From Desulfovibrio sp. (GTDB lineage: Bacteria; Desulfobacterota; Desulfovibrionia; Desulfovibrionales; Desulfovibrionaceae), in NCBI GenBank assembly GCA_004796465.1, contig QZKZ01000093.1:1-34996 (forward strand): DNA of 34,996 nucleotides. The letters are read 5' to 3'. The translations under genes and the position numbers were made by a program. This document shows positions 1 to 34,996 of the stretch, in pieces; position 1 is the first letter of the stretch, and every line of letters begins with the position of its first letter. Under the pieces are notes generated by a model. That model worked only from the letters and a program-made list of their open reading frames with translations, did no database searches and was not told the origin of the DNA.

Positions 1-990
1 GGCATGATCGCAGGTGGTATCGGTTACTCCAGCGGCATCGGCCCCTTTGTGTCGTTCATCCTTTCCGAGCGCAACATGTTCGGCATGGGCTACGACGTCG
101 GATTCAAGGCCAGCTTTTCCTCGGAAGAAACCAAGTACAACTTCGCGTTCACCGACCCGGCGTTCATGGATACGCGCCTCTCCGCGGGGATTGACCTGTA
201 TTATGAAGACGATAGCTTCGCCGACTTCACCAAACGCACCACTGGCGGCAGGATCCGCTTTTCCTACCCCGTGGGCGAATATTCGCGCTTGTTCCTCCAC
301 TACACCCTGGACCGCTACATTATTCGTGATGTGGACACTGACGCTGCCAAGGTGATCCGCGATCTCGACGGCGAGAACTGGGCCAGCGTGGTGGCTTTGG
401 CCGCGATGCGCGACTCCACCAACCGCCGCCTCAACCCCAGCGAAGGTTCCATCAACTCGATCACCTTCACCAATGGCGGCGGCATCCTCATGGGCGATGA
501 CCACTTCATGCGCCTTGTGGCCGACACCAGTTGGTATTTCCCGATCTTCGAGGATTGGGGGCACATCCTTCACCTGCATGCCCAGGCAGGTACTATCTGG
601 CAGAACTCGGGCGAGGAAACTCCCGTGTTTGAACGCTTCTATCTGGGCGGCATGGACTCCATCAGGGGCTACGAGTACCACAAGATCTCTCCCCGGGATC
701 GAGCTTCCAACGACTATATTGGCGGCCAAAATGAACTTTTCGCCAACGTGGAATACCTGTTCCCCCTGTCCGAGGAATACGGCTTGATGTGGGTCTTCTT
801 CTTTGACGCGGGCGATTCCTGGGGCGGCGGCGACCATGATAGCTTTGAATTGCGGAAATCCGTGGGCATGGGATTGCGTTGGTTCTCCCCCATGGGTCCC
901 CTGCGCGTGGAATGGGGGTACGCCCTGGACGAAATCCCGGATCAGGATAGCCCGCACCAAATCGAGTTCTCAATGGGCCAATTCTTCTAA
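1..990 (+). CDS. bamA: BamA outer-membrane assembly factor, C-terminal part (5' truncated)
   Basis: This is the C-terminal beta-barrel of BamA (Omp85 family), the outer-membrane core of the machine that folds and inserts barrel proteins. The reading frame is open from base 1, so the N-terminal POTRA domains lie outside the window; the first ATG at 4 is not the start. The visible 329 residues are rich in alternating strand patterns such as VEYLFPL and GPLRVEWGY. They contain the loop-6 VRGF-type motif as SIRGYEY (near base 655) and end in Phe-Phe, the usual C-terminal signature of barrel proteins. The position directly before ompH and the lpx genes is the common bamA context. The alternative, the related translocation protein TamA, is unlikely given these neighbours. 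Confidence 0.93.
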   Translation, partial: GMIAGGIGYSSGIGPFVSFILSERNMFGMGYDVGFKASFSSEETKYNFAFTDPAFMDTRLSAGIDLYYEDDSFADFTKRTTGGRIRFSYPVGEYSRLFLHYTLDRYIIRDVDTDAAKVIRDLDGENWASVVALAAMRDSTNRRLNPSEGSINSITFTNGGGILMGDDHFMRLVADTSWYFPIFEDWGHILHLHAQAGTIWQNSGEETPVFERFYLGGMDSIRGYEYHKISPRDRASNDYIGGQNELFANVEYLFPLSEEYGLMWVFFFDAGDSWGGGDHDSFELRKSVGMGLRWFSPMGPLRVEWGYALDEIPDQDSPHQIEFSMGQFF

Positions 991-1008
991 CCCCTTACAG
1001 CGTAATTT

Positions 1009-1035
1009 GCGGGGCGGGCTTCCTGCCCGCCCCGC
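1009..1035 (+). terminator. GC-rich hairpin between bamA and ompH
   Basis: A perfect 11-bp inverted repeat (arms 1009-1019 and 1025-1035) with a 5-base loop TTCCT lies 18 bases after the bamA stop. No T-run follows, so it is at best a weak or Rho-assisted terminator. It may instead act as an mRNA stabiliser or attenuator that uncouples bamA from ompH expression. Confidence 0.5.
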
Positions 1036-1122
1036 CTTCACAATACGGCACAGCATTTTCAGCCGGTTATTCTCCAACCCCAACACTACACCACATCATC
1101 AGAACACAAAGGAGACGTTCCC

Positions 1123-1644
1123 ATGCGTAAATTATTTGCCTCCCTCATGGTCATCTGTTTCCTGGCCATCCCGAGCTGGGCCTTTGCCGAGCTGAAGATC
1201 GGCATCCTGAACCTTGAAGGCATCATCCTCAGCTCCGCTCCAGGACAGGCCGCTGCCGAACAATTGGAAGCCAAGGGCGCTGCGGCCAGGGCCGAACTGG
1301 AATCCCTGCAAACCCGGATCACCGACCTTCAGGAAGAAATCGAGACTCAGGGCATGGCATTGTCCCAGGAAGCCGCTCAGAGCAAGCGCATTGAATTCCG
1401 CGAGCTTCTTGCCGAGTACCAACAGAAATCCCAGGACCTGCAGTCTGAACTGGAATCCGAGGAAGACCGGCTGTTTCAACCCATCGTTGAAGTCCTCGAA
1501 GAAGTTGTTTTACAATATGGCGAAGACAACGACTATGACCTCATCCTCGACTCCAAGAACGGCGGTGTGGTTTACTTGAGTTCCGACCACGACATTTCCC
1601 AGGACATCCTCGATCTGTTCAACGAGGCCTGGAGCAACCGCTAG
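1123..1644 (+). CDS. OmpH/Skp family periplasmic chaperone
   Basis: The 173-residue product is a Skp-like chaperone that holds unfolded outer-membrane proteins in the periplasm and passes them to BamA. Residues 1-22 are a typical signal peptide with likely cleavage at AFA|E. Residues about 40-125 are a long charged Glu/Gln/Arg-rich coiled coil, the tentacle helices of Skp. A short beta-like C-terminus with YDLILD follows, also usual in the family. The start is supported by AAAGGAGA seven bases upstream of the ATG. The length matches the family (about 160-180 residues), and the place between bamA and lpxD is the classic one. Confidence 0.9.
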   Translation: MRKLFASLMVICFLAIPSWAFAELKIGILNLEGIILSSAPGQAAAEQLEAKGAAARAELESLQTRITDLQEEIETQGMALSQEAAQSKRIEFRELLAEYQQKSQDLQSELESEEDRLFQPIVEVLEEVVLQYGEDNDYDLILDSKNGGVVYLSSDHDISQDILDLFNEAWSNR

Positions 1645-1669
1645 TCCCTGACTGACGCCGCTCGTCGTT

Positions 1670-2713
1670 ATGTCATATCAGCTTTCGGATCTGGCCGAGC
1701 GTTTTGGGCTCACTCGCAAAGGCCTAGACAAGGAAATCACCGGGGTCGGCGCTTTGGAAAGCGCCGGCCCCAATGAACTGAGTTTCCTCGCCGACCACCG
1801 TCAATTGGACAAGGCCTTGGCCTCCCAAGCCGCAGCCCTGGTCGTAACTCCCGAATTCGCACCAGAGGTGGAAAACGCCCTCCTCAGTCCGGAACCCTAC
1901 CTCAGCTTCGTGCGCATCATGCACTTGTTCGCCGCAGGCCCCCAAACCGGGCAAGGTGTACACGATTTCGCGTTTGTTTCCCCGGCTGCCCGGCTTGATC
2001 CAAGCGTGACCTGCCATCCCTTCTCCTACGTTGGCGCGGACGCGGAGATTGGCAAGGACACGGTTTTGTTTCCCGGCTGTTACGTTGGGGACAACTGCCG
2101 GATCGGAGAGCGCTGCATCTTGTACCCCAATGTGGTGCTCATGGACGGTACGGCCTTGGGCAACGATGTGGTGATTCATCCCGGGGCGGTCCTTGGGGCC
2201 GACGGTTTCGGCTACATCCCGAGTCCGGAAGGCATCCTCAAGGTGCCTCAAGTAGGACATGTGGAAGTGGGCCATCACGTGGAAATAGGCGCCCTGGCCG
2301 CTATCGATCGGGCGACCTTGGACACTACCCGAATCGGCCATCAGACGAAGATCGACAACTTGGTCCAGATCGCCCATAATGTATCCTTGGGCAATGCTTG
2401 CCTTATTGTCGCGCAAACTGGTATTTCCGGCAGCTGTACCGTAGGCGACCAAGTGATCATGGGCGGACAGGTAGGTCTCGGCGACCATGTCAACGTTGGA
2501 GACAAGGCCATGCTGGGCGCGAAAGCCGGTTTCCACAAGGATGTTCCGCCGGGCGCCAGACAAAGCGGATATCCCGCCATGGACCACAAAACGTTTCGCC
2601 GGGCTTCAGTGCTCACGGCCAAGTTGCCGGAGCTGTCGCGCCGCATTAAACAACTGGAACAGCAAGTGGCCGAACTTGCCGCCCAATTAGCCCCTGGAGA
2701 GGACAATGGCTGA
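1670..2713 (+). CDS. lpxD: UDP-3-O-acylglucosamine N-acyltransferase
   Basis: LpxD adds the second, N-linked acyl chain to UDP-3-O-acyl-glucosamine, from acyl-ACP, in lipid A synthesis in the cytoplasm. The 347-residue protein has the usual three parts. An N-terminal uridine-binding domain covers about 1-100 and contains NELSFL. A left-handed beta-helix of hexapeptide repeats covers about 105-300, with NLVQIAHN carrying the expected catalytic His and with ADGFGY. A C-terminal charged helix (about 318-345) follows. Its last 8 bases overlap fabZ, indicating translational coupling. The region before its ATG shows no clear Shine-Dalgarno, and the gap to ompH is only 25 bases. Confidence 0.95.
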   Translation: MSYQLSDLAERFGLTRKGLDKEITGVGALESAGPNELSFLADHRQLDKALASQAAALVVTPEFAPEVENALLSPEPYLSFVRIMHLFAAGPQTGQGVHDFAFVSPAARLDPSVTCHPFSYVGADAEIGKDTVLFPGCYVGDNCRIGERCILYPNVVLMDGTALGNDVVIHPGAVLGADGFGYIPSPEGILKVPQVGHVEVGHHVEIGALAAIDRATLDTTRIGHQTKIDNLVQIAHNVSLGNACLIVAQTGISGSCTVGDQVIMGGQVGLGDHVNVGDKAMLGAKAGFHKDVPPGARQSGYPAMDHKTFRRASVLTAKLPELSRRIKQLEQQVAELAAQLAPGEDNG

Positions 2714-3173
2714 GGATTCCATCAAAACTGTCGAAATTCTTGAAATTTTCCAACAGCTGCCCCACCGCTACCCCTTCCTCATGGTGGACAAGGTCTTGGA
2801 CTGGGAAGCCAGCACGTTTATCACCGCGCTCAAGAATGTGACCATCAATGAGCCATTTTTTCAGGGCCATTTCCCGGGATTGCCCGTGATGCCCGGCGTA
2901 CTCGTCTTGGAAGCCCTGGCCCAGGCCGGAGGTATTCTGATTTCCAAAAGCGCACCTGACTTTGCCCAAGGCAAATTGTTCATGTTCACTTCCATGGAAA
3001 AGGTGAAGTTCCGCCGCCCCGTGCGTCCCGGAGACCAACTCCTCCTCAAGTGCTTTGACATCCGCCATAAGCTGCAATTGGTGAAAATGAACTGCCAGGC
3101 CCTGGTCAACGATGAAATTGCGGTGGAAGCCTCCATGGGCGCGGCCGTGGTCGCCAAGGAAGACATCACATGA
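2706..3173 (+). CDS. fabZ: 3-hydroxyacyl-ACP dehydratase FabZ
   Basis: FabZ dehydrates beta-hydroxyacyl-ACP in fatty-acid elongation and balances the supply of hydroxyacyl-ACP used by LpxA and LpxD. The 155-residue hot-dog protein carries the active-site His in HRYPFLMVD near residue 19. It also has the signature [20 protein letters not shown], with the catalytic Glu. A GGAGAGG ribosome-binding site lies inside the end of lpxD. The gene overlaps lpxD by 8 bases and lpxA by 4 (ATGA), as in a tight operon. Placement between lpxD and lpxA is the standard order in many Gram-negatives. Confidence 0.96.
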
Positions 3174-3979
3174 CCGTGGAGATTCACACCACGGCTATCG
3201 TGGACCCAAAAGCCCAATTGGGCGAATCCGTTACTGTCGGCCCCTTCACCATCATCGAGGCGGGCGCTGAAGTCGGCGACCGCACAAGCATCGGCTCCCA
3301 TTGCGAAATCATGGCCTCGGCCCGAATCGGCACGGACAATCAAATATACTCCCACGTGCTCATTGGCGGCGACCCCCAGCACATCACCTTTACCAGTGAA
3401 AACGGCAAGGTGGAGATCGGGGACCGCAACGTTGTCCGCGAGTACGTGACTGTGCACCGCGGCACGGACCAAGGCGGCGGCCTGACTAAGGTTGGTTCGG
3501 AATGCATGCTCATGGGCTATGTACACGTTGCCCATGACTGCATCTTGGGCAACGGTGTGGTCTTCGCCAACGCGGTCATGCTCGCGGGGCACGTCCAAGT
3601 GGGCGATTACGCCATGATCGGCGGCATTACCGGTGTGCACCAATTCTCGCGAATCGGTGAACACGCTTTCCTGGGCGCGACCAGCGGCCTGAACCAGGAC
3701 CTGCCCCCCTTTATGCTGGCCGGAGGCTACCGGGCCACGTTGCACGGTCTCAACGTCATTGGTCTGAGGCGGCGCAATTTCTCCAAGGAAGCCATCAACG
3801 CCTTGAACAGCGCCTACAGAATCTACTGGCGCTCGGACCTGGGCCGCAAGGAAGCCCTGGCGCAAATCCAGGAAGAACTCGGCCACGTCCCGGAAGTGCA
3901 CAAGCTCATCACCTTCATCAGTGAAAGCGAGCGGGGTGTGTGTTCGGCCAAGGAACGCGAAGGCAACGTCCCGGACTGA
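3170..3979 (+). CDS. lpxA: UDP-N-acetylglucosamine acyltransferase
   Basis: LpxA performs the first step of lipid A synthesis, O-acylation of UDP-GlcNAc from (R)-3-hydroxyacyl-ACP. The 269-residue length is typical. Residues 1-185 are left-handed beta-helix hexapeptide repeats. [13 protein letters not shown] contains the catalytic His (equivalent to H125 of E. coli), and GGDPQH is the conserved early loop. The C-terminal 75 residues are helical ([16 protein letters not shown]), as in other LpxA proteins. Translation is coupled to fabZ through an ATGA overlap. Confidence 0.96.
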
Positions 3980-4018
3980 CGTTTCCCGTCTTTTCCCTGA
4001 CTGTTCCCGGCTCTGCCC

Positions 4019-4852
4019 ATGTCCGCCCAGGAAACCATCGCCATCATCGCGGGCAGGGGCTCGTTTCCCTCCCTTGTGGCCCGCGCGGCCAAGAACGCGG
4101 GCATGCGCGCGGCCATTGCCGGGTTCAAGGGGTTCACGGACCAGGATTTGGTCCGGGATGCGGACCAGTGGAAACTGTTGCGTATGGGACGGCTTTCCCA
4201 GCTCATTGCCTATCTCAAATCCACAGGCGCAACTCGCGTGTGCATGGCCGGCGCCATTGACAAGCCCCAGGCCCTGTCCTTGCGCCCTGATCTGCGGGCG
4301 CTCAAGGTGTTGATGCGCATGCGCGGCAAGGGCGACGACGCCCTGCTTAGGGCCTTGATCAATGAGCTCGAGACAGAAGGTTTCAGTGTTGTCCAAGCCG
4401 CTGACCTGGCCCCTTCCCTGCGCGCCCCCCACGGCGTTCTCTCGAGCCGAGAGCCATCCAGCCAGGAATGGTCGGACCTGCGCTTCGGCTGGGCAGCGGC
4501 CAAGCGCATGGGGGAACTGGACATCGGCCAATGCGTTGTTGTCCGGGACGGCGTGATCGTGGCCGTGGAGGCCATGGAAGGAACCGATCAGACATTGCAG
4601 CGGGCAGGCCAAGTGGCTGGCCCGGGCTGCGTTGTCGTGAAAACCGTGAAACCCGGCCAGGAAGAGCGAGTGGACTTGCCTGCCCTGGGAAAAACCACCA
4701 TTGAGTCCCTGATCCAGGCCAAGGCCGCCTGCCTGGGATTTGAAGCAGGCAAGACCCTGTTTTTCGACCTGGATGAGAGCATACGGCTGGCGGACTCGGC
4801 AAACATCTGTCTCATCGGCCTGACCCAGGAAGACATCGGCCTTTCCTCGTAA
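4019..4852 (+). CDS. lpxI: UDP-2,3-diacylglucosamine pyrophosphatase LpxI
   Basis: LpxI hydrolyses UDP-2,3-diacylglucosamine to lipid X. It replaces LpxH in alphaproteobacteria, desulfovibrios and others. The 277-residue protein starts with the family pattern [15 protein letters not shown]. It contains [17 protein letters not shown] and, in the C-terminal domain, [11 protein letters not shown] and [10 protein letters not shown], all typical of the DUF1009/LpxI fold. It follows lpxA after 39 bases, completing an lpxD-fabZ-lpxA-lpxI set. No strong Shine-Dalgarno is seen before the ATG. Confidence 0.93.
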
Positions 4853-4918
4853 ATCACTCCTCGCAAAAGTCGGGCTTTTTCCTTTCCAATGCCGGATACA
4901 CACTCTGCGGAGGCTGAC

Positions 4919-5296
4919 ATGCAACTGCGCTATGTGATTGTGTACGTGGAGGACGTGCCCAAAGCGACCCAATTCTATGAAAACGCTTTTGGCTTTGCCG
5001 TGCGGTTTGTGCACGAATCAAACATGTACGCTGAAATGGACAGCGGCCAAACCTTGCTTGCCTTTGCCCACAACGACATGCTCAAGATGAATACGGGCCT
5101 GGAAGCGCAAGGCGGTGTGAAAACCGGTTTTGAACTGGCCCTCACCACTGACGACGTGCATGCCGCCCTGCACAAAGCGGTCAACGCCGGAGCCAAGGAA
5201 CTCGCCGCTCCTGCGGAAAAACCCTGGGGCCAGACCGTGGCCTACGTCCAGGACCCCTTTGGCGCGATCATCGAAATCTGCACGCCCATGGGGTGA
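4919..5296 (+). CDS. VOC-superfamily (glyoxalase/dioxygenase-fold) protein
   Basis: This 125-residue single-domain protein belongs to the vicinal-oxygen-chelate superfamily. It begins [23 protein letters not shown] and ends [19 protein letters not shown], the two usual betaalphabeta signatures. Candidate metal ligands are His/Glu residues in the second half and the terminal Glu of IIEI. The exact substrate cannot be told; such proteins include glyoxalase I-like enzymes and resistance or binding proteins. I chose ATG 4919 rather than the in-frame ATG 4889 because GGAGG lies at 4909-4913, at proper spacing, and the family starts there. It is convergent with the next gene. Confidence 0.85.
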
Positions 5297-5317
5297 TGCC
5301 CGGACTTGGCCAAGGGC

Positions 5318-6028
5318 TCATCCCCCCACCAGGAGCTTGGCCAGCTCAAGGTCATGCAGAGGCAGGATGGTTCCTTCCAACCCCTTGACCTTTTGTACGG
5401 AGTCGTAGGCTGCCAAGGCATTGGTATGCACGCCCGGGCACACTGCCGGTCCTGCCTGGGGAAAGTTTTCGCAGTTGCAGCAAAACCCGGGAATCACCAT
5501 CCGGCCCTTGTCCGTGTCCACGACCACGGTTTGGCCGCCTGGAGTATGCCCGGGCGTGAGCAGCACGGAAAGGCCGGGCAGGATCTCCTGATCCCCGTCC
5601 AGGGGTCGGATCAACTGGCCTTCCAAGAAACTCGGCTCATACCGATGATCCAGGGGATGGGGCTCGTCCATGAATTCCAGCTCCTTGCGCTGCACCAGGA
5701 CTTCAGCGTTCGGAAACAGCGGGTTGTTGCCGCAATGGTCGTCATGCAGGTGGGTGTGGATGATCATGTGGATGTCTTCGGGCTTCAAGCCCACGGATTC
5801 CAAGGCGTCCTCCATGAACATGGGCGTGAGTCCGGTCTCCTTGGTAAAAGACTCCGGCGTGATGAAATCGTCCAGACCCGTGTCCACAAGAATGTTCTTG
5901 TCCTGGCCTTGCAGCAAAAAACTCCACATGGGCAACCAAATGCGGCGGCCATAGTGCTTGAGATAGGTCATGAGTCCCTGGTCCGTCTCCCTTATCCCGG
6001 TAAGTAACGCAGTTATTCTGAAGGCCAT
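5318..6028 (-). CDS. Metallo-beta-lactamase-fold hydrolase, lactonase-like
   Basis: The 236-residue product is an MBL-fold metal hydrolase. The zinc motif HxHxDH is present at residues 93-98 (within HTHLHDDHCG). The later PGHTPGG supplies the third His, and LPLHD near the C-terminus a further ligand. The overall layout (ILVDTGLDD near 50, HPLDHRYEP, then PGHTPG) resembles N-acyl-homoserine lactonase-like enzymes, but the true substrate is unknown. AAGGAGA lies 7 bases before the ATG. The gene is divergent from the winged-helix-like gene at 6165, with 136 bases between them. Confidence in the fold is high and in the reaction low. Confidence 0.85.
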   Translation of the reverse strand: MAFRITALLTGIRETDQGLMTYLKHYGRRIWLPMWSFLLQGQDKNILVDTGLDDFITPESFTKETGLTPMFMEDALESVGLKPEDIHMIIHTHLHDDHCGNNPLFPNAEVLVQRKELEFMDEPHPLDHRYEPSFLEGQLIRPLDGDQEILPGLSVLLTPGHTPGGQTVVVDTDKGRMVIPGFCCNCENFPQAGPAVCPGVHTNALAAYDSVQKVKGLEGTILPLHDLELAKLLVGG

Positions 6029-6061
6029 GGCGTCTCCTTATACACCGCAATTCCCGGCTTA

Positions 6062-6089
6062 TTGCGAGGCTGAAGATCTGATGTATAGA
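6062..6089 (+). promoter_or_regulatory. Possible sigma-70 promoter for the 6165 gene
   Basis: TTGCGA at 6062-6067 and TATAGA at 6084-6089 are separated by 16 bases. Each matches 4 of 6 consensus positions. It lies in the 136-base divergent gap between the MBL hydrolase and the 6165 gene and points towards the latter. The match is weak. Confidence 0.25.
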
Positions 6090-6164
6090 GCAGATTATTC
6101 CCCGCATGTTTTTTCTCCATATAGACCAGTTGCGCCCGGCACGCAATGAGCATATGGTGAATTC

Positions 6165-6710
6165 ATGAGAGCTGACGCCACCCATGCGGCCATCCTCAAG
6201 GACGTGGCCGCTTTCTCCAAGATCAAACGCTATCGGGGCATGCTGCCCACGCGCTTGGTTATGTATCAGGACCAGATCAAGATCGACGAGTTGCTGGAAG
6301 CCGGTTTTATTGAGCGGCTTAATGTCTCCATGCCCTGTGGCTCGGAGCACACCCTGCTCAAACTGACGGATGCGGGTTCCGAAGCGGTCAAGGTCTTGGA
6401 CCGGCCCGACGCCGACTCTCCGGCAAAACAGGAACTGGTTTCGCAAGAGCCAGAGGCCTGCCGGGTTCTGGAGAACCTCAATGAGGAGCAAATGGACATC
6501 CTCAACGATGTTTTCCATTACTCCAAGATCAAGCGTTTTGGCGGCATGATGCACTACGACGAGTTGTCCATCTATGACGTGAAAAACGTGAACATCCTCT
6601 TTGCCAGGGGTTTTGTCATCCGAGTCAAGGCTGACCTGGGTTCCGGCAAAAAGCGCAAGGGCCTGATCCTGTCGGAAAAGGGCCTGTACTACCTCGGCGT
6701 CATCTATTAG
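6165..6710 (+). CDS. Uncharacterised protein with two tandem winged-helix-like repeats
   Basis: I do not recognise this 181-residue family by name. Its two halves are clearly related. Residues about 10-70 (ILKDVAAFSKIKRYRGML ... LLKLTDAG) and about 110-173 (ILNDVFHYSKIKRFGGMM ... GLILSEKG) share the SKIKR-(Y/F)-x-GM core, a 'gfI-R' strand and a closing L-(T/S)-xxG. The pattern of helices followed by a hairpin ending in 'L-xLT-xxG' resembles winged-helix DNA-binding proteins (MarR/PadR type), so a DNA-binding or adaptor role is possible but unproven. There is no signal peptide or membrane segment. The Shine-Dalgarno before the ATG is poor. It is divergent from the MBL gene. Confidence 0.7.
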   Translation: MRADATHAAILKDVAAFSKIKRYRGMLPTRLVMYQDQIKIDELLEAGFIERLNVSMPCGSEHTLLKLTDAGSEAVKVLDRPDADSPAKQELVSQEPEACRVLENLNEEQMDILNDVFHYSKIKRFGGMMHYDELSIYDVKNVNILFARGFVIRVKADLGSGKKRKGLILSEKGLYYLGVIY

Positions 6711-6885
6711 CCTCTGCTTTCCTCCCTTTTGCCGTCATGGGGACGCATCCCACATTGGTTTCCTCCTGCGGTAATTTCTTGCCAAAGTTCCTTGCCCGTG
6801 CCATCACTTCCTGAACCGCCGCAAACGTGCCCGTTCTGGTCCCCGCGGTTGCAATACAATGGGGGGAGGCGGTTGGGAATGCACA

Positions 6886-7377
6886 GTGAAAAAAGCACCT
6901 GTCACCGCATGTATTCGACTGCTTAGGGAACGCTCCATTGCGTTCACGCCCCATGAGTACGCTTACAAGGAGCATGGCGGCGCGCCCCATGCCGCCAGAG
7001 AGCTTGGCGTGGACCCCCATGCGGTGATCAAGACCCTGGTCTTTGAGGATCAGGGCAAACAACCCTTGCTCATGCTCATGCATGGCGACAAAACCGTGTC
7101 CGCGAAAAACCTGGCGCGAGCCCTGGGCGTGAAATCGGTCAGCCCGGCCACCCCCAAGGATGTGGAGCGATACACGGGGTATAAGGTGGGGGGAGTGTCG
7201 CCCTTTGGCACCAGGCGGCAACTTCCGGTTTTTATCCAAAGCGATATTTTGCAACTCCCTAAAATATATATCAATGGCGGGAAACGTGGACTATTGATCG
7301 AATTAGTCCCGCCTGATATTGACAAGGTCCTCGACGTCACGCCTGTGGCGGCGATAGCAGAGGAAGCGGTCGCCTGA
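6886..7377 (+). CDS. YbaK/EbsC-type Cys-tRNA(Pro) deacylase
   Basis: The product (163 residues from GTG 6886) belongs to the YbaK family of trans-editing enzymes, which hydrolyse Cys-tRNA(Pro) misacylated by prolyl-tRNA synthetase. Family landmarks are FTPHEYAY near the N-terminus, AARELGVDPHAVIKTLVF with the conserved Lys, HGDKTVSAKNLARALG, and GYKVGGVSPFG followed by the KIYINGGKRG segment. An in-frame ATG at 6859 would add nine glycine-rich residues and has no ribosome-binding site. GTG 6886 follows GGGAGG by 16 bases and fits the family start better. Neither start is certain. The gene stands alone before the liv cluster. Confidence 0.88.
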   Translation: MKKAPVTACIRLLRERSIAFTPHEYAYKEHGGAPHAARELGVDPHAVIKTLVFEDQGKQPLLMLMHGDKTVSAKNLARALGVKSVSPATPKDVERYTGYKVGGVSPFGTRRQLPVFIQSDILQLPKIYINGGKRGLLIELVPPDIDKVLDVTPVAAIAEEAVA

Positions 7378-7430
7378 GCGGCCGAGTGACGCCATACTCG
7401 GATTCAGCGTTTGAAAACAGGAGGAACTCC

Positions 7431-8672
7431 ATGAATTTCAAGTCTTGGTGGAAATTGTTCGTGCTTGCCATTGCCATGTTCGCCCTCGTGGCTGTGGTGG
7501 GTTGTGGTGAAGGTGAAGAAGAAGCTCCGGCTGAGGAAGCCGCTGTTGAGGAAGCTCCGGCTGAAGAGGCGCAAGTTGAGGAAGCTCCGGCCGAGGAAGC
7601 CCCGGTCGAGGAAACCGCCGAGCCGATCATCCTTGGTGTTGGCGGCGCCCACTCCGGCGACTTGGCTCCCTTTGGCCTGCCCTCCATCAACGCCGCCGAA
7701 CTGGTGGCCGAGAAGTTCAACGCCTCCGGCGGCGTGCTCGGCCGCGACGTTGTCGTGCTGCCCGAGGATGACCAGTGCAAGCCCGAGATCGCGACCAACG
7801 TGGCCTACAAGCTCGTGGACGAGAACGTGAACTTCGTGGTGGGACACATTTGCTCCGGCGCCACCAACGCGGCCATGCCCATTTACACGGACAACAACAT
7901 CATCGTCATGTCCCCCTCGGCTACCAACCCTCCGCTGACCCAAAGCGGCGACAACCCGACCTTTTTCCGTACCATCGCTTCTGACGACATCCAGGCCAAG
8001 CTGGCCGTGGACTTCGCCGTGGAAGCCCTGGGCGTGACCAAGGTCGCCATCCTGCACGACAAGGGTGACTACGGTAAGGGTTTTGCCGAGTTCGCTCAGA
8101 CCTTTCTCGCTGAGTACCCTGATGTGGAAGAAGTCCTTTTTGAAGGCATCACCCCTGGCGGCGTGGACTACTCCGCTGTCATCCTCAAGGTGGAGCAAGC
8201 CGGCGCTGACTGCGTGATCTTCGGCGGCTACCACCCCGAGGCTTCCAAGCTCGTGCAGCAAATGCGTGAGCGCGGCATGGAAACCGCTTTTGTGTCCGAC
8301 GACGGCGTGCAAGGCGACGCTTTCATCGAAGTCGCCGGTGAGTTTGCCGAGGGCGTTTACGCCACCGGTCCCAAGGACTTCACGTCCAACGCCATGTACC
8401 AAGCCGTGACCGCTGACCACGTGGCCAAGTACGGTGAAGAGCCCGGCATGTTCTTCTACGAAGGCTACTCCGCGGCCCTGTGCCTGCTGTCCGCCATGCA
8501 AAGCGCCGGCACCACCGATTCCGACGCCATCATGGAAAAGCTCCGTTCCGAGCCCGTGGAAACCCCGCTCGGTCCGATCTACTTTGACGAAAAGGGCGAC
8601 GCCATTGGCGTTGGCTTCTCCGTCTACCAGGTCCAAGACGGCGTGTATGTGGAACTCGACTACGGCAAATAA
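7431..8672 (+). CDS. livJ: Branched-chain amino-acid ABC transporter substrate-binding lipoprotein
   Basis: The 413-residue protein is a periplasmic leucine/isoleucine/valine-type binding protein (type I fold, Peripla_BP_6), the ligand receptor of the LIV importer encoded next to it. Family segments include GVGGAHSGDLAPFG, NASGGVLGRDV, GHICSGATNAAMPIY, FRTIASDD and VAILHDKGDYGKG. Residues 1-24 are a signal peptide ending in a lipobox (VVGC, Cys25), so it is probably a lipoprotein. Between Cys25 and the folded domain sits a Glu/Ala/Pro linker built of three 10-residue repeats. ATG 7431 is chosen over GTG 7386 because AGGAGG lies just upstream and the signal peptide begins there. Confidence 0.94.
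   Translation: MNFKSWWKLFVLAIAMFALVAVVGCGEGEEEAPAEEAAVEEAPAEEAQVEEAPAEEAPVEETAEPIILGVGGAHSGDLAPFGLPSINAAELVAEKFNASGGVLGRDVVVLPEDDQCKPEIATNVAYKLVDENVNFVVGHICSGATNAAMPIYTDNNIIVMSPSATNPPLTQSGDNPTFFRTIASDDIQAKLAVDFAVEALGVTKVAILHDKGDYGKGFAEFAQTFLAEYPDVEEVLFEGITPGGVDYSAVILKVEQAGADCVIFGGYHPEASKLVQQMRERGMETAFVSDDGVQGDAFIEVAGEFAEGVYATGPKDFTSNAMYQAVTADHVAKYGEEPGMFFYEGYSAALCLLSAMQSAGTTDSDAIMEKLRSEPVETPLGPIYFDEKGDAIGVGFSVYQVQDGVYVELDYGK
7521..7610 (+). repeat. Three 30-bp tandem repeats encoding the LivJ acidic linker
   Basis: Units 7521-7550, 7551-7580 and 7581-7610 each start GAAGCTCCGG and encode EAPAEEA-x-VE, with x being Ala, Gln or Pro. The repeat keeps the reading frame and lies directly after the lipobox. 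Such repeats can change in number by slippage, altering the tether length between the lipid anchor and the binding domain. Confidence 0.9.
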
Positions 8673-8694
8673 CCCTTGCTGACGATTCTAATTC

Positions 8695-8724
8695 GGGGGG
8701 CGGCGTATGCCGCCCCCCGTCTTT
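8695..8724 (+). terminator. Strong hairpin after livJ
   Basis: A perfect 10-bp G/C stem (8695-8704 with 8709-8718) and a 4-base loop GTAT are followed by GTCTTTA. It lies 22 bases after the livJ stop. It probably ends or attenuates most transcripts there, giving much more binding protein than permease, as is usual for ABC importers. Confidence 0.75.
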
Positions 8725-8810
8725 ACAATCTGCTTCCAGCAACGGCTATCAACGCTGCCGCCGTCACTCCCCTTTCAGTTGAACACCCCATGTGAGAGTC
8801 AAGAATCCCT

Positions 8811-9887
8811 ATGGACACCACCAACAACAAGCTCGCTCCGCTCATGCAAGCCTTTTTCAAAGGCGCATACTACACGTTAATCTTCATCATTTGCACAGTA
8901 GCTGCGTATTGCTTCACCGAGTTGCTCAATTGGCTTTTTCCTCCCAGTCATATTGACCAGGAAAAATTCACTTTTGTCGAGCGAATCAAGTACTTCAGCA
9001 AGCTGTTCTTGAGCGGAATAACCAAAGGCTCCATCTACGCCCTGATCGCCTTGGGCTACACCATGGTCTACGGCATCATTGAGCTGATCAATTTCGCCCA
9101 CGGCGAGATTTACATGCTGGGCGCGTATATCGGTTTCCTCGTTGCGGTAGTGCTGACCCTTCTCGGCTTCCCGGGCCTGGCCATTTTAGCCATCGCCACG
9201 GTGGTCGCGATCATCTACTGCGCCTCATACGGTTACACTATTGAGAAAGTCGCGTACAAGCCGCTGCGCGGCGCGCCTCGGCTTTCTCCGCTGATCAGCG
9301 CCATCGGCATGTCCATCTTTTTGCAGAACTACGTACTCATGGCCCAAACCTCTGATTTCCGCCGGTTTCCCGACTTGATTCCAGACTTCGGCTTTTTGGA
9401 GAACGTCTCCAGCTACCTCCAGTCCACGGATCTGGTCATCATTATTTCTTCGCTCCTGGTCATGATCGGCCTAACAATGTTCATTCAATACACGCGCATG
9501 GGCAAAGCCATGCGCGCCACGGCCCAGAACAGGAAGATGGCCATGCTCGTGGGCATCAACGCCGACAAGGTCATCTCCATGACCTTTCTTATCGGTTCGG
9601 GTCTTGCCGCTGTAGGCGGCATCCTCATTGCCTGCGACGTCAGCCAAATCAACCACTACATTGGCTTTATCGCGGGCCTCAAAGCTTTTACCGCGGCTGT
9701 TCTCGGTGGCATTGGTTCGGTTCCCGGCGCCATGATTGGCGGCTTGATCCTCGGTTGCACCGAGAGCCTGGGCACCGGCTATATCGCCAGCGACTACGAG
9801 GATGTGTTCGCCTTTTCCCTGTTGGTCCTGATCCTTATTTTCCGGCCTTCGGGGATCCTGGGCAAACATCACCTCCAAAAAGTTTAG
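8811..9887 (+). CDS. livH: Branched-chain amino-acid ABC permease LivH
   Basis: This is one of the two membrane subunits of the LIV importer. The 358-residue protein has the family core GITKGSIYALIALGYTMVYGIIELINFAHGE (given here as its landmarks GSIYALIALG and INFAHGE), then YKPLRGAPRLSPLISAIG and the EAA-like region MGKAMRATAQN. Further hydrophobic segments run to the end. It is about 50 residues longer than E. coli LivH. The extra part is N-terminal, with an additional hydrophobic segment at residues 18-43 before a charged loop. It shares the cluster with livJMGF. The Shine-Dalgarno before ATG 8811 is weak. Confidence 0.93.
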   Translation: MDTTNNKLAPLMQAFFKGAYYTLIFIICTVAAYCFTELLNWLFPPSHIDQEKFTFVERIKYFSKLFLSGITKGSIYALIALGYTMVYGIIELINFAHGEIYMLGAYIGFLVAVVLTLLGFPGLAILAIATVVAIIYCASYGYTIEKVAYKPLRGAPRLSPLISAIGMSIFLQNYVLMAQTSDFRRFPDLIPDFGFLENVSSYLQSTDLVIIISSLLVMIGLTMFIQYTRMGKAMRATAQNRKMAMLVGINADKVISMTFLIGSGLAAVGGILIACDVSQINHYIGFIAGLKAFTAAVLGGIGSVPGAMIGGLILGCTESLGTGYIASDYEDVFAFSLLVLILIFRPSGILGKHHLQKV

Positions 9888-9957
9888 TGACATTTGCAGG
9901 CTACACGCCTGTGTTTGGATACAACTCAAATTACTGATGTAGGAGCCTGGACTCCCC

Positions 9958-11451
9958 ATGAAATTTATCAGCAAAACATTCTTCATCGCCCTTTGGTTCG
10001 TTTTCCTCACCTTCCCGATAATGGTCCTGAAAGTGGACCCCGGTCGGGGGCTGGTGACTTGGCGTTGGTGGAACATGGTGTATGTGGGCGGATCCGCCTT
10101 GGTCCTCTACCCCTTGTGGCGGTACATGCTTGCCCGCAAATCAGGCCAAATGCCTCCCTTGCGGCAAGTGCTGTTCAGCAAGGGCTTCATGGCCAAAAGC
10201 AATGCCAAGTTCGGCAATGCCCTCAGTAAGTTGCCCTTTGCAGGCAAGAGCAAAATCGCGGCCATTGCCGTTCCCTTTGCCATTGCCGGAGCAGCCCTGG
10301 CCATCTCCCTGCTCTACAGCGATCTGAACGATAACACCTGGAAGACGAACTTCGTCCTGCTGACCTGCCTTGGTTTGCTCCTCGTTTATCTGGCCCTGCC
10401 TTTCATTCTCAACTCCTTGCGTGGAGGCGGGGAGTCCCCGCAAACAGCCACCTCGGTTTTCAGCGAGCCCAGGAACGCCATCCCCGCAGTGATCGCCATT
10501 GTCCTGTTCACCATGGCTTTTCCCTTTCTCTTTTCCTCCTACCAATCCAAAATCATGGTCATGGCCATGACCTATGTGGTGCTTGGCCTTGGCCTGAACA
10601 TCGTGGTTGGTTTGGCCGGCCTGTTGGATCTGGGTTACGTGGCTTTCTACGCTGTGGGGGCGTACACCTACGGTCTGCTGCATCTATATTTCGGCGTGGG
10701 TTTTTGGGTGGCCTTTCCCTTGGGAGGTGTCGCAGCGGCGATTTTTGGTATTTTGCTCGGCTATCCCGTGCTTCGCCTCAGGGGCGACTACCTGGCCATT
10801 GTGACCCTGGGCTTTGGGGAAATCATCCGTCTGGTGTTGGAAAACTGGGGCAGTTTCACCCAGGGTCCCAGCGGCATCAAAAACATCCCGCCGCCAGTGG
10901 AAATCCCTCGGGGCAGCGAGTTGGCTGAGACCTTATCCGCCTTCAATATCAACAAGATGACCATTATTTACTTCATCATGCTTGCTTTGGTGGTGGTCAC
11001 CATCTTCTTTGTGAACCGGCTCAAGGTCTCCCGTCTCGGCCGCGCCTGGCAGGCCCTGCGCGAAGACGAAATCGCATGCCAAGCCATGGGCATCGACAAG
11101 ACCAAAACCAAGCTCACCGCCTTTGCCCTGGGCGCGACTTGGGCGGGTTTCGCAGGGGTACTCTTTGCCTCCAGGGAAACCTTTATCAATCCCAAGAGCT
11201 TTGAGTTCATCGAGTCGGCCCTGATTCTGTCCATTGTTGTGGTTGGCGGCATGGGCTCCATTGTCGGCGTGATCCTGGGCGCGATCATCATCATGCTCAT
11301 GCCCGAATACCTCCGCGCCTTTTCCGAATACCGCATGCTGCTCTTTGGCGCGATCATGGTCATTATCATGGTCTTCAGGCCACAGGGGATCATTTCCCAC
11401 ATCCGCAGCAGCTACATATACAAGGCCAAGGAGGAGCCCAAAGATGCATAG
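9958..11451 (+). CDS. livM: Branched-chain amino-acid ABC permease LivM
   Basis: The second membrane subunit is 497 residues, longer than E. coli LivM (about 425). The conserved part starts near residue 200 with MTYVVLGLGLNIVVGLAGLLDLG and YVAFYAVGAYTYG. It continues through YPVLRLRGDYLAIVTLGFGEIIRL, then GRAWQALREDEIACQAMGID, the loop that contacts the ATPase. (Each landmark is quoted in part.) About 190 residues at the N-terminus hold several extra hydrophobic segments (near 5-25, 38-60, 95-120, 128-150 and 172-190). AGGAG lies about a dozen bases before the ATG. Its end overlaps livG by 8 bases. Confidence 0.93.
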   Translation: MKFISKTFFIALWFVFLTFPIMVLKVDPGRGLVTWRWWNMVYVGGSALVLYPLWRYMLARKSGQMPPLRQVLFSKGFMAKSNAKFGNALSKLPFAGKSKIAAIAVPFAIAGAALAISLLYSDLNDNTWKTNFVLLTCLGLLLVYLALPFILNSLRGGGESPQTATSVFSEPRNAIPAVIAIVLFTMAFPFLFSSYQSKIMVMAMTYVVLGLGLNIVVGLAGLLDLGYVAFYAVGAYTYGLLHLYFGVGFWVAFPLGGVAAAIFGILLGYPVLRLRGDYLAIVTLGFGEIIRLVLENWGSFTQGPSGIKNIPPPVEIPRGSELAETLSAFNINKMTIIYFIMLALVVVTIFFVNRLKVSRLGRAWQALREDEIACQAMGIDKTKTKLTAFALGATWAGFAGVLFASRETFINPKSFEFIESALILSIVVVGGMGSIVGVILGAIIIMLMPEYLRAFSEYRMLLFGAIMVIIMVFRPQGIISHIRSSYIYKAKEEPKDA

Positions 11452-12247
11452 GGACACCAACAAAACCGTGCTGTCCGCCACGGGGCTCTCCAAAAACTTT
11501 GGCGGCATCCGCGCCTTGCACCGGGTCGACCTTACTGTGAGAGACCTGGAGATCGTGGCCCTGATCGGCCCCAACGGCGCGGGCAAGACTACCTTTTTTA
11601 ATTGCATCACCGGCATCTACTCTCCAACGGAAGGCGACATCAATATTGATCCTCCCGAGGGTGTAAAAAAGCGTATTAACGGAAAAAAGCCCAACATCAT
11701 CACAGAGTTGGGCATGGCCCGCACCTTTCAGAACATCCGTTTGTTCCCGTCCATGACCGCTTTGGAAAACGTCATGATCGGCCGCCATTGCCGGATGAAA
11801 GCAGGCATCCTGGGCGCGTTTCTCAGGGGGCCGGGCACCAGACGCGAGGAAGAGGAAACCATTGAGACCAGCTACCAACTGCTCAAGAAGATGGGACTGG
11901 AGCGCTATGTGAACGAAGAAGCGCGCAACCTGCCCTACGGCATGCAGCGCCGCTTGGAGATCGCCCGGGCCTTGGCCACGGAGCCGTTCATCCTGCTCCT
12001 GGACGAGCCTGCCGCGGGCATGAACCCCCAGGAGACCCAAGCCCTCACCGAACTGATCCTTAAAATTCGGGACGAAGAGCAAAAAGCCATCCTGCTCATT
12101 GAACACGACATGAAACTGGTCATGAACCTGTCTGAACGCATCATCGTCATGGAGTACGGCCGCAAGATCGCTGAAGGCACGCCCCAGCAAGTGCGTGAAA
12201 ACCCCGATGTGATTCGGGCCTATCTGGGGGTGGAAGCCGATGCTTGA
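11444..12247 (+). CDS. livG: Branched-chain amino-acid ABC transporter ATPase LivG
   Basis: This is the first ATPase subunit of the LIV importer. The 267 residues contain Walker A GPNGAGKTT, a Q-loop region ARTFQNIRLF, a signature region LPYGMQRRLEIARALA in which the usual LSGGQ is LPYGM (common in LivG), Walker B FILLLDEPAAGMNP and the H-loop LIEHDM. ATG 11444 is chosen because AAGGAGGA lies about 10 bases upstream. Upstream in-frame codons from 11345 would place the start deep inside livM. It overlaps both livM and livF, indicating coupled translation. Confidence 0.95.
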   Translation: MHRDTNKTVLSATGLSKNFGGIRALHRVDLTVRDLEIVALIGPNGAGKTTFFNCITGIYSPTEGDINIDPPEGVKKRINGKKPNIITELGMARTFQNIRLFPSMTALENVMIGRHCRMKAGILGAFLRGPGTRREEEETIETSYQLLKKMGLERYVNEEARNLPYGMQRRLEIARALATEPFILLLDEPAAGMNPQETQALTELILKIRDEEQKAILLIEHDMKLVMNLSERIIVMEYGRKIAEGTPQQVRENPDVIRAYLGVEADA

Positions 12248-12947
12248 GATGAAAAACGTGGACGCCTATTACGGCAACATCCAGGCCTTGCATGACGTCA
12301 CCCTGACCATCGGCCAGGGAGAGATCATCACCTTGATCGGCGCCAACGGCGCGGGCAAGTCCACCACACTCATGGCCATTTGCGGGGTGGTGCCCATCCA
12401 AGGCGGGGAAATCCTGTTCGAGGGCAAGCCCATCAACGGCATGCGGCCCGACGAGATCGTGAGCCTGGGTGTGAGTCAAGCGCCGGAAGGCCGCCTCATC
12501 TTCCCGGACCTGACCGTGACGGAGAACCTGGACATGGGCGCGTTCCAACGCACGGACAAGGCCGAAATTAAGAGGGACATGGAGCACATCTTCGAACTCT
12601 TCCCCATTCTGGCTGAGCGCCGCAGGCAACCCGGCGGCACCTTGTCAGGTGGTGAACAGCAGATGCTGGCCACGTCCCGGGCGCTCATGGCCCGGCCCCG
12701 CATCCTGCTGCTGGACGAACCGTCCATGGGCCTCGCGCCCATGGTCATCAAACAGATCTTCGAGGTTATCTCCCGCATCAACCAGGAGGACAGAACCACC
12801 ATCTTCCTGGTGGAGCAGAACGCCAACATCGCCCTGCAAGTGGCCCACCGGGGCTATGTCATGGAAAACGGCAGGATCACCATGACCAACACCGGCGCGA
12901 ACCTGCTGGAAGACGAGGCCGTGAAAACCGCGTACCTCGGCATTTGA
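12240..12947 (+). CDS. livF: Branched-chain amino-acid ABC transporter ATPase LivF
   Basis: This is the second ATPase subunit. The 235 residues show Walker A GANGAGKSTT, the characteristic LivF run FEGKPINGMRPDEIV and SQAPEGRLIFPDLTVTENL. The full signature is LSGGEQQMLATSRALM, Walker B is ILLLDEPSMGLAP, and the H-loop region is LVEQNANIAL. It starts inside the last 8 bases of livG and ends the cluster, followed by a strong terminator. Confidence 0.96.
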   Translation: MLEMKNVDAYYGNIQALHDVTLTIGQGEIITLIGANGAGKSTTLMAICGVVPIQGGEILFEGKPINGMRPDEIVSLGVSQAPEGRLIFPDLTVTENLDMGAFQRTDKAEIKRDMEHIFELFPILAERRRQPGGTLSGGEQQMLATSRALMARPRILLLDEPSMGLAPMVIKQIFEVISRINQEDRTTIFLVEQNANIALQVAHRGYVMENGRITMTNTGANLLEDEAVKTAYLGI

Positions 12948-12991
12948 TCCACCGGCATTTGATTCGTTCTGATCCCTACAACGATACTCAG

Positions 12992-13019
12992 CCCGGCCTC
13001 CAAGGAGGCCGGGTTTTGT
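12992..13019 (+). terminator. Rho-independent terminator of the liv cluster
   Basis: Arms CCCGGCCTC (12992-13000) and GAGGCCGGG (13005-13013) enclose CAAG and are followed directly by TTTTGTT. It lies 44 bases after livF, between convergent livF and the secretion operon. Only the plus strand has the T-run. Confidence 0.9.
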
Positions 13020-13029
13020 TATTGATAGA

Positions 13030-14340
13030 TTACCTTTCGCCCAAGGCCTGGGACCAGGCATTGCTCAGGGGTGCGAGCAGCCGCGTGAGAACCGGCCAGT
13101 GCCCTGTGTGGATGGTCACCACCACGGGCAGTCCCGGGTAGAGGTCATAACGTTCGTTGTCCCGCATAAAAGCCGTGGCGTTGGCCTCGATCCGCGCCAA
13201 ATAGCCGATGCCCCCGCCTGAATCCACAACCGCGCTCGGGCTGACGCTGAGCACCCTGCCCGGAAGTCCACTGAATCGCCCGGCGTCCTGCCCCGCCAGC
13301 TTGATGGTCGCCTCTTGGCCGACCGCTACATAGCCAATGTCCGAAACCGGCACATTGGCTTCAATGACCAGGGCCTCGCCCAGAGGGACGATCAAAGCCA
13401 CGGTCTCTCCGGGCTCCACGACTTCACCACGGGCCGTGACCGCCATGGCCTGGACAACGCCTGCAACTGGAGATCGCACCAGGGTCCGCGCCATGGAGTC
13501 GGAATACCGCGCATGGCGTTGCTCCAGTTCGGCCAATTCTTGCCGTACTTCAGCCAATTGTTGGGTTGTCTGTTCCTGAAAGGCCCGGTCTATGCGTTGA
13601 AATCGCTCCTCTTCCTCAGCCAGGGCGGCATTGGCCTCGGCCAGTTCCGCCAGGGTCTCCTCCATGCTGCCGCTGAGATTGCTGCGCTCCCTGAGCAACT
13701 CTAGGTGCTTGAGTTCCGTAGTCAAATCCTCGGCCAGGAGATTGCTGGATATGGCCACCTGCTCATTGACCAGGGCCAAGGCCTGTTCCAGGGGGCCTAT
13801 TCTGGCCTCGAACCGTTCCACATCGTGCCTCGCCCCTTGTACGGCCAATTCCTGGGCTGACAGCTCATTTTCACGCTGAATCATGCGGTTCAGGTACAGC
13901 TCATGACACAATGCGGTAAAATCCGGATGCCGGTCCCGTGCTTCATCCGGGAACTCCGGGCCGGGCCCATCTTCCCAGCCCTCGGCCGCATTGGCCTCGG
14001 CCTGAAGCCGGGCCTGCTCCAGGGCAAGGAGGTCCATGCGCGTAACAATCTCTTCCAAGTCCGCGCCAGGATGGGTTTCCTCAAGTACCAGCAAGACATC
14101 TCCCTGCTGCACCTGGTCCCCTTCCCGGACCAGGATCTCACTGACAATGCCGCCTTCCAGGTGCTCGACCCGGCGCACCCTGCCGCTGGGCACGACTTCG
14201 CCCCAAGCCGTGCTGGTGCGGTCCACCCTGCCCAACACCGCCCAGGCCAGGGCAAGGGCAAGGGCCGCCACGCACAGCAGCCACATGCTCCTGGAGGGAG
14301 ACCGGAACAGAGCCTTCATGCGGTTCCCTATTCCGTTCAT
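13030..14340 (-). CDS. Type I secretion membrane-fusion protein, HlyD family
   Basis: The 436-residue periplasmic adaptor links the inner-membrane ABC exporter to the TolC channel. Residues about 15-37 form the single N-terminal membrane anchor. GEVVPSGRVRRVEHLEGGIV then starts the lipoyl half (short form: VEHLEGGIVSEILVREGD). A long Glu/Ala/Gln-rich helical hairpin covers about 95-280, the second lipoyl half is RSPVAGVVQAMAVTARGEVV, and the beta-barrel holds YDLYPGLPVVVTI. This HlyD/LapC-like layout and the length are normal. The ATG overlaps the TGA of the upstream ABC gene by 2 bases, so the pair is translated together. Confidence 0.92.
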   Translation of the reverse strand: MNGIGNRMKALFRSPSRSMWLLCVAALALALAWAVLGRVDRTSTAWGEVVPSGRVRRVEHLEGGIVSEILVREGDQVQQGDVLLVLEETHPGADLEEIVTRMDLLALEQARLQAEANAAEGWEDGPGPEFPDEARDRHPDFTALCHELYLNRMIQRENELSAQELAVQGARHDVERFEARIGPLEQALALVNEQVAISSNLLAEDLTTELKHLELLRERSNLSGSMEETLAELAEANAALAEEEERFQRIDRAFQEQTTQQLAEVRQELAELEQRHARYSDSMARTLVRSPVAGVVQAMAVTARGEVVEPGETVALIVPLGEALVIEANVPVSDIGYVAVGQEATIKLAGQDAGRFSGLPGRVLSVSPSAVVDSGGGIGYLARIEANATAFMRDNERYDLYPGLPVVVTIHTGHWPVLTRLLAPLSNAWSQALGER

Positions 14341-16031
14341 ATTTCCCTCCCCTGGTCCTTTTCCCTTTCTGCTTTGGCAGGGGTTCGCAACTCAGGAATT
14401 GCGGCAGCTCCGAGTTCCATCACCAAGCTTACCGGCAGCAGATCAAGAATTGCCTGGGGCTCATGGGTGAATATCACCTGGGATCTACCCTGGCCGTGCA
14501 TTGTCTTCATGGCTCCATGGGCCAGATCCATGGCTTGCGGATCGCGGCCTTGGCACGGCTCGTCCAGGACCGCCAAAGGCGATACCGTGGCCAAGACACG
14601 GGCCAGGGCCAGGGATTGCCGAACTTCCTTGGGCAATCCTTGGCCCGCGTCCGGAAGTTCGGCAGCCAAGCCCCGGGGCTGGGCAAACACGAACCGCGCC
14701 AAGCCGCTGTCATTAATTACTTGGCCGAGACTGGGCTCATCCAGGTCCGGGTTCAGGCACACAATGTTCTCGCGGAGCGTACCCGGAAAGAAGGAAGGTT
14801 CCTGGGGCAGATACGCGGCTTGCCCGCGCCACCACCGGGGATTCGCTTGCCTCAGGTTCAGGCCGTCAATGAGGATCTCACCGCGCGACGGCAAGAGCAG
14901 CCCCATGATGAGCCGGGCCAAGGTGGTTTTGCCCGAACCATTGGGACCGTGCACCACAACCACCTGTCCCGGCCCCAAGGACAGGTTCAGGGATTCGAAC
15001 ACGGGCCGGGTTGCGCCGGGATATACAAAAGCCAGGTCTCTACATGCGAGACTGCCCGAATACTTGCCCATGGCAGCTCCGGCATCTGGTTCCTCGGGCA
15101 AGCGCAGCATGGAGTCCAAGTCGGCCATGGCCTGATCCGCCTCTTTCAGGGCGGCCCAGGACCCGGCGACTCCAGTTGCTGAGCGGCAGGCCATGGACAC
15201 CAAGATGTTCACGCCAATGAGCGCGCCCACGCTGAGCCTTCCCTGCACCACAAACACCGCGCCCACCGCGTACAGGGCAACGCTGACCACCATCACGGAA
15301 ACCATGGACACGGTCTGGTGCAGTCCTCGGGAAAGAGCCACCCGGTCCCTGTCCTGCGCAGCTTCCACAGCCTTGTCCCTGGCCAGTTGTTCCACAACCA
15401 TGTCGCCGCCAAAGGCAAACAGGGTGTCCGGGTCGCTCAAGGCGTCGGCCATGAGCAAACGTTGCCTGGCTCCGGAGTCCCGCACGGCTCCTCCCAGACG
15501 AACCGTCCTGGCCAAGGCCCATCTGCTTGCCCCGTGGGCGAGCAGTACGCCCACCAAACCGATGAGCGCCAAGGGGATGCTGAAATACGCCGCCACCCCA
15601 AGGAAAACCAGGGCAAAGGGCGCGTCCATCAGCCGCATGATCTGGGAAGGAGCAAAGGCCGAGGCCACGGTGTGCACCCGATCCATGGCCCTGACAGCAA
15701 GCCCCTTGGCAGCGCCGTCAAGGACATGCGCCTGCAACCGCTTCAGTTTGCCCACAACGCGTTCGGTCAGATCTTGATCAGGCATGGAGAAGACCAAGTC
15801 GCCCAACCTCACGCGAACGCTCCGAAAGCACGCCAAAAGCACCAGCGCCAAAGCCATGCCCGCGCACAACGTGATCAGGGTGCGGTTCGTGCCCCCGGCA
15901 ATGTAAGTATTGAGTATGGTGATGACAAAAACAGGCGAGGCCAGGGACAACACGTTGATCACCAGGCTGGCCACGGCGACCTGCCATGCCGGGCCGGGCC
16001 GGGCATTCAAGCGCTTGAGGAGTTCCTTCAT
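14337..16031 (-). CDS. Type I secretion ABC exporter (membrane plus ATPase domains)
   Basis: The 564-residue half-transporter has a membrane domain over about 1-300 without an N-terminal C39 peptidase-like domain (PrtD-type length), followed by an ATPase domain. Visible motifs are Walker A GPNGSGKTT near 365, the Q-loop AYLPQEPSFFPGTLRENI, Walker B PLAVLDEP near 482 and H-loop FTHEP. The ABC signature is unusual: where LSGGQRQ is expected the protein reads GLPKEVRQSLALARVL, lacking the Ser-Gly-Gly. The D-loop is also atypical (CQGRD). It might be a divergent or asymmetric exporter. GAGGAGG lies about 14 bases before the ATG. The gene sits between the tolC-like and hlyD-like genes. Confidence 0.88.
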   Translation of the reverse strand: MKELLKRLNARPGPAWQVAVASLVINVLSLASPVFVITILNTYIAGGTNRTLITLCAGMALALVLLACFRSVRVRLGDLVFSMPDQDLTERVVGKLKRLQAHVLDGAAKGLAVRAMDRVHTVASAFAPSQIMRLMDAPFALVFLGVAAYFSIPLALIGLVGVLLAHGASRWALARTVRLGGAVRDSGARQRLLMADALSDPDTLFAFGGDMVVEQLARDKAVEAAQDRDRVALSRGLHQTVSMVSVMVVSVALYAVGAVFVVQGRLSVGALIGVNILVSMACRSATGVAGSWAALKEADQAMADLDSMLRLPEEPDAGAAMGKYSGSLACRDLAFVYPGATRPVFESLNLSLGPGQVVVVHGPNGSGKTTLARLIMGLLLPSRGEILIDGLNLRQANPRWWRGQAAYLPQEPSFFPGTLRENIVCLNPDLDEPSLGQVINDSGLARFVFAQPRGLAAELPDAGQGLPKEVRQSLALARVLATVSPLAVLDEPCQGRDPQAMDLAHGAMKTMHGQGRSQVIFTHEPQAILDLLPVSLVMELGAAAIPELRTPAKAEREKDQGREI

Positions 16032-16100
16032 GGGCGTACCGCTTGCCTCCTCTCCGTCATGTAGCCGCGCTCAAGGCCGGGCCAATGTTTTTGAGTCCGG

Positions 16101-17399
16101 CTATTGGGCGAACAGATCCAAGTCCAGGTCGCCGGTGGCGTACAACACGTTGTACGCGGCCATGTAGGTGTCATATTCCGCGGAGACCGCGTTGCCAATA
16201 GCATTGATGTACATGACCTCGGCATTGAGCAATTCCAACAAGGTGCGAGTGCCCATCTTCCGTTCACGCCGGGCCAATTCCAGGAACTCTCCCAGGATGT
16301 CGGCCTGGTTTTGCAGGAGTTCCGCGTTGTAGCGGAAGGTGAGCAGGTTTTCCCAGGCCACGCGCACCTCTTCTTCAACGGTGCGGGCCAAGTCCTGCTG
16401 CGCGTACCGGGCCCGCTCCACTTCCGCCCGAGCCGACCTGACGGCAGCTTCGTCCGAGCCCCCGTTGTACAGGTTCCACTCCAGGGACACACCGATGTTG
16501 TTCTCGGTGCGCACGCCCGAGTAGCCGCTGTCGTTTTCACGGCGCTTGGCTTCAGCGAACAGGTTCACGGTGGGGAAATATTCAGCCTCGGCTTGGGTCA
16601 ACTGCTCATGGGCGATCTCCACGTTTTGCCCGGCCATGACCAGTTGCCGGTTGTTGGCCAAAGCCAGGGTCACGGCTTCTTCCACATTGATGGGCAACCG
16701 GGAAAAGGGCTCGGGCGGCATCTGAAAGTCCGCGACTTGGCTTTCACCCACGATCTCACCGAATACGGCACGGTACCGCGAGGCAGCATTGGCCAAATCG
16801 CCCTCGGCCATAACCCGCAAGGCCATGGCCCCGGCCAACTGCTGCTTGGCTTGCAACACATTGGAGGACAGCCCGGCCCCATGCTCGACCAAGGCCTCTT
16901 CCACGCCGGTCTGCTCCATGATCCTCTGTTCGGAGCGGCGAGCATACTCCAACTTTTCCAAAGCGCGCATCAGATCCAAATAGGCCCGCGCGCCTTCGAA
17001 TATGAGTTGTTGGGTGGACAGGTCGACCTGGACCAAAGCTTGTTCGTGGCGCACCTCGGCCTCGGCAATGGCGCCCTCGGTGGCTCCGAAATCATAGACC
17101 AGTTGGGTGGCGGTAATGGTCTGCTCGTTGCGGGCGTCCACAGTGGCTCCGGAATCAGCGGGCGCAACTTCGATTTCCTCGCGCCCGGCTTCCACGGTCA
17201 CATCCACTTCGGGGTAATACGCGCCCTCGGCCGCGCGAAGATCATACGCCGCTGACTCGGCCGCGCTTTCCACGGCCAAAATGCGGTCATGTTCGTTAAC
17301 AAGTGGCGTCAATTTTTCCAGCAAGGTCTCGGCATGGACCACTGAGTACAGTCCGGTCATCACGCACACCAAGGTAAACAACACTACGGCTTTATTCAA
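16101..17399 (-). CDS. TolC-family outer-membrane channel protein
   Basis: The 432-residue product is the outer-membrane duct of the type I secretion system. Residues 1-23 are a signal peptide (cleavage near VHA|E). The rest shows two TolC-like repeats rich in Ala/Glu helices, with YYPEVDVTVEAG and YFPTVNLFAEA as matching strand starts. Residues in GVSLEWNLYNGG are the usual family signature. The start is a TTG at 17399, supported by GGGGTGGA just upstream and by the complete signal peptide. The ATG at Met15 would destroy the signal peptide. It heads the operon tolC-like, ABC (69 bases later), hlyD-like. Confidence 0.9.
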   Translation of the reverse strand: MNKAVVLFTLVCVMTGLYSVVHAETLLEKLTPLVNEHDRILAVESAAESAAYDLRAAEGAYYPEVDVTVEAGREEIEVAPADSGATVDARNEQTITATQLVYDFGATEGAIAEAEVRHEQALVQVDLSTQQLIFEGARAYLDLMRALEKLEYARRSEQRIMEQTGVEEALVEHGAGLSSNVLQAKQQLAGAMALRVMAEGDLANAASRYRAVFGEIVGESQVADFQMPPEPFSRLPINVEEAVTLALANNRQLVMAGQNVEIAHEQLTQAEAEYFPTVNLFAEAKRRENDSGYSGVRTENNIGVSLEWNLYNGGSDEAAVRSARAEVERARYAQQDLARTVEEEVRVAWENLLTFRYNAELLQNQADILGEFLELARRERKMGTRTLLELLNAEVMYINAIGNAVSAEYDTYMAAYNVLYATGDLDLDLFAQ

Positions 17400-17424
17400 A
17401 ATCCACCCCCTTGAACCCCGAAAG

Positions 17425-17462
17425 AATAGTGATGTCGAGAAATAGTGATATTTTTGATGTCG
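17425..17462. promoter_or_regulatory. Direct repeats in the divergent promoter region
   Basis: AATAGTGAT occurs at 17425-17433 and 17441-17449, 16 bases apart. GATGTCG occurs at 17431-17437 and 17456-17462. They lie in the short gap between the divergent secretion operon and kinase gene, where an operator for either would be expected. No regulator can be assigned. Confidence 0.35.
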
Positions 17463-17492
17463 TAAGATGTGGGTACTGAAAAATCAACTCCC

Positions 17493-17633
17493 ATGACCTT
17501 GTCCAAGCGTGAAAAACCCTTTGACGGGGTGGGCGAAATCGAACACTATCGTTTCACCATTTTCCACCAGTGTAGGCAGCCTTTCTTGGCAAGGATTCCA
17601 GGTGAACCCACTGACCCTCTTCTTTTTTCGTGA
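17493..17633 (+). other. Probable out-of-frame N-terminus of the histidine kinase
   Basis: From ATG 17493 an open frame gives 46 residues starting MTLSKREKPFDGVGEIEHYR and stops at TGA 17631-17633. Its composition is more protein-like than the Ser/Thr-rich start of the kinase frame over the same DNA. Just before the stop is a T6 run (17623-17628). Dropping one T joins this frame to the kinase frame as PLLF|REVQDH. This points to a real frameshift mutation, a homopolymer sequencing error or frameshifting. No good Shine-Dalgarno precedes 17493. Confidence 0.45.
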
Positions 17634-19824
17634 AGTCCAGGATCATGCTGTCCCCCCCCTTGGTCACGAAACTCCATATTTGAGCCACATCGCTTCCATT
17701 CTGGCTCCCATATACCAATGCGATCCCGGGGATGTGGCCGCAAGGCTGGCCTTGGACCTTGAACGTGGCCCCAATCCCGGCGCATTGGCCAAAGCCGAAG
17801 CTGAACGCGCCCAGGGGGAGCATCACCCCTACACGCTGGTCCTCAACGACGCCAAAGGGCGAGATGTGCCCCTCCTCATAACGCCCCGCCCAGTGCTGTC
17901 CGAGGACAACGCTCCTCAAACCGTGGCCGGGATCACTCCCTTGGACCGGATTCCTTTTCCTGATCACGATGAAGCTGCCGGCCACGGCAACCGTTTTTTC
18001 GAAGTCGCGGCTGCCAGCAGGATAGGAACCTGGGAATGGGACGTGGTGAGTGGACGAATGCAGCTCAGCTCAGGCCTGAAGGCCATGCTGGGGTATGGTG
18101 AGGAAGACATTGAGGACCATGTGGACGAATGGGAGCAACTTATCCATGCCGAAGACAGGGAACCGGTACGTCAAGCAGTCAAGGACCATTTTGCGGGGCG
18201 TTCGCCCTTTTTCGAAGTCTCTCACCGTATGTTGCACAAGGACGGCGGCATAGTCTGGCTGCAAGCACGCGGCATGGGCCAGCGGGACAGTTCGGGAAAG
18301 GTTGTCCGCATGCTGGGCATGGACATGGACATCACACAAAGCAAACTTGCGGAACAAGCCGTGGATGACGAGCGCCAAAGGCTGTTCACCCTGCTAGACC
18401 GCTTGCCAGCTTTTGTCTGCCTCATAGCGCCGGACTATTCCATTCCATTCGCCAACCGCCAGTTTCGCGAGGAGTTCGGGAACCCCGGCCCCATGCCCTG
18501 CTATTCCATTATGAATGGCCGCAAAGCACCGTGTAAGATATGCCCCACCTTTGAAGTCTTTGAGACGCAAAGCTTGTCTTCCTGGGAGTGGCAATGCAAC
18601 CGCACTCAAAAAACCTACCAGGTATATGACTACCCTTTTCAGGACCTGGACGGTTCCCCCCTGGTCCTGGAGTTGGGCATGGACGTCACGCAAAAGACCC
18701 GCGCCCAGGAACTGCTCAAGGAGAGCGAGGAACGTTACCGCTCCATCACCGACAACCTGCCCCTGGGGATTGCGGTCATTGACCAGACCCTGCGCATCAC
18801 CGCAGCCAATCCCTTGCTGACTCAATGGTTTCCCGAAGTGGATTTTGCGTCAATGCCGCACTGTTCCCAGATCTTTGCTCCCCACCCGGACACAGCCGAC
18901 GTTTTTGACTGCGGCGGAGAAAAGATATTTTCCCAAGCCGCCATCACCGAGCACTTATTTGAAACCGGCGTCCCATGGGATGATCCCGGCTCGCGGCGAT
19001 CTTTCAGAGTGACCGCTTGCCCCATGTTCACGGAAAACGGGGACGTGGGCTCCATCATCGGCCTGGTGGAGGACGTGACGGAAAAGCTGATGGTGGAGGA
19101 GAAGCTCAAGCGGGCGGAACGCGTGGAGGCCCTCGGCACCCTGGCCGGAGGAATTGCCCATGAAATCAACCAACCCCTCAACGCCTTGCAGCTCTATGTG
19201 AGCGGCCTGGAAATGATGCTGGATTCCCATGGCGATGTGGAACCGGAGACCCTACGCATCCGGTTGGGATGGGTGTTACGGGAATCAGCCAAAATCCGGG
19301 ACATTATCTCCCACATGCGGTCCTTGGTCCAGCAGCAGGACAGCAGGCCTCCGAGCCCCACTGATCTCAATCACGTGGTGGAAAAGGCGCTCACTCTCAT
19401 GGGCACGCAAATGCGCAACCACGGCATTGAGCTCACCCTGGAACTCGATCCTGGAGCTCCATTGGTCAGAGCCAATCCCGTGCAATTGGAGCAAGTTGTA
19501 CTCAACTTGGCGATTAATGCGATCCAGGCCTTTGCCACCCGCAATTCCATGGAATCACTCGATGTCTTGGACAAGCGAGTGCTCATCGCCACCCGCACGG
19601 GCGAGGAATGGACCACACTACTGGTGCGGGACAACGGTCCGGGCCTGGGCCAAGACGAAGACCGGATTTTTGATCCGTTTTACAGCACCAAGGAATCGGG
19701 CAGGGCCATGGGGCTGGGGCTGTCCATCGTGCATTCGTTTCTCAAGGCCTGGGGGGGAGAAATCACCGGGCGCAACAATGAACTGGGCGGCGCCGACTTC
19801 TCGGTGCGCTTGGTTCCGGCCTGA
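17509..19824 (+). CDS. Cytoplasmic PAS-domain sensor histidine kinase (NtrB-like)
   Basis: The product autophosphorylates and should pass phosphate to the regulator encoded 14 bases later. Counting from GTG 17509 (771 residues), PAS domains lie at about 165-280, 285-405 and 408-525. The second carries a cysteine cluster, C331, C342 and C345 (PCKICP). The HisKA dimerisation helix has H551 in AGGIAHEINQPLNAL. The HATPase domain has N-box NLAINAIQAF, RDNGPGLG, FDPFYSTKESG and GLGLSIVHSF. There are no membrane segments or signal peptide, so the signal is cytoplasmic. The start is unclear: GTG 17509 and GTG 17602 (AAGGA upstream) are possible. The natural start may be ATG 17493 in another frame, joined by a one-base shift at a T-run near 17625. 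Confidence 0.88.
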   Translation: MKNPLTGWAKSNTIVSPFSTSVGSLSWQGFQVNPLTLFFFREVQDHAVPPLGHETPYLSHIASILAPIYQCDPGDVAARLALDLERGPNPGALAKAEAERAQGEHHPYTLVLNDAKGRDVPLLITPRPVLSEDNAPQTVAGITPLDRIPFPDHDEAAGHGNRFFEVAAASRIGTWEWDVVSGRMQLSSGLKAMLGYGEEDIEDHVDEWEQLIHAEDREPVRQAVKDHFAGRSPFFEVSHRMLHKDGGIVWLQARGMGQRDSSGKVVRMLGMDMDITQSKLAEQAVDDERQRLFTLLDRLPAFVCLIAPDYSIPFANRQFREEFGNPGPMPCYSIMNGRKAPCKICPTFEVFETQSLSSWEWQCNRTQKTYQVYDYPFQDLDGSPLVLELGMDVTQKTRAQELLKESEERYRSITDNLPLGIAVIDQTLRITAANPLLTQWFPEVDFASMPHCSQIFAPHPDTADVFDCGGEKIFSQAAITEHLFETGVPWDDPGSRRSFRVTACPMFTENGDVGSIIGLVEDVTEKLMVEEKLKRAERVEALGTLAGGIAHEINQPLNALQLYVSGLEMMLDSHGDVEPETLRIRLGWVLRESAKIRDIISHMRSLVQQQDSRPPSPTDLNHVVEKALTLMGTQMRNHGIELTLELDPGAPLVRANPVQLEQVVLNLAINAIQAFATRNSMESLDVLDKRVLIATRTGEEWTTLLVRDNGPGLGQDEDRIFDPFYSTKESGRAMGLGLSIVHSFLKAWGGEITGRNNELGGADFSVRLVPA

Positions 19825-19838
19825 GCTGAGGGGGAAAC

Positions 19839-21287
19839 ATGCGGATTCTTATTGTTGACGACAATGCCAACAGTTTGCAAGGCCTCAACGTGGTGCTTGA
19901 AGACTTGGGCCATGAAACCACGGCCATGCAGGATCCGGTCAAGGCCTGGAAACTCAGCCAGCAAACCCACTATCCCCTGATCATCACGGACATCCGCATG
20001 CCCGTCCTCAATGGCCTGGAACTATTGGGCCGCATCAAGGGATCCCAATATTCCAGCGATTGCGACGTGGTGATCGTCACGGGCCACGGCGATATGGAGA
20101 CCGCCATCGAAGCCTTGCGCAAGGGCGCATACGACTACCTCAACAAGCCCATTAACGCCCGCGAGTTGGCCGCTGTTGTGGAACGTTGCGCCGAGCACCA
20201 AGCTCTGATCATGGAGAACAAGCAGTTCCGGGACAGGTTCGCGGCCAAGGTTGACGAAGCGGCCAGGGACGTCAAGCAAGACCTGGAGCAAGTCCGGGAA
20301 CGCTTGCGGGAAGTGGCGGGAATCGGTTCGGTCATTGCCCAGTCCCCAGCCATGACCGCTCTTCTCCAAGAAACCAAGATGTACCACAACGATCCGGACG
20401 TGCCCGTGCTCATTGAAGGGGAAACCGGCACGGGCAAGGAGATCCTGGCCAGGCTGGTGCACTTTGGCGACGGGGGCACGGATTCGCCCTTTGTGGCCAT
20501 CAACTGCTCCGCCATACCCGAACGGTTGTTTGAAAGCGAACTCATGGGCCATGAACCCGGCGCGTATACGGGCAGCACCCGCCGCGGCGCGCCCGGCAAA
20601 TTGGAGATCGCGGCCAGCGGCACCCTGTTCCTGGACGAAATCGCGGAAATGCCTCTGGACATGCAGCCCAAGCTCTTGCGTGTCCTGGAGGACAAGACCT
20701 TTTACAGGGTTGGCGGTGTGAAAAAGCGCAGATTCCTCGCCAGGGTAATCTGCGCCGCCAACCGGGACTTGGAAACCTTGGTGGACAAGGGGCTGTTTCG
20801 CCGCGACCTGTTTCACAGGCTCAATGTGGGGCGCATGTTCATTCCGCCCTTACGGGAACGGACCGAGGACATTGCCCCCCTTGCCGAGCATTTTCTGGTC
20901 CGCGAAGCGCAAAAAAAGAAAAAGGGGTTTACCTCCTTGTCCCAGGCGGCCATTGACCTGTTCCTTTCCCTGCCCTGGCCCGGCAATGTCCGGGAACTGG
21001 AGAACGCCATTGAAAGGGCCGTGCTGACTTGCGACGGCCAAACCCTGCACCCCGCCCACATGGGCTTTCTCTTGGCCAAAACATCTTCAGCACAGGAACT
21101 GCCACAACCCCCTCCCTTTTCCTTGGAAACGATGCAGCTTCCTGAATCGAGCTTGCCCCTGGAAAGCCTGACCCAGGCTATTGTACGGAGGGCTCTGAAC
21201 AAATTTGGCGGGAACAAGACCAAGACTGCAAAATACCTCGGAATATCCCGCTATGCCTTGCATCGGCGATTGGAAAAGAAGGAGTGA
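19839..21287 (+). CDS. NtrC-family sigma-54-dependent response regulator
   Basis: The 482-residue activator has a receiver domain with acidic pair D7/D8, phospho-acceptor D51 (TDIRMP), T81 and K103. A helical linker leads to an AAA+ domain with Walker A GETGTGKE near 194 and Walker B GTLFLDEIAEMP. The sigma-54 contact loop is GAYTGS at 241-246 instead of GAFTGA, and the sensor region is WPGNVRELENAIERA. The C-terminal Fis-type helix-turn-helix (about 448-482) reads GNKTKTAKYLGISRYALHRR. GAGGGGGA precedes the ATG. It should remodel sigma-54 polymerase at promoters; one near-consensus sigma-54 site lies 149 bases after its stop. Confidence 0.95.
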   Translation: MRILIVDDNANSLQGLNVVLEDLGHETTAMQDPVKAWKLSQQTHYPLIITDIRMPVLNGLELLGRIKGSQYSSDCDVVIVTGHGDMETAIEALRKGAYDYLNKPINARELAAVVERCAEHQALIMENKQFRDRFAAKVDEAARDVKQDLEQVRERLREVAGIGSVIAQSPAMTALLQETKMYHNDPDVPVLIEGETGTGKEILARLVHFGDGGTDSPFVAINCSAIPERLFESELMGHEPGAYTGSTRRGAPGKLEIAASGTLFLDEIAEMPLDMQPKLLRVLEDKTFYRVGGVKKRRFLARVICAANRDLETLVDKGLFRRDLFHRLNVGRMFIPPLRERTEDIAPLAEHFLVREAQKKKKGFTSLSQAAIDLFLSLPWPGNVRELENAIERAVLTCDGQTLHPAHMGFLLAKTSSAQELPQPPPFSLETMQLPESSLPLESLTQAIVRRALNKFGGNKTKTAKYLGISRYALHRRLEKKE

Positions 21288-21306
21288 TGTTCGACTTCGC
21301 CCTTTT

Positions 21307-21320
21307 GTGCGATTCCGCAC
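21307..21320. promoter_or_regulatory. Inverted repeat, candidate enhancer site for the sigma-54 activator
   Basis: GTGCG-ATTC-CGCAC is a perfect 5+5 dyad, centred about 149 bases before the predicted start point at 21463. This is a normal distance for an NtrC-type upstream activator site. Its proximity to the regulator stop and a few following T residues leave a weak terminator as the alternative. Confidence 0.4.
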
Positions 21321-21436
21321 GTTCGTTTTCGCCCACATCCCCCTCTTCCCATTATCCTCAGTGAAGGCGGCCCCACCTTCCTCGCTCAACAGCCTAATAT
21401 TCCAAGCTTTAATTACTTCTCAGTGAAGAGTGTCTC

Positions 21437-21451
21437 CGGCACGGGATTTGC
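21437..21451 (+). promoter_or_regulatory. Sigma-54 (-24/-12) promoter
   Basis: CGGCACGGGATTTGC matches TGGCACGNNNNTTGC at every defined position except the first. The invariant GG (21438-21439) and GC (21450-21451) have the exact 12-base offset required. Transcription would start near 21463 on the plus strand. It follows a gene for a sigma-54 activator and precedes the poly-C hairpin array. Confidence 0.75.
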
Positions 21452-21532
21452 GATAGAAACGGTGTTTGAACGTGGGGGTTCCTTATCCCCACCTAATGTT
21501 CTTTTCATATTACTGCCAGGAAACGGGGCAGC

Positions 21533-21564
21533 TTCCGTAGTTTCCCCCCCCCCACACTACGGAA
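21533..21564 (+). repeat. Poly-C-loop hairpin H1
   Basis: A perfect 9-bp stem pairs TTCCGTAGT with ACTACGGAA. The 14-base loop is TT followed by ten C and AC. Confidence 0.85.
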
Positions 21565-21598
21565 CATCCCCCACGCCCCGTCCCTATGCGATCGTCTT

Positions 21599-21633
21599 GG
21601 CCGGAGGGTTACCCCCCCCCCAACCCTCCGGCC
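21599..21633 (+). repeat. Poly-C-loop hairpin H2
   Basis: A perfect 12-bp stem pairs GGCCGGAGGGTT with AACCCTCCGGCC. The 11-base loop is A followed by ten C. The 5' arm itself contains a GGAGG sequence. Confidence 0.9.
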
Positions 21634-21646
21634 AGATGAATCGCAC

Positions 21647-21683
21647 TGGAGATTCGGCTACCCCCCCCCCGCCTGAATCTCCA
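21647..21683 (+). repeat. Poly-C-loop hairpin H3
   Basis: TGGAGATTC pairs with GAATCTCCA, extended by GGC/GCC with one bulged T. The loop is TA followed by ten C. Confidence 0.85.
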
Positions 21684-21695
21684 CACCCTAAGAAA

Positions 21696-21735
21696 GGTCT
21701 CCGCCCCTGGATACCCCCCCTCCGGGGGCGGAACC
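21696..21735 (+). repeat. Poly-C-loop hairpin H4
   Basis: A stem of about 15 pairs (one bulged C, one G-U) closes a loop of TA followed by seven C. Confidence 0.85.
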
Positions 21736-21778
21736 TCTTCTTCCCCTCCTCAAACCGTTCAACCACTACACGGGAATA

Positions 21779-21813
21779 TCCGGACTTCCCATTGCCTGGG
21801 CCCGGCTTTTTTT
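21779..21813 (+). terminator. Terminator-like end of the hairpin array
   Basis: An imperfect stem (CCGG with CCGG outside, CCC with GGG inside) is followed by C and seven T (21807-21813). It lies 70 bases before the next ATG. The T-run is convincing and the stem moderate. Confidence 0.55.
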
Positions 21814-21883
21814 CTACATATGCTGAGGAAACTGATTAAAAAGAACTGCCCTCATCCCAACCCACAATGTGGAGGACTTGGCC

Positions 21884-22792
21884 ATGACTCAACGTTGCGC
21901 CGCCGCCGTGCTCGGCTCCTTGGCAGGCGATTCCCTGGCCTTGGGAGTGCACTGGAACTACGACCCCGCCCGCATCGCCGAAAAGCACGGAACCGTTGAC
22001 TCCTTGCTTCCACCTTCGCCCGGTTCGTATCACTCGGGAAAAATGGCGGGTGATTTCACCCATTATGGGGACCAGACCCTGGTCCTGCTGAAATCCGTGG
22101 CTCGGGAAAAGGGCTTTTCCGCCCTGGCCTTTGCCCAGGAATGGCAGGCGTTTTTTGCTGACTATGCAGGATATTTGGACAACGCCACCAAAACCACCCT
22201 GGCCATGTACGAGTTCGGCATTGACGATTCGCCATCGGGTTCCAATTCCGACGACATGGCTGGGGCCTGCCGCATCGCGCCCCTGCTGTGCGCGGGTCCT
22301 GGAGATGAAGACGAGCTTGTGGCCTGGGCTCGCGCCCAAACCAAGGCCACCCACAATAATGGATATGTGCTTGATACAGCGGAGTTTTTAGCTCGTGCCA
22401 TGTATCAATGCGCCCAAGGTGCTGATGTGCTCGAGGCCCTGAACAAGGCCGGAGCTGCTGAATACGCCAGCGCGCCCATGGGCAAATGGCTTGAAGCCGG
22501 ACTCGCATCAAAGGAAGCCGACAGCTCGGACGCCATTGGCGCATTCGGCCGCACCTGCCATATTGACAGCGCCTTTCCGGCCACCGTGCACCTCCTGGCC
22601 AAATACCCCAAGGACCTGAAGGGATGTCTGAGCGCCTGCGCCATGGCCGGTGGCGATTCAGCTGCCCGGGCCTTGGCTGCGGGCATGGTGCTCGGCGCGG
22701 CCTTGGGCCCCGAAGCCATCCCCCAGGAGTGGATACAAGGGCTTACAGCCATTCAAGAGATTGAGGCTTTACTGGCGGAAGTGCCGGACTGA
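21884..22792 (+). CDS. ADP-ribosylglycohydrolase-family protein with altered metal motif
   Basis: The 302-residue protein has the all-helical ADP-ribosylglycohydrolase (DraG/ARH) layout: AAVLGSLAGDSLALG at the start, HYGDQTLVLLKS, ATHNN and a C-terminal GGDSAARALAAGMVLGAALG. In active DraG-type enzymes two metals are held by a T-D-D motif and a D-x-D/T-type motif. Here these read Y61-G62-D63 and D258-S-A-A, so several ligands are absent. It may be catalytically changed or a binding protein. ATG 21884 follows GGAGG by 8 bases; the in-frame GTG 21869 is less likely. It sits downstream of the poly-C RNA and could be in the same regulon. It is convergent with the transglycosylase gene. Confidence 0.82.
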   Translation: MTQRCAAAVLGSLAGDSLALGVHWNYDPARIAEKHGTVDSLLPPSPGSYHSGKMAGDFTHYGDQTLVLLKSVAREKGFSALAFAQEWQAFFADYAGYLDNATKTTLAMYEFGIDDSPSGSNSDDMAGACRIAPLLCAGPGDEDELVAWARAQTKATHNNGYVLDTAEFLARAMYQCAQGADVLEALNKAGAAEYASAPMGKWLEAGLASKEADSSDAIGAFGRTCHIDSAFPATVHLLAKYPKDLKGCLSACAMAGGDSAARALAAGMVLGAALGPEAIPQEWIQGLTAIQEIEALLAEVPD

Positions 22793-22826
22793 TAGAAAAG
22801 TCAAGGGGGGTGAAGGGGCGCGGCGC

Positions 22827-23741
22827 TTATATGCGGCGGGCAATGGACAGAATGGTCCGGGCGTAGAACTCGTCGTTGTTGTAGCGCCTGAGCACGCGAA
22901 TCTTGCTTTCCCTGTCCAGGTCCGGGGTCCATCCCGCGTCCTTGAGAAAGTTGGCCACACTGTGCGCCGCGTCAATGGGATTGAACAGGTCCACGGTACC
23001 GTCCTGGTCGCCGTCGATGCCCAGGGCGCGGGCATTGGTGGGCAGGAACTGGCACAGGCCAATGGCACCGTAGACCGAGCCGGGCATGGTCACGGGGTCC
23101 ATGCTGTTTTCCTGGGTGTAGAGCAGCAGTTCCTTGAGTTCGTTGTACGCCCATTCCGAACGCCCGCGTTGGCGGTCCTCGATCCAATCGGCTTGCTCCT
23201 GGGTGGGAGAATACTCACTCAGATAATCTTGCACCTGGGAAAAGTTGTCGGACACGGCCATGGACGCCAGGCTGACCAGAGCGGTCTGCTCGCCAAGGTA
23301 TTCGCCCAGTTTGGTTTCCACCACCAGGATGGCCACGATCACGTCGCCTTCCACGCCATAGTCCTCTTCAATTTGAGCCAAGAGATCCTTGTGCTCCCAT
23401 TTGAAGACAATGATGTCCGCGATCTTTTCCGCAGTGAGGTGGATGTCGTAAATGGTCAGCCGCTGCCTGGGTTCCTCGGGCTCGGGCTCGTCCCTGGGCG
23501 GATCGAATTCCCGTTCATACAGCAGCTTCATCTTGCGGCCCATGACGCCGGGATCAAACTCAACACCCTGGGAAGCAAACAGCTCGCTCGTGGCCTGGGC
23601 GTCGAAACCGTCCTGGACAAGACTCTCCACCAGGGGCTGCCACACCTCGTCCATCTCGGATTGCGCCTGGGCAAGGCCGCCGGCCAATACAAGCATGAGC
23701 GCCACGGCGCCCAGCCGCCACAAAAGGTATTTCCTAAGCAT
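22827..23741 (-). CDS. MltB-type lytic murein transglycosylase
   Basis: The 304-residue exported enzyme should cleave the MurNAc-GlcNAc bond of peptidoglycan with formation of 1,6-anhydro-MurNAc. Residues about 1-27 are a signal peptide (LAQAQS), with no lipobox Cys at its end. The catalytic Glu is in VETKLGEYLG, within the sequence VIVAILVVETKLGEYLG. YGAIGLCQFLPTNARALG and DGDQDGTVDLFNPIDAAHSV are the usual MltB (SLT_2) segments. A Pro/Glu-rich stretch (about 80-95) interrupts the N-terminal part. I chose ATG 23741; TTG 23747 is also in frame and neither has a clear Shine-Dalgarno. It ends the minus-strand series that starts with the nitroreductase. Confidence 0.88.
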   Translation of the reverse strand: MLRKYLLWRLGAVALMLVLAGGLAQAQSEMDEVWQPLVESLVQDGFDAQATSELFASQGVEFDPGVMGRKMKLLYEREFDPPRDEPEPEEPRQRLTIYDIHLTAEKIADIIVFKWEHKDLLAQIEEDYGVEGDVIVAILVVETKLGEYLGEQTALVSLASMAVSDNFSQVQDYLSEYSPTQEQADWIEDRQRGRSEWAYNELKELLLYTQENSMDPVTMPGSVYGAIGLCQFLPTNARALGIDGDQDGTVDLFNPIDAAHSVANFLKDAGWTPDLDRESKIRVLRRYNNDEFYARTILSIARRI

Positions 23742-23787
23742 ATACAATAACTTGGTCGAGGGAGATTTGCCGGTGAGGGTCGCTGGA

Positions 23788-24582
23788 TCATTCCAGCCGG
23801 GTGCGGGCCACTACCAGAACATCTACCGCCGCAGCGCCGCTTCCAAGCAATACATGACAGGATTCGGCCAGGGTCGAGCCCGTAGTCAGGATGTCGTCCA
23901 CAAGAAGCACGGACTTGCCCTTGACCAACTGTTCATCAGCCTGAAACGCATCCTGCACATTAGCCGCACGCTCTTTTTCGGTAAGATGCATTTGCGGCTG
24001 CGTATCCCGTTGCCTAGTAAGCGCCCGAGGCTCCAGGGGCACCTTCAATTTCCGGGCCAGGGGCCGGGCCAATTCCAGACTTTGGTTGAAGCCTCGGTCC
24101 AAGAGCCGTTTACGGTGCAAGGGTACGGGAATCATGATGTCCACTTTACTGGACAGCCCGTTTTCCCGGCCATTGCCAAGGGCGTAAGCCGCCATGGTCA
24201 GATGTTGTATTACACTGCCATGGCCCAGCTTGCCCAGCATTTTATACTCCAGAATCAACCGCCGCAACAGTCCCTCATAGGGGCCAGCGCAGACAATGGA
24301 GCGCCAAGGAGGCGTGTTTTTCCGGCAGTGGACACAGGGGGCCGCAGAATCGGATTCATTGGGGGACATCCCCCCGCAAGTGGGACAATATCCGCCTTGC
24401 CAAGGACGCAATGCCTCTCGGCAGTCCGGGCAGAGGAAAGGAGCCCAGCCCTGCTGCTCTTCGCGGGCAATAGCCAGGGCGCAGACCCGGCAACGCCTTT
24501 GTAGCAGGCCAGCACTTTGCGCCAGCTTGCCCAAACGGGACAGGCACTTCCCTAGCCGCGACACTGAACTTTCACACTCCAA
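23788..24582 (-). CDS. ComF-family phosphoribosyltransferase-like protein
   Basis: The 264-residue protein has the ComF layout. The N-terminal Cys-rich zinc-binding part contains CRVC, CPDC, CPTCGG and CVHC. The phosphoribosyltransferase domain follows, with the PRPP-binding loop VLLVDDILTTGST and the conserved IPVPLHRKRLLDRGFNQS. ComF aids uptake of single-stranded DNA in transformable bacteria. In most proteobacteria (GntX) the role is uncertain. The start is a TTG with only a weak Shine-Dalgarno; GTG 24564 is an alternative that keeps all domains. It lies 15 bases after the FMN-reductase gene. Confidence 0.9.
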   Translation of the reverse strand: MECESSVSRLGKCLSRLGKLAQSAGLLQRRCRVCALAIAREEQQGWAPFLCPDCREALRPWQGGYCPTCGGMSPNESDSAAPCVHCRKNTPPWRSIVCAGPYEGLLRRLILEYKMLGKLGHGSVIQHLTMAAYALGNGRENGLSSKVDIMIPVPLHRKRLLDRGFNQSLELARPLARKLKVPLEPRALTRQRDTQPQMHLTEKERAANVQDAFQADEQLVKGKSVLLVDDILTTGSTLAESCHVLLGSGAAAVDVLVVARTRLE

Positions 24583-24597
24583 TCCATTTCATTGGAC

Positions 24598-25218
24598 CTA
24601 TCGTAAGGAGGACACCCATGCCATGTGTCCATATTCCTCGACTTGGGCCGACGCCTCCGGGGACTGTTTCAGATCGCTCTGAGCGTCCAGGCCCCGCAGC
24701 AGCAGCGGCTCGGCCATGGAAAACCCCTGGGGTTCCAGGAAGTACTTCAACGTAAGCACACTTCCGGCGAATAATTGTTCGCCTCGGGTTCTCCCTGCCA
24801 CCAGGATGGAATACCCTGTTCCTGCTTTCCGGGGAGGAGCAACGCCCTTTTCCCGGGCCGCGTAAAACCGTTGCGCCCGGTCAATGAGCGCCTTGAAGCC
24901 GGCGGGTAAGTGGTAGAAATAGATAGGCGCGCTCAAGGCGATGAACCGAGCTTGGCTGAGCAAGGAAAAGACCTCGTCCGTTTGGTCATCGGAATCCTTT
25001 TCCTTCCCTGTGTCAGGGCTCAGGATGCAACGGGATTGCTCGTCGCGGGCGCAAAAATGGCAACCAATGCAAGGGCGCACAACAAAGTCGCGCAGATGAA
25101 GCACCCGGCATTGGCCGCCCGCTCGCTCGATGCCCCGGGCGAACAGTTCCGCGGCCAAGTCGGAGTTGCCGCCTGAACGGGGGCTGGAACTGAGGACCAT
25201 TGCTTGGGCGTCGTGCAC
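24598..25218 (-). CDS. NADPH-dependent FMN reductase / flavodoxin-fold oxidoreductase
   Basis: The 206-residue protein has the flavodoxin-like fold of the iron-sulfur-flavoprotein/NADPH-FMN-reductase group. Its phosphate loop is SSSPRSGGNSD at about 9-19. The cysteine motif RPCIGCHFCARDEQSRC (three or four Cys) may bind an iron-sulfur cluster or act in redox relay. The flavin-contact loop is APIYFYHLPAGFKALIDR. The start is GTG 25218, preceded by AAGGAAG; ATG 25200 would still keep the fold. It follows the candidate selenoprotein gene after 29 bases, consistent with a shared redox task. Confidence 0.88.
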   Translation of the reverse strand: MHDAQAMVLSSSPRSGGNSDLAAELFARGIERAGGQCRVLHLRDFVVRPCIGCHFCARDEQSRCILSPDTGKEKDSDDQTDEVFSLLSQARFIALSAPIYFYHLPAGFKALIDRAQRFYAAREKGVAPPRKAGTGYSILVAGRTRGEQLFAGSVLTLKYFLEPQGFSMAEPLLLRGLDAQSDLKQSPEASAQVEEYGHMAWVSSLR

Positions 25219-25247
25219 CTTGCGTCTCGCTTCCTTGAAATTCCTGG

Positions 25248-25481
25248 TTAGCGGCGTTTGGTCAGCACGGCCTTGACCACACCGTCAACGGTCTCGCTGG
25301 CAAAATCCCAGCCCGGTTCGAGCAGGGGGATTTCGCGCACCTCGTCCTCGTACTTGGGCTGGACCAGGACCTCGACCCGCTGGGGGTTGGAATGACGGAG
25401 ATGCCACCGGATCTCCACGCCAATGCCTCAGCAGCGGTTACTGAGGTCCAGGCTGATGATGTCGCTGTGTTCTATCATCAT
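25248..25481 (-). CDS. Candidate 77-aa selenoprotein with in-frame TGA (Cys-Sec)
   Basis: The frame from ATG 25481 to TAA 25248 is open except for one TGA at 25430-25428. The product starts MMIEHSDIISLDLSNRC-U-G and ends ETVDGVVKAVLTKRR. Codon choice is the high-GC type of the neighbours on both sides of the TGA, so the whole stretch looks coding. Eleven bases after the TGA a stem GGAGAT/ATCTCC (25416-25411 with 25402-25397) closes a loop CCGGTGGC containing GGU, at the distance and size expected of a bacterial SECIS. The Cys-Sec-Gly order recalls the redox end of mammalian thioredoxin reductase. The family is not recognised. It lies 6 bases after the MBL gene stop. Alternatives are a nonsense mutation, or a 57-residue protein from GTG 25418. 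Confidence 0.72.
25397..25416 (-). promoter_or_regulatory. SECIS-like stem-loop after the in-frame TGA
   Basis: A 6-bp stem GGAGAT/ATCTCC with loop CCGGTGGC can be extended by CC/GG with one bulged C, leaving GGU at the tip. The tip lies about 19 bases after the TGA, within the range known for bacterial selenocysteine insertion elements. Confidence 0.6.
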
Positions 25482-25487
25482 GGTGTA

Positions 25488-26114
25488 TTACAGGGAATAG
25501 GAGCTGAAAAAGGGATTGTGCTCTTTTTCCTCGCCCACGCTGGTGTCCGCGCCGTGGCCGCTGTGGATCACGGTTTCTTCGGGCAAGGTGAAGATTTTTT
25601 CGCGTACCGAAGTGAGCAGGGTTTCCATGTCCCCGCCGGGAAAGTCCGTGCGGCCTATGGAACGGGCAAAGATCAAGTCTCCGGCAAAGACCCGCTTCAA
25701 GCCCGGGAAATAAAAGGACACGCTGCCCGGCGAATGCCCGGGCGTGGCCAAGACTTGGCACTCCTCGCCCAGGAACGAGGCTGGACCCGGCTCAATGGTC
25801 TGGTACTCGAACTTGGGCACTGCGGGAAAGCCCATGAACCCGCCGCCAAACACCTCCACCTGCATCAGGGACGCGTCGCCGTCCGAGGCCAGGATCGGGG
25901 CTGACGTAGCCTCGGTCAGGGCAGCGTTGCCGTGGATATGGTCGAAGTGGAAATGGGTGTTCAGGATATGGGTCAGGGTCAGGCCGCGCTCCTCAAGGAA
26001 ACGGAGCACGGAGCCGGGATCCCCGCCCGGATCGATGGCCACGGCTTCACTGTCCGAGGCGATCACAAAACAATTGGTCTGTAGCGGCCCCAGGGGAAAG
26101 GTGCGTACTTCCAT
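25488..26114 (-). CDS. Metallo-beta-lactamase-fold hydrolase, glyoxalase II-like
   Basis: The 208-residue enzyme has the short glyoxalase II-like MBL layout. NTHFHFDHIHG has H54, H56, D58 and H59. The third His is in ATPGHSPGSVSFY, the bridging Asp in VFAGDLIFARSIGRTDFPGG, and a last His in VIHSGHG. Such proteins hydrolyse hydroxyacyl-thiol esters or related persulfide substrates; the C-terminal domain of true glyoxalase II is missing. The gene starts 2 bases after the nitroreductase stop and ends 6 bases before the candidate selenoprotein start, so these are one transcription unit. Confidence 0.9.
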   Translation of the reverse strand: MEVRTFPLGPLQTNCFVIASDSEAVAIDPGGDPGSVLRFLEERGLTLTHILNTHFHFDHIHGNAALTEATSAPILASDGDASLMQVEVFGGGFMGFPAVPKFEYQTIEPGPASFLGEECQVLATPGHSPGSVSFYFPGLKRVFAGDLIFARSIGRTDFPGGDMETLLTSVREKIFTLPEETVIHSGHGADTSVGEEKEHNPFFSSYSL

Positions 26115-26116
26115 GA

Positions 26117-26635
26117 TTACAGCTCCTCCAACATCAGGTCGCCCAGGGGAACGCGCGAGGACGAGCCGTCCACCGCAGGCCGCCCCAAGGCGATCGCGGC
26201 CTGGAATTCAAAGGTCTCTCCGTCAAGGGCCAGTGCGTCCATCACTTGCTCGGACTGGTTGATGATCTCGCCCAGCCAGACGCCGCCCAGGCCCAAGCCG
26301 TGGGCTGCCAGCAGCATGTTCTGCAGACACGCGCCAATGGCTTGATGGTCCTTCATGGCATTGTACATCTTGGACTTTTCCAGGAACACGCAGATCAGGG
26401 CCGAGCAGTTGCGCACAATGGCCGCGTACTTGGTGCATTCCACCAGGGCTGCCTTGCGCGGGTCATTGCCGCGCACCACCAGAAAGCGCCAGGGCTGGTT
26501 GTTGAGTCCGCTCGGGGCCCAGCGGCCCGCATCCAGGATCTCGGCAATCTCCTGGTCCGTGATCGGCTCATCCGTGTATTTGCGTATGGAGCGCCGCTCC
26601 TTGAGAGCGGTGAGAATGGCGTTGCTTTGGCTCAT
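26117..26635 (-). CDS. Nitroreductase-family FMN oxidoreductase
   Basis: This 172-residue protein is a short nitroreductase-fold enzyme that binds FMN and uses NAD(P)H. The N-terminal ERRSIRKY contacts FMN phosphate, and AGRWAPSGLNNQPWRFLVV and GLGGVWLGEI are typical of the family. The natural substrate is not predictable. ATG 26635 is chosen because GAGGAA lies right upstream and the family starts there. The open frame extends 136 codons further upstream, but that extension is antisense to the next gene and does not look coding. It is the first gene of a minus-strand redox operon running to the FMN reductase or beyond. Confidence 0.9.
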   Translation of the reverse strand: MSQSNAILTALKERRSIRKYTDEPITDQEIAEILDAGRWAPSGLNNQPWRFLVVRGNDPRKAALVECTKYAAIVRNCSALICVFLEKSKMYNAMKDHQAIGACLQNMLLAAHGLGLGGVWLGEIINQSEQVMDALALDGETFEFQAAIALGRPAVDGSSSRVPLGDLMLEEL

Positions 26636-26848
26636 GGTTCCTCGGTGGCGTGGGACGTGTTTGGATTGGATAAGCGTAAGGTTCTGACAGACAACCTCAT
26701 GAGCAGGAAAAATATACCATCCGCGTAGGACTGGCAAGAACGGCAATAAGCCCAGAACCCGCATTCTTATGGGTCTTTCCGGAGCAAACAAGGGTAAGGT
26801 GCGGGAATATTTCTTGAGAAAAAGTCTAGAAAATGCTAGGGGAGCGAC

Positions 26849-29257
26849 ATGAAAACCCGGTTCCTTCTCCCCCATGGCCAAGGCGCGCGTTTGACTCGCA
26901 GTGACCTCATTGATTTCGAACAGCTGCTCAAGGATTCCATCCACGCTTTTCTGCCCTTCACTGGTTACAGCCTGTTCTTTCCCGCTTCCTTGCCCGAGGA
27001 GATGCGCACGGGCAACGGGTTTTCCCCGTCCACTGCCCTGCACCTCTCCAATGAGAACAAGATTTTACTGCCATTGTTCTTGCGTGGGGAGTTTTTGGGC
27101 GTGTTCGTGGCCAAGGGCGTGAAGATGCGGACCTCCAAGGGTCTGCTCGCCAACATGGCCGGCATGGCCGAGCTCTGTCTGGAAAAGCTTCTGCTGATCA
27201 AGGCCGGACGTACGGACCCGCTCACAGGCATGCTCAACCGGGATTGTTTCCTGGCCGAATTGAGCCGGGAGATCGAGCTGATCCGGGACTGCATCGGCCC
27301 TGGCGGGGAGATGTCCTGCCAGTTGCCTGCATACCGGGCCTGCATGGGCGTGGTCATCGCCCGGGTCGAGTCCCTGGCCGACATGCAGCGCGAACACGGC
27401 TATGCCTTTGCGGACAAGGTCATGCAGGACCTTGCCAAGACCATGCGCGACATGTGTCCGGACCAATCCGTGGCCGCGCGCTACGATGAAAACGTGTTCA
27501 CCATGCTCTTGCCCGGCGCCCTGTCCAGCGCCTGCCATAAAACCGCCCGGGTCCTGGCCGCGCGCCTGGATTCCGTGGTCTTTTCCAAGAACATGCTGGG
27601 CGAGCGGGTCTCGCCCAAGATTTCCGCGGGCTCGGTGGCCTATCCCAACGACCTGGACGGCGCGCTTTTTGAGCTGCCGCCCATGGAGCAGGCCCGGATC
27701 ATTCTCCAGCGCGCCCACTTGGCTGCTGACGCTGCCAAGGCCCTGGGGCCGGGCCGGGCCTTCGCCTTTGGCCGCATCCTGCGCGAGGGCGGCAGGATCA
27801 CCCAATCCCTGCCCGGCAACAGGATCATGGTCAACCTGGGCCGCAACGTGAACGCCAGGGAAGGCTGCCGCTTTCTGGTGCGGGGCAACGGCAAGAACAA
27901 CGGAAGCAACGGTTCAGGTCCGGTGGAACCCAAGGGCGAGATCGTGCTCCTGGAGGTCATGGAGGACACGGGCATGGCCGAGGTGGTGCTCCTGGGCGAC
28001 CCCCTCACGCCCCTGGAGCAAGGCGACCGGCTGACCCTGGCTGATGAGCGCATGGCTTCGCCCATGCCCGAGGTAGTGGGCCAAGACGCTTCCCTGCTCC
28101 TGCCTGACCCGGTTACGGGACTTCACGGCTATCAGAATTTCGTGCTGGCCGCGTCCATGGCTGCCAGGGACGTGGACGAGTTCAGCTTGGCCATGGTCCG
28201 GCTGTCCCTGACTGCGGACAAGAACCCCGAGACCTACCTGGCCAAGGCCGAGGAACTGGCCTGCCTCGCGGCTGACCTGGGCCGGGACCTGTTCGGCAAC
28301 AAGGTGCTGGGCGGGCGCTTGAGCCTGGCCGGGGCCGCGTTTTTCCATCCCGCGCTTCCTCCGGAGGACGCACAACAAGCGTACAGTGAATACCGAAGCA
28401 GGGTCATGGACAAGGCAGGCGTGGACACGGTGGTGGGCATCGCCTATCACCCCTGCCTCACCTTCGCCAAGACCGACATTTTCGACAACGCGCGCAAGGC
28501 CCTGGAATACGCCCGGCTCCTGGAAGCGCCGCGCATCGGCGTGTTCGACACCCTGGCCCTGAACATCAGCGCGGACAAGCTGTCCCTGACCAATGACCTG
28601 TACGGGGCCATGGAGGAGTACAAACGCTCCTTGCTCCTGGATGAGACCAACACCTTGGCCCGGGTATCCTTGGGTATTTGTCAGGCGCGGCTCGGCCATT
28701 ACGACCAAGCCAAGCGTCTGTTCGAGCAGGTCTGCGCGGACGAGCCGGACAACCACATGGCGCTCTACAACCTTGGCTACGCCAGCCAGCGGTTGGGCGA
28801 CCTGAGCAGCGCCAAGGACGCCTTCCGGGCTTGCCTCAAGGTCAATCCGGACCACGTAGACAGCATCATCCGTTTGGGCCGGGCAGCCGAGGAAGAAGGC
28901 GCTCTTGATGTGGCTGAGAATTATTTCCAGAGCGCGGCCATGCTTGGCGATGGCCACGCCTTGGCTCCGCGTTACCTGGCCCGCTTGTGCATCAAGCAGG
29001 ACCGCAAGGACCAGGCCAAGGACCATCTGCACCAGGCCCTTACCCGCGACCCCAACGACGCCCTGTCCCTGCATCTGCTTGCCAAGCTGTACCTGGACCA
29101 CGGCGAGGACGCGGCAATCGCCGTGTCATTCGCCCGCCAGTCCGTAGCGCTCAGGCCCGACCGCAAGCCCTTCTGGATGGAGTTGGCCCGGGCTTTCGAG
29201 GCCCAGGGCAAGATTGACCAGGCGCATACGGCGCTGGCTAAGACGGCGGAGATGTAA
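26849..29257 (+). CDS. Degenerate-GGDEF protein with C-terminal TPR repeats
   Basis: The 802-residue cytoplasmic protein begins with a GAF-like region (about 20-115). A diguanylate-cyclase-like domain follows, entered by RTDPLTGMLNRDCF (121). Its GGDEF active site is replaced by R211-Y-D-E-N-V-F, so cyclase activity is unlikely. A short Asn/Gly/Ser linker near 350-360 precedes a beta-rich part. A second, even weaker GGDEF-like segment starts at DPVTGLHGYQNF (about 418). From about 585 to the end there are six or so TPR hairpins. The sum suggests a nucleotide-sensing or scaffold role. GGGGAG precedes the ATG. Its last 129 bases recur at 32829-32957 and its last 98 at 31556-31653. Confidence 0.8.
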   Translation: MKTRFLLPHGQGARLTRSDLIDFEQLLKDSIHAFLPFTGYSLFFPASLPEEMRTGNGFSPSTALHLSNENKILLPLFLRGEFLGVFVAKGVKMRTSKGLLANMAGMAELCLEKLLLIKAGRTDPLTGMLNRDCFLAELSREIELIRDCIGPGGEMSCQLPAYRACMGVVIARVESLADMQREHGYAFADKVMQDLAKTMRDMCPDQSVAARYDENVFTMLLPGALSSACHKTARVLAARLDSVVFSKNMLGERVSPKISAGSVAYPNDLDGALFELPPMEQARIILQRAHLAADAAKALGPGRAFAFGRILREGGRITQSLPGNRIMVNLGRNVNAREGCRFLVRGNGKNNGSNGSGPVEPKGEIVLLEVMEDTGMAEVVLLGDPLTPLEQGDRLTLADERMASPMPEVVGQDASLLLPDPVTGLHGYQNFVLAASMAARDVDEFSLAMVRLSLTADKNPETYLAKAEELACLAADLGRDLFGNKVLGGRLSLAGAAFFHPALPPEDAQQAYSEYRSRVMDKAGVDTVVGIAYHPCLTFAKTDIFDNARKALEYARLLEAPRIGVFDTLALNISADKLSLTNDLYGAMEEYKRSLLLDETNTLARVSLGICQARLGHYDQAKRLFEQVCADEPDNHMALYNLGYASQRLGDLSSAKDAFRACLKVNPDHVDSIIRLGRAAEEEGALDVAENYFQSAAMLGDGHALAPRYLARLCIKQDRKDQAKDHLHQALTRDPNDALSLHLLAKLYLDHGEDAAIAVSFARQSVALRPDRKPFWMELARAFEAQGKIDQAHTALAKTAEM
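29129..29257 (+). repeat. TPR-gene 3' end, copy A (functional copy)
   Basis: The last 129 bases of the GGDEF/TPR gene encode residues 761 to the stop. It is the parent-like copy of two partial copies downstream. Confidence 0.9.
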
Positions 29258-29324
29258 GACTAATTGACCGCTTGCCCCGCTATTGGGGTAATCCCTAGCC
29301 TCATACCACTGATATTTGTTTCCG

Positions 29325-29366
29325 AGGCCTGTCCTGACTTCCAGGACAGGCCTTGTCATTTATTTT
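29325..29366 (+). terminator. Rho-independent terminator after the GGDEF/TPR gene
   Basis: A perfect 12-bp stem AGGCCTGTCCTG/CAGGACAGGCCT (29325-29336 with 29342-29353) with a 5-base loop is followed by TGTCATTTATTTT. Confidence 0.85.
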
Positions 29367-29517
29367 GGCATATTTCCTAACACGGGGGTACATTGGTTTA
29401 TTCTGGTTGATGATGGGGGATTGATGTCCTAATCGTTCCGCGGTCCTGACCATAGCCGTGGCGGGTGGGAAAAGAAACGCTGGGTCAATAGTTTATAACG
29501 GCTTTTTCATTCTCTTC

Positions 29518-29546
29518 TTGTCAAAAGCAGGAGATTCGTTCATATT
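29518..29546 (+). promoter_or_regulatory. Possible sigma-70 promoter of the chemoreceptor gene
   Basis: TTGTCA (5 of 6) and CATATT (4 of 6) are separated by 17 bases and lie 85 bases before the ATG. Confidence 0.4.
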
Positions 29547-29630
29547 TTTAAAGGTGGGTTCTTTTTTTTCTAGCAGCGCCCGCAGAATTTCCAGGCCCAA
29601 GAACGATTTTCAGCCTACTCCGGGGGGATC

Positions 29631-31514
29631 ATGCGATCATCATTTTTTGGCAGGATAAGTATTAAAATCAAAATGTTGCTTCCCAGTATTTTCTATCTGC
29701 CCCTTTTAGCGGCAGTAGGGATTATGTATTTCAGTTCCGGTTCCATGGTCGAGCAGATGAGGATCGATCAGGTGTTTAATCAAAAGCTTGGGAACTCCAT
29801 CAGGGAAACGACACTTGCGATTAACGACTACATGAATGGGAAGACGTCTTATGACGACATGCGACTATCGCTTGAAGAGTTGGCCACACTCCTTCTGGAA
29901 AGCAAGACAAACGATCTGTTCCAGATAGGAGACGATCTCGCTCGATACGAAGAATACAGAACAAGAAACATGGAGATCGAAGCTGACATCTTTCAGTTGA
30001 CAGGAGAGTCGATCGGCATTTCTCAAAAATTCATCAGCCAGATGGCTGAAAAGCTGGCCGACGAGATTGGCCGTGACGAGGTCTCAACTTTGGAACGGCT
30101 GGTTATTCAAGGTGCGAGCATCAATACTGCCTCCAACTACGAGATTCGAGTGAGATTCCTCTTACTCAAAGAAGATCTGAGTGTTGAGCAGTCCATGCTC
30201 GACTTCCTGGGCCAACTCCTCGAGAACACTGAAAGGGACATTGAAAGCCTAGAGGGAACACCTTTCGTTGCGAAGGCCGAAGCTGCCTTATCCGCCAATA
30301 TACAAATCCGTGAGTTGACTTACGAATATTTGGAAAACGTAAAGATCCAAGCGGACTTGGCTAACGCAATTTTGGCAGAGGTGAAGTCAGGCGCGGAAAA
30401 AGTAGAAAGCGGCATCGCAACGAAGACCGATGCTTCTTTTGGAGTGGTTCAGGATTATTTCCTTTGGTTGGTCATTGTTCTGGCTTTAATTTCAGGGTTG
30501 GGGCTCGTCTTGTCGATCCTGATCACCAGAGCTGTGGTGACCCCTCTGAAAAAAAGCGTCGCGTTCACTCAGCAGGTCGCTTCCGGGAACCTTGCGGCGC
30601 GCCTCAATGTCGACCAGAAAGACGAGGTTGGGACTATGGTCTCGGCCCTTAGGGACATGGTAGCTAACCTGACCTCCATTGTCGGAGACATTCAGTCTTC
30701 GGCATCAAACGTCTCATCGGCAAGCACTGAGTTGTCGTCCTCGGCCCAAGAACTTTCCCAAGGCTCGACTGAGCAAGCCGCGAGTGTAGAGGAAATATCC
30801 TCTTCAATGGAGCAGATGGCTGCCTCGATCCGACAAAATTCAGAAAATGCCCAGGAAACCGAGAGAATTGCCAGGCAAGCTTCATCGGATGCTCGCGAGG
30901 GAGGCGAAGCCGTGCAGCAGACAGTTTCAGCCATGAAAGAAATCGCTGAAAAAATTTCCATTGTTGAAGAGATCGCACGACAAACCAACCTGCTGGCATT
31001 GAACGCGGCAATCGAAGCAGCCAGGGCCGGGGAGCACGGAAAGGGTTTTGCCGTAGTTGCTTCAGAAGTGAGGAAGCTGGCCGAACGTTCCGGCACCGCT
31101 GCGGCGGAGATTAGCGAGCTTTCCACCTCAAGTGTTCACATAGCTGAAATGGCGGGGACTATGCTGAGCAAAATGGTACCTGACATACAAAAAAATGCCG
31201 AGCTCGTGCAGGAAATCGCTGCCGCTTCCTCGGAACAAGACAGCGGCGTTAGCCAAATTACGAAAGCGATTCAAGAGCTGGACAAGGTCGTGCAATCGAA
31301 TGCGGCCACCTCTGAAGAAACGGCTGCCATGTCTGAGGAACTGACCGGACAATCCGAGCAACTGACTAATACCATCGCCTACTTCAGGACCGGGCAAGGA
31401 GGAGACGACGTGGATGGTCCAGCAATTGTATCCATTGAATCTCAACGACCCAGTTTGTCCACTCCGCAAGCAATTGAAGGGGGGGTGCCATTTGATATTG
31501 ATACTAGGGAGTAA
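29631..31514 (+). CDS. Methyl-accepting chemotaxis protein
   Basis: The 627-residue transmembrane chemoreceptor has a first membrane helix at about 15-35. A helical periplasmic ligand domain covers about 36-275, a second membrane helix 278-300 and a HAMP domain about 300-355 ([20 protein letters not shown]). The signalling coiled coil has the conserved hairpin tip [22 protein letters not shown] (quoted: [20 protein letters not shown]). No C-terminal CheR-binding pentapeptide is seen. GGGGGGA precedes the ATG. Base composition is clearly AT-richer than in neighbouring genes and codon use is more relaxed, suggesting acquisition from elsewhere. No other chemotaxis gene lies in the window. Confidence 0.93.
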
Positions 31515-31555
31515 CCATTCGATATGAAACAAAATTGATTCCCCCAGCATTTGGA

Positions 31556-31654
31556 GACCGCAAGCCCTTCTGGATGGAGCTGGCCCGGGCCTTTGAGGCC
31601 CAGGGCAAGATTGACCAGGCGCATACGGCGCTGGCCAAGACGGCGGAGATGTAG
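31556..31654 (+). pseudogene. TPR-gene 3' end, copy B (remnant)
   Basis: These bases repeat the last 98 bases of the 26849-29257 gene with four differences, all synonymous. They encode the same last 32 residues (DRKPFWMELARAFEAQGK ... TAEM) and end in TAG instead of TAA. The frame upstream is closed by a TAG within about 50 bases and has no start. It is therefore a remnant, not a gene. Confidence 0.85.
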
Positions 31655-31703
31655 GTTTTTGCCCCTGGCAAGGGGCAACACGCAAGAAGAGCACCTAGAA
31701 AGG

Positions 31704-31751
31704 AAAACCCAAGGTCTGTCCGGACATGAACAGGACGGCCTTGGGTTTTTT
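31704..31751 (+). terminator. Rho-independent terminator
   Basis: AAAACCCAAGG (31704-31714) pairs with CCTTGGGTTTT (31739-31749), followed by further T. It would end the chemoreceptor transcript. Confidence 0.85.
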
Positions 31752-31884
31752 GCCTTGAGATTTGGCGTGACTCCACCACCCTGGAAAGATACATTTCCGC
31801 CTGACAACCCAAGGCAGGTGTCACAAAGCTTTTGAGCCTGATAGTCGGCATTGCGGGCAGGACATTCTAAACGAGCCACTCACT

Positions 31885-32796
31885 ATGACTGTTGATTATT
31901 CCTTGCTGTTCTATTTAGTCGGCATCACCCTTGTGGCCGGAGTATTTTACTCCTGGCTCAGTTTCAGGCTTTCCAGGTTCAAGCAGGAACGCGTGACCCG
32001 TATTGAGGAGTTGGTCAAGGACCCTGAGACCATCGCCCCCATGCCGACCAACATCCTCACTTCCAAGGAGGAGAAGCGGAAAAAAGGGCGCATCATCAAA
32101 GGCGTCAGGTCCAGATTCACCATCATTCAAAGGGTCTTGTTTTTCCTGGTCGCGGTATTTTGGTTTTTGGCTTTTGTGGCGCCGTTCATCGGCAAGTTGC
32201 CCAGCACCATGCTTTCGATTCTGGTGGCCGTGCTCACGGCTGTCATAGGTATCGCGGCCAAGCCCCTTGTGGAAAACATGATCTCAGGAGTAGTCATCAG
32301 TTTTTCCAACCAACTGCGCGTGGGAGACACCCTGATCATCGACCAGCAATACGGAACGGTTGAAGACATCTCCATAACCCACACCAAGATCAAAACATGG
32401 GATTGGAAACGCTACGTCATTCCCAACAGCCGCATGCTCACCAAAGAGTTCACGAACCTCAACCTCAATGATTCCCGTTTGTGGGCCTACCTTGAATTCT
32501 ATGTGTCCTATGACGCCGAAATTGAGCGCGTTCGCGAACTTGCCGTGCAAGCGGCGATGCTCAGCGACTCTTACACTGATGGAGAAAAACCCCAATTCTG
32601 GGTCATTCGGCTGGAAAAAGAGTGCGTTGTGTGCTGGATCGCTGCTTGGGCCGAGTCGCCTGCCGAGGCATGGAACCTGAAAAGCGACATGGCGGTCAAT
32701 CTGACCAATCTGTTCCAAAAAGAGGGCATTGCTACGCATGTCTCGCGAGTGGACCTGGGGGCTCGGGGCAGTGGGATAAGGCCTGACAACGATTAG
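31885..32796 (+). CDS. MscS-family mechanosensitive ion channel
   Basis: The 303-residue membrane protein has hydrophobic segments at about 6-28 and 83-105. The pore-lining helix TM3 is at about 108-135 (LVAVLTAVIGIAAKPLVENM). The MscS beta domain follows with SFSNQLRVGDTLIIDQQYGTVEDISI (landmarks QLRVGD and GTVEDI) and VIPNSRMLTKEFTN, then the alpha/beta cytoplasmic part. The family releases solutes at high membrane tension. The region between TM1 and TM2 is long and charged (KEEKRKKGR). No clear Shine-Dalgarno precedes the ATG. Confidence 0.9.
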   Translation: MTVDYSLLFYLVGITLVAGVFYSWLSFRLSRFKQERVTRIEELVKDPETIAPMPTNILTSKEEKRKKGRIIKGVRSRFTIIQRVLFFLVAVFWFLAFVAPFIGKLPSTMLSILVAVLTAVIGIAAKPLVENMISGVVISFSNQLRVGDTLIIDQQYGTVEDISITHTKIKTWDWKRYVIPNSRMLTKEFTNLNLNDSRLWAYLEFYVSYDAEIERVRELAVQAAMLSDSYTDGEKPQFWVIRLEKECVVCWIAAWAESPAEAWNLKSDMAVNLTNLFQKEGIATHVSRVDLGARGSGIRPDND

Positions 32797-32828
32797 TTCC
32801 GAACCGCGAGACGCAATCCCTTTTTCCC

Positions 32829-32957
32829 TTCGCCCGCCAGTCCGTGGCGCTCAGGCCTGACCGCAAGCCCTTCTGGATGGAGCTGGCCCGGGCTTTCGAG
32901 GCCCAGGGCAAAATTGACCAGGCGCATACGGCGCTGGCCAAGACGGCGGAGATGTAA
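32829..32957 (+). pseudogene. TPR-gene 3' end, copy C (remnant)
   Basis: This is 129 bases matching the end of the 26849-29257 gene with five differences, all synonymous. It encodes the same final 42 residues and the TAA stop. The match stops exactly after the stop codon, and upstream at base 32829. It lies 32 bases after the MscS gene stop. Confidence 0.88.
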
Positions 32958-32961
32958 ATCA

Positions 32962-32998
32962 AAACCGGCCCCAGTCCTTGAAGACTTGGGGCCGGTTT
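32962..32998. terminator. Hairpin between convergent genes
   Basis: AAACCGGCCCCA (32962-32973) pairs with TGGGGCCGGTTT (32987-32998). It sits between MscS/copy C (plus) and the MFS gene (minus) and could serve both strands. Confidence 0.75.
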
Positions 32999-33033
32999 AC
33001 CTTTCCACTTGCGCCTACTCACCGCTCAGATAC

Positions 33034-34212
33034 TTACTCCCCAGCCAACTCCTCCAACCGCGCCTTGGACGGAATACACCGCGTCAACACCAGCGACCCC
33101 AACGACAACACGGCCCCGCCCCAGAACACGATGCGGTAGTTCTCCAGCCAAGCCAAACCGCCCAGCACCGGAATAACCACGGCAGCGATGTGGTTGATGG
33201 TGAACCCCACGGCCATGGACGGCGCTATGTCAGCCGGGTCCGCGATTTTCTGGAAATAGGTGCGCATGGCGAACGCGAAGTTGAAGAAGATGTGGTCCAG
33301 GATGTACAGCACAGCCGCGAACCAAGCTGACTCGGTCAAGGCGTAGCCCGCAAAGACCAGGATCAGGCTGAAGTATTCCAGGCCCAGCACGTTGCGCTCG
33401 CCGAACCGGTTCACAGCCCTGCCGATGAGCGGGGACAGAAAGATGTTGATCAGGTTGTTGACCACGAACAGCGCGGTCACGGCCTGCACGGAATACTCGA
33501 ACTTCTGCACCAAAAGAAACACGGCAAAGGCCACGAACACCTGCCGCCTGGCCCCGGCCAAAAAGGTCAGGGCGTAGAACAGCCAATAGCGCTTCTTGAG
33601 CACCATGCGTTTTTTCTGCGGCGTGGTCTCCTTGCTGGAAGGATCGCTGAACAGGGTACCAGCACCCACCAAGAACACCACCCCGCCCATGATGAGAAAC
33701 AGCATCTGGTAGTTGAGCCAGATGGCCAGGACAAAGATCAGGCCGCCCGCGACCAGGTTGGCCGCTGACATGGCCGCGCGCAGCTTGCCCGAGACCAGGG
33801 GCGCCTCTCTGAGGTCAAAATGCTGCAGAGTGAGCGACATGTTCAGGGTCTCGAAATAATGGAACCCAAAGGACATGATCAGGGTGGTGATGGTGATGCC
33901 CGCGAAGCTGGGAAAGAACCCAGTGGCAGCCACGCCCAGGCCGAGCACGGCCACGGACAAGGCGGCCAGCCGGTGCTCCCGGATAATGAGCAGCAGGTAA
34001 ACCACGAGCAGAGCCAGGAATCCAGGGATCTCCCTGACGGACTGGATCACGCCCATCTCAAAGCCGTCAATGCCGGCCTGCTCCACGGCAAAATTGTTGA
34101 GCAGGGTGCGCCAGCCCTGAAAGGCCAGGGCCGAGGCCACGGTGAGAATGATCAGGAACAGGTACATGCGCCGGTGGGCTTGGCTGTCAGCCCCCGGCGT
34201 TTGGGAGAACAT
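33034..34212 (-). CDS. Major facilitator superfamily transporter
   Basis: The protein (392 residues from ATG 34212) has about 12 hydrophobic segments in two halves, split by a charged loop near 205-220 (PSSKETTPQKKR). No substrate-specific signature is recognised, so the cargo is unknown. The motif-A-like loop of the second half reads GRAVNRFGERNV. ATG 34212 follows AAGAG by 8 bases; the in-frame GTG 34221 would start 3 bases after the AMMECR1 stop. Either way it is in one operon with the AMMECR1 gene upstream. Confidence 0.85.
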   Translation of the reverse strand: MFSQTPGADSQAHRRMYLFLIILTVASALAFQGWRTLLNNFAVEQAGIDGFEMGVIQSVREIPGFLALLVVYLLLIIREHRLAALSVAVLGLGVAATGFFPSFAGITITTLIMSFGFHYFETLNMSLTLQHFDLREAPLVSGKLRAAMSAANLVAGGLIFVLAIWLNYQMLFLIMGGVVFLVGAGTLFSDPSSKETTPQKKRMVLKKRYWLFYALTFLAGARRQVFVAFAVFLLVQKFEYSVQAVTALFVVNNLINIFLSPLIGRAVNRFGERNVLGLEYFSLILVFAGYALTESAWFAAVLYILDHIFFNFAFAMRTYFQKIADPADIAPSMAVGFTINHIAAVVIPVLGGLAWLENYRIVFWGGAVLSLGSLVLTRCIPSKARLEELAGE

Positions 34213-34223
34213 GGCGAACACTC

Positions 34224-34781
34224 TTAGAATACCTCGGCTTCAAACCAATAGAGTTGGGCGGATGGGTCTTTCCAGCTGTTCTTGGGCAGGCCTGCCTTGG
34301 CGCAGGTGTGCTCCAGGAAGGTGGTGAGGTCCCAGCCCCATTCCACGGGGACCTGGGGCAGAAGCAGGCCGGAGCGGCCTCCCTTGCGGATGATCAGGCC
34401 GTGGCGGCCGATCTCCACCTTGAGCGGATCCGGGCACTCAGTCACCGGACTGAGGATGGAAATATCAATGGATGTCTGGTCGAATTCCTTGGCCGTGAGG
34501 GGCGGGAAGCGGGGGTCCTCAAAGGCCGCGGCTTGGGCCATGCGGGCCACGGTCAGGTGCAGGGGCTTGTCGCCGTACACATTGCCGATGCAACCCCGCA
34601 GGTTGCCCGCGATTTTCAGGGTCACGAACGCGCCCAAGGGCTCCTTGAGCTTGTCCGTGGGCGGGTCGGGCAGGTCGTCCGCGTCCTTGTTGTTAAGCCG
34701 CTTGAGAATGGCGAGGCGCACCAGCTCCCTGAGATAGTCCTTTTCTTCTTGGCTCAACTCAAAGCGGAATTCCTCGGCCAT
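34224..34781 (-). CDS. AMMECR1-domain protein (AmmeMemoRadiSam system A type)
   Basis: The 185-residue protein is a stand-alone AMMECR1 domain. LRGCIGNV is the strictly conserved core, and the GAFVTL segment before it, EDPRFPPLT, and LLPQVPVEWGWD near the end are also typical. The biochemical role of the domain is not established. In many prokaryotes it sits with Memo and radical-SAM genes, which are not visible here. ATG 34781 follows AGGAAG. The frame opens 18 codons earlier, but those would overlap purN. Confidence 0.92.
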   Translation of the reverse strand: MAEEFRFELSQEEKDYLRELVRLAILKRLNNKDADDLPDPPTDKLKEPLGAFVTLKIAGNLRGCIGNVYGDKPLHLTVARMAQAAAFEDPRFPPLTAKEFDQTSIDISILSPVTECPDPLKVEIGRHGLIIRKGGRSGLLLPQVPVEWGWDLTTFLEHTCAKAGLPKNSWKDPSAQLYWFEAEVF

Positions 34782-34791
34782 GGCGCTCTTC

Positions 34792-34996
34792 CTAAAAGCC
34801 CTTTTCCAGGGGCGGATACACCAGATACGCGCCATTCACGGGCGCGAAATCAGCCTCGTCAAGTTCGTCTTGGCCGTTGAGGATCACCTGGCGGCCTTCG
34901 ATGCGAAGCCGGTCCTGGGCCAACCACTGCAAGGCCTGGGGATAGATGCGGTGCTCCAAGGCCAGGATGCGCTTGCCCAGGCTGGAACCATCGTCA
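34792..34996 (-). CDS. purN: Phosphoribosylglycinamide formyltransferase PurN, C-terminal end
   Basis: The last 67 residues of an open frame run off the window edge. LGKRILALEHRIYPQALQWL is the characteristic C-terminal helix of PurN, which transfers the formyl group from 10-formyl-THF in purine synthesis. The tail RLRIEGRQVILNG is also typical. After it there is an extra stretch ending GAYLVYPPLEKGF. The stop TAG is 10 bases before the AMMECR1 start, so purN heads or belongs to that operon. Confidence 0.88.
   Translation of the reverse strand, partial: DDGSSLGKRILALEHRIYPQALQWLAQDRLRIEGRQVILNGQDELDEADFAPVNGAYLVYPPLEKGF

Follow-up and report, generated by a model that had tools for sequence, protein, structure and literature searches.

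The window, a stretch of 34,996 nucleotides of Desulfovibrio sp. DNA analysed at its full length, almost certainly contains a small regulatory RNA gene of the Dv_sRNA2 type, whose product of about 350 nt carries four hairpins with C7-C10 loops. As read from the DNA, the locus comprises genes for a kinase and an NtrC-type regulator, followed by operator palindromes, a sigma-54 promoter and a conserved RNA structure. The array design was found in 27 genomes from 8 genera (designated g1, g9, g11, g15, g17, g19, g21 and g39). This defines an RNA family that lacks an entry in Rfam 15 and extends over eight or more sulfate-reducing genera, and it provides the structure, promoter, operator and phylogenetic range of an RNA that so far had no more than an annotation in a model sulfate reducer.

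Each of the four C runs forms the loop of a stable hairpin, and all four stems differ in sequence (Table 1). The starts of consecutive runs are 68, 49 and 53 nt apart. A preliminary description of this DNA had proposed four hairpins with C10, C10, C10 and C7 loops, which is confirmed by both the sequence and the predicted fold: the folding energy of positions 21440-21820 is -153.4 kcal/mol, compared with -111.0 +/- 4.8 kcal/mol for 100 dinucleotide shuffles of the same segment (z = -8.8). The loops were also described as identical, which is correct for the poly-C present in all four, but not for the loop ends (TTC10AC, AC10, TAC10 and TAC7). C7 runs by themselves are not in excess across the window (17 matches versus 20 expected), and the unusual feature is the concentration of C runs in loops rather than their frequency. 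Beyond the array, TAC9 does not occur again in the 3.85-Mb genome. The T7 run reported to follow the array is present at 21807-21813 and is a possible 3' end of the RNA. However, a strong terminator stem was not found immediately 5' of it, and the position of the 3' end is therefore uncertain. A predicted 'terminator' at 21306 was rejected, as it corresponds to an operator palindrome.

Table 1. Features of the C-loop RNA locus (window coordinates).
Feature	Position	Strand	Description and basis
Sensor histidine kinase	17509..19821	+	PAS domains, HisKA, HATPase_c; Pfam, hydropathy, orthologs
NtrC-family response regulator	19839..21284	+	Receiver, sigma-54 AAA+, Fis HTH; rare GAYTGS loop; Pfam, sequence
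Putative activator operators	21289..21334	+	GTTCGACTTCGCCC 21289-21302, GTGCGATTCCGCAC 21307-21320, GTTCGTTTTCGCCC 21321-21334
Sigma-54 promoter	21437..21452	+	CGGCACGGGATTTGCG; -24 GG, -12 GC; predicted start ~21463
Small RNA	21463..21813	+	Fold z -8.8, conserved architecture; 3' end tentative, either past hairpin 4 or at T7
5' hairpin without poly-C loop, ahead of array	21472..21492	+	GTGGGGGT-TCCTT-ATCCCCAC; folding
C-loop hairpin 1	21518..21585	+	Loop TTC10AC (21542-21555), C10 at 21544-21553; inner 9-bp stem plus outer stem; folding
C-loop hairpin 2	21587..21645	+	Loop AC10 (21611-21621), C10 at 21612-21621; 24-nt arms; folding
C-loop hairpin 3	21647..21683	+	Loop TAC10 (21659-21670), C10 at 21661-21670; folding
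C-loop hairpin 4	21690..21742	+	Loop TAC7 (21712-21720), C7 at 21714-21720; 22-nt arms; folding

The RNA starts at approximately 21463, downstream of and co-oriented with the regulator gene that ends at 21287. The array had been noted to lie beside a sigma-54 activator; this is borne out, and control by that activator is indicated by the promoter, the operators and the literature. Three putative operators, palindromic or half-palindromic and of the form GTKCG-N4-CGCMC, lie between regulator and array, and GTGCG-N4-CGCAC palindromes or close variants occupy the same place 3' of the regulator stop codon in the relatives inspected. Combined with the promoter, the operator pattern is specific to this regulon. 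The CGGCACGGGATTTGCG element is the top-scoring sigma-54 site on both strands of the window and is found at the same position in relatives. The proposal of a small RNA is thus upheld by fold, promoter and conserved architecture. Genes for an ADP-ribosylglycohydrolase and a lytic transglycosylase (Pfam) are located 3' of the array. Upstream of the promoter, a perfect 10-bp direct repeat, CTCAGTGAAG, is present at 21357-21366 and 21419-21428. Hydropathy analysis of the kinase did not identify a transmembrane segment. Residues 331-345 in the PAS region of this enzyme contain the Cys motif CYSIMNGRKAPCKIC (C-x10-PC-x2-C), which is found in many but not all orthologs; the soluble kinase could be a redox or metal sensor.

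An RNA in this genomic position has been reported previously. Rajeev et al. (2011) identified Dv_sRNA2, an RNA downstream of the gene for the D. vulgaris regulator DVU0679 and expressed according to tiling arrays, as a target of this regulator, and proposed the same in D. vulgaris Miyazaki and D. desulfuricans G20 (PMC3333781). Binding of DVU0679 at the locus of this RNA, directly downstream of its gene, was observed in vitro (PMC3333781, PMC4641369). Kazakov et al. (2015) list DVU0679 with a GAYTGS loop and an ncRNA target (PMC4641369); GAYTGS is one of eight variants among 37 D. vulgaris enhancer-binding proteins (EBPs), and among the entries covered DVU0679 is the only one to carry it (PMC4641369, Table 1). 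GAYTGS is present in the window regulator and in 15 of the 16 loci scanned, and all array-bearing regulator orthologs share this loop with the exception of genus g9, where it reads GAFTGS. The window regulator is therefore likely the DVU0679 ortholog. Both Dv_sRNA2 and the window RNA lie directly 3' of, and co-oriented with, an NtrC-type regulator with a GAYTGS loop; on the basis of regulator type and gene position, the array is most likely a Dv_sRNA2 homolog. Membership of this type was taken to include a sigma-54 promoter and a putative regulator operator ahead of the RNA, and both are found in the window. In contrast to the present description, the mentions of Dv_sRNA2 in these two papers give no structure, C loops or function (PMC3333781, PMC4641369). 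The C-loop array and the extent of the family appear undescribed in the literature searched, which left out most subscription papers. The window had 0 matches to the Rfam 15 covariance models, while in five relatives the sole match was an FMN riboswitch that lies outside the array. The suggestion that the small RNA is new thus holds in that no Rfam family covers it, but not in that the target of this regulator, Dv_sRNA2, had already been reported in D. vulgaris Hildenborough.

A BLAST search of 38 relatives with the entire array returned no match because the stems diverge too fast. Relatives were instead reached via orthologs of the kinase and regulator, which lead to the orthologous intergenic regions. 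It was found that 14 of the first 20 loci contain C6-C10 runs, three or four times and about 60 nt apart, mostly preceded by a sigma-54 promoter at a fixed position (weaker in two g11 loci). A second ortholog set contributed members of g21, g15 and g9, and 20 relatives have the combination of promoter, operators and array 3' of the orthologous regulator. A search of the genome contigs with the regulator as query yielded unrelated NtrC proteins only. We also searched 285 family genomes, Desulfovibrio ferrophilus included, for the combined operator and promoter pattern GTGCGN4CGCAC-N96-126-YGGCAYN6TGC. This gave 22 places in 18 genomes, whereas the reversed control gave 2. With few exceptions the matches precede a C-loop RNA, including new g19 and g17 members, genera in which the regulator is not adjacent to the RNA, and AT-rich and tandem-copy versions of the RNA; three hits, in G055, G188 and, from the class-level search, G087, are either apparently unrelated or unassigned. 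At class level, the same pattern found nothing outside the family (348 genomes, the same count as for the order), and the family carrying the array is consistent with Desulfovibrionaceae, one of its genomes being identified as Desulfovibrio ferrophilus by a plasmid with 100% identity; a second plasmid gave no match. Searches based on the C runs were less productive: pairs of TAC6 failed to catch relatives within the family, as most loops start with TC or AC, and an order-wide search for three C runs at set spacing returned mostly homopolymer assembly junk. Very long poly-C tracts occur in several draft family genomes (G044, G057, G268, G285 and others); these are probably sequencing or assembly junk and call for caution in homopolymer searches.

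A comparison across genera reveals unrelated stems, while the loops remain (U/A)C5-C10. The preliminary description had argued from the window that the C loops persist on differing stems, and the 27 genomes bear this out; loss of stem pairing or of the C runs was not seen among the relatives compared. Among nine g21 relatives, 18 of 44 consensus pairs are altered on both sides with pairing kept, indicating covariation. In 17 representative RNAs, 53 of the 72 runs of C5 or longer lie inside hairpin loops, compared with 8.3 +/- 2.8 expected when the structure is rotated against the sequence (2000 trials, maximum 21). A simpler local fold, requiring a loop on a stem of 6 bp or longer, gives the same picture, with 52/69 array runs versus 21/65 other C6+ runs from the same loci (p = 8e-7). 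Usually three to five C loops are present per RNA; g17 RNAs carry one or two, and in g19 the final terminator-like hairpin itself bears a C loop (CTTCGGTCCCCCCTCCGAAGGCTTTTTT). In the AT-rich genome of a g17 member (L178), the C5 loop is kept (GTCCCCCTAAATA). A G-quadruplex or i-motif is disfavoured as the selected feature, because these AT-rich RNAs still keep the C5 loop, as one single run. That the loop is kept as a C homopolymer on ever-changing stems points to one defined binding activity.

Two readings would deny a separate regulatory RNA. The C homopolymers could have arisen by chance, through base composition, or by misassembly, and these draft genomes do contain poly-C tracts elsewhere that are clearly junk. 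However, independent genomes from eight genera, some of them single-contig, share the design and its position, and the loop placement is far beyond chance; conservation already refutes this reading, to which we attach practically no weight. The exact run lengths in the window are provisional. It is also very unlikely that the array is a coding gene or the leader of the downstream ADP-ribosylglycohydrolase gene, notwithstanding that a 138-codon frame (21423-21839) is open across it and that it lies between two co-oriented genes. C-run lengths differ by 1-3 nt among relatives, which would break any reading frame, and the 138-codon frame has no Pfam match; it was rejected as coding on these grounds. 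A leader role is at odds with the different 3' neighbours elsewhere, where g11 has a transglycosylase-like gene and g39 an FMN riboswitch, and with tandem copies that possess their own promoters.

For the function of the RNA, we lean slightly towards a small RNA gene under the adjacent two-component system, with C-loop seeds that would lower the translation of several mRNAs. The soluble PAS kinase would sense a signal and phosphorylate the regulator, which would then bind the GTGCG-N4-CGCAC sites and fire the sigma-54 promoter; the DVU0679 data are supportive of this step. The stable RNA would expose several redundant unpaired (U/A)C5-10 seeds, and these may pair with G-rich stretches at the translation starts of several mRNAs and reduce their translation, as do the alpha-r14/NfeR1 loops. 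Pairing of the C loops with G-rich starts of several mRNAs, proposed by analogy, is about evenly balanced. Masking of G-rich ribosome-binding sites had been put forward from the outset, but a genome-wide count lends it no support: the ratio of GGGGGG-N2-10-ATG to its reversed control is 1.1-3.4 where the RNA is present and 1.9-4.2 in the remaining genomes, in a crude count that takes in all G-runs and that a few specific targets would escape. The ratios are no higher in RNA-bearing genomes, and there is therefore no sign of coevolution with G-rich starts. In the AT-rich genome G016, the G5 start-site ratio is only 1.3 fold. The loops are furthermore pure C, whereas CCUCC is the best fit to the Shine-Dalgarno sequence, which counts against antisense action. 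A narrower antisense role, directed for the most part at a single mRNA or a small number of them, above all the system's own kinase/regulator mRNA as negative feedback (as in NfeR1-ntrB and Qrr-luxO), with the array serving dosage, is improbable. The window regulator start site (19808-19841, GAGGGGGAAACATG) does contain GAGGGGG, a G5 run able to pair with the C loops, and feedback of this kind has precedents among similar RNAs (PMC10746234). However, a G5 run was not found at the start sites of 14 orthologous regulators; it is present in the window only, and autoregulation via this site was rejected.

A less probable but serious alternative to antisense seeds is a protein sponge, in which identical C loops on unrelated stems would titrate a binder of single-stranded oligo-C. 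Candidates are Rho, which favours C-rich RNA at its primary site, or some KH or cold-shock-type protein, with CsrB/RsmZ-CsrA/RsmA and CrcZ-Hfq as models. We know of no dedicated oligo-C-binding regulator in these bacteria, which speaks against it, as do the g17 RNAs with only one or two C loops and the fact that Rho sites are usually long and unstructured rather than short loops. In its favour, the RNAs usually have three to five loop copies, g9 has as many as three of the RNA genes in tandem, and the loop is kept while stems change. Run length varies freely from C5 to C10, as expected of binding sites rather than of a defined duplex, and a G-rich start-site signal is missing. The sigma-54/two-component control resembles that of CrcZ (PMC9308961), and the Rho primary site recognises long C-rich RNA (PMC11018607). 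Homopolymeric C of free length in many copies fits a protein ligand at least as well as pairing. More specifically, and more tentatively, the two-component system might induce the RNA as a decoy: its poly-C loops would trap an RNA-binding protein specific for C, either Rho or a poly(C)-binding protein that has so far escaped recognition, and the RNA would act as a global post-transcriptional or termination switch. We regard this as rather unlikely; if true, the switch would be of a type for which bacteria offer no known example.

The array can be compared with several known RNAs. CsrB/RsmZ RNAs, which are under two-component control, consist of many hairpins whose unrelated stems all display the same short loop motif, GGA, bound by CsrA. 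These sponges share the hairpin array design, but with a GGA loop for CsrA as opposed to C5-10 here. The CcsR 'cuckoo' RNAs have C-rich loops. In Rhodobacter, CcsR1-4 are tandem RNAs transcribed together with a small upstream ORF (PMC10253847), and here likewise tandem RNA genes occur in g9/g17 and a degenerate receiver ORF precedes the array in g11/g15. The two differ in promoter (RpoH versus sigma-54), ORF (DUF1127 versus receiver-like in g11/g15) and loops (CCUCCUCCC versus C only), and a DUF1127 ORF, taken as a mark of CcsR membership, was not found ahead of the window array. The alpha-r14 RNAs present identical CCUCCUCCC loops on three hairpins with divergent stems, redundant seeds that silence mRNAs, and block ribosome-binding sites (PMC10746234). 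Alpha-r14/NfeR1 of Sinorhizobium meliloti thus shares with the array several hairpins that display one unpaired C-rich motif on unrelated stems. However, its motif is CCUCCUCCC rather than homopolymeric C, and three CCUCCUCCC hairpins are not present in the window; it also differs in bacterial class, promoter type and regulators, and no sequence relationship was shown. The Pseudomonas CrcZ and NrsZ RNAs are likewise activated by sigma-54 and two-component systems, with NrsZ encoded directly 3' of ntrC (PMC9308961). Their motifs differ from the C loops, as CrcZ sequesters Hfq/Crc and the NrsZ motif is ACAGGCAG, and a C-loop array is not described for them in that review (PMC9308961).

Some genera depart from the single-gene arrangement. 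Tandem C-loop RNA genes occur in g9 and g17, every copy with its own operator and sigma-54 promoter (L132, reverse complement, at 1618, 1926 and 2243, hence three promoters in this g9 locus; L131 at 1612 and 1931; also L178). In g11 and g15, a degenerate receiver-like ORF follows the sigma-54 promoter and precedes the C-hairpin array (in regulator orientation, L040 3509-3907, L041 3674-4072, L129 1627-1980 and L130 1630-1974), and the RNA may therefore be the 3' part of a longer mRNA in these genera. One of these ORFs gave a Response_reg match at 1.6e-6, below the Pfam cut-off, and the others had no match. In g39, an FMN riboswitch (RF00050; L045 3942-4102) lies 3' of the C-loop RNA. Between hairpins 2 and 3 of the g21 loci L053 and L042, a single-stranded ACCAACCTATCT is nearly invariant despite the varying stems, and is a possible second seed.
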